Shown here piece by piece: positions 1 to 35,704 of a stretch of 35,704 bases of DNA (position 1 is the stretch's first letter; each line of letters starts with the position of its first letter). The stretch covers positions 1 to 35,704 of the forward strand of contig CAMDLK010000013.1 of assembly GCA_945901725.1 (NCBI GenBank). Direction: 5' to 3'. Both the position numbers and the translations under genes were made by a program. The notes under the pieces were generated by a model. That model saw nothing but the letters and a program-made list of their open reading frames with translations, ran no database searches and was not told where the DNA came from. This DNA comes from Bifidobacterium breve (GTDB taxonomy: Bacteria; Actinomycetota; Acidimicrobiia; Acidimicrobiales; Ilumatobacteraceae).

Positions 1-222
1 GCCAAAGATGGTGCAGATGCGGTGTATGCAGCTGCACTGCCAGATGGTCGTGCAGTTGCCTTGAAGGTTTCTGATGGGTACGGACGGGGAACTCCAACAG
101 TGCTTCTTGCAGCATTGCAAAAACTAGGTGTTGATGTAACAGGTGTTGATAACAGCATCGTAGAAACTGTGTACGGACATGGGAAACCAGTTGGTTCAGT
201 CCGAGCAATTGGGTTTGACTGA
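1..222 (+). CDS. Asparaginase II family protein, C-terminal part
   Basis: The frame is open from the first base and ends in TGA at 220-222, so the gene begins outside the window. The visible 73 residues include KDGADAVYAAALPDGRAVA and a Gly-rich turn, followed by a C-terminus ending GKPVGSVRAIGFD. This resembles the end of the asparaginase_II (PF06089) family, which is thought to hydrolyse L-asparagine to aspartate and ammonia and is distinct from the classical type I/II enzymes. The next gene starts two bases after this stop, so the two are probably cotranscribed. The catalytic N-terminal part cannot be judged. The family call rests on C-terminal resemblance only. Confidence 0.75.
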   Translation, partial: AKDGADAVYAAALPDGRAVALKVSDGYGRGTPTVLLAALQKLGVDVTGVDNSIVETVYGHGKPVGSVRAIGFD

Positions 223-224
223 AT

Positions 225-1187
225 ATGGCTATTCCGTTTGTTCCTCGCATTGATGATGCACCGTATGCAGAGATCACTCAGGTGTCGCCGCTGATTCAGA
301 GAGTGATTGCTAAGAATCCATCGAAGTTCAGTTACCACGGAACAGGTACGTACATTTTGGGTACCAACGATGTTGTTGTGATTGACCCGGGCCCGAAACT
401 TGATAGTCATCGTGATGCATTGCGCGTAGCACTAGACGGTAGAAACGTTGTTGGAATTGTGGTGACGCATTGTCATTCAGACCATTCACCATTGACCGAA
501 TGGCTGTACGGCGAGACAGGCGCTACTCGATACGCCGTAGGACCGCATCGTGTGTATGCAGGTTTCGTTGAAGAAGATGATCATGATGCATCTGAAGATG
601 ACCCTGCGGATGCTGTTGAGTCTGATGAAGAGAAGGAAACAACTGACCTCGCTTTTTCTCCTGATGCAGCAGTGATTGATGGCGAGAAATTTCTGTCCAC
701 AAAAGAGTTCGCATTGACTGCTGTTGCTACTCCTGGCCACACATCAAATCACCTGTGCGTCTCGATGGATGCAGAAGGTGCCTTGTTCACTGGCGACCAT
801 GTGATGGGCTGGTCAACCACAATCGTGTCGCCGCCTGACGGAGACATGCGTCAGTACATGGATTCAATGCGCAAGGTCATTGTGCGCGATGACCGAATTT
901 TGTGGCCAACACATGGTGGACCAGTGACAGACCCACAGCCGTTTCTTATTGCGTATCATGAACATCGCTTAGAACGTGAACGTCAGATAGTTGTGCAAAT
1001 TGCTAATGGCAATAACACCATTCCAGGAATTGTGAAAGTGCTTTATGCGGCTATTGACAAGAAACTGCACCGGCCAGCACGTCGCAGTGTGTGGTCTCAT
1101 CTACGCAAATTGGTAGATGACGGTGTGGTTGCGACTGACGATGGTGGAGAACCGCGACTGCTTGGCTCGTACCACCTAGTCGGCTAA
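225..1187 (+). CDS. Metallo-beta-lactamase-fold hydrolase (LACTB2-like)
   Basis: A 320-residue cytoplasmic protein of the MBL superfamily. The metal-binding motif THCHSDH lies at residues 81-87 (ligands H82, H84, D86, H87). Further ligands are expected in PGHTSNH (about residue 170) and FTGDH (about 190), and PTHGG (about 229) supplies the last histidine. The C-terminal 60 residues look like the winged-helix tail of LACTB2-like hydrolases, whose members act on RNA or thioesters. An acidic insert rich in D and E at about residues 113-140 sits between the two halves and is unusual. The substrate cannot be told from sequence. It follows the asparaginase gene by two bases and its stop overlaps the convergent gene by CTAA. 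Confidence 0.85.
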   Translation: MAIPFVPRIDDAPYAEITQVSPLIQRVIAKNPSKFSYHGTGTYILGTNDVVVIDPGPKLDSHRDALRVALDGRNVVGIVVTHCHSDHSPLTEWLYGETGATRYAVGPHRVYAGFVEEDDHDASEDDPADAVESDEEKETTDLAFSPDAAVIDGEKFLSTKEFALTAVATPGHTSNHLCVSMDAEGALFTGDHVMGWSTTIVSPPDGDMRQYMDSMRKVIVRDDRILWPTHGGPVTDPQPFLIAYHEHRLERERQIVVQIANGNNTIPGIVKVLYAAIDKKLHRPARRSVWSHLRKLVDDGVVATDDGGEPRLLGSYHLVG

Positions 1188-1450
1188 CGCTCGTTTTTCC
1201 TTTTGCGCATCCGCAGGCGACGCGTAACGAATCGCACCACACGATCGGTGAGGATTGTGAGAGCAATGATGATGACTGTGTACCACCACAAGGGAACGTT
1301 GTGAGCTTTGTACACCACGAAGTTGATATTGATGCGCGTGGTGTTTGCCGCGATAAGAGTAATGATGACGAGAGCGCCAACGATGGCTGCAACAGTGCCA
1401 AGACCAGCACCTTTATCAATTTCTAGTTCGGAGTTGTCGTCGTCAGTCAT
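1184..1450 (-). CDS. Small two-TM membrane protein, LapA-domain-like
   Basis: An 88-residue protein with an acidic N-terminus, a first hydrophobic segment at about residues 15-35, a short loop, a second segment at about 54-70 (PLWWYTVIIIALTI) and a strongly basic tail (RRLRMRKRKNER). The spacing and the N-x-V...PLW pattern resemble LapA-domain (DUF1049) membrane proteins. A ribosome binding site AAAGGA stands about eight bases before the ATG at 1450. It is the last gene of a minus-strand run beginning at 4973. The role is unknown; in proteobacteria LapA homologues assist lipopolysaccharide assembly, which does not carry over to an actinobacterium. Confidence 0.6.
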   Translation of the reverse strand: MTDDDNSELEIDKGAGLGTVAAIVGALVIITLIAANTTRININFVVYKAHNVPLWWYTVIIIALTILTDRVVRFVTRRLRMRKRKNER

Positions 1451-1499
1451 GTGAGTTGTCCTTTGTGATTACTTCACACTGTATTCAATTACAGAATGG

Positions 1500-2834
1500 T
1501 TACTTGACAGCGCCAGCCGACAACGTCTCTGGGTCAAAGAGAGCAAAGAAATCCTTCGTGGAACCATTGAGGTGACGATTCGGATCACCCATTCGATTGT
1601 CAATGATTTTTCCCCAACGAATCGGCTTTCCGAAGTCGCTGTACACCGCAAAGTACGGCCACTCACCATTGATGTCTAGTTCCATGCCGGTCTTGCAGCC
1701 AAGTACAACAAGCGTGTCTGCCAACATGCCAATGTTTACTTTGCCAACCGCGACAAACATCATGAGCCCATCTGTACGAAGACAAACAGCCGAACGAAAG
1801 TTGTAGACCTTGTTACCGAAATCGTTACCCCAATCAACTTTGGGGTAATTGGCATAAACAGATTTTCCGTTATGTACCAGGGGCGGTAAGTTTTGACGCA
1901 ATGACGCCCACGAACCGTCATCGGTAATGGTGTCTCCCCAGATACCAATGGTGCTGACGCCATCCTTCGAGATTGCAAGCGTGGCATACCCCTTGCGCAT
2001 CTTGCGCACAGTCTTACCTTCGGTGACATAACCACCTGGTTGATGCTCAAATCGGAAGCCGCCATTAAAACTTGCAATCAAAGAACGCAATGCAGAGCCG
2101 CGAATCTTTGAACCGTTCTTCCAACCTTTGCCACCTGGCATCTCTGTGCCATTAAACATTGCGGTACGAACTCGAGTTGGATCAAAGGTGGCCATTGTGG
2201 CAACTACAGAACCAAAGCACCACAGAGGTCGTATTGAAGTTGCGTACACAATTGGTTTTGTGCGCACTCGCATAACAGCTTGCCATTCACCTTCACCCGC
2301 TAACGCCGGAATCAGTTGGGACGAAAGATCTGCAGGTTTCGTGGGGATGGTTGTCGTTGTCGTCGTGGTTGTTGTCGCTACTGCGCCAGGAACAGTTGAC
2401 GTTGTTGTGGTTGTCGTCGACGTAGTTGTTGAGGTAACAACCGTGGCGACACTGCTATCAATGGGACAAGACGAAGTAGCCACTGTGGGACGTATTTGTA
2501 GCGGTGTGATGATGTCAGGAACTGATGTAGTTGTGGACGATTGGGCCGACGAAGGAGTCAATGTCGTTGAGGTTTGTGTCGGTACGTCAGTAACCGGCGT
2601 GATTGCAAGAGCGAGCGAGTCTGCGGGAGCAACAGCAGGTGGGTCGTTGTGAAGCCAAGCTTCCAATTGGTCAACAACAGGCCCCAATTTGTTCTCACGA
2701 GCCCACGATGCAATATTTTGCTGCAACGGGTCGCGGGGATGAGCCCGAACGTACTGAGTGATAGAAATCGCTACAACAAGAAAAATCATTGCAATGATGC
2801 CGCCAATTACACGGAGAAATAGGCGGCGTGTCAT
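1500..2834 (-). CDS. Exported phosphodiester glycosidase-like (NAGPA/DUF2233) protein
   Basis: A 444-residue membrane-anchored or secreted protein. Residues 1-30 form a basic start and one hydrophobic helix. Residues about 80-170 are a low-complexity Ser/Thr/Pro linker with runs of up to nine Thr. The folded domain at about 185-440 carries FNGGF (about 256), a LAISKDG strand, LRTDGLMMFVA and MELDINGEWPYFAVY. These match the NAGPA/phosphodiester glycosidase fold (PF09992), whose characterised members remove GlcNAc from phosphodiester-linked sugars. A role in envelope glycan trimming is inference. The likely promoter is TATCCT at 2843-2848, eight bases before the ATG. It lies 24 bases after the coiled-coil gene on the same strand. 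Confidence 0.75.
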   Translation of the reverse strand: MTRRLFLRVIGGIIAMIFLVVAISITQYVRAHPRDPLQQNIASWARENKLGPVVDQLEAWLHNDPPAVAPADSLALAITPVTDVPTQTSTTLTPSSAQSSTTTSVPDIITPLQIRPTVATSSCPIDSSVATVVTSTTTSTTTTTTSTVPGAVATTTTTTTTTIPTKPADLSSQLIPALAGEGEWQAVMRVRTKPIVYATSIRPLWCFGSVVATMATFDPTRVRTAMFNGTEMPGGKGWKNGSKIRGSALRSLIASFNGGFRFEHQPGGYVTEGKTVRKMRKGYATLAISKDGVSTIGIWGDTITDDGSWASLRQNLPPLVHNGKSVYANYPKVDWGNDFGNKVYNFRSAVCLRTDGLMMFVAVGKVNIGMLADTLVVLGCKTGMELDINGEWPYFAVYSDFGKPIRWGKIIDNRMGDPNRHLNGSTKDFFALFDPETLSAGAVK

Positions 2835-2842
2835 GCGATTAC

Positions 2843-2848
2843 AGGATA
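2843..2848 (-). promoter_or_regulatory. -10 hexamer TATCCT, phosphodiester glycosidase-like gene
   Basis: It lies eight bases before the ATG at 2834, with no ribosome binding site between, as expected for a leaderless transcript. It may act as an internal promoter in the minus-strand run. Confidence 0.45.
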
Positions 2849-2858
2849 TGCGTTTTAG

Positions 2859-4340
2859 CTAGGAAGCACTGCCCTTATCTCGCAAATGCCTACCGATATA
2901 GGCAACGACAACCTGCTGAGTTTCATCATCAAAATATAGGTGGATGCGAACTAAATGAGTCTTGCGCCCACGACGAAGATGCGCTTCTGCCCGAACAGTA
3001 CGGCCGCGCCAGTCAATGAGGTAGTCCTCTTCGTATTTCTGACGCGCAGTCACTGAAATTGCTGGGACGAAGTCAAGACCCATCTGGCGACATGCCAATT
3101 TGATACTGGTGCCGGTGATTTCACCTGACATCCATGCGCGGGCTACTTCATTGAGGCGCACCAAGTCTTGCAATACGCTTACTGGCTCTGGTCCTTCAAG
3201 ACCTTCACCCGATTCGATGGCCCTGTCGTGAAAGACAAGGAATGGGCAATGCAAGCGTGCAAGACGTAACGCTTCGGTCATTGACGGCACAGCACGAACC
3301 TGAGCTGTGTTTCCCGCCTGTGTTTCAAGCGAAACATTACGAAGAATCAATTCATCAAGTTGGCCACCTTTGCGTTCCAACTGTGTGCGTTGTTCCGATA
3401 GCAAGCGGTCTGCATCAGCAAGCGCGGCTTCTAGCTCATCAACCGATGCTTCAAGTTGTTCGATGTGAAGCGCCTGCTCCTCATTCTCAGCTTCTTCATC
3501 AGGAATTTCACGAACGAGAAGATCAGCAATTTCGAAGTCTCGTCGTGGTGGGGGTGGTACACGTGGTGGCGCAACTGAACGTGCCGCTGTATCAATAACT
3601 AGTCGAATGATTCGGTGCTGCTCACGTATTTCGTATGCTGCGGGCAATTCGCGACGTCGTGTGATGTCTGGTTCAGTATTTCCAGCCCACTGCACAATGA
3701 TGCAACCAGGACCAATTAGTGAGTAGTCAGCTAATTCAGTGAATCCTTTTAGTGCAGCGGCGTTTGTTATTTGAAAAACATGAGCTAATCCGACAAGAGG
3801 TCCCGCACCAATTGCAACGAGCGGTGGTGTACGTCGTTCGAAGTCAATGATTTCCACAATCGCCGGAAGGCGACGACCGGGCGCGAGAATAAATGCTGCA
3901 ACTTCTTGTCCGCCTAATTCTGTGTCAACCAAAGTCGCGGCGTCTGTGATGTATCTGTTTGCATCTTCAGATGGCACTGTGCGTAATGCAGTACGAACCA
4001 ATTGCACGACACGCGGTGGCAACATAGGTGGGGTGTATGGCACAACTTTGGCTGTGCTTGGAGTTGACACAATACGTACGTCGAATGTCAGCACATCTTC
4101 CAACAACACAACACTGATCGTCAGAGTTTCTACGTGTGTACTGCCGGGAGCACTTTCAGTAATGGTGAGACGAAACACTGGATCATCAGATGAGTGCCGG
4201 GTTCGTACTGTTGTACCAGGGCCGTATGAATCGATGGGGTAGTGCGCAACAAGCCAATCATCTACAACATCAATCAGTGCCATGCGATGGGAATTACTGC
4301 AATCACGCGTGGCAAGTGATAGGGCGTATGTCGTAATCAT
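2859..4340 (-). CDS. Coiled-coil protein resembling predicted bacterial conflict proteins, RelE-like C-terminus
   Basis: A 493-residue protein with no signal peptide or membrane segment. Three parts are visible. Residues about 1-265 form an alpha/beta region with PPLVAIGAGPLVGLAHVFQI and, later, GPGCIIVQWAG. Residues about 290-345 are a Glu/Leu-rich coiled coil. Residues about 350-490 form a C-terminal domain with HCPFLVFHDRA, then RKTHLVRIHLYFDDE and VVVAYIGRHL. From memory, the GLAHV...hW-G segment and the H...RI-YF...GRHL ending both occur in large uncharacterised actinobacterial proteins linked to defence or conflict, where the end is RelE-like. That link is inference. The start is uncertain: an internal Met at residue 20 is possible and neither has a ribosome binding site. 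It follows the unknown gene upstream by 27 bases. Confidence 0.6.
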   Translation of the reverse strand: MITTYALSLATRDCSNSHRMALIDVVDDWLVAHYPIDSYGPGTTVRTRHSSDDPVFRLTITESAPGSTHVETLTISVVLLEDVLTFDVRIVSTPSTAKVVPYTPPMLPPRVVQLVRTALRTVPSEDANRYITDAATLVDTELGGQEVAAFILAPGRRLPAIVEIIDFERRTPPLVAIGAGPLVGLAHVFQITNAAALKGFTELADYSLIGPGCIIVQWAGNTEPDITRRRELPAAYEIREQHRIIRLVIDTAARSVAPPRVPPPPRRDFEIADLLVREIPDEEAENEEQALHIEQLEASVDELEAALADADRLLSEQRTQLERKGGQLDELILRNVSLETQAGNTAQVRAVPSMTEALRLARLHCPFLVFHDRAIESGEGLEGPEPVSVLQDLVRLNEVARAWMSGEITGTSIKLACRQMGLDFVPAISVTARQKYEEDYLIDWRGRTVRAEAHLRRGRKTHLVRIHLYFDDETQQVVVAYIGRHLRDKGSAS

Positions 4341-4367
4341 CGACGACTCGAATTACTACGAAGAGAA

Positions 4368-4973
4368 CTAGCGGTACGGCGTAAGCGCATCGTGAACGAG
4401 CGACAAGAGGGAGGTAACTGTGGCTGCGTCATCAGGATCGAGTGTAAGCAACCGGTCAAAGGCAGAAGATTCAATGTCAATAGCGGGGTGCAACTGGTAG
4501 CGCTGGTGGGCAGGAAGCGGCGGTTCTGGGGTCTCTAGACGGGCAGTCCCTGGCGATTCGCGGTCAATCCAGCACTGGGCGGCTGAGCCAAGTGCCTGAA
4601 TCGTCCAGCCCGTTTCCAGGTGAACAGACCAAGGCCCAGCCGGTTCGCTGGGAAGGCTGATGGCATCGGGCGCGTGAGTGACAGGGACCTGCATTCGCAT
4701 AATTGGCCCGGAATGGTCACGATGGTTCACTTCAGCAACCACGGTGTCGTGAGCTACTGGCAACACCATCAAGTCGTCTTGCAAACGCGCCGAAGCGTTG
4801 TACTGAGTAGGTGTCACCACTTCCCATACCCATGGGCGGCCACCTGTATCAATAACAGGAACATTCATGCCTACCCAGGCAACATCAAGGCCGGGCATAG
4901 TGACGCGGCGCCACGTGAGAGATTCTGGATGTTCGGCGAGTGAACGTCTCACTCCATCTACAAACGTATGCAC
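4368..4973 (-). CDS. Hypothetical protein, possible partner of the coiled-coil protein
   Basis: A 201-residue soluble protein starting at a GTG. No signal peptide, transmembrane helix or known catalytic motif is visible. The first half is beta-rich (LDVAWVGMNVPVIDTGG, WVWEVVTPTQY). The second half has short beta segments, a Pro-rich turn (ETPEPPLPAHQRY) and an acidic helical end that includes LDPDDAATVTSLLSLVHDAL. I do not recognise the family. It is the first gene of the minus-strand run, 27 bases before the coiled-coil gene, so the two are probably coexpressed and may act together. The gap to the divergent alpha/beta hydrolase gene is 67 bases. Confidence 0.6.
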   Translation of the reverse strand: MHTFVDGVRRSLAEHPESLTWRRVTMPGLDVAWVGMNVPVIDTGGRPWVWEVVTPTQYNASARLQDDLMVLPVAHDTVVAEVNHRDHSGPIMRMQVPVTHAPDAISLPSEPAGPWSVHLETGWTIQALGSAAQCWIDRESPGTARLETPEPPLPAHQRYQLHPAIDIESSAFDRLLTLDPDDAATVTSLLSLVHDALTPYR

Positions 4974-5040
4974 GAGTGTTCATGTTGGTGTGAAATGGCC
5001 CGAGAATGGTGGATACCCCCGCGAATGCGAGACTTGAGTC

Positions 5041-5856
5041 ATGCCAATGTTTGCTTCGCATGACATCTCGATCAACTATCAGGTCACCGGTGCTGGTCCT
5101 CGAGTGATGTTTTTCAATGGATCAGGTGCAACATTGCAGTCCACTGAACTTCTCATCCGTTCGCTGTCTAAGGAGTGCGAAGTGCTTGCACACGACCAAC
5201 GTGGACTTGGTCTTACTTCCATACCTGAAGGCCCGTACACCATGGCGCAGTACGCATCAGATGCTGCAACGCTTCTTGATCATGTGGGGTGGAAGACATG
5301 TTCCGTGGCTGGAATCAGTTTTGGTGGAATGGTTGCGCAAGAATTTGCAGTGACATTTCCTGATCGTGTTGAACGGTTGGCCTTGTTGTGCACATCCACA
5401 GGTGGAGCCGGTGGTTCGTCGTATCCGCTGCATGAATTGGGAGCGTTGTCTGCCGATGAGCGTGCTTCAAAAATGGTGACATTAAGTGACACACGCTTTA
5501 CTCCTGAATGGTTAGCATCTCACCCGTCTGATGCGCAGATGATGAACTTGAGAAATGAACAAGCCGCCATTACAAAGTCTGCCGATGTAATTCGTGGTGA
5601 ACGATTGCAACTTGCTGCTCGCGTAGGTCATGACGTGGCTGATCGGTTACATCTGATTCCTTGTCCAACATTCGTGACGGCAGGAAAGTTTGATGGAATT
5701 GCACCGCCCGTTAACTCAGAGGCCATTGTCGAACGCATTTCTGATGCAACAATGTCGTTATATGAAGGCGGACACATGTTTGTTGCTCAAGACCCCATTG
5801 CAATTCGTGAAATCCGCACGTTCCTCTCAACCGGTGTTCGTCCAGGGAATAAGTAG
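5041..5856 (+). CDS. Alpha/beta hydrolase
   Basis: A 271-residue cytoplasmic hydrolase. The nucleophile elbow GISFGG places Ser93. The oxyanion region is FFNGSGA (about 25-30), followed by DQRGLG (52-57), which is typical of the family. The acid is probably the Asp in TAGKFDGIAPP (about 218) and the histidine is in YEGGHMF (about 243). The protein resembles 3-oxoadipate enol-lactonase or haloalkane-dehalogenase-like hydrolases, but the actual ester, lactone or C-X substrate is open. It is followed after six bases by a sulfatase gene and the two are likely one transcription unit. A weak hexamer GAGACT lies six bases before the ATG. Confidence 0.85.
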   Translation: MPMFASHDISINYQVTGAGPRVMFFNGSGATLQSTELLIRSLSKECEVLAHDQRGLGLTSIPEGPYTMAQYASDAATLLDHVGWKTCSVAGISFGGMVAQEFAVTFPDRVERLALLCTSTGGAGGSSYPLHELGALSADERASKMVTLSDTRFTPEWLASHPSDAQMMNLRNEQAAITKSADVIRGERLQLAARVGHDVADRLHLIPCPTFVTAGKFDGIAPPVNSEAIVERISDATMSLYEGGHMFVAQDPIAIREIRTFLSTGVRPGNK

Positions 5857-5862
5857 GTTGCT

Positions 5863-7326
5863 ATGGCAATGAATGTTCTCTTGATCACGCTTGATCAGTT
5901 TCGCGGTGATTGTTTATCGATAGCTGGTCACCCAGTTGTAAAAACACCCAACCTTGATCGTCTGTGCGAGCGTGGCGTTCGGTTGTCTCGGCACTACAGC
6001 CAAGCATCACCGTGTTCGCCTGGCCGTGCGTCGTTGTATACGGGTATGTACCAAATGAATCACCGAGTGCTTGCAAACGGAACACCTCTTGATAAAGACT
6101 TCGACAACATTGCGCTTGCTGCACGACGTGCCGGGTACAACCCAACTCTTTTCGGATACACCGATCAGTCGATTGACCCCCGTGTCACAACTGGCGCTGA
6201 TGACCCTCGTCTTCAATACTACGAAGGGGTTTTGCCGGGTTTCGATTGTGCGCTCGACCTGACGAGAGGGATGATGCCATGGAGACAATTTCTCGCCGAA
6301 AAGGGATACGACACCTCGCCGGGAATTTTGCAATTGCTCTCAACTGAAAATGAACGACCAGTTGAAGTCAGCGTTAGTAATTTCTTGACCAACAACTTGA
6401 TTGATTGGATTGATGCGCAAGATTCTGCGTGGTTCGCGCATGCAAGTTTCATACGGCCTCATCCTCCGTACTCGGCAGCTGGCGAATACTCAACGATGTA
6501 CGCCCCAGATTCTGTCGGTCAACCAATTCAGCGCGCTGAAGAAGTACACCCGTTCCATGAAGTGATGTTGATGCTTGATGCTACGAAGGCACCGACTGAC
6601 CCTGTTGAGATGGCACATATGCGTTCTCAATATTTCGGAATGATTAGCGAAGTTGATTACCAACTAGGGCGCCTCTTTGATTCATTAGTGGAATCTGGTG
6701 AGTGGGACAACACAGTCATTGTCGTCACTGCTGATCATGCAGAGATGTTGGGCGATCATGGGTTGCGTGAGAAAGTTGGTTATTGGGAAACAAGTCAACA
6801 CATCATTGGAATTGTTGCTGACCCACGTCATACAAGTGTTCACGGCACTGTGGTTGACAAATTCACCGAAAACATTGACATCATGCCCACACTGTGTGAA
6901 GTGATGGAAATTTCAATTCCATCCCAATGTGATGGTCTGCCGTTGACGCATTTCATCAATGGCACAGAGCCACCGTGGTGGCGTAATGCGGCCCATTGGG
7001 AATACGACTGGAGATTCGCACTTATTCCGGCTGACAGGTACGTGTGGCCATGGCGTCGGCGACTGGAACAACTCAATCTTGCTGTGCGACGCAGTGAGAC
7101 TCATGCGTATGTTCAATTCGGTGATGGCGACTACTTATGTTTCGACTTGGAAGCCGACAACACCTGGCGCACGTTAACTACTGACGCAGAAGTGATTTCA
7201 GAAAATGCTCGAGCAATGTTGACCTGGCGCATGGAACATGCAAACAGAACCCTGACCGGATTTCTTGTTGAGGGCGGCGGAGTTGGCCGCTGGCCCGCCA
7301 ATGTTGAATGGCGTACTGAGTCTTAA
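5863..7326 (+). CDS. Cys-type sulfatase / phosphonate monoester hydrolase family
   Basis: A 487-residue alkaline-phosphatase-superfamily hydrolase without a signal peptide. The activation motif C-x-P-x-R appears as CSPGR with Cys51, the residue converted to formylglycine, followed by ASLYTG. Metal ligands are expected at D11/Q12 (LITLDQFRGD) and in TADHAEMLGDHG (about 285). The DQ rather than DD pair and the cytoplasmic location fit choline-sulfatase and phosphonate or phosphate monoester hydrolase relatives as well as arylsulfatases, so the ester class is undecided. A second ATG two codons downstream is an alternative start. The stop overlaps the convergent nitroreductase stop by TTAA. Maturation needs a formylglycine-generating enzyme, which is not in this window. 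Confidence 0.88.
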   Translation: MAMNVLLITLDQFRGDCLSIAGHPVVKTPNLDRLCERGVRLSRHYSQASPCSPGRASLYTGMYQMNHRVLANGTPLDKDFDNIALAARRAGYNPTLFGYTDQSIDPRVTTGADDPRLQYYEGVLPGFDCALDLTRGMMPWRQFLAEKGYDTSPGILQLLSTENERPVEVSVSNFLTNNLIDWIDAQDSAWFAHASFIRPHPPYSAAGEYSTMYAPDSVGQPIQRAEEVHPFHEVMLMLDATKAPTDPVEMAHMRSQYFGMISEVDYQLGRLFDSLVESGEWDNTVIVVTADHAEMLGDHGLREKVGYWETSQHIIGIVADPRHTSVHGTVVDKFTENIDIMPTLCEVMEISIPSQCDGLPLTHFINGTEPPWWRNAAHWEYDWRFALIPADRYVWPWRRRLEQLNLAVRRSETHAYVQFGDGDYLCFDLEADNTWRTLTTDAEVISENARAMLTWRMEHANRTLTGFLVEGGGVGRWPANVEWRTES

Positions 7327-7973
7327 TCAGACCAGCGGTCGTATTTGACCATCTGACTGAGTGGCGAACGGCGTAACGGACCATGTTTACCCATGGGGTA
7401 ACCGAGCGGAACCATGGCGTACACACCCCATGGCTCTGGTATCTCTAGCAATTCACGAACTTTGACTTCACTCGCCGAAATAAGAGTTGTCAGAACTCCG
7501 CCTAATCCTTCAGCGCGAGCAGCAAGCAACAAATTCTGTACCGCGGGGTACAAGGATGCTCCGCCCACAACTGGTGTACGTCCAAGGTTTCCATCAGTCA
7601 CGAATACTTCACGCGGATCATGAATGAACATGACGACAACGGGAACATCAGCGAGTGACTCAGCAAGTCGTGTTCCGACTGCAAGGCCGGTACGTGTTGC
7701 TTCCACAATGTTCTCTGGCATTCCCTCAACACGTTTCATATTCATGTCAACATATTTGGCCCATTCAGCGGCGTAAATCTCTCCGAGTTTCTGTTTCAAC
7801 ACGCGATCACGTACTGCGATGATGCGCCAAGGCTGTCTGTTGCCACCACTTGGTGCCCAGATTGCAGCTTGTAATACGCGTTCGAGAGTGGCGTCATCAA
7901 CAGGCTTGTCGCTGATACGCCGAATGGACCGGGTAGTAGAAAGAATTGAATACAGATTGTCAGCGTCGCTCAT
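7323..7973 (-). CDS. Nitroreductase family flavoprotein
   Basis: A 216-residue FMN-dependent oxidoreductase. The FMN phosphate-binding start TRSIRRISDKPV (about 14-25) and the APSGGNRQPWRI segment (about 38-49) are typical, and the C-terminal part has a VPLGYP-type segment. Members reduce nitroaromatics, quinones or enones using NAD(P)H; related proteins include BluB and iodotyrosine deiodinase. The specific substrate is unknown. A TAGATT hexamer at 7980-7985, six bases before the ATG, suggests a leaderless transcript. A second, differently built nitroreductase is at 29969. The stop overlaps the sulfatase stop. Confidence 0.87.
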   Translation of the reverse strand: MSDADNLYSILSTTRSIRRISDKPVDDATLERVLQAAIWAPSGGNRQPWRIIAVRDRVLKQKLGEIYAAEWAKYVDMNMKRVEGMPENIVEATRTGLAVGTRLAESLADVPVVVMFIHDPREVFVTDGNLGRTPVVGGASLYPAVQNLLLAARAEGLGGVLTTLISASEVKVRELLEIPEPWGVYAMVPLGYPMGKHGPLRRSPLSQMVKYDRWSD

Positions 7974-7979
7974 GAAAGC

Positions 7980-7985
7980 AATCTA
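7980..7985 (-). promoter_or_regulatory. -10 hexamer TAGATT, nitroreductase
   Basis: It lies six bases before the ATG at 7973 and is followed by GCTTTC, which is not a ribosome binding site. Transcription should begin at or next to the start codon. Confidence 0.55.
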
Positions 7986-8004
7986 ATCGGTACGAAGACG
8001 ACCC

Positions 8005-8481
8005 CTAGCGTTGAGCTGCACTGGCAGGCCACGGCGACATCTCTAATCCGACACCTTCGTATACCCCGTGAAGGAACGCTGCGTAGTCAACAGAGATATG
8101 TGCACGCGCGAGACGAACGAGTTCGTCACGAAAAAGAATGCCGTGGGAGTCAGCTCCGACAATGACGTGGGCTACTTCATGCAAAGCCGTGGCAGCAGTG
8201 GTGATTTTTCCGCGAAAACAAATTGTATTCGACTCAATATCTGCGGAAGCTAATGATGTTCGAGTTGCTCGACCAACGACTATCTGCGGCAAATCTATAT
8301 CTTCTCTGCTACAAACATGCTGCAGCCACTGTTCAATGTGTTGCGAACTGAAATTACGCGAACCAAGTTCATTATCAACAATTTCTTCGCACGCATATGT
8401 CAATGCTTGTTCTGGAGAACACTTCGAATATTCGTTGGCACGCGTGAGGGCCACCTGAACAAAAGTGGTGAGTGCGCTCAC
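8005..8481 (-). CDS. Putative zinc metallohydrolase (TIGR04338-like)
   Basis: A 158-residue protein with the gluzincin-like motif HEVAH at residues 101-105 (H101, E102, H105) and a following SHGILFRDEL that offers His113 as third ligand. This layout matches the small actinobacterial metallohydrolase family TIGR04338 and, more distantly, SprT-like proteases. It starts with GTG inside the stop of the preceding DUF2786 gene (GTGA overlap at 8478-8481), which indicates translational coupling and joint function. The same two families are found side by side in other actinobacteria, from general knowledge. The substrate is unknown. Confidence 0.75.
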   Translation of the reverse strand: MSALTTFVQVALTRANEYSKCSPEQALTYACEEIVDNELGSRNFSSQHIEQWLQHVCSREDIDLPQIVVGRATRTSLASADIESNTICFRGKITTAATALHEVAHVIVGADSHGILFRDELVRLARAHISVDYAAFLHGVYEGVGLEMSPWPASAAQR

Positions 8482-9155
8482 GACAACTCGCCACGTACCC
8501 CAGCAGTAAAGGAACGACCTGAACCGCCGAACCCACTACCAGCGTTCTTGCCATTGATGTATGCGCCAGATGATGTGTCGCTATATGTATAGCCACCACG
8601 AAGTCGTGGACCATTGACGCGCAATTCGTTTTCCGCACGTTTCATGCGATCTGCAAGCACAAGCCCGGAACCAGGAGTTTCAGATACGAAATCTTTACGG
8701 GCAACAGAGAGGGATTCTTGAATACCTAACTGGAACCCTTTCCACCATGCAACACGCCATGACCTGTCGCCCCGCGGCAAGAGACGTGCCCCCATGGCGT
8801 CAGCTGCGGCAAACAAAGTACGAGTAGCAAAGATGTCGGCTGCGCGGCCATAGAGAACCAGAACACATTCGTCATCTTCGTCTTCTGTGCGATAACCAGC
8901 GCATGAATGTAGAAGCGCAATGGTGTACAAAATATTTTGACGACGAACGCGGTACAGCCCTCCGACCCGAACGCGTTCCACCACAACAGTGGTGTCTTCG
9001 TCTGTGCGAGACGACGCGATGTCGGATTGTGTGAGACCATGTTTCTGCATCAGCTTTGATGCCATTGCAAGAGCAGATTCAGCTTCAGCCTGCGGAGTAT
9101 TGGGGTGCTGAGCCAAGTTCAACATGGCATTGATACGGTCACGCTGGTCGCTCAT
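8478..9155 (-). CDS. DUF2786 domain-containing protein
   Basis: A 225-residue protein whose first 42 residues (RDRINAMLNLAQHPNTPQAE then ALAMASKLMQKHGL) are a DUF2786 domain. The middle part, about 55-170, is an alpha/beta region of the kind that follows DUF2786 in many proteins. The tail beyond residue 190 is rich in Gly, Ser and Tyr and looks flexible. I chose the ATG at 9155: a TAGAGT hexamer at 9163-9168 stands seven bases before it, and the longer frame to 9212 would run into the transporter gene. DUF2786 proteins are common in actinobacteria and their phages and have no settled function. It overlaps the downstream metallohydrolase gene by four bases. Confidence 0.8.
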   Translation of the reverse strand: MSDQRDRINAMLNLAQHPNTPQAEAESALAMASKLMQKHGLTQSDIASSRTDEDTTVVVERVRVGGLYRVRRQNILYTIALLHSCAGYRTEDEDDECVLVLYGRAADIFATRTLFAAADAMGARLLPRGDRSWRVAWWKGFQLGIQESLSVARKDFVSETPGSGLVLADRMKRAENELRVNGPRLRGGYTYSDTSSGAYINGKNAGSGFGGSGRSFTAGVRGELS

Positions 9156-9162
9156 TGCGCAA

Positions 9163-9168
9163 ACTCTA
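9163..9168 (-). promoter_or_regulatory. -10 hexamer TAGAGT, DUF2786 gene
   Basis: It lies seven bases before the ATG at 9155. It supports that start and suggests the DUF2786 and metallohydrolase pair is transcribed apart from the transporter operon. Confidence 0.5.
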
Positions 9169-9180
9169 CGTGCGGGGTGG

Positions 9181-9924
9181 TTAGTGGTTGAGGACGCTGG
9201 AAAGGAACGCACGTGTACGTTCCTCCACAGGAGCTGAAATCACCTGGGATGGTGGACCTTGTTCCACGATGACACCGCCATCCATGAACACAACTCGGTC
9301 CGCTACACCTTTTGCAAAGCCCATTTCGTGGGTAACGACCAACATGGTCATTCCTTCTTGGGCCAATGATTGCATCACTTGTAACACTTCGCCCACCAAT
9401 TCGGGGTCGAGTGCGCTTGTTGCTTCGTCGAACAAGATGACGTCTGGGTTCATAGCAAGCGCACGAGCAATTGCGACGCGCTGCTGTTGTCCGCCAGAAA
9501 GTTGTGCGGGATAGGCATTGTCTTTTTCAACGAGCCCGACACGGGCTAGTAAACCATGAGCAATCTTGGCCGCTTCATCTGCACTTCGCTTCAATACTTT
9601 ACGTTGTGCGACACACACGTTCTCCAGCGCGGTCATGTGGGGGAACAAATTGAATTGTTGAAACACCATTCCAATATGTGCACGCGCTTCATCGATGTCA
9701 CAATCAATGTCTGTCAGGTCGCGACCGAGAACCACAACTGTTCCTGCAGTAGGCGTTTCCAGCATGTTGACGCAGCGCAACAGTGTGCTTTTCCCTGAAC
9801 CAGAGGGGCCGATAATGCAGACCACTTCGCCACGCTGCACTTGCAAATCAATGCCACGCAACACATGGTTGTCACCGAATGATTTGTTGAGGTTGGTGAT
9901 GTTGACAACGACGTCTGAGTTCAT
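9181..9924 (-). CDS. Amino acid ABC transporter, ATP-binding protein
   Basis: A 247-residue ATPase of the polar amino acid (PAAT/GlnQ-HisP) type. Walker A is GPSGSGKST at residues 39-47, the Q-loop is in [12 protein letters not shown], the signature is LSGGQQQR, Walker B with catalytic Glu is [13 protein letters not shown], and the switch histidine is in VVTHEMGFA. The start at 9924 is preferred over a longer one at 9957 because it makes an ATGA overlap with the permease stop and fits the usual N-terminus. It is the third gene of the order binding protein, permease, ATPase, and powers uptake through the permease at 9921-10712. Confidence 0.95.
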
Positions 9925-10712
9925 CGGCTTGCAGCCTTTTCGCGTCGTTCCATCCACGCAACAAGTTGAGTAAGAGGAACGGTCATTGCTAGGTACACAA
10001 GACCAGCAACGATAAGTGGGGTTGCATTTGCGGTGCTATTCACGCCGTCACGGCCAAAACGGGCAAGGTCACGAGTTCCGGCAGTAACGCCAAGAACTGA
10101 GATAAGCGATGTGTCCTTAATGAGAAGGACAAATTCATTAGTAAGTGGTGGCACGATGATGCGCAATGCCTGAGGAATGATGATGGTGATCATGGCGCGG
10201 GAATATGACATGCCCAATGAACGCGCAGCCTCCATCTGACCTTTTGGTACAGCTTCAATTCCTGCACGAATTGTTTCAGCCATGTACGCACTTGCGACAA
10301 GGGCTAGCGGAACAGCGCCTTGAAGGTATGGGTTTGGCCAACGCCAACCAGTTGCGATGGGAATACCAAACCCAAGAATTAAAAGAGTGACGAGGAGCGG
10401 AATACCGCGGAAGATCTCGATGTACGTTGCTGCAAACCAGCGATACGGACGAACGGTGCTGAGGCGCATGAGCGCGAATAACAGACCAAAAGAGAGCCCA
10501 CCCGCGAAGCCCAAAATGGTGAAGATGAGGGTGTTTTTTCCAGCGCTCAGAAGAATGTCTGGGAACTGTTCAACCACAATGTCCCACTTGAACATTGCAC
10601 CTTGTAGTCGACCCCAATCAACAACAAGAACCATGGCCAGCAGGGCGACTACAGAAAGTACATACACGGCTATACGCCTGTATTGCGCCTTCTTGCGCTT
10701 GCTGATGGCCAT
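9921..10712 (-). CDS. Amino acid ABC transporter, permease
   Basis: A 263-residue inner-membrane permease of the HisM/GlnP family. It has a basic start ([10 protein letters not shown]), a first helix at about 15-32, and four or five more segments. The cytoplasmic coupling loop (EAA motif) is seen in [20 protein letters not shown] followed by PQALR. The motif EIFRGIPLL at about 98-106 is typical of the polar amino acid permeases. Only one permease gene is present, so a homodimer is likely. It is 48 bases downstream of the binding-protein gene and overlaps the ATPase gene by ATGA, so it is part of one operon. Confidence 0.95.
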
Positions 10713-10760
10713 GGCTCTCAGAGGTTGTTATGGATTAACGGATTGTTATCAGTCGAAGAC

Positions 10761-11570
10761 TTATCCGAAGTATTTCGAGAAGATGCCGTCGTAGACGCCG
10801 TTTGTGCGGAATTCAGCAAGGCTCTCATTGATTGCCGTTACAAGATCAGTGTTGTCTTGTGATGCTGCGAAACCGTATTTTTCAGATTCGGTATCGAACT
10901 TGATTGAAACTGCAGAGGTACCCATTTTAGTTGCGCGGTACGCATTGATTGGGAAGTCCTGAAGAACTGCATCAACTTGCTTTGACTCAAGAGCCAAGAA
11001 CATTGCTGCCGCATCGTCGAATGACTGGATCTTTGCATCAGGTGCATTGGCCTTTGCGTACTCTTCGCCGGTTGTGCCGGTTTGTACTGCAACGATCTTG
11101 CCACTAAGTGATGCAAGTGAGTTCAAGGTTTCTTTGTCGTCTGTGCGCACAAGAAGTGACTGGAATGAATCAAAGTATCCATCTGAGAATGCAGCGTTAG
11201 CGGCGCGCTCTTCGGTAATTGTCAGTGATGATGCAACTACGTCACATGTGCCAGCTTTTGGAGCCAACCAAATTCCGTCGAACGGCTGAACAGTGACTTC
11301 AAGATCAAGTCCGTAGCGTTCTGCAACTGCGCGCATGATGTCCATGTCGAATCCGGTCCATGTGCCATCTTCGCTTTGGAATTCGAATGGCTCGTATGGA
11401 GCATCTGAACAGACAGTCAACTTGCCTTCAGCAATTGGTGTGAATGTCAGTTCCTGTGCTGTTGTAGAACCTGCAACAGTTGTGTCTGATGATGAATCGC
11501 TGCCGCCGCATGCTGCGACGACGAATGAAAGTGCTGCAAGCGATGCAAGCAGGCGGGTGGTACGTGCCAT
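10761..11570 (-). CDS. Amino acid ABC transporter, substrate-binding lipoprotein
   Basis: A 269-residue extracellular solute-binding protein, family 3. The start at 11570 gives a clean lipoprotein signal (MARTTRLLASLAALSFVVAAC) with Cys21 as the lipidated residue, followed by a Gly/Ser/Thr-rich spacer. The ligand domain starts at about 45 (GKLTVCSDAPYEPFEF) and includes GFDMDIMRAVAERYGL and CDVVASSLTITEER, typical of polar amino acid binders. The exact amino acid is not determined. A ribosome binding site AGGAG precedes the ATG and a TAAGGT hexamer at 11608-11613 suggests a leader of about 30 bases. It is the first gene of the transporter operon. Confidence 0.93.
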   Translation of the reverse strand: MARTTRLLASLAALSFVVAACGGSDSSSDTTVAGSTTAQELTFTPIAEGKLTVCSDAPYEPFEFQSEDGTWTGFDMDIMRAVAERYGLDLEVTVQPFDGIWLAPKAGTCDVVASSLTITEERAANAAFSDGYFDSFQSLLVRTDDKETLNSLASLSGKIVAVQTGTTGEEYAKANAPDAKIQSFDDAAAMFLALESKQVDAVLQDFPINAYRATKMGTSAVSIKFDTESEKYGFAASQDNTDLVTAINESLAEFRTNGVYDGIFSKYFG

Positions 11571-11607
11571 GGTGACTCCTAGGGGTGTCGTTGGAAATGT
11601 TTCTACG

Positions 11608-11613
11608 ACCTTA
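11608..11613 (-). promoter_or_regulatory. -10 hexamer TAAGGT, transporter operon
   Basis: It lies 37 bases before the ATG of the substrate-binding protein, which has AGGAG as ribosome binding site. This is a leadered promoter, unlike most in the window. Confidence 0.5.
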
Positions 11614-11695
11614 GACCACCCGCCGAGGGGTAGCCATTTTGGCCATATTTGTCGGTGCCCGCATCCTTCATCCCTAAGCGGCAATACTCATATCG

Positions 11696-13801
11696 GTGAA
11701 ACGGCGTACAGATATTGAGGGGCTCCGCGCCATTGCAGTGCTTGCGGTCTTACTTTTTCATGCCGGTGTACCTGGCTTGGCTGGTGGCTATGTAGGAGTA
11801 GACGTCTTCTTTGTCGTGTCTGGTTTTCTGATCACCTCTTTATTAGTGGCTGAAAAGACCAATACGGGCAAAGTGTCCTTGGGGGCTTTCTACGCTAGGC
11901 GCGCTCGGCGTATTTTGCCTGTCTCAGCGTTGGTCGCGGTTGCAACACTGATTGCATCATGGATTTGGCTAGAACCACTACGGCTTCGTTCGTTGGCTGA
12001 TGATGTTCTGGCTGTTGCCTTGTTCTCCTCGAACTTTGTGTTTGCACATCGCGGTGCTGACTACTTGCAATCAGCACTGCCGCCATCACCGCTGCAGCAC
12101 TACTGGAGTTTGGCTGTTGAAGAGCAGTTCTATGTGGTGTGGCCTGCCCTTGTGATGGTGGTGTGTATCGGTGTCGGTACTCGCACTATGCGCAACGTAC
12201 GTCTTCGGGTTGGCATTACAGCTGGTGTTGCCTCAGTCGCTTCTTTCGTTGCGTGCATGGCACTTATGAACTCTTCGCAACCATGGGCATTTTTCTCACC
12301 ACATACCCGCGCATTTGAGTTAGCAATTGGTGCACTAGTTGCAGTTGTGCCACTAGGCATTTCAGCTGCAGCAGTTCGAATCAATGCTGCGCTCGCTTGG
12401 TGCGGGCTCGCTGGAATTATTGCAACAGTGGTGTTGTTCTCAGAAACCACTACTTTCCCTGGTCCGTGGGCACTTGCCCCGGTTTTGGCGACTGCATTCT
12501 TATTACGTGGCGGAAATGCAACTGCATGGTCGCCTGATGCAATATTGCGTATCTCGCCAATGCAATGGCTAGGTTCGCGTTCATACTCTGCGTATTTGTG
12601 GCATTGGCCAGTACTTATCATCGCTGCGGCTGCCCTTGGCAAGAAACTCTCAGTGTTTGAGGGACTTATATGTCTCATGATTTCGCTTGCTCTCTCCGAG
12701 TTCTCATATCGATTCGTAGAAAACCCCATACGTCGAAATCACAACATTGCAGGACTTAGGGCATTGGTGTTAGCCGTTTCTTTAGTTGCTGTAGTCGGTG
12801 GCAGTGCAGTACTTGCGCAGAATAATCAGCCATCACGTGATGGCGGTTGGTCGGCAACAGCGCCAACATTGGTTACAGAATCATCAACAACTGTTGATTC
12901 CAATGTTTCAACAACAACTATTCCCACATTGCCCGAACTACCAAATGAGGGACCGCCAGTTGAAGCCATTGTTCAAGCAATGACCGCCACTGGGTTGCCA
13001 TCGAACATTACGCCAACACTGCAACAAGCAATTTCAGATATGCCAACGATCTACAGCAACAACTGTCATGCGAGTTTTTCAGCTATACGACCTAAGAACT
13101 GTGTGTATGGCGATGTGACATCGTCAACAGTGATTGGTTTGTACGGAGACTCACATGCTGCTCAATGGTTTCCCGCATTTGAGAAGATGGCAATCAAACG
13201 CAATTGGAAACTAATTATCTATACAAAGCGTGGTTGTCCACCAGCAGACATTCCGACTTACAGCAAAGTCCTGGGAAAGAACTACCAGGAATGCGCGCCG
13301 TGGCGTGAGAATGTGCTGAAGCAAATGGTGATTGACGGTGTTCAGACTGTTTTCATCGCGCATTTTGATCGGTTGCTCTCCGCATCAACTCGTGTGCCTA
13401 TGTGGCAAAAAGAATGGCGCACTGGTTTGCAGTCGACGATTGACTCGTTAACTGCCAAAGGCATAACGCCTATCTTGATGGAAGATACGCCGTATCCAGG
13501 ACAAGATGTGCCGACGTGCTTGAGCCGTCACTATACAAATGTGCAATTATGCAATCCCACTATTAGTTCTGCCTATCGCGATGACATGCATCAGATGCTG
13601 CAGGACTTTGATGCCGAAGATGTGCATGTCTTATGGACCCGCCCATGGTTTTGCACCGATGCTGGTTGCCCAACGGTGGTCGGAAATATTCTGGTGTACC
13701 GGGACGATAACCATATGACGGTTACCTTTGCCTCGTTTATTGCACCACTTCTAGACGCTGCGGTTGTTGATGTTGTGAATTGGGTATCAACGCAACGGTA
13801 A
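11696..13801 (+). CDS. Acyltransferase 3 with SGNH domain (OafA-like)
   Basis: A 701-residue membrane O-acyltransferase. The N-terminus RTDIEGLRAIAVLAVLLFHA (from a GTG start) and GYVGVDVFFVVSGFLI are hallmarks of the acyltransferase-3 family, and about ten membrane helices follow to residue 375. A Ser/Thr/Pro linker (about 390-420) leads to an extracytoplasmic SGNH hydrolase domain with GDSHAAQW (nucleophile Ser486) and DDNH (Asp670, His673). Such fusions O-acetylate cell-wall or capsular sugars: the membrane part passes the acetyl group out and the SGNH domain transfers it. The glycan target is unknown. It may be monocistronic; the next gene starts 20 bases after it. Confidence 0.92.
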   Translation: MKRRTDIEGLRAIAVLAVLLFHAGVPGLAGGYVGVDVFFVVSGFLITSLLVAEKTNTGKVSLGAFYARRARRILPVSALVAVATLIASWIWLEPLRLRSLADDVLAVALFSSNFVFAHRGADYLQSALPPSPLQHYWSLAVEEQFYVVWPALVMVVCIGVGTRTMRNVRLRVGITAGVASVASFVACMALMNSSQPWAFFSPHTRAFELAIGALVAVVPLGISAAAVRINAALAWCGLAGIIATVVLFSETTTFPGPWALAPVLATAFLLRGGNATAWSPDAILRISPMQWLGSRSYSAYLWHWPVLIIAAAALGKKLSVFEGLICLMISLALSEFSYRFVENPIRRNHNIAGLRALVLAVSLVAVVGGSAVLAQNNQPSRDGGWSATAPTLVTESSTTVDSNVSTTTIPTLPELPNEGPPVEAIVQAMTATGLPSNITPTLQQAISDMPTIYSNNCHASFSAIRPKNCVYGDVTSSTVIGLYGDSHAAQWFPAFEKMAIKRNWKLIIYTKRGCPPADIPTYSKVLGKNYQECAPWRENVLKQMVIDGVQTVFIAHFDRLLSASTRVPMWQKEWRTGLQSTIDSLTAKGITPILMEDTPYPGQDVPTCLSRHYTNVQLCNPTISSAYRDDMHQMLQDFDAEDVHVLWTRPWFCTDAGCPTVVGNILVYRDDNHMTVTFASFIAPLLDAAVVDVVNWVSTQR

Positions 13802-13820
13802 TTAGTGCAACACTGATTGC

Positions 13821-14756
13821 ATGGAACAACGCAAATCACAAGACGAAGTACTTAAGCAATTTGTTTCGGATGGGCATCTGACTTCGGAACAGGCTGATGA
13901 AATAGCAAAAGCACCGATACTTGTTGTCACGGCTCGTGAGTTGGTGTCGTACCTTGCGGCAATTCTCATCACGATTGGTGTTGGGTTCATGGTGGCCGGA
14001 CTAGTAGTCAATGTCCCACAGGCTGGAATTGCTGTTCTCCTGTACGTAGTTGCTGCAGCACTTGCTTTCTTCTCACGCAAGTTCTCTAGTGATACAAGTG
14101 AAAAACAGCGTGTGGGTGAAGTTCTGGAGATTGCGTCAGTACTTGCCGTCGCGGTTGCCTCAGGAATTTTGCTTGATATGACAAGCATGAGGTCAGAGTG
14201 GTATGCCTGCATACTTTCTATTGGTGCTGGAATATGGGGCACACTGCGCGCATCACATTCGCAGTTCTCTGGTGCAGTTATGACATCAGTGTCGGTTCCT
14301 ATTGTGATCATGTCGTCAAGTTCATTGATGGACTTAAACGGTGATGACAACCGTCTTGTAGTTGGCCTCATGTTGCTTGTTGGTGGTGCGGGTTTGCTCT
14401 ACATAGGTATGAGAAAAATTGGGTTTGCATTGCTACCGCGTGCATCAGGGTCATTGCTCATTGTCATCGGCTCAATCACATTGGCAAATGTCTTCAGTAT
14501 GGGGTTTGGTGGTCTGATACCTATAGGTATTGGCGCGGCATTGTTTGCCCTTGGTTCGCGTGAGAGGTCACCAGAAAACTTGCTTACTGGTGCTCTTGGA
14601 ATCATTGTCGGCGTGATTATGACAATTGCGTATTGGATTCCTGGCAATCTTCTGCAAGGACTTGCAATTATTGGTTGTGGAGTCGTAATGCTTCTTGTTC
14701 TGAGAAAGCAGTTAGCTCGCGCTAGTCAATTAGAGCCTGGTGCACCAACTGCTTGA
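13821..14756 (+). CDS. Polytopic membrane protein, DUF2157-like N-terminus
   Basis: A 311-residue protein. A short soluble N-terminus (about 1-40, including FVSDGHLTSEQADEI) resembles the helical start of DUF2157 membrane proteins. It is followed by about nine or ten hydrophobic segments with small-residue-rich loops, for example GGLIPIGIGAALFALGS and LLVLRKQ near the end. No enzyme motif is visible. The start at 13821 is 20 bases after the acyltransferase stop, so cotranscription is possible, although AACACT six bases before ATG could be its own weak -10. Its last 35 bases overlap the end of the convergent serine hydrolase gene, and both reading frames appear genuine there. Confidence 0.65.
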   Translation: MEQRKSQDEVLKQFVSDGHLTSEQADEIAKAPILVVTARELVSYLAAILITIGVGFMVAGLVVNVPQAGIAVLLYVVAAALAFFSRKFSSDTSEKQRVGEVLEIASVLAVAVASGILLDMTSMRSEWYACILSIGAGIWGTLRASHSQFSGAVMTSVSVPIVIMSSSSLMDLNGDDNRLVVGLMLLVGGAGLLYIGMRKIGFALLPRASGSLLIVIGSITLANVFSMGFGGLIPIGIGAALFALGSRERSPENLLTGALGIIVGVIMTIAYWIPGNLLQGLAIIGCGVVMLLVLRKQLARASQLEPGAPTA

Positions 14757-15957
14757 GTTGTGGACGCAACGGCCATGTGCTTGAAGGCAAGAGCTGCGTC
14801 ATGATCATGTATACAAGGTCTTCTTTCGGATCAACGGTGAAGTTGGTGCTTGCAGCACCACCCCAGCCATAATCTCCCGCGCTTCCTGGCACTTTTGCCT
14901 TCACCGGGTCAAGTGTGACGCTCACGCCGAGTCCGAACCCAACGCCATCAAATGCAGTCTCTGCAAATAGCGGGCGACCACACTCGGTGAGATCAGCGTT
15001 GTTTGGCAAATGGTTTGAAGCCATGAATGCAACGGTGCGATTCGACAAAATGCGCGTTCCGTTGTATTCGCCACCACCGCGCAACATTTCTGCAAACTTC
15101 AAGTAGTCACTTGTTGTGGAAACAAGCCCGCCGCCACCCATGTGCGCCTTCGGCTCGTTCAATGCACCAGCAGCACCGGCATCATTACGCAAGATTTTCT
15201 TGTCTGCAGGGTTCGGTACATATAAAGCAGCAAGGCGGTCTGCTTTGTCTGTTGAACAATGGAATGCAGTGTCGGTCATGCCAAGTGGATCAAAGATGCG
15301 CTTCTTCATGAACTCACCAAGCGTCATACCAGAGAGAATTTCTACAACGCGACCCAAAACATCGATTGACATTGAATATGCCCATTCAGTTCCGGGCTGG
15401 AACATCAGTGGAAGGCCAGCGAGGATGTCGCAAATGTCAGCCAGTGATGCGCCAGGGGGCGTGCCCCATTCGAAACCTGCGTTGCGGTACATCTGGTCAA
15501 CGGGGTTTGAATACACGAAGCCGTATGTCATGCCGGCAGTGTGTGAGAACAGATGCCACATTTCCATTGGCTCAGTTACTGGTTCGTAACGCGGTGCAGT
15601 GAGAGTGCCAGAGCGGAATACTTTTTGATCACCGAATGATGGAATGAACCACTTCACTTGATCATGCATTTCAAACAAGCCCTCTTCCCACAACATAAGT
15701 GCAGCAACTGCACAGATGGGCTTGGTCATTGAATAGGCACGATAGATGGTGTCGTTTTCAATTGGCTTTTTGTTTTCAACATCAGCGTGACCATACAGAT
15801 CGCTGTACGCCAACTTTCCAGCACGCGAAACAGTGATGTGATACCCGGGCAACTTGCCACTATCGACATATTTGCCGAAGTGGGAACGAATGCGAGCGAG
15901 ACGTGTGGGGTCTAGTCCGACTTCTGATGGATCAACTGTTACTTCAAGATTCGACAT
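14722..15957 (-). CDS. Serine hydrolase, class C beta-lactamase/EstB family
   Basis: A 411-residue cytoplasmic serine hydrolase. The SxxK motif is SMTK at residues 76-79 (Ser76, Lys79), preceded by TIYRAY. The second motif tyrosine is in WAYSMSIDVLGRVVE (about 193), and a WGGAAST segment near residue 368 takes the place of the K-T-G motif. This is the layout of EstB-like esterases and class C relatives rather than of true beta-lactamases, which are exported; no signal peptide is present here. Lactone, ester or amide hydrolysis is likely. TAGATT at 15964-15969, six bases before the ATG, points to a leaderless transcript. Confidence 0.88.
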   Translation of the reverse strand: MSNLEVTVDPSEVGLDPTRLARIRSHFGKYVDSGKLPGYHITVSRAGKLAYSDLYGHADVENKKPIENDTIYRAYSMTKPICAVAALMLWEEGLFEMHDQVKWFIPSFGDQKVFRSGTLTAPRYEPVTEPMEMWHLFSHTAGMTYGFVYSNPVDQMYRNAGFEWGTPPGASLADICDILAGLPLMFQPGTEWAYSMSIDVLGRVVEILSGMTLGEFMKKRIFDPLGMTDTAFHCSTDKADRLAALYVPNPADKKILRNDAGAAGALNEPKAHMGGGGLVSTTSDYLKFAEMLRGGGEYNGTRILSNRTVAFMASNHLPNNADLTECGRPLFAETAFDGVGFGLGVSVTLDPVKAKVPGSAGDYGWGGAASTNFTVDPKEDLVYMIMTQLLPSSTWPLRPQLKQLVHQALID

Positions 15958-15963
15958 AACAGC

Positions 15964-15969
15964 AATCTA
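15964..15969 (-). promoter_or_regulatory. -10 hexamer TAGATT, serine hydrolase
   Basis: It lies six bases before the ATG at 15957 and uses the same hexamer as the gene at 7973. A GC-rich hairpin (CCACCC, loop TGAG, GGGTGG; 15973-15988) lies just upstream and may end the AhpD-like transcript or bind a regulator. Confidence 0.55.
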
Positions 15970-16007
15970 GAACCACCCTGAGGGGTGGGTACCACTGGAG
16001 AGGCGAG

Positions 16008-16370
16008 CTATTCAGCCTTGGGTGCGAAGTCGCGAAAGGCTGCCAATGCTCGGGGGCCGTAGACAGTGCCTGGCCCGCCACTCATTGCAATAGCAACACC
16101 AATGGTCTCAGCAACTTCAGCCTCAGTTGCCTTATTCACTGCGGCCCCACGTGCATGGCTGGCAATACAACCATCGCAACGAACTGCAATTGCAATTGCG
16201 AGCGCCAGTAGTTCCTTCGTCTTTTTGTCAAGTACACCTTCTGCAAATGCAGCGGTATGTAATTGAGCAAATCCTTCATAGACACCGGGAATAAGAGCCT
16301 TCAGTTCGCGACCTTCGGGCGCCAACTGCGACAAGACTCCGCGCCCATGATCATGAGTGTGATCTGTCAC
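16008..16370 (-). CDS. Carboxymuconolactone decarboxylase family (AhpD-like)
   Basis: A 120-residue helical protein with the AhpD-core motif CDGCIASHARGA, which gives the redox CxxC pair and the following His. The first 15 residues include a His-rich start (TDHTHDHGRG). AhpD-like proteins act as thiol peroxidases or disulfide reductants, while other members of the family decarboxylate gamma-carboxymuconolactone; the CxxC favours the first. The GTG start overlaps the stop of the upstream kinase-like gene by GTGA (16367-16370), so the two are translationally coupled. Which redox partner it serves is unknown. Confidence 0.88.
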   Translation of the reverse strand: MTDHTHDHGRGVLSQLAPEGRELKALIPGVYEGFAQLHTAAFAEGVLDKKTKELLALAIAIAVRCDGCIASHARGAAVNKATEAEVAETIGVAIAMSGGPGTVYGPRALAAFRDFAPKAE

Positions 16371-17473
16371 GCAATTACTTTCAATGCATCGTTATCTGCG
16401 ACACAATCTAATGAACGAAGCAACATGTCTGTAACAAGTTGTTTCCCACGTTCATTTTGCTCTGGGTAACTTGCGAAAGAGGTGACTCCGTAGGTCACAC
16501 AGAAACAAAGAGCCACTAAGTATTGGCGCCACATCTCCGCGCGATCAATTGTGATTCCATGAAATTCCAAACGATCAAGGTAAATGTCAACAAGTTCTTG
16601 GTCATGACCGCGTCGCACTTCAGTTGCAATTGACTGGCTAATGAAATACCCAACGTCGTACATGCCAGATCCAGTGCCAACAATCTGGAAGTCGATAACA
16701 ACTGGCTCATCGCCGTCAAACATCATGTTGTCTGCGCGGTAATCACCATGAGCCAATGTCAATGGCGCCATCATGTTGCCTAGCATCCATGGAACTTTGC
16801 TTCCCCAAATGTCCCCGATGCCACTAACACTGTCAGGAAGTAAATGACCGGCATACTGTTCGACCATTGGCCAACCTTGTGCCCACAACATTGGAAGCAC
16901 CATTTCGTATGTTGGATTCAGAAGTGAGGGGAAAACATCTTGCATTGCTGGCAACTTCGGGCTGTTCCACCACATTGCATGGAAGTCAGCAAGTTTTTCT
17001 AACATGATTTTTGAATCAGCAAGGCTGACACCGTCTAATTGGTTGAGAGGGCGGTAGTGGCTGATGTCCTCCATTGCAATCGTGAAGTTGGTGTTTTTAC
17101 TCTCAATTGCTTGGCCGTAGCACTTTGCGGTTTTGAATGGCGCACTCGGCGCACAGTCGCGGTAAAAAGTGAGCTCGCGAATATAGAACACCAAAGCATC
17201 TGCAGTTCCGCGTTGTACTGGGTCATCAGTTGGGTATTTCACAACGATTGACTTTGGTGCTTTCGTGGCACCTGAATATGTAGGAGTCACTCGCTGCAAG
17301 ATGCTGAGAATTCCGACACCTTCGCCGATGCGCTCTGTTGAGACCGCAGTCACTGTGACGCCATCTTCAAGGTTTCCGCTTCCGCGCATTACCCCTTCGA
17401 CCCACGTAGGCGTGATGTCCTTTTCAGATGCAAGTAATCCGAGTCCGGATGAAATGAGATCAACGATTGCCAT
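16367..17473 (-). CDS. Aminoglycoside phosphotransferase/EcKL-like kinase
   Basis: A 368-residue small-molecule kinase. The N-lobe has SIVVKYP (the ATP-binding Lys, about 75). The catalytic loop is HGDYRADNMMF (about 240) and the metal site is VVIDFQ (about 255), which are typical of the APH/choline-kinase and ecdysteroid-kinase-like families. Actinobacterial relatives have unknown alcohol or sterol-like substrates. The start at 17473 is preferred over one at 17512 because AGGGGG lies nine bases upstream and it gives a natural N-terminus (MAIVDLI). It is first in a run with the AhpD-like gene and possibly the serine hydrolase. Confidence 0.82.
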   Translation of the reverse strand: MAIVDLISSGLGLLASEKDITPTWVEGVMRGSGNLEDGVTVTAVSTERIGEGVGILSILQRVTPTYSGATKAPKSIVVKYPTDDPVQRGTADALVFYIRELTFYRDCAPSAPFKTAKCYGQAIESKNTNFTIAMEDISHYRPLNQLDGVSLADSKIMLEKLADFHAMWWNSPKLPAMQDVFPSLLNPTYEMVLPMLWAQGWPMVEQYAGHLLPDSVSGIGDIWGSKVPWMLGNMMAPLTLAHGDYRADNMMFDGDEPVVIDFQIVGTGSGMYDVGYFISQSIATEVRRGHDQELVDIYLDRLEFHGITIDRAEMWRQYLVALCFCVTYGVTSFASYPEQNERGKQLVTDMLLRSLDCVADNDALKVIA

Positions 17474-17558
17474 GATAATTCCCCCTATTTGATGTCCCCC
17501 CCGGAACAACAAGTGAAAACACTAGTTCCCTTTAGGGTGGACGCAAAGTAGACGGGCG

Positions 17559-17564
17559 TAGCCT
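17559..17564 (+). promoter_or_regulatory. -10 hexamer TAGCCT, Gfo/Idh/MocA operon
   Basis: It lies seven bases before the ATG at 17572, with no ribosome binding site. GGGTGG at 17535-17540 is 18 bases upstream of it, in the -35 position. Confidence 0.5.
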
Positions 17565-17571
17565 TACTTAT

Positions 17572-18648
17572 ATGTCAGAACTGCGCATTGGCGTCATTGG
17601 TACTGGAATGATGGGCTGCGAACATTTGCGCAATCTCATGGGCATTGAGAATGTTGCTGTAACTGCCATTAGCGACCCCCATGAAGAACAACATCGGTGG
17701 GCCCGTCATACCTTGGGCGACCAGGCATCTGGGGTAGCTGAATTCACGGATCACAGAGACCTTCTTAGTAGTGGCCTTGTCGATGCCGTACTTGTAGCTG
17801 CGCCCAACTTCACGCACAAGTCGTTATTAGATGACATCTTTGAGACCAACATTCCGGTGCTTGTAGAGAAACCAATGTGCACCACTGTTGAAGATTGCAT
17901 TTCTGTAGTCAAGGCTCAATCTCAACGTTCAGCCATTACATGGGTGGGTCTTGAGTATCGGTACATGGCACCGATTGCTGGACTTCTTCATGAATTGCGT
18001 TCTGGAATTATTGGCAACATGAAGATGATGTCAATCCGTGAACATCGGTTTCCATTTCTTGTCAAGGTTGACAATTGGAATCGCTTCTCAGCGAATACGG
18101 GCGGCACATTGGTGGAGAAGTGTTGCCATTTCTTTGACCTAATGAATGTGGCTGTTGGTTCACAACCAGTGCGCGTGCTTGCAAGCGGTGGCCAAGATGT
18201 GAATCATCTCGATGAGGTGTACGACGGAAAGCGCAGTGACATTCTTGATAACGCGTATGTGATTGTTGAATACGCCAATGGCGTTCGCACCATGCTTGAT
18301 CTCTCGATGTTTGCTGAAGGTGGCCAGCATGAACAAGAGATCACGGTGGTGGGGGATAAAGGAAAACTTGAAGCATTTATCCCTGGCAATGGGAAAATAT
18401 TTTTTGGTGAACGTTCGTCTCGATCAGTGCGAGAAATTGAAGTGCCGACCGACCCTGATATTGCGCACATGGGTTTTCACTTCGGTGCCAGCTTTATTGA
18501 ATGCAAACGCTTTGTCGATGCAGTGCTGAACAATACGCAACCAGAAGTCACGGTTGTCGACGGTTTGTGGTCAGTTGTAATTGGTGCGGCTGCACATAAA
18601 TCGATTGATGAGCAACGGCCTGTATTGATTTCAGAATACGGATTCTGA
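17572..18648 (+). CDS. Gfo/Idh/MocA family oxidoreductase
   Basis: A 358-residue NAD(P)-dependent dehydrogenase. The Rossmann motif is GVIGTGMMG at residues 7-15 and the conserved EKP is at 99-101 with Lys100 as the likely catalytic base. The GGTLVEKCCHFFD segment supplies His186 and Asp189 of the substrate site. The family oxidises or reduces hydroxyls of sugars, inositols and related alcohols; the present substrate is not determined. TAGCCT at 17559-17564, seven bases before the ATG, suggests a leaderless mRNA. The next two genes follow with gaps of one and three bases and form an operon with it. Confidence 0.92.
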   Translation: MSELRIGVIGTGMMGCEHLRNLMGIENVAVTAISDPHEEQHRWARHTLGDQASGVAEFTDHRDLLSSGLVDAVLVAAPNFTHKSLLDDIFETNIPVLVEKPMCTTVEDCISVVKAQSQRSAITWVGLEYRYMAPIAGLLHELRSGIIGNMKMMSIREHRFPFLVKVDNWNRFSANTGGTLVEKCCHFFDLMNVAVGSQPVRVLASGGQDVNHLDEVYDGKRSDILDNAYVIVEYANGVRTMLDLSMFAEGGQHEQEITVVGDKGKLEAFIPGNGKIFFGERSSRSVREIEVPTDPDIAHMGFHFGASFIECKRFVDAVLNNTQPEVTVVDGLWSVVIGAAAHKSIDEQRPVLISEYGF

Positions 18649-18649
18649 C

Positions 18650-19084
18650 ATGGACGATTTCGTACTCACAGCGCATCTCGTATCTGCTTGCATCATGGTG
18701 GGAGTCATTTGGTTTGTGCAGTTAGTGCATTATCCATTGCTTGCAGTGGTGCCGGTCGAAAGTGCGAAGCAAGTTGCCGAAAAACATCAGAAGTGGACAG
18801 GAATCGTTGTTGGTCCGCCAATGGCTGTTGAAGGATTGTCGACGCTGATTTTGTGGGCCAATACTCCGTCCGGAGTTTGGTGGTGGCTGACATGGGCAAA
18901 CGGCGCATGTTTGGCTGTTGCGCTTTTATGCACAATTTTTCTATCGGTACCGCGTCATGCTCGCATGGTCGAGGCGCCTGATGCGCAAGTAGGCAAAGAA
19001 CTCGTACAAACAAACTGGCCCCGCACAATTGCGTGGACTATGTGCGGTTTCCTCGCGGCAGTAATGCTTTTACAAGGGATGTAG
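18650..19084 (+). CDS. Hypothetical four-TM membrane protein
   Basis: A 144-residue integral membrane protein with four hydrophobic segments at about 5-32, 51-70, 75-100 and 122-142. Between the first and second lies a conserved-looking stretch with QLVHYPLL, KHQKWTG and GPPMAVEG, and the last helix is preceded by NWPRTIAWT. The two His and one Glu inside or beside the membrane segments are unusual for a structural protein and could bind a metal or heme, but that is speculation. I do not recognise a named family. It starts one base after the Gfo/Idh/MocA stop and ends three bases before the SDR gene. Confidence 0.75.
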   Translation: MDDFVLTAHLVSACIMVGVIWFVQLVHYPLLAVVPVESAKQVAEKHQKWTGIVVGPPMAVEGLSTLILWANTPSGVWWWLTWANGACLAVALLCTIFLSVPRHARMVEAPDAQVGKELVQTNWPRTIAWTMCGFLAAVMLLQGM

Positions 19085-19087
19085 ATA

Positions 19088-20062
19088 ATGAGTAAGTTTT
19101 TTAGTTCTCTACTGGACACCGCAATTGTTCCAGGATTTTCTCGCATAGGTTTTCTTGTGCGTTCTCGCATTAACCATTGGGACCAGGTATCTAGCTATGA
19201 CCTCACTGGCAAAGTGGTGGTCATCACGGGACCAACATCCGGACTTGGAAAAGAATTCGTGAAAATTCTTGCACCCACAGGCGCCCAGTTAGTTCTTATT
19301 GCTCGAAACAAAGAAAAATGCGAAGACATCATTTCTTCCGTAGGCAATATCTGCACAGGGCCAGAGCCAGTGTGTGTTGTTGCAGAGATGGGGGACTTGC
19401 CCTCAGTCGGCAAAGCAGCCAGAGAGATTGCAACTCGCTTCCCACAGGTGTTTGCGGTTGTTCACAATGCTGGTGCACTTCTCAACTCGCGCGAAGTCTC
19501 GCCTCAAGGTATTGAACAAACTGTTTCATCCCATGTTCTTGGCCCACATCTATTGACAACAGTTCTGCTTCCGAACCTGATTGCAATACAAGGCCGAGTT
19601 GTCACTGTTTCTTCTGGTGGTATGTATTCAGCAGAATTACCGAACATTGATGGGAAACGCACTTTAGAGATGCGTACTGATATCTACAACGGTTCTAAGC
19701 AGTATGCAATTGCAAAGCGTGCGCAAGTGGCACTCAACGAAATCTGGGCCACGAAAGAACGCTCTGTTCATTTTGATTCAATGCATCCCGGTTGGGCAGA
19801 TACTCCTGGCGTGCAGGAATCAATTCCAGCATTCCAACGGATCACTAAACCAATTTTGCGCTCTCCAGAACAGGGTGCTGACACGATCGCGTGGCTGGCG
19901 GCAGTGCAACCGATCCCAGGTCCTAGTGGTTCCTTCTGGTCAGATCGTGAAGTTCGCAGTATTCATAAATTGTCGATGACACGACGTAGTGACACTGCAG
20001 AGGCTCGGACCAATTTGTGGAACTGGTGCAATCAAGCGATTGCACCGTACCTATCTGAATAG
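19088..20062 (+). CDS. Short-chain dehydrogenase, DHRS12-like
   Basis: A 324-residue SDR. An N-terminal 40-residue extension precedes the cofactor motif TGPTSGLG (47-54). The NAG motif is HNAGAL (about 127), the catalytic serine is in VSSGG (Ser176) and the catalytic pair is Y206 and K210 (YAIAK). The 30-residue gap between Ser and Tyr, and HPGWADTPGVQESIP after the active site, closely resemble vertebrate DHRS12-type SDRs. Substrates of that group are lipophilic alcohols or ketones. It is the last gene of the operon begun at 17572, so a linked dehydrogenation step with the Gfo/Idh/MocA enzyme is plausible. Confidence 0.9.
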   Translation: MSKFFSSLLDTAIVPGFSRIGFLVRSRINHWDQVSSYDLTGKVVVITGPTSGLGKEFVKILAPTGAQLVLIARNKEKCEDIISSVGNICTGPEPVCVVAEMGDLPSVGKAAREIATRFPQVFAVVHNAGALLNSREVSPQGIEQTVSSHVLGPHLLTTVLLPNLIAIQGRVVTVSSGGMYSAELPNIDGKRTLEMRTDIYNGSKQYAIAKRAQVALNEIWATKERSVHFDSMHPGWADTPGVQESIPAFQRITKPILRSPEQGADTIAWLAAVQPIPGPSGSFWSDREVRSIHKLSMTRRSDTAEARTNLWNWCNQAIAPYLSE

Positions 20063-20074
20063 TTCAGCGATCGC

Positions 20075-20917
20075 CTAGATACAACGGTTAGTTGTGGTGC
20101 CGATTCCATCAATTGTGGAAACGAGAACATCACCTGGCTTCAAGAACACGGCTGGTTTGCGAGAAACGCCAACACCACCCGGTGTACCAGTGAAGATCAC
20201 ATCGCCAGGAAGTAGTTCAACAATTCCTGAAACGTATTCAACGATGTCGCCAACATTGAACACAAGGTCGTCTGTCAGAGTGTTCTGAACTTCTTCACCG
20301 TTCAGTGTGCAGGTCATATGCATCGCGTCACGATTGGGTACATCAGCTGCATCAACGAGCCATGGGCCAAAGGGTCCGAAGTTTTTCTTGCTCTTGCCAA
20401 GATCAAAGTGAGGTGGCTGAGCTGCGAACTGCAATGCACGGTCTGAGATGTCTTGTCCGACACTGATTCCGGCAATGTGGTTCCATGCATCAGCCTTGGC
20501 AATGTTGCGTCCACCGCTGCTGATGACAACGACAAGTTCAACTTCCCAGTCGACCATCGGCGCGTCGATCGGAATGTCAGCATTGGGGCCAGCGATGCAC
20601 GACGTGAACTTTGTAAAGGTCAACGGAACAACAGGAAGACCCATTCCACTTTCTTCAGCATGCGAGCGATAGTTCAAACCGATGGCGAACACTTGCAACG
20701 GCCATGGCGATGGTGCATCAAGTTCATCTGGGTTGGCAGGTGATCCGCCCTCGGTCACTGTTGCAGCAAACGCACGCAACTCTGCCCAACGTGGAAATGC
20801 CTTGATGGGGTCTGAATCGAATTTCCCACGACTGACTTCTGCTAGGTCGACAAGGTTGTTGTCGGGGCCGACTACCAATTGGGCGCGGCCATTTTTTGAA
20901 GCAAATCGCAATGTCAT
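20075..20917 (-). CDS. Fumarylacetoacetate hydrolase family protein
   Basis: A 280-residue FAH-superfamily enzyme. The N-terminal cap is short. The catalytic core begins at about residue 75 with IGLNYRSHAEESG and carries the metal-binding DWEVELVVVI (about 125) and the QDISDRALQF segment (about 155). GDVIFTGTPGGVG lies near the end. Members hydrolyse C-C bonds of diketo acids or decarboxylate oxaloacetate, and need Mg2+ or Mn2+. The substrate is not determined. TACACT at 20924-20929 lies six bases before the ATG, suggesting a leaderless transcript. Its stop lies 12 bases from the convergent SDR stop. Confidence 0.9.
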   Translation of the reverse strand: MTLRFASKNGRAQLVVGPDNNLVDLAEVSRGKFDSDPIKAFPRWAELRAFAATVTEGGSPANPDELDAPSPWPLQVFAIGLNYRSHAEESGMGLPVVPLTFTKFTSCIAGPNADIPIDAPMVDWEVELVVVISSGGRNIAKADAWNHIAGISVGQDISDRALQFAAQPPHFDLGKSKKNFGPFGPWLVDAADVPNRDAMHMTCTLNGEEVQNTLTDDLVFNVGDIVEYVSGIVELLPGDVIFTGTPGGVGVSRKPAVFLKPGDVLVSTIDGIGTTTNRCI

Positions 20918-20923
20918 CTGAAA

Positions 20924-20929
20924 AGTGTA
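20924..20929 (-). promoter_or_regulatory. -10 hexamer TACACT, FAH-family gene
   Basis: It lies six bases before the ATG at 20917. The gap of 73 bases to the divergent zinc-ribbon start holds both promoters. Confidence 0.5.
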
Positions 20930-20976
20930 GCCACGATTGCATCAGCCATTAGAGACCAAGAATAAGAATGTGCGGC

Positions 20977-20982
20977 TAATCT
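20977..20982 (+). promoter_or_regulatory. -10 hexamer TAATCT, zinc-ribbon gene
   Basis: It lies eight bases before the ATG at 20991 and decides that start over the longer frame from 20937. Confidence 0.5.
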
Positions 20983-20990
20983 CGCTACGT

Positions 20991-21152
20991 ATGTCAGATC
21001 AGGCTCCGCATTTCGAAGTGAAACCAGTAAGTAAGGAAACGCACGACTGCATGTCGTGTGGTTCTCCTCTTGCCACTGCGTGGAGCACTTCAGAAGGTAC
21101 CGCTTGGTTGTGCAGAGAGTGCGCCAACCTGAATGATTTGGGTTGCCCTTAG
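20991..21152 (+). CDS. Small zinc-ribbon protein
   Basis: A 53-residue protein with two CxxC knuckles (CMSCG and CREC) separated by 17 residues, the spacing of a zinc ribbon. The rest is short and polar and ends NLNDLGCP. The ATG at 20991 is chosen because TAATCT (20977-20982) stands eight bases before it. A longer frame from 20937 is possible but would begin inside the promoter. No homologue is recognised. Its stop and the stop of the SRPBCC gene share TTAG. The frame is short, so the call depends on the Cys pattern, the promoter fit and the overlap. Confidence 0.65.
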   Translation: MSDQAPHFEVKPVSKETHDCMSCGSPLATAWSTSEGTAWLCRECANLNDLGCP

Positions 21153-21580
21153 GCAAGAACTTTCTTAAGGCCGCGCGTTGCGACTGCGCCCACTTTGTCA
21201 AAGACCGTGCCAAGCCAAATGTTCATTGGCCACACAACCAGATTCGCAGTAAGCACTGCGTCGTACGTGACATCGCATCCGGTTGCAGTAGGAGTAATTG
21301 TTACGCGATCGACTGAGGTGAACATCCAGTTCTTACCCTTCACCAACACATTGGTGGGGGAATCACACTCAAGCGTGATGTAGCGAAAGACTGAGTCCTT
21401 GCCGCCGAACCCTTTTACGGTGATGTCATAACCAGACCCCACACCAGCGCCATCTCCGACAACCTGGACGATTTTCTTGATCCCTTTATCCCACAGCGCA
21501 AAATTGCGAATGTCTGACATGTAGGCAAAAGCTTCTTCAGGAGTCTTGGACGAAGGAACAGTGGTGACGTAATGAGCCAT
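21149..21580 (-). CDS. SRPBCC (START-like) family protein
   Basis: A 143-residue single-domain protein of the polyketide-cyclase/START-like (SRPBCC) fold. The start is HYVTTVPSSKTPEEAFAYMS and continues with D-I-R-N-F-A-L-W-D, where the first strand, two helices and W-D pair are typical. Later strands include a VTYDAVLTAN segment. The fold binds hydrophobic ligands in a deep cavity; members range from cyclases to lipid carriers and toxins, and the ligand here is unknown. A TAGGTT hexamer lies nine bases upstream of the start. The stop overlaps the small zinc-ribbon gene by TTAG. Confidence 0.8.
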   Translation of the reverse strand: MAHYVTTVPSSKTPEEAFAYMSDIRNFALWDKGIKKIVQVVGDGAGVGSGYDITVKGFGGKDSVFRYITLECDSPTNVLVKGKNWMFTSVDRVTITPTATGCDVTYDAVLTANLVVWPMNIWLGTVFDKVGAVATRGLKKVLA

Positions 21581-21634
21581 AGAGGTATAAACCTAGGTGA
21601 CTGATGCCCCATTCCCGAATCTGAAAATGATTCG

Positions 21635-21640
21635 TAAGGT
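21635..21640 (+). promoter_or_regulatory. -10 hexamer TAAGGT, DUF2071 gene
   Basis: It lies six bases before the GTG at 21647 and supports that start over an internal ATG 13 codons in. Confidence 0.55.
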
Positions 21641-21646
21641 AGAGGC

Positions 21647-22354
21647 GTGCAAGATTTCTGCCCAGCGCCGGTGCGCCGACCAATTATGAAGCAACAGTGG
21701 CAAGAGCTTGCCTACATTCATTGGCGTTACGACGCTTCAGTGGTGCAGGCGTTACTGCCTGAAGGGCTTGAAGTCGACACCTTCGATGGCTCCGCGTGGG
21801 TGGGCCTTATTCCTTTCTCAATGCGCAATATCTCTTTTCCGGGCACTCCTGCGATTCCATACCTCGGTTCATTTCCCGAAGTGAATGTGCGTACGTATGT
21901 AAAGAAGGACGGAATTCCGGGAGTCTGGTTCTTCTCGCTTGATGTGAATCGGTTGCTTCCAGCACTTGCAGCGCGCGCTTCATATTTCTTGCCCTACTGC
22001 TGGGGTAGTGCCTCGAATGTGGTGACTTCTGATTCACTCACCACAACTGTGAAGCGTCGTTGGCCACATGTTGCGTCTACATCTATTCGTGTTTCAATCG
22101 GCGAACGTATTGAACAGCCTGATGAGTTGTCAGTGTTCTTGTCTGCACGATGGGGTTTGTACTCAAAGGGGTTCGGCAAAGGTCTGCGATATGCACCAGT
22201 TGATCATGAGACATGGATTCTGCATTCTGCAACGCTTGAGCATGTAAACGACACGCTGGTAATAGCTGCTGGCCTACCTGCACCTACAGGTGATGCGCAC
22301 GTTATGTATTCGCCGGGTGTTTCCGTACGAATCGGATTACCGCATTCGGTTTAG
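21647..22354 (+). CDS. DUF2071 domain-containing protein
   Basis: A 235-residue protein that matches the DUF2071 (YqjF) family along its length. The marker segments are HWRYDASVVQALLPEGLEVD, GSAWVGLIPFSMRNI and GVWFFSLDVNRLLP. The function of the family is unknown; its fold resembles acetoacetate decarboxylase. The start is a GTG at 21647, supported by TAAGGT at 21635-21640, six bases before it. Its stop overlaps the convergent SCO6745-family gene by TTAG. Confidence 0.88.
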   Translation: MQDFCPAPVRRPIMKQQWQELAYIHWRYDASVVQALLPEGLEVDTFDGSAWVGLIPFSMRNISFPGTPAIPYLGSFPEVNVRTYVKKDGIPGVWFFSLDVNRLLPALAARASYFLPYCWGSASNVVTSDSLTTTVKRRWPHVASTSIRVSIGERIEQPDELSVFLSARWGLYSKGFGKGLRYAPVDHETWILHSATLEHVNDTLVIAAGLPAPTGDAHVMYSPGVSVRIGLPHSV

Positions 22355-23220
22355 CGGCGACGGGGCCTAGCTGCTGGCATCCAGTTCTCGCCTGCGATCT
22401 CATTGATGTGTTGCACATAGCGTTCACCAACAGGTTCAAGAATAGATAACAGCTCAACTGTGTTCTTTTCGCCGAAGTGACGCCACGGAATTTCACACAA
22501 CACATCAGTTCGGCGTTCAAGTTCTATTCGGTATTCAACACCTGCATCGTTGACAACGCCATCTGTGACGAAGCCACGTGACGACAGGTTGTCGAGTGCA
22601 GCCAGAATTTCGGCATCATCGGCCCCACGACTACGTGGAATCCATTCTTTGGGGTACCCCATCCATGCATCATGCAGAAGCCCGGCTTCCACCACGCCGA
22701 TGTTGTCGTTCAACAAAATTCCGAAATGTGTGTCACCACGCCATTCACGAATGCAATTGAGGGCGTTCCAGGCAGACATCAATGGGTCAGTTGGTCGTGG
22801 CCATGATTTATGTGCGGCAAACAACACGCGCCCACTTGCAGGAATTGCATCAACTGTTTTCCATAGGTCATCTGCCAGCGCACCAAATGGCGCAATGATC
22901 TGCGGAGTCATTTCTTCAAGGCCAACGCGCACTGCTGAATCGCGTGCAACTGTGACTTCGTGCCAATCAGTTATGTACGTTGTTGCATTGTTTAGTGCGA
23001 AGTGAACAAACTCACGCTTGATTGTGTAGAACGCTGCGAACAATGCTTCTGCTCCAGCTGGCGCTAAGGGTGCACCACGGTTCACTATGTAGTGACCTAG
23101 GCCTTCAGGTACACCAAGTGCAGCGAGGTTTTCTTTTGCACGTGGATCCCAGAAGATCCAGCCCAGTAGTTGGTGCGACGCAAATGATGCGCGACGAGTG
23201 AGATCTTGCCAATCAGCCAT
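22351..23220 (-). CDS. SCO6745 family protein
   Basis: A 289-residue, largely helical protein. The N-terminal segment with DPRAKENLAALG, GHYIVNRGAPL and AFYTIKREFVHFAL is the mark of the actinobacterial SCO6745 family, in which a partly conserved RAAPLG patch follows the first helix. The C-terminal half has a winged-helix-like stretch (AALDNLSSRGFVTDGVV) and may bind DNA, though no experiment is known to me. The function is unsettled. TACGGT at 23227-23232, six bases before the ATG, suggests a leaderless transcript; GAAGGA directly before the start is too close to act as a ribosome binding site. Confidence 0.7.
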   Translation of the reverse strand: MADWQDLTRRASFASHQLLGWIFWDPRAKENLAALGVPEGLGHYIVNRGAPLAPAGAEALFAAFYTIKREFVHFALNNATTYITDWHEVTVARDSAVRVGLEEMTPQIIAPFGALADDLWKTVDAIPASGRVLFAAHKSWPRPTDPLMSAWNALNCIREWRGDTHFGILLNDNIGVVEAGLLHDAWMGYPKEWIPRSRGADDAEILAALDNLSSRGFVTDGVVNDAGVEYRIELERRTDVLCEIPWRHFGEKNTVELLSILEPVGERYVQHINEIAGENWMPAARPRRR

Positions 23221-23226
23221 TCCTTC

Positions 23227-23232
23227 ACCGTA
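23227..23232 (-). promoter_or_regulatory. -10 hexamer TACGGT, SCO6745-family gene
   Basis: It lies six bases before the ATG at 23220, with GAAGGA directly between. The purine stretch is too close to the start for a usual ribosome binding site. Confidence 0.5.
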
Positions 23233-23252
23233 GTGGTGAGAAATGGTGGTCC

Positions 23253-24095
23253 TTATGAGTGCAGAGTATTCGCAACACCAACAAGGTCTGTGAGGGCACT
23301 GTCCATTGCATCTGAACCTTGCTCGGGAACATCGTTGAAACGTCCGATGTATGTAATTGCAACTTCACCATTTTCTACAGCACCACCATCAGTGTCGCCT
23401 GGCATTTGCGCTTGCGCGCCGTAATTCATTCGTACATAGAAAGCACCTTCGTGGCCTTCTTTGGCTTCAAGATCTGCTGTCGCCATTGCAACGGGAACAA
23501 TGTGCCCAATTTCAGTACGTCGCCAACCCTTCATGTCTGCCACTGCACAGTTCGGAACATTCACGTTGATAACGACTGCCTCTTTTGGTCGGTCTGCAAT
23601 CCAACCTTCAACTACGCGCTGTGCAACTGTTGCTGCTGAATCCCATTGCTGACCTATCAACGCTTCGTCCCAACCTTGGCCTTCAGCACCGAAACCGGTT
23701 ACTGCCTGACTGATTGCAATTCCACTAACTCCGCCATTACGTGCAGTCACTGCTGCACCTACTGTTCCCGAGTGGTACACGGCACGGCCAACGTTTGCGC
23801 CGGGGTTAATGCCTGACACGACAAGATCAAACGGACCGCCGTACACACCGAGGCGAGCGAAGAAAACACACAATGCAGGTGGGCCAGTGATTGCCCATGA
23901 AGTATCGATGCCTTCAATCGTGCGTTTTTGTACTTCAGGCTGAATGATGTGCAGTGCACCAATGGCTGCACCCGCACCTGAATACTCCTGGTCTGGGGCA
24001 GCAACTACTACTTCACCGTATGGGCGCATTGCGCGGGCCAAGACATGCAGGCCGACAGAGTCGATGCCGTCATCATTTGTTACAAGAATTCTCAT
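23253..24095 (-). CDS. surE: 5'/3'-nucleotidase SurE
   Basis: A 280-residue SurE. The metal-binding start RILVTNDDGID places Asp8 and Asp9, with the third ligand Ser39 in QEYSGAG and Asn in VVSGINPGANVG (about 96). The conserved YHSGTVGAA follows. SurE is a metal-dependent phosphatase that releases phosphate from nucleoside 5'- and 3'-monophosphates and short polyphosphates. It follows the PhnZ-like gene by 12 bases on the same strand, so it probably belongs to the phosphonate operon, where it would add a second source of phosphate. The C-terminal extension beyond the core is about 30 residues and typical of actinobacterial members. Confidence 0.92.
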   Translation of the reverse strand: MRILVTNDDGIDSVGLHVLARAMRPYGEVVVAAPDQEYSGAGAAIGALHIIQPEVQKRTIEGIDTSWAITGPPALCVFFARLGVYGGPFDLVVSGINPGANVGRAVYHSGTVGAAVTARNGGVSGIAISQAVTGFGAEGQGWDEALIGQQWDSAATVAQRVVEGWIADRPKEAVVINVNVPNCAVADMKGWRRTEIGHIVPVAMATADLEAKEGHEGAFYVRMNYGAQAQMPGDTDGGAVENGEVAITYIGRFNDVPEQGSDAMDSALTDLVGVANTLHS

Positions 24096-24107
24096 GGTGA
24101 TTCGTTT

Positions 24108-24665
24108 CTATAGTTTTTCGAAATGGAAATTGAGCAGGCGACGAAATTCATCGAGTGGGAATTGGTCCTTATTTATGTCTTTGCCAATGTCATCCCAGCG
24201 GCGAAGTGCAATCGCTTCTTCGAATTGTGGCATCGCCATAAACCGATCAGCTTCTTGTTCTGACATAGGGCCACCTTGCAACGCAAGACTGGCAACAGAT
24301 GCCGGGCTCAATGTTTCAAAGTAACCATCTTCACGAGCACAGAGCCAACGCTTGCCATCAACATGGAGTGCAATAGGAGCAGTAACAGCGGGTGGAAAAA
24401 GCGAAGCCAGCAAGCGGGCGGCGGTCGCCTCGTGCGCCGTGTCTATTTCGTGTTCCTCTTTGCCCGCAGAGTCTTCAAGATCAACAAGGTGGCCGACATC
24501 GTGAAGCAATGCGGCAAGTACAAGCGCGCTTGATGCGTCTGCTTCTTCAGCCAACTGTGCGCATTGAACTGCGTGAGCTGTTTGAGAAATGTTTTCGCTG
24601 TAAAACTGTTGTCCCCATTTTTCAAAGAGAGATTCAATTTCTATCAGTGATGTAAATTTGTTCAT
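24108..24665 (-). CDS. phnZ: PhnZ-like HD-domain di-iron oxygenase
   Basis: A 185-residue HD protein of the phosphonate-degradation subgroup (TIGR03276/PhnZ). The metal ligands are H31, H55, D56, H78 and H101 plus the Asp in RRWDDIGK near the end; H59 follows in HDVGH. The substrate side is marked by HVDGKRWLC with Lys105 (PhnZ Lys108 region) and by the family segment SLALQGGPMSEQEADRF. PhnZ uses a mixed-valent di-iron centre to cleave 1-hydroxy-2-aminoethylphosphonate to glycine and phosphate; TmpB does this on N-methylated relatives. Glu24 aligns with PhnZ Glu27, while the PhnZ Tyr24 position is Phe21, with Tyr22 beside it. It overlaps the dioxygenase gene by ATGA. Confidence 0.85.
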   Translation of the reverse strand: MNKFTSLIEIESLFEKWGQQFYSENISQTAHAVQCAQLAEEADASSALVLAALLHDVGHLVDLEDSAGKEEHEIDTAHEATAARLLASLFPPAVTAPIALHVDGKRWLCAREDGYFETLSPASVASLALQGGPMSEQEADRFMAMPQFEEAIALRRWDDIGKDINKDQFPLDEFRRLLNFHFEKL

Positions 24666-25417
24666 AAGGGTCTTCCTTCAAAATCATTGATGAGTGAGAT
24701 GCGGACATTGTCGGCTCCGTGTTCCGTGTCACGGAAAATACGAAGTTTCTCTTCGTAGTAATCAGATCGAAGATCGCCTTGGCTCGCGGCGTTAAAGGTG
24801 GGGTAGATGGCACGGCGGTCACGTTGCGAATTATTGGTGCCACTGCGGTGTGGAGTGTGTGAGTGAAAGAACAAAACGTCACCAGCTTCCATCTCAACCG
24901 GATGCCATTCATGTGTTTCCACCCAGTCGTTCACGATGCATCCGCGGTCGTTCATGGGAAGCAGTTCATGGTGTTGTCCGTCGACAACTTCTAAACAGCC
25001 ATTTGCAACAGTGCTTTGGTCAACTGCAATCATGCATGAAATTGACGTTTCAATAAATGGGTACGCCGGCGCATCTTGATGAGGGAGGAACCCTGCTCCG
25101 CCGACCAACTTGTAGTTGATTTTTTCTTTGTAGAGAACTGCTTGTTCACCCATGAGGGCAGAGACAATTTCTACGATTGCACCAGTAGTCAAAATCTCGC
25201 GCAGAGGAGTATGGAATGGGACGAAATTTTCTGTGCGGCACAGTTTCGGTCCGCCGTCCGTCATTTCGCGATAGTGCAACCAGTTGCCATTTTCGGGCCA
25301 TTGCTGAATTTCATCCACCCACTGCTGGATGTCACGAATTTCTCCACCCACAAACGGGCGGCACAAAAGCCAGCCATTACGTCGATATGAATCGATCTGA
25401 GGGGTAGTTATGTGCAC
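24662..25417 (-). CDS. phnY: PhyH-type Fe(II)/2-oxoglutarate dioxygenase, PhnY/TmpA-like
   Basis: A 251-residue phytanoyl-CoA-dioxygenase-family hydroxylase. The iron facial triad is H113-x-D115 (LPHQDAPAYP) and H190 (FFHSHTPHRSGTN), with a 2-oxoglutarate-binding Arg at about 201. Next to a PhnZ-type partner this fits PhnY or TmpA, which hydroxylates 2-aminoethylphosphonate or its N-methyl forms at C1, making the substrate for the HD enzyme. Which phosphonate is used cannot be read from sequence. I chose the GTG at 25417 because TACGAT at 25424-25429 lies six bases before it; a longer frame from 25465 would run across that promoter. It is the first gene of the three-gene unit. Confidence 0.82.
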   Translation of the reverse strand: MHITTPQIDSYRRNGWLLCRPFVGGEIRDIQQWVDEIQQWPENGNWLHYREMTDGGPKLCRTENFVPFHTPLREILTTGAIVEIVSALMGEQAVLYKEKINYKLVGGAGFLPHQDAPAYPFIETSISCMIAVDQSTVANGCLEVVDGQHHELLPMNDRGCIVNDWVETHEWHPVEMEAGDVLFFHSHTPHRSGTNNSQRDRRAIYPTFNAASQGDLRSDYYEEKLRIFRDTEHGADNVRISLINDFEGRPL

Positions 25418-25423
25418 CACCTC

Positions 25424-25429
25424 ATCGTA
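25424..25429 (-). promoter_or_regulatory. -10 hexamer TACGAT, phosphonate operon
   Basis: It lies six bases before the GTG at 25417 and uses the same hexamer and spacing as the TetR gene. It decides the start of the dioxygenase. No clear Pho box could be recognised by eye. Confidence 0.55.
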
Positions 25430-25535
25430 TTGAGTAGCCCCCAATTGGGCATAGCCCTGACCCAACTGTTCACCTCTGTGTTACCGCCTGTATGGGTGGT
25501 ACCGTTTCCCCAAGTTCGAGGGATAGGGGACCCAT

Positions 25536-26723
25536 ATGACATACGCAGGCGATCGCGTTCTTTACGACGCAGATACACACATCATGGAGCTTCCAGACTT
25601 CCTCAAGAAGTTTGCTGACCCAGATGTGCGCGACCTTCTACCCGAAGTTGATTACGGCCGTTCACTCGTGACTGACGAGGAAGTGGCAATCATTGTCGGC
25701 AACGGTTCACAACATTCAGACGAACACAAAGAGTCACTTATTGCTCTTGGTGATCGCATGATCCAAGAGGTCAAAGAAATTCAAGCCCTTGGTGCATTCG
25801 ACAAGCATGATCGTGTTATCGCTAACGACATGTTGGGCTTCAAGAAGCAGTTGGTATTCCCAACTCACAGTTTGCACATGCCGTTTTCACCAAGCAGCAA
25901 AATTCCTGACAAGGTTCGTTACGGCGGCGCTCGTGCGCACAACCGTCACATGGCTGACTTCTGTTCAATCGATGACCGCCTCATGGGTGTTGCCGCAATT
26001 CCACTCGAGAATCCAGCACTTGCATTAGAAGAGGTGCAGTGGAGCATCGACAATGGTCTAGAGGCCATGTGGGTTCCACATCGTTTGGCAGGAGAGCGTT
26101 CGCCAACTCACGTTGACTTCAATCCAATTTGGTCGTTGTTGCAAGAAGCACAAGTTCCTGTTGTGTTCCATGTTGGTGGAAACCCGTTGCAACTGAAGCC
26201 AGAGTGGAGTAACACCGGTCGCGGTGTTACCAAAGACTGGATGGGTGGCGGAGAAAATGTTCGTGCTCGTGATGCTGCTGTGTTGCATCAGGGAATTGAA
26301 ACATTTATTTCAATGATGATTCTTGATGGTGTTCTTGAAGACTTCCCAGACCTGAAGTTTGCATCGGTTGAACTTGGTGCTGGTTGGGTTCCTGAAATGC
26401 TTGTTCGACTTGACCATGTTCATAAGGCGTATTCACGTGTTGATGATCGTCTTCGCGGCTTCAAGCGCACACCATCCGAGCAGGTTCGTCAGCAGTTCGG
26501 TTTCACACCGTTCGTATTCGAAGATGTCGCACGTCTGATTGACCAGTCAAACGACGATCTTTATTTGTTCTCAAGCGATTACCCACATACAGAAGGCGGC
26601 CGTGACCCCATTGCCCGCTTCGAGTCGTGCATGAAAGACGTGCCTCAGGCATCTGTCGACAAGTTCAACTCGGGCAACTTCTTACGGGTATTCCCGCACG
26701 CTCGCGTCACTGCAGACAAATAG
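25536..26723 (+). CDS. Amidohydrolase 2 family protein
   Basis: A 395-residue TIM-barrel metal-dependent hydrolase (PF04909 type). The first metal motif is reduced to YDADTHIME (His15), and later metal or catalytic sites are in VFHVGGNP (about 209) and FSSDYPHTEGG (Asp at about 349). A 40-residue acidic stretch near the start is typical of actinobacterial members. Relatives include ACMSD-like decarboxylases and lactone or amide hydrolases; which applies is not clear. The gap of 118 bases to the divergent dioxygenase gene holds both promoters. It leads the catabolic cluster that continues with the monooxygenase and the acyl-CoA dehydrogenase. Confidence 0.85.
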   Translation: MTYAGDRVLYDADTHIMELPDFLKKFADPDVRDLLPEVDYGRSLVTDEEVAIIVGNGSQHSDEHKESLIALGDRMIQEVKEIQALGAFDKHDRVIANDMLGFKKQLVFPTHSLHMPFSPSSKIPDKVRYGGARAHNRHMADFCSIDDRLMGVAAIPLENPALALEEVQWSIDNGLEAMWVPHRLAGERSPTHVDFNPIWSLLQEAQVPVVFHVGGNPLQLKPEWSNTGRGVTKDWMGGGENVRARDAAVLHQGIETFISMMILDGVLEDFPDLKFASVELGAGWVPEMLVRLDHVHKAYSRVDDRLRGFKRTPSEQVRQQFGFTPFVFEDVARLIDQSNDDLYLFSSDYPHTEGGRDPIARFESCMKDVPQASVDKFNSGNFLRVFPHARVTADK

Positions 26724-26755
26724 CCTTCGGCTCCGTTTGGCCGATAGCCGAGACA

Positions 26756-26761
26756 TAGTCT
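26756..26761 (+). promoter_or_regulatory. -10 hexamer TAGTCT, monooxygenase
   Basis: It lies six bases before the ATG at 26768, in the 44-base gap after the amidohydrolase. Confidence 0.5.
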
Positions 26762-26767
26762 TAGGTC

Positions 26768-28570
26768 ATGAGCCAGACATCAACTGACGACCTGGGGTTT
26801 GACCCTGATGAACTACGCCAGCGCTATCGCGACGAACGCGATAAGCGAGTGCGGGCTGAAGCTAACGAGCAGTACACAGAAATAGCGGGCGAGTTTGCTC
26901 ACTATCTCGAGGACCCGTACATCAAGTTCGAAGAGCGTGCTCCGATTATCAAAGAAGTTCAAGTTGCCATTGTTGGTGGCGGCTTCGGCGGCATGTTGGT
27001 TGCAGCACGACTGCATGAAGCAGGCGTTCACGATTTCACAGTGATTGAAAAGGGTGGCGACTTTGGTGGCACCTGGTACTGGAATAGGTATCCCGGCGCT
27101 GCGTGCGACGTTGAGTCATACATCTACTTGCCGTTACTTGAAGAGACCGGTTTCATTCCTGCATCAAAGTACACACCAGCTCCAGAAATTTTGGCGCATT
27201 GTCATCGCATTGCTGAACACTTCAACTTGTATTCACGTGCAATGTTGCAAACAGAAGTTACTGATGTGCGTTGGGATGAATCATCGCGCCGCTGGACTAT
27301 TCGCACTAACCGCGGTGATGAAATTCGTGCGCGATTCATCAGCATGGCTAACGGTCCGTTGCATCGGCCGAAATTGCCAGGCATCGAAGGTGTTGGCACA
27401 TTCGAAGGTCATTCATTCCACACCAGTCGTTGGGATTATGAATACACCGGTGGTACCAGCAAGGGAAATCTCACTGGGTTGAAAGACAAAGTTGTTGGCA
27501 TCATTGGTACCGGCGCAACAGCGGTGCAAGCTGTGCCACACCTTGGTGCTGGTGCAAAACAATTGTTTGTGTTCCAACGCACACCATCGTCCATTGACGT
27601 ACGTAATGACACACCGACAGATCCAGACTGGGTTAATTCATTAGAGCCAGGTTGGCAGCGTCGCCGCAATGAAAACTTTACGAATCTCACTTCTGGAGTG
27701 TTTGATACTGAAGACTTAGTAAATGACGGTTGGACAGAAATTGTTGGCAACCTCATGTTACGTGCGCGTAAAGAAGGCGGTCTAGGGACAAGTCTTGAAC
27801 AGATCGGCACCATTGTTGAAAATGCAGACTTTGAAAAAATGAATCAAGTACGTAATCGTGTTGATGCAATTGTCACCGATCCGAAAACTGCGGAAGCACT
27901 GAAGCCGTGGTATCGCCAATTCTGCAAGCGTCCGTGTTTCCATGACGACTACTTGCCAACCTTCAACAGACCAAATGTGACACTTGTTGACACAGGTGGC
28001 CTCGGTGTTGAGAAAATCACACCGAGGGGCGTTGTAGCTAACGGAGTTGAATACGAACTTGATTGCCTTGTATATGCAACTGGTTTTGAAGTCGGTACTG
28101 ATTACGCGCGTCGTTCTGGTTACGAAACCACCGGCTCGGACAATCTCACACTCACCAGTAAGTGGGCCGAAGGCGTTGAGACCTTCCATGGTTTCTTCTC
28201 TCGCGGATTCCCGAATTGCTTCCTTGTCTCCACTGCACAGTCCGGGTTCTCTGTGAACTTCCCGCACATGCTGAACGAACAAGCGATCCATATTGCACAC
28301 GTCGTGAAGCATGCAACCGAAGCTGGAATCACACGTATTGAAGCAAGCGCTCAGGCTGAACATGACTGGGTGGAAGACATCAAATCAAATTCCACAATGA
28401 ACTTGAAGTTCCTCGAGGCGTGTACACCTGGTTACTACAACAATGAAGGTAAGCCTGCCGAACGAGCCGCCCAGAACGGCAGTTACGGCAAGGGCCCCGT
28501 TGCCTTTGTTCGATTGCTTGAAACATGGCGGGCTGCTGGCGATTTTGCCGGCCTTGAGATGTCCAAATAG
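26768..28570 (+). CDS. Baeyer-Villiger-type flavin monooxygenase
   Basis: A 600-residue FAD- and NADPH-dependent monooxygenase. The first Rossmann motif is VGGGFGG (69-75), then GTWYWNRYPGAACDVES. The fingerprint FxGxxxHxxxW is FEGHSFHTSRW at residues 212-222, and the second Rossmann motif is GIIGTGATAVQ. An N-terminal 60-residue extension is present, as in the longer type I enzymes. Type I Baeyer-Villiger enzymes insert oxygen into ketones to give esters or lactones; some hydroxylate heteroatoms. TAGTCT at 26756-26761, six bases before ATG, supports its own leaderless promoter. It sits between an amidohydrolase and an acyl-CoA dehydrogenase. Confidence 0.92.
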   Translation: MSQTSTDDLGFDPDELRQRYRDERDKRVRAEANEQYTEIAGEFAHYLEDPYIKFEERAPIIKEVQVAIVGGGFGGMLVAARLHEAGVHDFTVIEKGGDFGGTWYWNRYPGAACDVESYIYLPLLEETGFIPASKYTPAPEILAHCHRIAEHFNLYSRAMLQTEVTDVRWDESSRRWTIRTNRGDEIRARFISMANGPLHRPKLPGIEGVGTFEGHSFHTSRWDYEYTGGTSKGNLTGLKDKVVGIIGTGATAVQAVPHLGAGAKQLFVFQRTPSSIDVRNDTPTDPDWVNSLEPGWQRRRNENFTNLTSGVFDTEDLVNDGWTEIVGNLMLRARKEGGLGTSLEQIGTIVENADFEKMNQVRNRVDAIVTDPKTAEALKPWYRQFCKRPCFHDDYLPTFNRPNVTLVDTGGLGVEKITPRGVVANGVEYELDCLVYATGFEVGTDYARRSGYETTGSDNLTLTSKWAEGVETFHGFFSRGFPNCFLVSTAQSGFSVNFPHMLNEQAIHIAHVVKHATEAGITRIEASAQAEHDWVEDIKSNSTMNLKFLEACTPGYYNNEGKPAERAAQNGSYGKGPVAFVRLLETWRAAGDFAGLEMSK

Positions 28571-28614
28571 CCCTTTTTGACGGCTCGGGTACTGAGCCTG
28601 CGGACAGCGATTAC

Positions 28615-28620
28615 TAAGGT
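28615..28620 (+). promoter_or_regulatory. -10 hexamer TAAGGT, acyl-CoA dehydrogenase
   Basis: It lies six bases before the ATG at 28627. The same hexamer is used at 21635 and before the transporter operon. Confidence 0.5.
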
Positions 28621-28626
28621 AGGAAC

Positions 28627-29880
28627 ATGGATTTTGTTTACCCACCCCAAGCCGACACGTACCGCACAAAGGTGCGCGCCTTCCTCGACGCCAACCTTCC
28701 AAAAGACTGGAAGGGCATCGGTGCTCTGAATCATAAAGATGCAGCTGCATGGACCGAAGACTGGCGCGAGAAATTGTCGAAGAATGACCTTCTTGCCATC
28801 ACATGGCCAAAAGAATACGGTGGCCAAGGCTTGTCACATGTTGAATCGTTAGTACTTGCTGAAGAATTCGCCAGAGCAGGGGTTCCAAGCGGTGGTCCAA
28901 ACGATGGTTTCGGAATTGGCATGTTGGGCAACACCATCCTTGCTGTTGGTACCGAAGATCAAAAGAAACATTTCTTGGCTCGTGTTTTATCTGGTGAAGA
29001 TCGTTGGTGTCAGGGATACAGCGAGCCCTCGTCCGGTTCTGACCTTGGAAACTTGGGATGCCGCGCAGTTCTTGACGGCGATGAGTGGGTCATCAATGGT
29101 CAGAAAATCTGGACATCAGCTGGTCACCTTGCAAACCATATTTTCGTTCTTGCTCGTACATCACCAGATGATGTGAAGCATCGCGGTATTACGTTCCTTC
29201 TTGTGGACATGCGTCAAAAAGGTGTGGAAGTACGTCCCATCAAGATGATGTCAGGTGATTCTGAATTCAACGAAGTGTTCTTTACAGATGCACGTTGTCC
29301 GAAGGAAAACGTTGTTGGTGAAATCAACGGTGGCTGGATGGTCGCAATGACACTTCTCGGCAACGAGCGTGGTGCTGGTGCCGTTGTTTCCGGCATCTCA
29401 TTCCGTGGCGAGCTTGACAAACTTAATACTCTTGCGCGGGAAAAAGGTGTGACAACTAATCCGCATATTCGCCAACGCTTAGCGCAAGCGCATATCAAAG
29501 TAGAAATTATGCGTTTTCTCGGTTACCGAACCTTGACTGCTTTTATGAATGGAAGTCAGCCAGGCCCGGAAGCGTCAATTGGCAAATTGTGGTGGAGCGA
29601 ATACCACAAGGAAGTTACAGAACTAGCAGTTGACATTCTTGGTGCAGATGCCCTGGTTCCATTCGGACAGACACCTCACACCGCTTTCACTACTGACTCT
29701 CCTGGATCACCAAACGACAGCGCAAACTGGGCTGGTGTGTTCATGAATGCTCGTGCCGGAACCATTTACGCAGGTACCAGCCAGGTACAACGCGGCATTG
29801 TGGGCGAACAAGTTCTCGGTCTTCCGAAAGAGCCACGCTCTGACGGTGGACCATGGAAGAACATTCCCGGCCACGGCTGA
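28627..29880 (+). CDS. Acyl-CoA dehydrogenase
   Basis: A 417-residue FAD-dependent acyl-CoA dehydrogenase of the FadE type. The FAD-binding signature is CQGYSEPSSGSDLGN (about 132-146), followed by GQKIWTSAGH, and the C-terminal block is IYAGTSQVQRGIVGEQVLG. The position of the MCAD catalytic Glu is Ala382 (YAGT instead of YEGT). Glu247 in LLGNERGAG lies where isovaleryl- and long-chain-type enzymes have their base, and is the likely replacement. The enzyme introduces the alpha-beta double bond in an acyl-CoA, perhaps a branched or cyclic one. TAAGGT at 28615-28620, six bases before ATG, marks the promoter. Confidence 0.93.
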   Translation: MDFVYPPQADTYRTKVRAFLDANLPKDWKGIGALNHKDAAAWTEDWREKLSKNDLLAITWPKEYGGQGLSHVESLVLAEEFARAGVPSGGPNDGFGIGMLGNTILAVGTEDQKKHFLARVLSGEDRWCQGYSEPSSGSDLGNLGCRAVLDGDEWVINGQKIWTSAGHLANHIFVLARTSPDDVKHRGITFLLVDMRQKGVEVRPIKMMSGDSEFNEVFFTDARCPKENVVGEINGGWMVAMTLLGNERGAGAVVSGISFRGELDKLNTLAREKGVTTNPHIRQRLAQAHIKVEIMRFLGYRTLTAFMNGSQPGPEASIGKLWWSEYHKEVTELAVDILGADALVPFGQTPHTAFTTDSPGSPNDSANWAGVFMNARAGTIYAGTSQVQRGIVGEQVLGLPKEPRSDGGPWKNIPGHG

Positions 29881-29906
29881 TTCAGCCTAAATAATGCAGT
29901 GGATTA

Positions 29907-29924
29907 TGACTCGATAATGAGTCA
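29907..29924. promoter_or_regulatory. Operator-like palindrome before the nitroreductase
   Basis: TGACTC-GATAAT-GAGTCA is a perfect inverted repeat with 6-base arms. It overlaps the -35 region expected for TAGCGT at 29940-29945. Its size fits a TetR-type operator, and a TetR gene ends beside the nitroreductase, but a link is inference. Confidence 0.55.
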
Positions 29925-29939
29925 ACCCCACAGACGACC

Positions 29940-29945
29940 TAGCGT
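29940..29945 (+). promoter_or_regulatory. -10 hexamer TAGCGT, nitroreductase
   Basis: It lies 23 bases before the ATG at 29969. With the AAAGGA ribosome binding site it makes a short normal leader. Confidence 0.45.
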
Positions 29946-29968
29946 TTTGAAAGAGAAAAGGAATACTC

Positions 29969-30667
29969 ATGGCTGATAATCAGAACTCCCCAATAGATTT
30001 CGAAACAGTGGTGCATGAGCGCCGCAGTATCCGTGGCTACAAGAAGCAACCGGTTCCTCGTGAACTTCTTGAAGAAGTCATTGAACTCGCAAAGCGCGCA
30101 CCGTCATCAATGAACACTCAGCCATGGCATTACCACGTCGTAACTGGTGAGCCGCTTGAGCACATTCGCAAAGGCAACACTGAGCGCATGATGTCAGGAT
30201 CAAAAGTTGATCGTGAAATCAAAATGAACCACGGCTATGAAGGCCCTCACCGTGATCGCCAAGTTGAAATTGCCATTCAGCTTTTCGAAGCTATGGGAAT
30301 TGAACGCGATGACAAAGCTCGCCGCCAAGATTGGGTGATGCGTGGCTTCCGCCAGTTCGACGCGCCAGTATCAATCGTGATCACACTTGATAAGGCACTT
30401 GAACACGACACCATTGCACACTTCGACTGTGGTGCAGCTACCTATGGTCTTGTTCTTGCAGCATGGTCTAAAGGTCTTGGTTCCGTAATCAACGGTCAAG
30501 GAATTATGCAGTCACAGGTTGTTCGCGAACACGCCAACATTCCTGAAGATCAAGTCATCATGACTTGTGTTGCAATGGGCTTTCCCGATGAAGAATTCGT
30601 AGCAAACGACGTGCGTTCACGTCGCGCACCAAATGATGCAATGGCATCATTTGTAGGTTTTGACTAG
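29969..30667 (+). CDS. Nitroreductase family protein
   Basis: A 232-residue FMN oxidoreductase with the phosphate-binding motif ERRSIRGYKKQPV (about 13-25) and the APSSMNTQPWHYHVV segment (about 45-59), and an insert at about 75-120 with several charged residues. It is unlike the nitroreductase at 7323, which is shorter and lacks this insert. Reduction of nitro, quinone or enone groups is likely. It has a leader: TAGCGT at 29940-29945 and a ribosome binding site AAAGGA seven bases before the ATG. An 18-base palindrome at 29907-29924 overlaps the expected -35 region. Its stop abuts that of the convergent TetR gene with no spare base. Confidence 0.88.
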   Translation: MADNQNSPIDFETVVHERRSIRGYKKQPVPRELLEEVIELAKRAPSSMNTQPWHYHVVTGEPLEHIRKGNTERMMSGSKVDREIKMNHGYEGPHRDRQVEIAIQLFEAMGIERDDKARRQDWVMRGFRQFDAPVSIVITLDKALEHDTIAHFDCGAATYGLVLAAWSKGLGSVINGQGIMQSQVVREHANIPEDQVIMTCVAMGFPDEEFVANDVRSRRAPNDAMASFVGFD

Positions 30668-31318
30668 CTACTTCCTAGCCCTTTTCTTTGGTGCGGGTTT
30701 ATCCCAGCCCAAAGCTGCCTGAACTGTTTCACCTGACCGGCTCAGGTAACCGATATAGGAAAGAATGTCCGCTTTCTGTTGTTCAGAAATGTCGTTTACC
30801 TCATCAAGGACATTCATCGCTTGAACAATCAGTGTTCCGATGAGGACAAGATTCTTGCTGGTGCGGTCTCCCACAGTGGTGTTCGTTGATTGCGACAAGA
30901 CCGATTCAAGAACCAACTTCTGATTTGCCTGAAACCTCTCGGGGCTAACGCCACAACCCAACAAGTAAGTAATTGTCTGCATTCGCGCCTTGGCCAATTT
31001 CATAACATCGATTTTGCCTTCAAGAACCAAATTGAGGCGTGTGGTCTCGTCACTATTCGTCTGAACGAAAACTCCCATAAATGCAGCTTCGATCGATTGG
31101 GATAGCAACTCTTCTCGGGATCCGAAATAGCGGACCACATAATCAGTATGAACCCCTGCCTTTTCACAAATTCGCACAACCGTCACGTCCGATGGGGCAA
31201 ATTTAAGAAGAAGCTGAATAGTGGCATTCAGCATGCGTGCCGTAGCCTCTGCCTGACTCAGCCGGGGTTTCTTCGGGGCCGGAACAGGCGGTTTCTTCTT
31301 CTTCGATACTGGGGCCAT
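30668..31318 (-). CDS. TetR/AcrR family transcriptional regulator
   Basis: A 216-residue regulator. A Lys/Pro-rich arm (MAPVSKKKKPPVPAPKKP) precedes the N-terminal TetR DNA-binding domain, in which the helix-turn-helix is VTVVRICEKAGVHTDYVVRY then F-G-S-R-E-E-L-L at about 45-75. The rest is a helical ligand- and dimerisation domain. The ATG at 31318 is preferred over 31369 because TACGAT at 31325-31330 is six bases upstream. Possible targets are the palindrome before the nitroreductase (29907-29924) and the paired palindromes before the RCC1 gene (31394-31428). Neither is shown. Tandem repeats of ATTAACC (31361-31376) lie upstream of its own promoter. Confidence 0.85.
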   Translation of the reverse strand: MAPVSKKKKPPVPAPKKPRLSQAEATARMLNATIQLLLKFAPSDVTVVRICEKAGVHTDYVVRYFGSREELLSQSIEAAFMGVFVQTNSDETTRLNLVLEGKIDVMKLAKARMQTITYLLGCGVSPERFQANQKLVLESVLSQSTNTTVGDRTSKNLVLIGTLIVQAMNVLDEVNDISEQQKADILSYIGYLSRSGETVQAALGWDKPAPKKRARK

Positions 31319-31324
31319 GTGACA

Positions 31325-31330
31325 ATCGTA
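31325..31330 (-). promoter_or_regulatory. -10 hexamer TACGAT, TetR gene
   Basis: It lies six bases before the ATG at 31318 and supports that start over 31369. Confidence 0.55.
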
Positions 31331-31360
31331 ATGGTTAGGAGAAGGGTCTAGAGCAGACGG

Positions 31361-31376
31361 ATTAACCAATTAACCC
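31361..31376. repeat. 8-base direct repeat upstream of the TetR gene
   Basis: ATTAACCA and ATTAACCC stand head to tail between the TetR start and the RCC1 promoter. They could be a binding site for autoregulation. The sequence is short and AT-rich, so chance is possible. Confidence 0.35.
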
Positions 31377-31393
31377 TGCGTTGAGCCCATACT

Positions 31394-31428
31394 GTGCATA
31401 CCATGCACTAATTAAGCATACAATGCAC
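31394..31428. promoter_or_regulatory. Two tandem palindromes over the RCC1 promoter
   Basis: GTGCAT-ACC-ATGCAC (31394-31408) is perfect. GCAT-ACA-ATGC (31416-31426) is the core of a second copy. The centres are 20 bases apart, about two helical turns. The first covers the expected -35 and the second the -10 TACAAT (31419-31424), a layout suited to repression. Confidence 0.65.
31419..31424 (+). promoter_or_regulatory. -10 hexamer TACAAT, RCC1 gene
   Basis: It lies seven bases before the ATG at 31432 and inside the second palindrome, so a protein bound there would block transcription. It favours this start over the ATG at 31423. Confidence 0.55.
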
Positions 31429-31431
31429 AAT

Positions 31432-33993
31432 ATGACATTGTTTCCTGCTTCACGAATCAAGACTTTTCTACGCTGCAATCTGGCCGCCCTCATAGTTGGG
31501 CTAATGGTGATTGCGCTTCCTGTTGCTTTGCAGACCCCGCAGCGTGCTGATGCAGCACCGATGACAGGCTTTACTCAAGTGACTGTCGGAACCTATTTTA
31601 CATGCGCGTTGAAGTCTGACCAGACGGTGTGGTGTTGGGGTCTCAACTCAAGTGGTCAGTTAGGCGATGGCACAACCACAAATCGAAACCGGCCAGTGCA
31701 GGTGTCAGGTCTCACGGATGTCATTTCTGTTGATAACCAAAACGATTTTGCGTGTGCACTTAAAACCGATACCACCGTCTGGTGTTGGGGCAACGGAGGC
31801 TTTGGTCAGTTGGGCAACGGAGCTACTGCAAACGCGAGGACGCCAGTCCAGGTGACAGGGCTTTCTGGTGTAACGCAGATCTCCACCGGATATGGACACG
31901 TCTGTGCCGTCATTTCAGATGGAACAATCCGTTGCTGGGGATGGAATGTCAACCAGATGCTTGGAAACGGCACAACGACAAGCTCAAGCACGCCAATTTC
32001 TGTGAGTGGAATCACTACGGCAACTGAAATTCGAGCTGGAGCCTGGCAAAACTGTGTTCTGCTCGCCAATCAAACACTGACCTGTTGGGGAGGAGGCACA
32101 GGCGGTTTCCGTGGTGACGGCAATGCGACCAATGCGAGCACCAAGACCAGTCCCACTGGGATCTCCGGCGTGACGATGCTCTCGGATGCCCATGGTCAAC
32201 ACATTTGCACCAAAACCGCAGACCAAACAGTGAAGTGCTGGGGATACAACGATCATGGTCAGGTCGGAGACAAAACCCAAATTGACAAGAGTTCTCCGGT
32301 AGTTATTTCGGAGCTAACTGGGGTGACTGGAATATCGTCTGCCAACCACACATCATGCGCTATCAAGAGTGATGCCACTCTGTTGTGTTGGGGTTGGGGC
32401 GCTAACTACCAACTCGGCAACGGAGGAAATGTGAGCAAGTTTGAGCCCACTGCAGTATCTAATGTTGTCGGAGCTACTCAAGTCTCTGCTGGGTATACAC
32501 ACACTTGCGTCCTTCTCACGGATACGAGCATTCAGTGTTGGGGCAGGAACAGCTCTGGCGAGATAGGGGATGGTACAACGACTAACCGCGCCACCGCGGT
32601 TTCAGTATCAGCACCGCCTGTCACGCTTTCTACGCCATCTTCGGTTACGGCTACTGCAACATCATCAACTCTGAAGTCAGTCAGTGTGTCGTGGGCCGCA
32701 AATGTCAACGCTGCTTCATTCACAGTCAAGATCTACAACTCTGCTGGCTCCTCATTGCTCGGTACCAAGACTGGGGTATCGGGTACGTCAACAACCATTA
32801 CTTCTTCTACGTATGGGTCGATTGCAGACAACATGGCCTACAAGATCACAGTGACAGCCATTGGTGATGGAACCAGCTATCTCACCTCTTCTGAAAGTTC
32901 ACAGGCTTCAGTCACGACGAACTCTCTATCTACGCAAACTCCAGTAGTTCTTTCTTCAACTAGCGGTACCTATGGAACTGACATCACACTTGACATATCT
33001 GGTGGTTCTGGTAGTGGTGCTGTTACCTATTCAGTCACAACAACGGGTACTGCTGGTTGCTCAATCATTAGTGGCACGAAGTTGAGGGCAACATCACCCG
33101 GCACATGCACGGTGACTGCAACAAAAGCCGCAAGTGGCGTCTACTCAGCTGATTCATCAACCGCCACAACAGTGACGTTTTCAGCTGTGGTGGTTACTAC
33201 CACCACTACAACTACAACTACAGCTGCACCAGCATTGTCGATTGTGATTCAAGCCCCAGTAACTACTGTGGCTCAAGGTCAGGCGTCTGTGGTGACGGTT
33301 GCACCGACAACCACAACGCTTCCCGTGATTGGCGCTAATGGATTACCAGTTCCAACTACAACATCAACAACGATTGCAGTGGCGAAATCAAAGACAGTAG
33401 TTACAACAACACTTCCGCCCCGTGTGACGACAACAACTGTCGGACCACCTTCTGCTGGCAAGGTCAAAGCCGGACAAACGGCAGTGCAAGTAGATGGTGT
33501 CGAGACTGATGCAAAAGTGTCGCGTGAAAACAACCAGATGGTTGTGAACGCAGGTTCAGTCAGTGCCACATTGTCCGGGACAGATAGCAGTGGAAAAACA
33601 CTGCCGCTTGACACAGATGGAACAGTTCATTTGGCTGCAGGTGACGTGATCAAGGTCAGCGTTGGTGGTTTTGAACCTAAATCAATAGTAGAGGTGTGGT
33701 TGTTTTCCACACCGACACAACTGGGTTCTGCTGTTGTTGAAGCTGACGGAACAATGAATGGCACATACAAATTGCCATTCGGAATCAAGTCCGGCTCACA
33801 CCGAGTTGTAGTGACTGCAAAGTTGCCGAACGGTAAATCAACAACGTTCACGCTTGGAATCTTGGTCGGGAAGATCAATAAGACTTCGACCCTCACTCGA
33901 GTGTTGATCGCAATTCCGATTTCGCTAGCTGTCGGATTTGGTTTTCTTCTTCCGACCCAGGCCCGCCGTCGTAAACGCCGCGCAACGGCCTAG
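31432..33993 (+). CDS. Surface-anchored RCC1-repeat protein with FN3 and Ig-like domains
   Basis: An 853-residue exported protein. Residues 1-43 are a signal peptide (basic start, hydrophobic core, ADA cleavage region). Residues about 44-395 contain seven RCC1-type repeats, each with CWG ([15 protein letters not shown] in the first) and a second Cys about 10 residues before it, which suits one seven-bladed propeller with a disulfide per blade. An FN3-like domain (about 398-498), an Ig-like domain (about 502-586), a Thr/Pro-rich linker (about 587-676) and a beta-rich domain follow. The end is one membrane helix and [12 protein letters not shown] at 31432 is chosen because TACAAT (31419-31424) lies seven bases before it. 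The function is probably adhesion or ligand binding at the surface. Confidence 0.85.
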
Positions 33994-34000
33994 CAGTAGA

Positions 34001-34285
34001 TCAGAGCGAAGAGATGTTCTGGTTCAGTTGAATCAGTAGCACGATGATGGCGGCTGACACAGTGAGTACGCCGCCGATGATTACTTTCAAGGTGCCGTTG
34101 ATACGGGTGAGTTCTTTTTCGATATTGCCGATTCGATAGTTGATCGGCTCAAAATCTTGTTTGCGGGCGACGTCTGACCAGCCTGAGGGTGGCAGATGTT
34201 CCATGAGTATGTTGGCCACGTCGTCTCCTAGGTGTGATCGCAGTCCGACCTGCATGTCGAATCGCTGTGCTTCGCTGATTATCAT
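34001..34285 (-). CDS. Small single-TM coiled-coil protein, tandem copy A
   Basis: A 94-residue protein. A soluble N-terminus (MIISEAQRFDMQVGL then SHLGDDVANILMEHLPPSGW) is followed by a short coiled coil (about 44-60) and one membrane helix (about 67-88) with an outside or periplasmic tail. The LPPSGWSDVARKQD segment recurs in many small actinobacterial proteins related to DUF1640/CCDC90-like coiled coils. It is nearly identical to the gene at 34346, differing only in the middle (INYRIGNIEKEL against IVEIRKDL). A ribosome binding site AAAGGA precedes the start. No function is known. Confidence 0.8.
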   Translation of the reverse strand: MIISEAQRFDMQVGLRSHLGDDVANILMEHLPPSGWSDVARKQDFEPINYRIGNIEKELTRINGTLKVIIGGVLTVSAAIIVLLIQLNQNISSL

Positions 34286-34324
34286 CGTAAATCCTTTTCT
34301 GGGGCTTTGTACAGCGATGTGTGC
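34004..34324. repeat. Tandem duplication, copy A
   Basis: This 321-base segment covers copy A of the small membrane protein, its ribosome binding site and about 40 bases of leader. It matches 34349-34648 apart from a 21-base length difference in the coding middle and scattered silent changes. The match stops after GTGTGC in both. Confidence 0.9.
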
Positions 34325-34345
34325 CGACTAGTCCGAATTTAGGAA

Positions 34346-34609
34346 TTACAGAGAAGAAATATTCTGATTCAACTGAATCAGTAACACGATGATGGCGGCT
34401 GACACTGTGAGTACGCCACCGATGATGACTTTCAAGGTGCCGTTGATGCGGGTGAGATCCTTGCGTATTTCGACGATGTCTTGTTTGCGGGCGACGTCCG
34501 ACCAGCCTGAGGGTGGCAGGTGTTCCATAAGTATGTTGGCCACGTCGTCTCCTAGGTGTGATCGCAGTCCGACCTGCATGTCGAATCGTTGTGCTTCGCT
34601 GATTATCAT
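34346..34609 (-). CDS. Small single-TM coiled-coil protein, tandem copy B
   Basis: An 87-residue paralogue of the protein at 34001. The first 44 and the last 35 residues are the same in both; copy B lacks seven residues in the coiled-coil region. Nucleotide differences over the shared ends are few and fall mostly at third codon positions, so selection has kept the protein. It is the upstream copy in the direction of transcription, with its own AAAGGA ribosome binding site and the same leader as copy A. The membrane helix runs at about 60-81. Function is unknown. Confidence 0.8.
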   Translation of the reverse strand: MIISEAQRFDMQVGLRSHLGDDVANILMEHLPPSGWSDVARKQDIVEIRKDLTRINGTLKVIIGGVLTVSAAIIVLLIQLNQNISSL

Positions 34610-34648
34610 CGTAAATCCTTTTCTGGGGCTTTGTACAGCGATGTGTGC
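34349..34648. repeat. Tandem duplication, copy B
   Basis: The second unit of the duplication, separated from copy A by 24 bases. It has the same orientation, leader and ribosome binding site. No flanking direct repeats or transposase signs are visible, so unequal recombination or replication slippage is the simplest origin. Confidence 0.9.
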
Positions 34649-34658
34649 GATAAGAGTT

Positions 34659-34679
34659 GGGAAAGGAAATATCCTTCCC
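34659..34679 (-). terminator. Stem-loop after the CSLCELTHG gene
   Basis: GGGAAAGGA and TCCTTCCC pair with one bulged base around a four-base loop, 22 bases after the stop at 34702. There is no T run, so it may be a weak terminator or an RNA-stabilising hairpin. Confidence 0.4.
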
Positions 34680-34701
34680 TGATGGGGTTAGGAATTGACT
34701 T

Positions 34702-35067
34702 TTAATTGAGATATTCAGTTATCCACTGAGCAAAGTCTGAGGTGTGGCCATCGAAACGTTCAAGTTCTTCTTTGGTCAAGATGATTTTTAGACCTTCGGT
34801 AGTGCGTTGCAAGACAGCAGGGAATTGGCTGGCAAGCGCAGAGAGGACATCTTCGGGTGCGTCGTCTCGGTGAAAGAGTCGGAAGGGAATTGAGAGGGAC
34901 TCTGCACACTGATTCCATTCAGACTTCTTAGTAAAGAGGCCGTGAGTCAGTTCGCACAGAGAACAATGAGTGATGCCGAGACGCGCACCGACCCAGTAAG
35001 AGACTTCACCCAACAATGTCGAGTCTGCGTCGTAGACGCCGATTAGTTCTGTGATGTTAGATGTCAT
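34702..35067 (-). CDS. Hypothetical protein with CSLCELTHG motif
   Basis: A 121-residue soluble protein. The segment YDADSTLLGEVSYWVGARLG is followed by ITHCSLCELTHGLFTKKSEW, giving a CxxC pair flanked by two His. Similar CxLC-x-x-THG stretches occur in small hypothetical proteins across bacteria, from memory; a metal- or redox-active site is plausible but not shown. The rest is an alpha/beta segment with LKIILTKEELERFDGHTSDF. A stem-loop at 34659-34679 follows the gene. A strong terminator at 35101-35138 separates it from the fasciclin gene, so it has its own promoter, although none is obvious. Confidence 0.7.
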   Translation of the reverse strand: MTSNITELIGVYDADSTLLGEVSYWVGARLGITHCSLCELTHGLFTKKSEWNQCAESLSIPFRLFHRDDAPEDVLSALASQFPAVLQRTTEGLKIILTKEELERFDGHTSDFAQWITEYLN

Positions 35068-35095
35068 AGGTACACAGATTTCCTGGTGCGTAGAT

Positions 35096-35138
35096 AAAAA
35101 AATAGAGTCGGTAAGAGATTTCCCTTACCGACTCTATT
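35096..35138 (-). terminator. Intrinsic terminator of the fasciclin gene
   Basis: A perfect 15-base stem (35101-35115 and 35124-35138) with an 8-base loop. On the minus strand it is followed by seven T (As at 35096-35102 on the plus strand). It starts 13 bases after the fasciclin stop. Confidence 0.92.
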
Positions 35139-35151
35139 CGTTAGTTTTTAT

Positions 35152-35700
35152 CTAGAGTGATGAAACATCAACTGATGCAGGTACGAGAACTGCATCAATG
35201 ACGTGGATGACTCCGTTAGATGCTGCAACGTCGGTTGCAGTCACATTTGATGCGTTCACTTTGACGCCGCCCTCTGTTGTGATGGCAAAGGCAGAACCTT
35301 CAAGTGTGGTGACATCTCCAGCTGCAACGTCAGCGGCCATTACTTTTGATGGCACAACGTGGTAGGTGAGAATCTTTGTGAGGACTTCTTTGTTCTCTGG
35401 AAGCAGAAGCTTCTCGAGAAGTCCTTCTGGAAGAGCCTCAAACGCTGCGTTGGTTGGGGCGAAGACTGTGAATGGTCCTTCTCCGGAAAGTGCATCACCA
35501 AGACCGGCTGCTGTTATTGCAGCGACAAGTGTGGAGAAGTCTGCGTTGCCCTGAGCAACTGCAACGATGTTGCCTACTTCGGTAGCCATTTCGGTTGTGT
35601 CAGCTGCGGCGACAGTGGTGTCAGCAGTTGACCCATCTGATCCGCACGCTGAAAGCAAAAGAACAGATGCTGCAGCAATAGCGATAATTGTTTTTTTCAT
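35152..35700 (-). CDS. Fasciclin (FAS1) domain lipoprotein
   Basis: A 182-residue lipoprotein. The signal MKKTIIAIAAASVLLLSAC places the lipidated Cys at 19. A Thr/Ala-rich spacer (20-45) is followed by one FAS1 domain (about 46-178) with the H1 motif FTVFAPTNAAFEAL and, near the end, the H2 region NGVIHVIDAVLVP. YHVV at about 113 is also typical. FAS1 domains mediate adhesion or ligand binding at the cell surface. The start is at the edge of the window, so its promoter cannot be seen. It is followed by a perfect terminator hairpin. Confidence 0.93.
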   Translation of the reverse strand: MKKTIIAIAAASVLLLSACGSDGSTADTTVAAADTTEMATEVGNIVAVAQGNADFSTLVAAITAAGLGDALSGEGPFTVFAPTNAAFEALPEGLLEKLLLPENKEVLTKILTYHVVPSKVMAADVAAGDVTTLEGSAFAITTEGGVKVNASNVTATDVAASNGVIHVIDAVLVPASVDVSSL

Positions 35701-35704
35701 TTTT

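Follow-up and report, generated by a model that had tools for sequence, protein, structure and literature searches.

A predicted oxidative phosphonate-cleavage gene pair, with surE as its neighbour, in an Ilumatobacteraceae genome that also encodes C-P lyase

Two overlapping oxygenase genes followed closely by surE, found in a stretch of 35,704 nucleotides from an Ilumatobacteraceae genome (the window), raise the question of whether they constitute a pathway of oxidative phosphonate degradation, which phosphonate it would consume, and whether surE has any part in it. The original prediction was of a PhnY/PhnZ- or TmpA/TmpB-like pair joined to surE in an organism without C-P lyase. The reading that best explains the present analysis, with a probability of roughly 0.8, is an oxidative phosphonate-cleaving pair that falls closest to PhnY*/PhnZ1 among the known systems, present beside C-P lyase, with surE as a neighbour.

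The minus-strand open reading frames of phyH, the HD-domain gene and surE were recovered as predicted (Table 1), as were the ATGA overlap of the two oxygenase genes, the 12-base spacer (24096-24107) between the HD gene and surE, and the segments HVDGKRWLC and LQGGPM of the HD protein. Their Pfam matches are PhyH (E = 1e-25), HD (E = 7e-6) and SurE (E = 1e-45). The phyH start is GTG, with an alternative in-frame TTG upstream at 25465; the GTG would fit the hexamer TACGAT as a -10-like element, which ends 6 bases before it at a spacing that is constant in six genomes (G000, the genome of the window, and G104, G115, G185, G209 and G201). Purifying selection is evident on all three genes (dN/dS 0.039 to 0.074 for G000 versus G104, G185 and G209), and surE, the only one of them with a computable dS against the more distant G201, has a ratio of 0.059 there. 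The SCO6745 family gene that follows (173.6 bits against NF047719, cut-off 120) is a possible fourth gene of the unit. No phn gene adjoins the window pair.

Table 1. Features of the locus, in coordinates of the window
Feature	Coordinates	Strand	Evidence
phyH, Fe(II)/2-oxoglutarate dioxygenase, PhnY*-like, putative phosphonate alpha-hydroxylase	24662..25417	-	NCBIfam NF052437, ligands, AlphaFold
HD-domain mixed-valent di-iron oxygenase, Phn-HD/PhnZ1 kind (predicted)	24108..24665	-	TIGR03276, PDB, Foldseek
ATGA stop/start overlap of phyH and HD gene	24662..24665	-	
surE, 5'/3'-nucleotidase, SurE family	23253..24095	-	TIGR00087, PDB
SCO6745/HTH_67 family gene, usual partner 3' of surE	22351..23220	-	NF047719
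PHO-box-like direct repeat GTTCACC-TCTG-TGTTACC, 11/14 positions	25468..25485	+	
TACGAT, possible -10 element of a nearly leaderless phyH transcript	25424..25429	-	spacing kept

The assignment to oxidative phosphonate cleavage is well supported, as the HD protein matches PhnZ and TmpB only, its ligands are intact, and relatives of the pair lie in phn clusters. Sequence matches to the HD protein in the PDB at E ≤ 10 are confined to TmpB (the best) and PhnZ, and all ten chains found by Foldseek with its predicted fold at E ≤ 0.001 are likewise TmpB or PhnZ. The H..HD..H..H..D ligands and PhnZ-like fold of HD-domain oxygenases (PhnZ, TmpB, MIOX) are both present, and Y22, E24, H31, H55, D56, H78, H101, K105, R106 and D158 are invariant among 38 sequences, the full ligand set that had been predicted being intact. 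Scores are 205.2 bits against TIGR03276 (Phn-HD), just under the curated cut-off of 214.6, and 142.7 and 142.6 bits against the models for TmpB (NF049941) and PhnZ1 (NF052439), neither of which reaches its cut-off of 300. The gating loop bearing the invariant Y22 and E24 reads F-Y-S-E, a Y-x-E that is one residue shorter than the Y-x-x-E of PhnZ and TmpB; aligning F21 with Y24 keeps the spacing to the glutamate, but the tyrosine is lost. The Y-x-E loop is present in 88 of 102 HD sequences and also in five PhnZ1 proteins, all over the curated cut-off, although this loop is not a published criterion. A loop comparison that takes in the named relatives covers 70 of the 80 loci, without L158, L159 and eight taken as repeats. 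The HD proteins of pairs in six genomes of the planctomycete phylum exceed the PhnZ1 cut-off with 407 to 412 bits, and the window HD protein is 42 to 46% identical to them.

The dioxygenase has the predicted HxD...H triad (H113, D115 and H190), invariant, together with R201, among 36 aligned sequences, and its AlphaFold model has a pLDDT of 93.8. Against NF052437, methylphosphonate hydroxylase, it scores 252 bits (E = 6.4e-75), short of the equivalog cut-off of 500 that three scanned planctomycete-phylum PhyH proteins pass (506 to 551 bits). This family is the sole strong NCBIfam match in 36 of 36 PhyH members, the next families reaching E = 1.4e-8 at best. Identity is 43 to 45% to the PhyH proteins encoded beside PhnZ1 in six planctomycete-phylum genomes. 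Plasmid searches gave distant PhyH matches in Rhizobium and Nostoc, which were left out of the comparison. In trees, the pair did not fall outside the phosphonate clades of the references compared, among which there was no PhnY (2-aminoethylphosphonate) sequence, such that the PhyH tree does not discriminate PhnY from PhnY*; the HD tree omits 12 of 102 rows through a motif filter aimed at a divergent HD type, including L160, L178 and L203 with an ordinary HD. The preference for PhnY* may owe something to the absence of a PhnY model among the matches. Of the characterised pairs, PhnY*/PhnZ1 and not TmpA/TmpB is the closest, since PhnZ1 shares the Y-x-E loop of the window HD protein; this loop and the methylphosphonate-hydroxylase match of the dioxygenase lead away from the TmpA/TmpB likeness originally proposed. 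As judged from sequence, the pair is a relative of the known kits, on the PhnY*/PhnZ1 side.

The idea that the organism lacks C-P lyase was not borne out. Another contig of the same genome (C29) carries phnG, phnH, phnI, phnJ and phnM along with phnC, phnD and phnE, and two further open reading frames judged phnK/phnL-like against relatives; phnG scores 85.7 bits (cut-off 89), and phnD scores 190.6 bits (cut-off 261) but passes the cut-off of the wider family. The predicted lack of an adjacent transporter is thus true locally but not of the genome, which encodes PhnCDE elsewhere. The C-P lyase operon ends with the PhyH-HD pair in two species of the genus, and in both trees the window pair groups with pairs in that position (a nine-row group; SH-aLRT 99 for PhyH and 92 for HD). 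Elsewhere the pair heads the C-P lyase operon (loci L139 and L140) or adjoins PhnCDE (L143 and L126). Among the best 80 named relatives in the matches listed, the HD gene is directly behind phyH in 68, and C-P lyase genes are near the pair in 8 (leaving out L237, which has a generic ABC match only), PhnD or PhnE in 7, and either in 11. Across 200 genomes of the family, both HD (counted at >95 bits; 70 genomes) and PhnJ (24 genomes) are found in 18, HD only in 52, PhnJ only in 6, and neither in 124 (Fisher p = 4e-5, a value that overstates independence, as the genomes share kinship); in 10 of the 18, the two are on one contig within 14 kb. In the favoured reading, the pair is one of the phosphonate systems of freshwater Acidimicrobiia (Ilumatobacteraceae/acIV), and it accompanies the C-P lyase cluster of the same genome without taking its place.

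In the proposed chemistry, PhyH would use Fe(II), O2 and 2-oxoglutarate to hydroxylate the carbon adjoining the phosphorus of an imported phosphonate, and the HD enzyme would then split the C-P bond with O2 at a mixed-valent di-iron site, yielding phosphate. The single likeliest substrate, at about even odds, is methylphosphonate, which would be converted to hydroxymethylphosphonate and then to formate and phosphate; 2-aminoethylphosphonate or another phosphonate is a possible alternative. The methylphosphonate assignment is tentative, as both proteins score under the curated cut-offs. Action on 2-aminoethylphosphonate or its N-methyl forms, as by PhnY/PhnZ or TmpA/TmpB, with glycine or betaine as product, is rather unlikely, but would suit the similar scores of the HD protein against the TmpB and PhnZ1 models and the retention, as invariant E24, of the loop glutamate that in PhnZ and TmpB contacts the substrate amino group, according to the available part of one report (PMC8177086). 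It would also suit the ABC transporter encoded directly ahead of the pair in six of the 80 relatives (the best 80 among the matches listed), which points to aminophosphonates in those six: resemblance to 2-aminoethylphosphonate importers was found for the ATPase, binding protein and two permeases of L171 and for the binding protein and one of two permeases of L182, and the one ATPase scanned (L171) has its best match, at 373 bits against a cut-off of 457.7, in a putative 2-aminoethylphosphonate transporter. Nor would there be hydrolytic redundancy, as PhnX is over its cut-off in none of 32 genus genomes; on this count the hydrolytic PhnX route was rejected for the genus, and the weak matches in 15 of the 32 have equivalents in 14 of 14 control genomes. 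However, the loop is one residue shorter, as in PhnZ1, and the best match of the dioxygenase is methylphosphonate hydroxylase. Nor does the loop glutamate by itself establish an amine, because the five PhnZ1 proteins also keep it and the known Gimesia enzyme is reported, in the available part of PMC10574752, to cleave both methyl- and 2-aminoethylphosphonate.

Very improbable is a pair unconnected with phosphonates, such as a secondary-metabolism PhyH hydroxylase with an HD hydrolase. By structure, PhyH is matched best by oxygenases from the pathways of proline, ectoine and antibiotics, and the window pair lies among genes for an amidohydrolase, a flavin monooxygenase and an acyl-CoA dehydrogenase instead of phn genes, but the exclusive match of the HD protein to PhnZ and TmpB and the location of sister pairs within C-P lyase operons argue for phosphonate cleavage.

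The third gene exceeds the TIGR00087 cut-off (136.8 versus 135.1 bits), does not reach the narrower SurE models, and aligns with SurE chains of the PDB (E = 5e-26), including NDDG and SGINxGxN-like motifs. Its position behind the pair is not confined to one genome, being found in 7 of the 18 genus genomes that have the pair, all of one subclade; the other 11 show no surE behind the pair, two of them (G144 and G181) on contigs that stop shortly beyond it. The idea that surE generally accompanies the pair was rejected: surE follows it in 2 of the 80 best-ranked named relatives among the matches listed, both from the window's subclade. A literature search on surE together with phosphonate and phnZ had as its sole match, within the papers available, one listed as a review of marine archaea. 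A functional role for surE as third gene of the pathway, for example in removing phosphate or phosphonate esters of nucleotides during phosphate starvation, would agree with its strand, the short spacer, the adjacency in seven genomes, the purifying selection on surE and the PHO-box-like element upstream of the unit. It is nevertheless improbable given the distribution above and the 14 of 21 genus surE orthologs that stand without the pair, 7 of them at the same site, between the amidohydrolase and SCO6745 genes; on the surE tree, moreover, no fewer than two changes are needed for the adjacent state. The SCO6745 gene adjoins surE in 19 of 20 genus loci where this can be judged. The adjacency behind the predicted link to phosphate salvage is thus real in seven genomes, but a joint role is conjecture, because seven other genus genomes have surE and SCO6745 in place without the pair. 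Behind the pair, surE looks like a neighbour and not a pathway member.

In one subclade, the pair and its promoter, with a pstC-like box, occupy the place of surE's own promoter, which they would have replaced. By this arrangement surE may share the control of the pair without membership in the pathway, and surE and SCO6745 are probably transcribed by read-through from the pair's promoter. Phosphate control of the pair itself is suggested by the PHO-box-like repeat, which is at the same place in six genomes (14/14 positions in G201 and 11/14 in the other five, a score equalled in 3.3% of random 150-base stretches). The pstC promoters have a box of at least 11/14 in 23 of 23 loci and at least 13/14 in 14 of 23 (random frequency of 13 or more, 0.13%), in the orientation opposite to that of the window box. 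The pattern occurs at chance level in the whole window at up to three mismatches (8 matches, 6.7 expected), and is not enriched in the six genomes at up to one mismatch (12 matches versus 19 for the reversed control). The phyH promoters of nine other pair loci score 8 to 10, like random sequence, and 14 native surE promoters score 5 to 10 except that of G126, with 12; that of G160 comprises only 18 bases at a contig end. Weight attaches only to the position of the box, to the pstC promoters and to the site in G201 that scores 14/14. In the window's genome, the C-P lyase intergenic region contains a single GGTGAAC and no match to the PHO-box pattern at up to three mismatches, and so lends no support to joint control of the pair and C-P lyase there.

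A study of Flathead Lake placed Ilumatobacteraceae among the main phnJ carriers, and by word count the available part of its text does not contain 'phnZ' (PMC10734540). It is a tentative proposal, and a doubtful one, that lake Ilumatobacteraceae have both C-P lyase, producing methane from methylphosphonate, and an O2-dependent pair that would produce formate, with a shared substrate and a shared phosphate control and, in some species, within a single operon, such that the choice between them would set lake methane release and phnJ counts alone would overstate it, with surE under the same control in one subclade. If the pair takes methylphosphonate, it would be a methane-free alternative to C-P lyase, and phnJ counts would be read differently. 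The surE part matters less, as a clean local case of a nutrient-acquisition cassette at a shared promoter.

Among known systems, SurE 5'/3'-nucleotidases have the same motifs and differ in that the window gene is positioned behind a phosphonate pair. The Phn-HD proteins of C-P lyase operons on plasmids of Variovorax sp. SRS16 and Nostoc sp. ATCC 53789 are relatives of the window HD protein in C-P lyase company, but have a Y-x-x-E loop and, within the stretches displayed, lack a partner of the PhyH type. In the fungus Fonsecaea multimorphosa, PhoF, described in the available part of PMC10574752, combines the same two activities in a PhnY-PhnZ fusion, unlike the two overlapping genes of the window. 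TmpA/TmpB of Leisingera caerulea, which act on trimethylaminoethylphosphonate, have the HD fold in common, but the TmpB loop is Y-x-x-E, and the NCBIfam scan of the window dioxygenase gave no TmpA match (the presence of a TmpA model in NCBIfam being unconfirmed). PhnY/PhnZ of uncultured HF130_AEPn_1, which act on 2-aminoethylphosphonate, share the two-step oxidative logic and the HD fold and ligands, with a Y-x-x-E loop in PhnZ and with PhnY outside the comparison. PhnY*/PhnZ1 (GmPhnY/GmPhnZ) of Gimesia maris, which convert methylphosphonate to formate and phosphate, belong to a different phylum, and the window proteins are under their equivalog cut-offs (252 of 500 and 142.6 of 300 bits) with a substrate that is predicted; yet the window has the same arrangement, a PhyH-type dioxygenase gene with the 2-His-1-carboxylate set and arginine, followed by an HD oxygenase gene with the H..HD..H..H..D ligands and the Y-x-E loop.

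The window's PhyH-type dioxygenase gene (phyH) and the HD-domain gene that follows it are predicted, by all the sequence evidence, to be a real oxidative phosphonate-cleaving pair, as the original prediction had held, and one under selection. The HD protein matched TmpB and PhnZ exclusively among PDB sequences at E <= 10, and its predicted model (pLDDT 94) had only TmpB/PhnZ chains as structural matches at E <= 0.001 (10 of 10). It scored 205.2 bits against the NCBIfam Phn-HD model, slightly under the cut-off of 214.6, and 142.6 and 142.7 bits against the PhnZ1 and TmpB models, both far under the cut-off of 300. The PhyH protein scored 252 bits against the NCBIfam methylphosphonate hydroxylase model (cut-off 500), with 20.9 bits for the second-best model; all 36 members of the PhyH alignment matched this model, other families reaching E 1.4e-8 at best. 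The pair appears to fall on the PhnY*/PhnZ1 side, yet outside the curated equivalogs. Ligand residues are unchanged across 36 PhyH and 38 HD relatives, and dN/dS is 0.039-0.074 for phyH, the HD gene and surE between the window's genome (G000) and three others (G104, G185 and G209); for G201, surE was the one gene that gave a value (0.059). The three genes, with their ATGA overlap and 12-base gap, had been described accurately, open reading frames and families being confirmed.

Genes of the phyH-HD-surE locus and its neighbours
Feature	Position	Strand	Remarks
phyH, PhyH-type dioxygenase	24662-25417	minus	ORF
HD-domain protein gene	24108-24665	minus	ORF; ATGA overlap with phyH
surE	23253-24095	minus	ORF; 12-base gap after HD gene
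SCO6745/HTH_67 gene	22351-23220		32 bases behind surE; fourth gene in row
Amidohydrolase	from 25536		divergent neighbour of phyH
Flavin monooxygenase, then acyl-CoA dehydrogenase			beyond amidohydrolase

The claim that this organism lacks C-P lyase is wrong, because contig C29 of the same genome carries phnE, phnC and phnD on the transporter side, a choice-of-anchor I protein, and a phn lyase cluster of phnG, phnH, phnI, phnJ, two ATPase genes that are PhnK- and PhnL-like by their relatives, phnM and an inositol-phosphatase-like gene. The choice-of-anchor I protein adjoins phnD on C29 (L089:5669-7729) and in five loci of relatives (L091, L092, L139, L140 and L143); it is kept in these phosphonate clusters and has 670-686 residues in the two scanned. 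The inositol-monophosphatase-like gene stands behind phnM in C-P lyase operons of the genus (L089:13648-14520, L090, L091 and L092), where it may perform a late phosphatase step in the stead of PhnP.

Two further species of the genus (G144 and G181) have the pair directly behind phnM and the phosphatase gene of the C-P lyase operon; in another genus (L139 and L140), it opens the lyase operon as its first two genes, with phnG behind it and the divergent transporter side on its other flank. The pair of L143 adjoins the transporter side, and no phnG was found within 2.5 kb after it; the pair of L126 is near PhnCDE. Gene trees unite the window's subclade with the pairs embedded in operons in G144 and G181 and with one further pair (nine rows), with SH-aLRT of 99 for PhyH and 92 for HD, in quick trees with several long branches. 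In a sample of 200 family genomes, 18 have both HD (counted above 95 bits) and PhnJ, 52 HD alone, 6 PhnJ alone and 124 neither (Fisher p 4e-5, relatedness not removed); 10 of those 18 carry the two genes on one contig, at most 14 kb apart. Co-occurrence of phnZ with C-P lyase genes in some genomes (21%) is reported in PMC9381506, as are substrate-specific genes sometimes sitting within C-P lyase operons, so that the association is already known in outline.

The best 80 matches listed among named relatives are mostly MAGs of actinobacteria under the titles Acidimicrobiia, Ilumatobacteraceae or Actinomycetota; in 68 of them HD is directly behind PhyH, and C-P lyase or PhnD/PhnE genes lie within 4 kb in 11. 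Six have upstream an ABC transporter resembling a 2-aminoethylphosphonate importer (L171 matches in ATPase, binding protein and two permeases, L182 in binding protein and one of two permeases); this speaks for a different substrate in that branch. Five metagenome bins titled Bifidobacterium breve (L169, L170, L183, L188 and L191) have PhyH genes that group with those of Acidimicrobiia bins, and the title looks wrong. In eight relatives (L179, L183, L186, L195, L196, L199, L215 and L216), PhyH is preceded by a divergent HD gene that lacks the loop tyrosine and may represent another form of the pair; L215 and L216 have phnG, phnH and phnI some 1.4 kb away from that gene. In other genera of the family (L126, L127, L128 and L131), the open frames that contain several HD relatives reach 550-780 residues, either as fusions or simply as long frames. 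C-P lyase clusters on Variovorax sp. SRS16 plasmid 4 (L240) and Nostoc sp. ATCC 53789 pNsp_b (L241) also contain or end with a Phn-HD gene, and no PhyH partner is present in the stretches viewed, which raises the question of which hydroxyphosphonate is supplied.

The PhyH gene is present at 50% identity or more in 18 of 32 genus genomes (in two pieces in G204), and surE follows HD in seven of these (G000, G104, G115, G185, G209, G201 and G204); it was not seen there in the other 11, of which the contigs of G144 and G181 end soon after the pair. The adjacency of surE thus extends beyond one genome and is a lineage-specific arrangement, and a part for it in phosphonate use is conjecture, 14 of 21 genus surE orthologs (one of the 21 a fragment) lying away from the pair. 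Seven of these 14 (G197, G207, G205, G177, G152, G093 and G070) occupy the same place, transcribed divergently from the adjacent amidohydrolase and followed by SCO6745; the surE of G126 shares the place but lacks SCO6745 there, and the remaining six are close to different genes or to a contig end. In 19 of 20 judgeable loci surE adjoins SCO6745. A literature search on surE, phosphonate and phnZ together turned up nothing beyond one paper, apparently a review of marine archaea.

The site was compared in five subclade genomes, three without the pair and two with it. The amidohydrolase side is alike in all five (80-95% identity) up to GGTACCACC, beyond which the two pair-bearing genomes have one sequence in common (z 4.8) and the pair-less genomes share another (z 6.3, 7.5 and 2.3 in the three genome pairs); the two kinds did not resemble each other (z -1.3 to 1.4 in three cross-comparisons). 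Thus a cassette of promoter, phyH and HD stands in for the surE promoter of about 71 bases, in full or for the greater part. As counter-evidence, the 90 bases immediately preceding surE in G201 weakly resemble pair-less promoters (z 2.5-3.0); they are mostly HD coding sequence, and the same comparison in G000 gives z 0.3-0.6. The surE tree requires at least two changes to account for the adjacency, so gain and loss are both possible.

The Streptomyces PHO-box repeat was the starting pattern of a search for phosphate control. All 23 pstC loci, in 23 of 32 genus genomes, have a box at 11 or more of 14 positions, and 14 have one at 13 or more, compared with 3.3% and 0.13% of random 150-base stretches. 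In six genomes of the surE subclade a box occupies one place before phyH (14/14 in G201, 11/14 in the window and four others); it is oriented towards the amidohydrolase and so might serve either gene. It is absent from the nine other pair loci tested and from 13 of 14 native surE promoters, and the bare pattern is at chance level in the window and not above the reversed control in six genomes. The subclade's unit is likely to be under phosphate control. The PHO box of Streptomyces is described in a review as two 11-base direct repeats (PMC7866108).

No work on such a pair in these bacteria is evident from the titles and abstract openings of the papers listed for Ilumatobacteraceae (15 of 702) and acIV (one). 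The interest lies not in surE but in lake bacteria having methane-making routes side by side with possibly methane-free ones. In PhnZ and TmpB, as described in PMC8177086, the tyrosine of a Y-x-x-E loop covers one iron and the glutamate meets the substrate amine. The loop of the window's HD protein, Y22-S-E24, is shorter by one residue, and Y22 and E24 are unchanged in 38 HD relatives. Y-x-E occurs in 88 of 102 aligned HD sequences, some two-tyrosine rows fitting both patterns, and in the five over-cut-off PhnZ1 proteins that were read. These come from a survey of 392 genomes from the phylum of a Planctomycetota relative, in which 36 matched the PhnZ1 model at E <= 1e-30 and six exceeded its cut-off; all six have a PhyH gene upstream of HD (506-551 bits against the methylphosphonate hydroxylase model in the three proteins scanned), and their pairs were used in place of the characterised pair of Gimesia. 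According to a review (PMC10574752), the Gimesia dioxygenase is specific for methylphosphonate, and its HD partner also cleaves hydroxylated 2-aminoethylphosphonate. The loop, which is no proof of substrate, places the window pair with PhnZ1 and not with PhnZ or TmpB: Y-x-E is common to the window's HD protein and PhnZ1 proteins, whereas Y-x-x-E is found in PhnZ, TmpB and the Phn-HD proteins of Variovorax and Nostoc.
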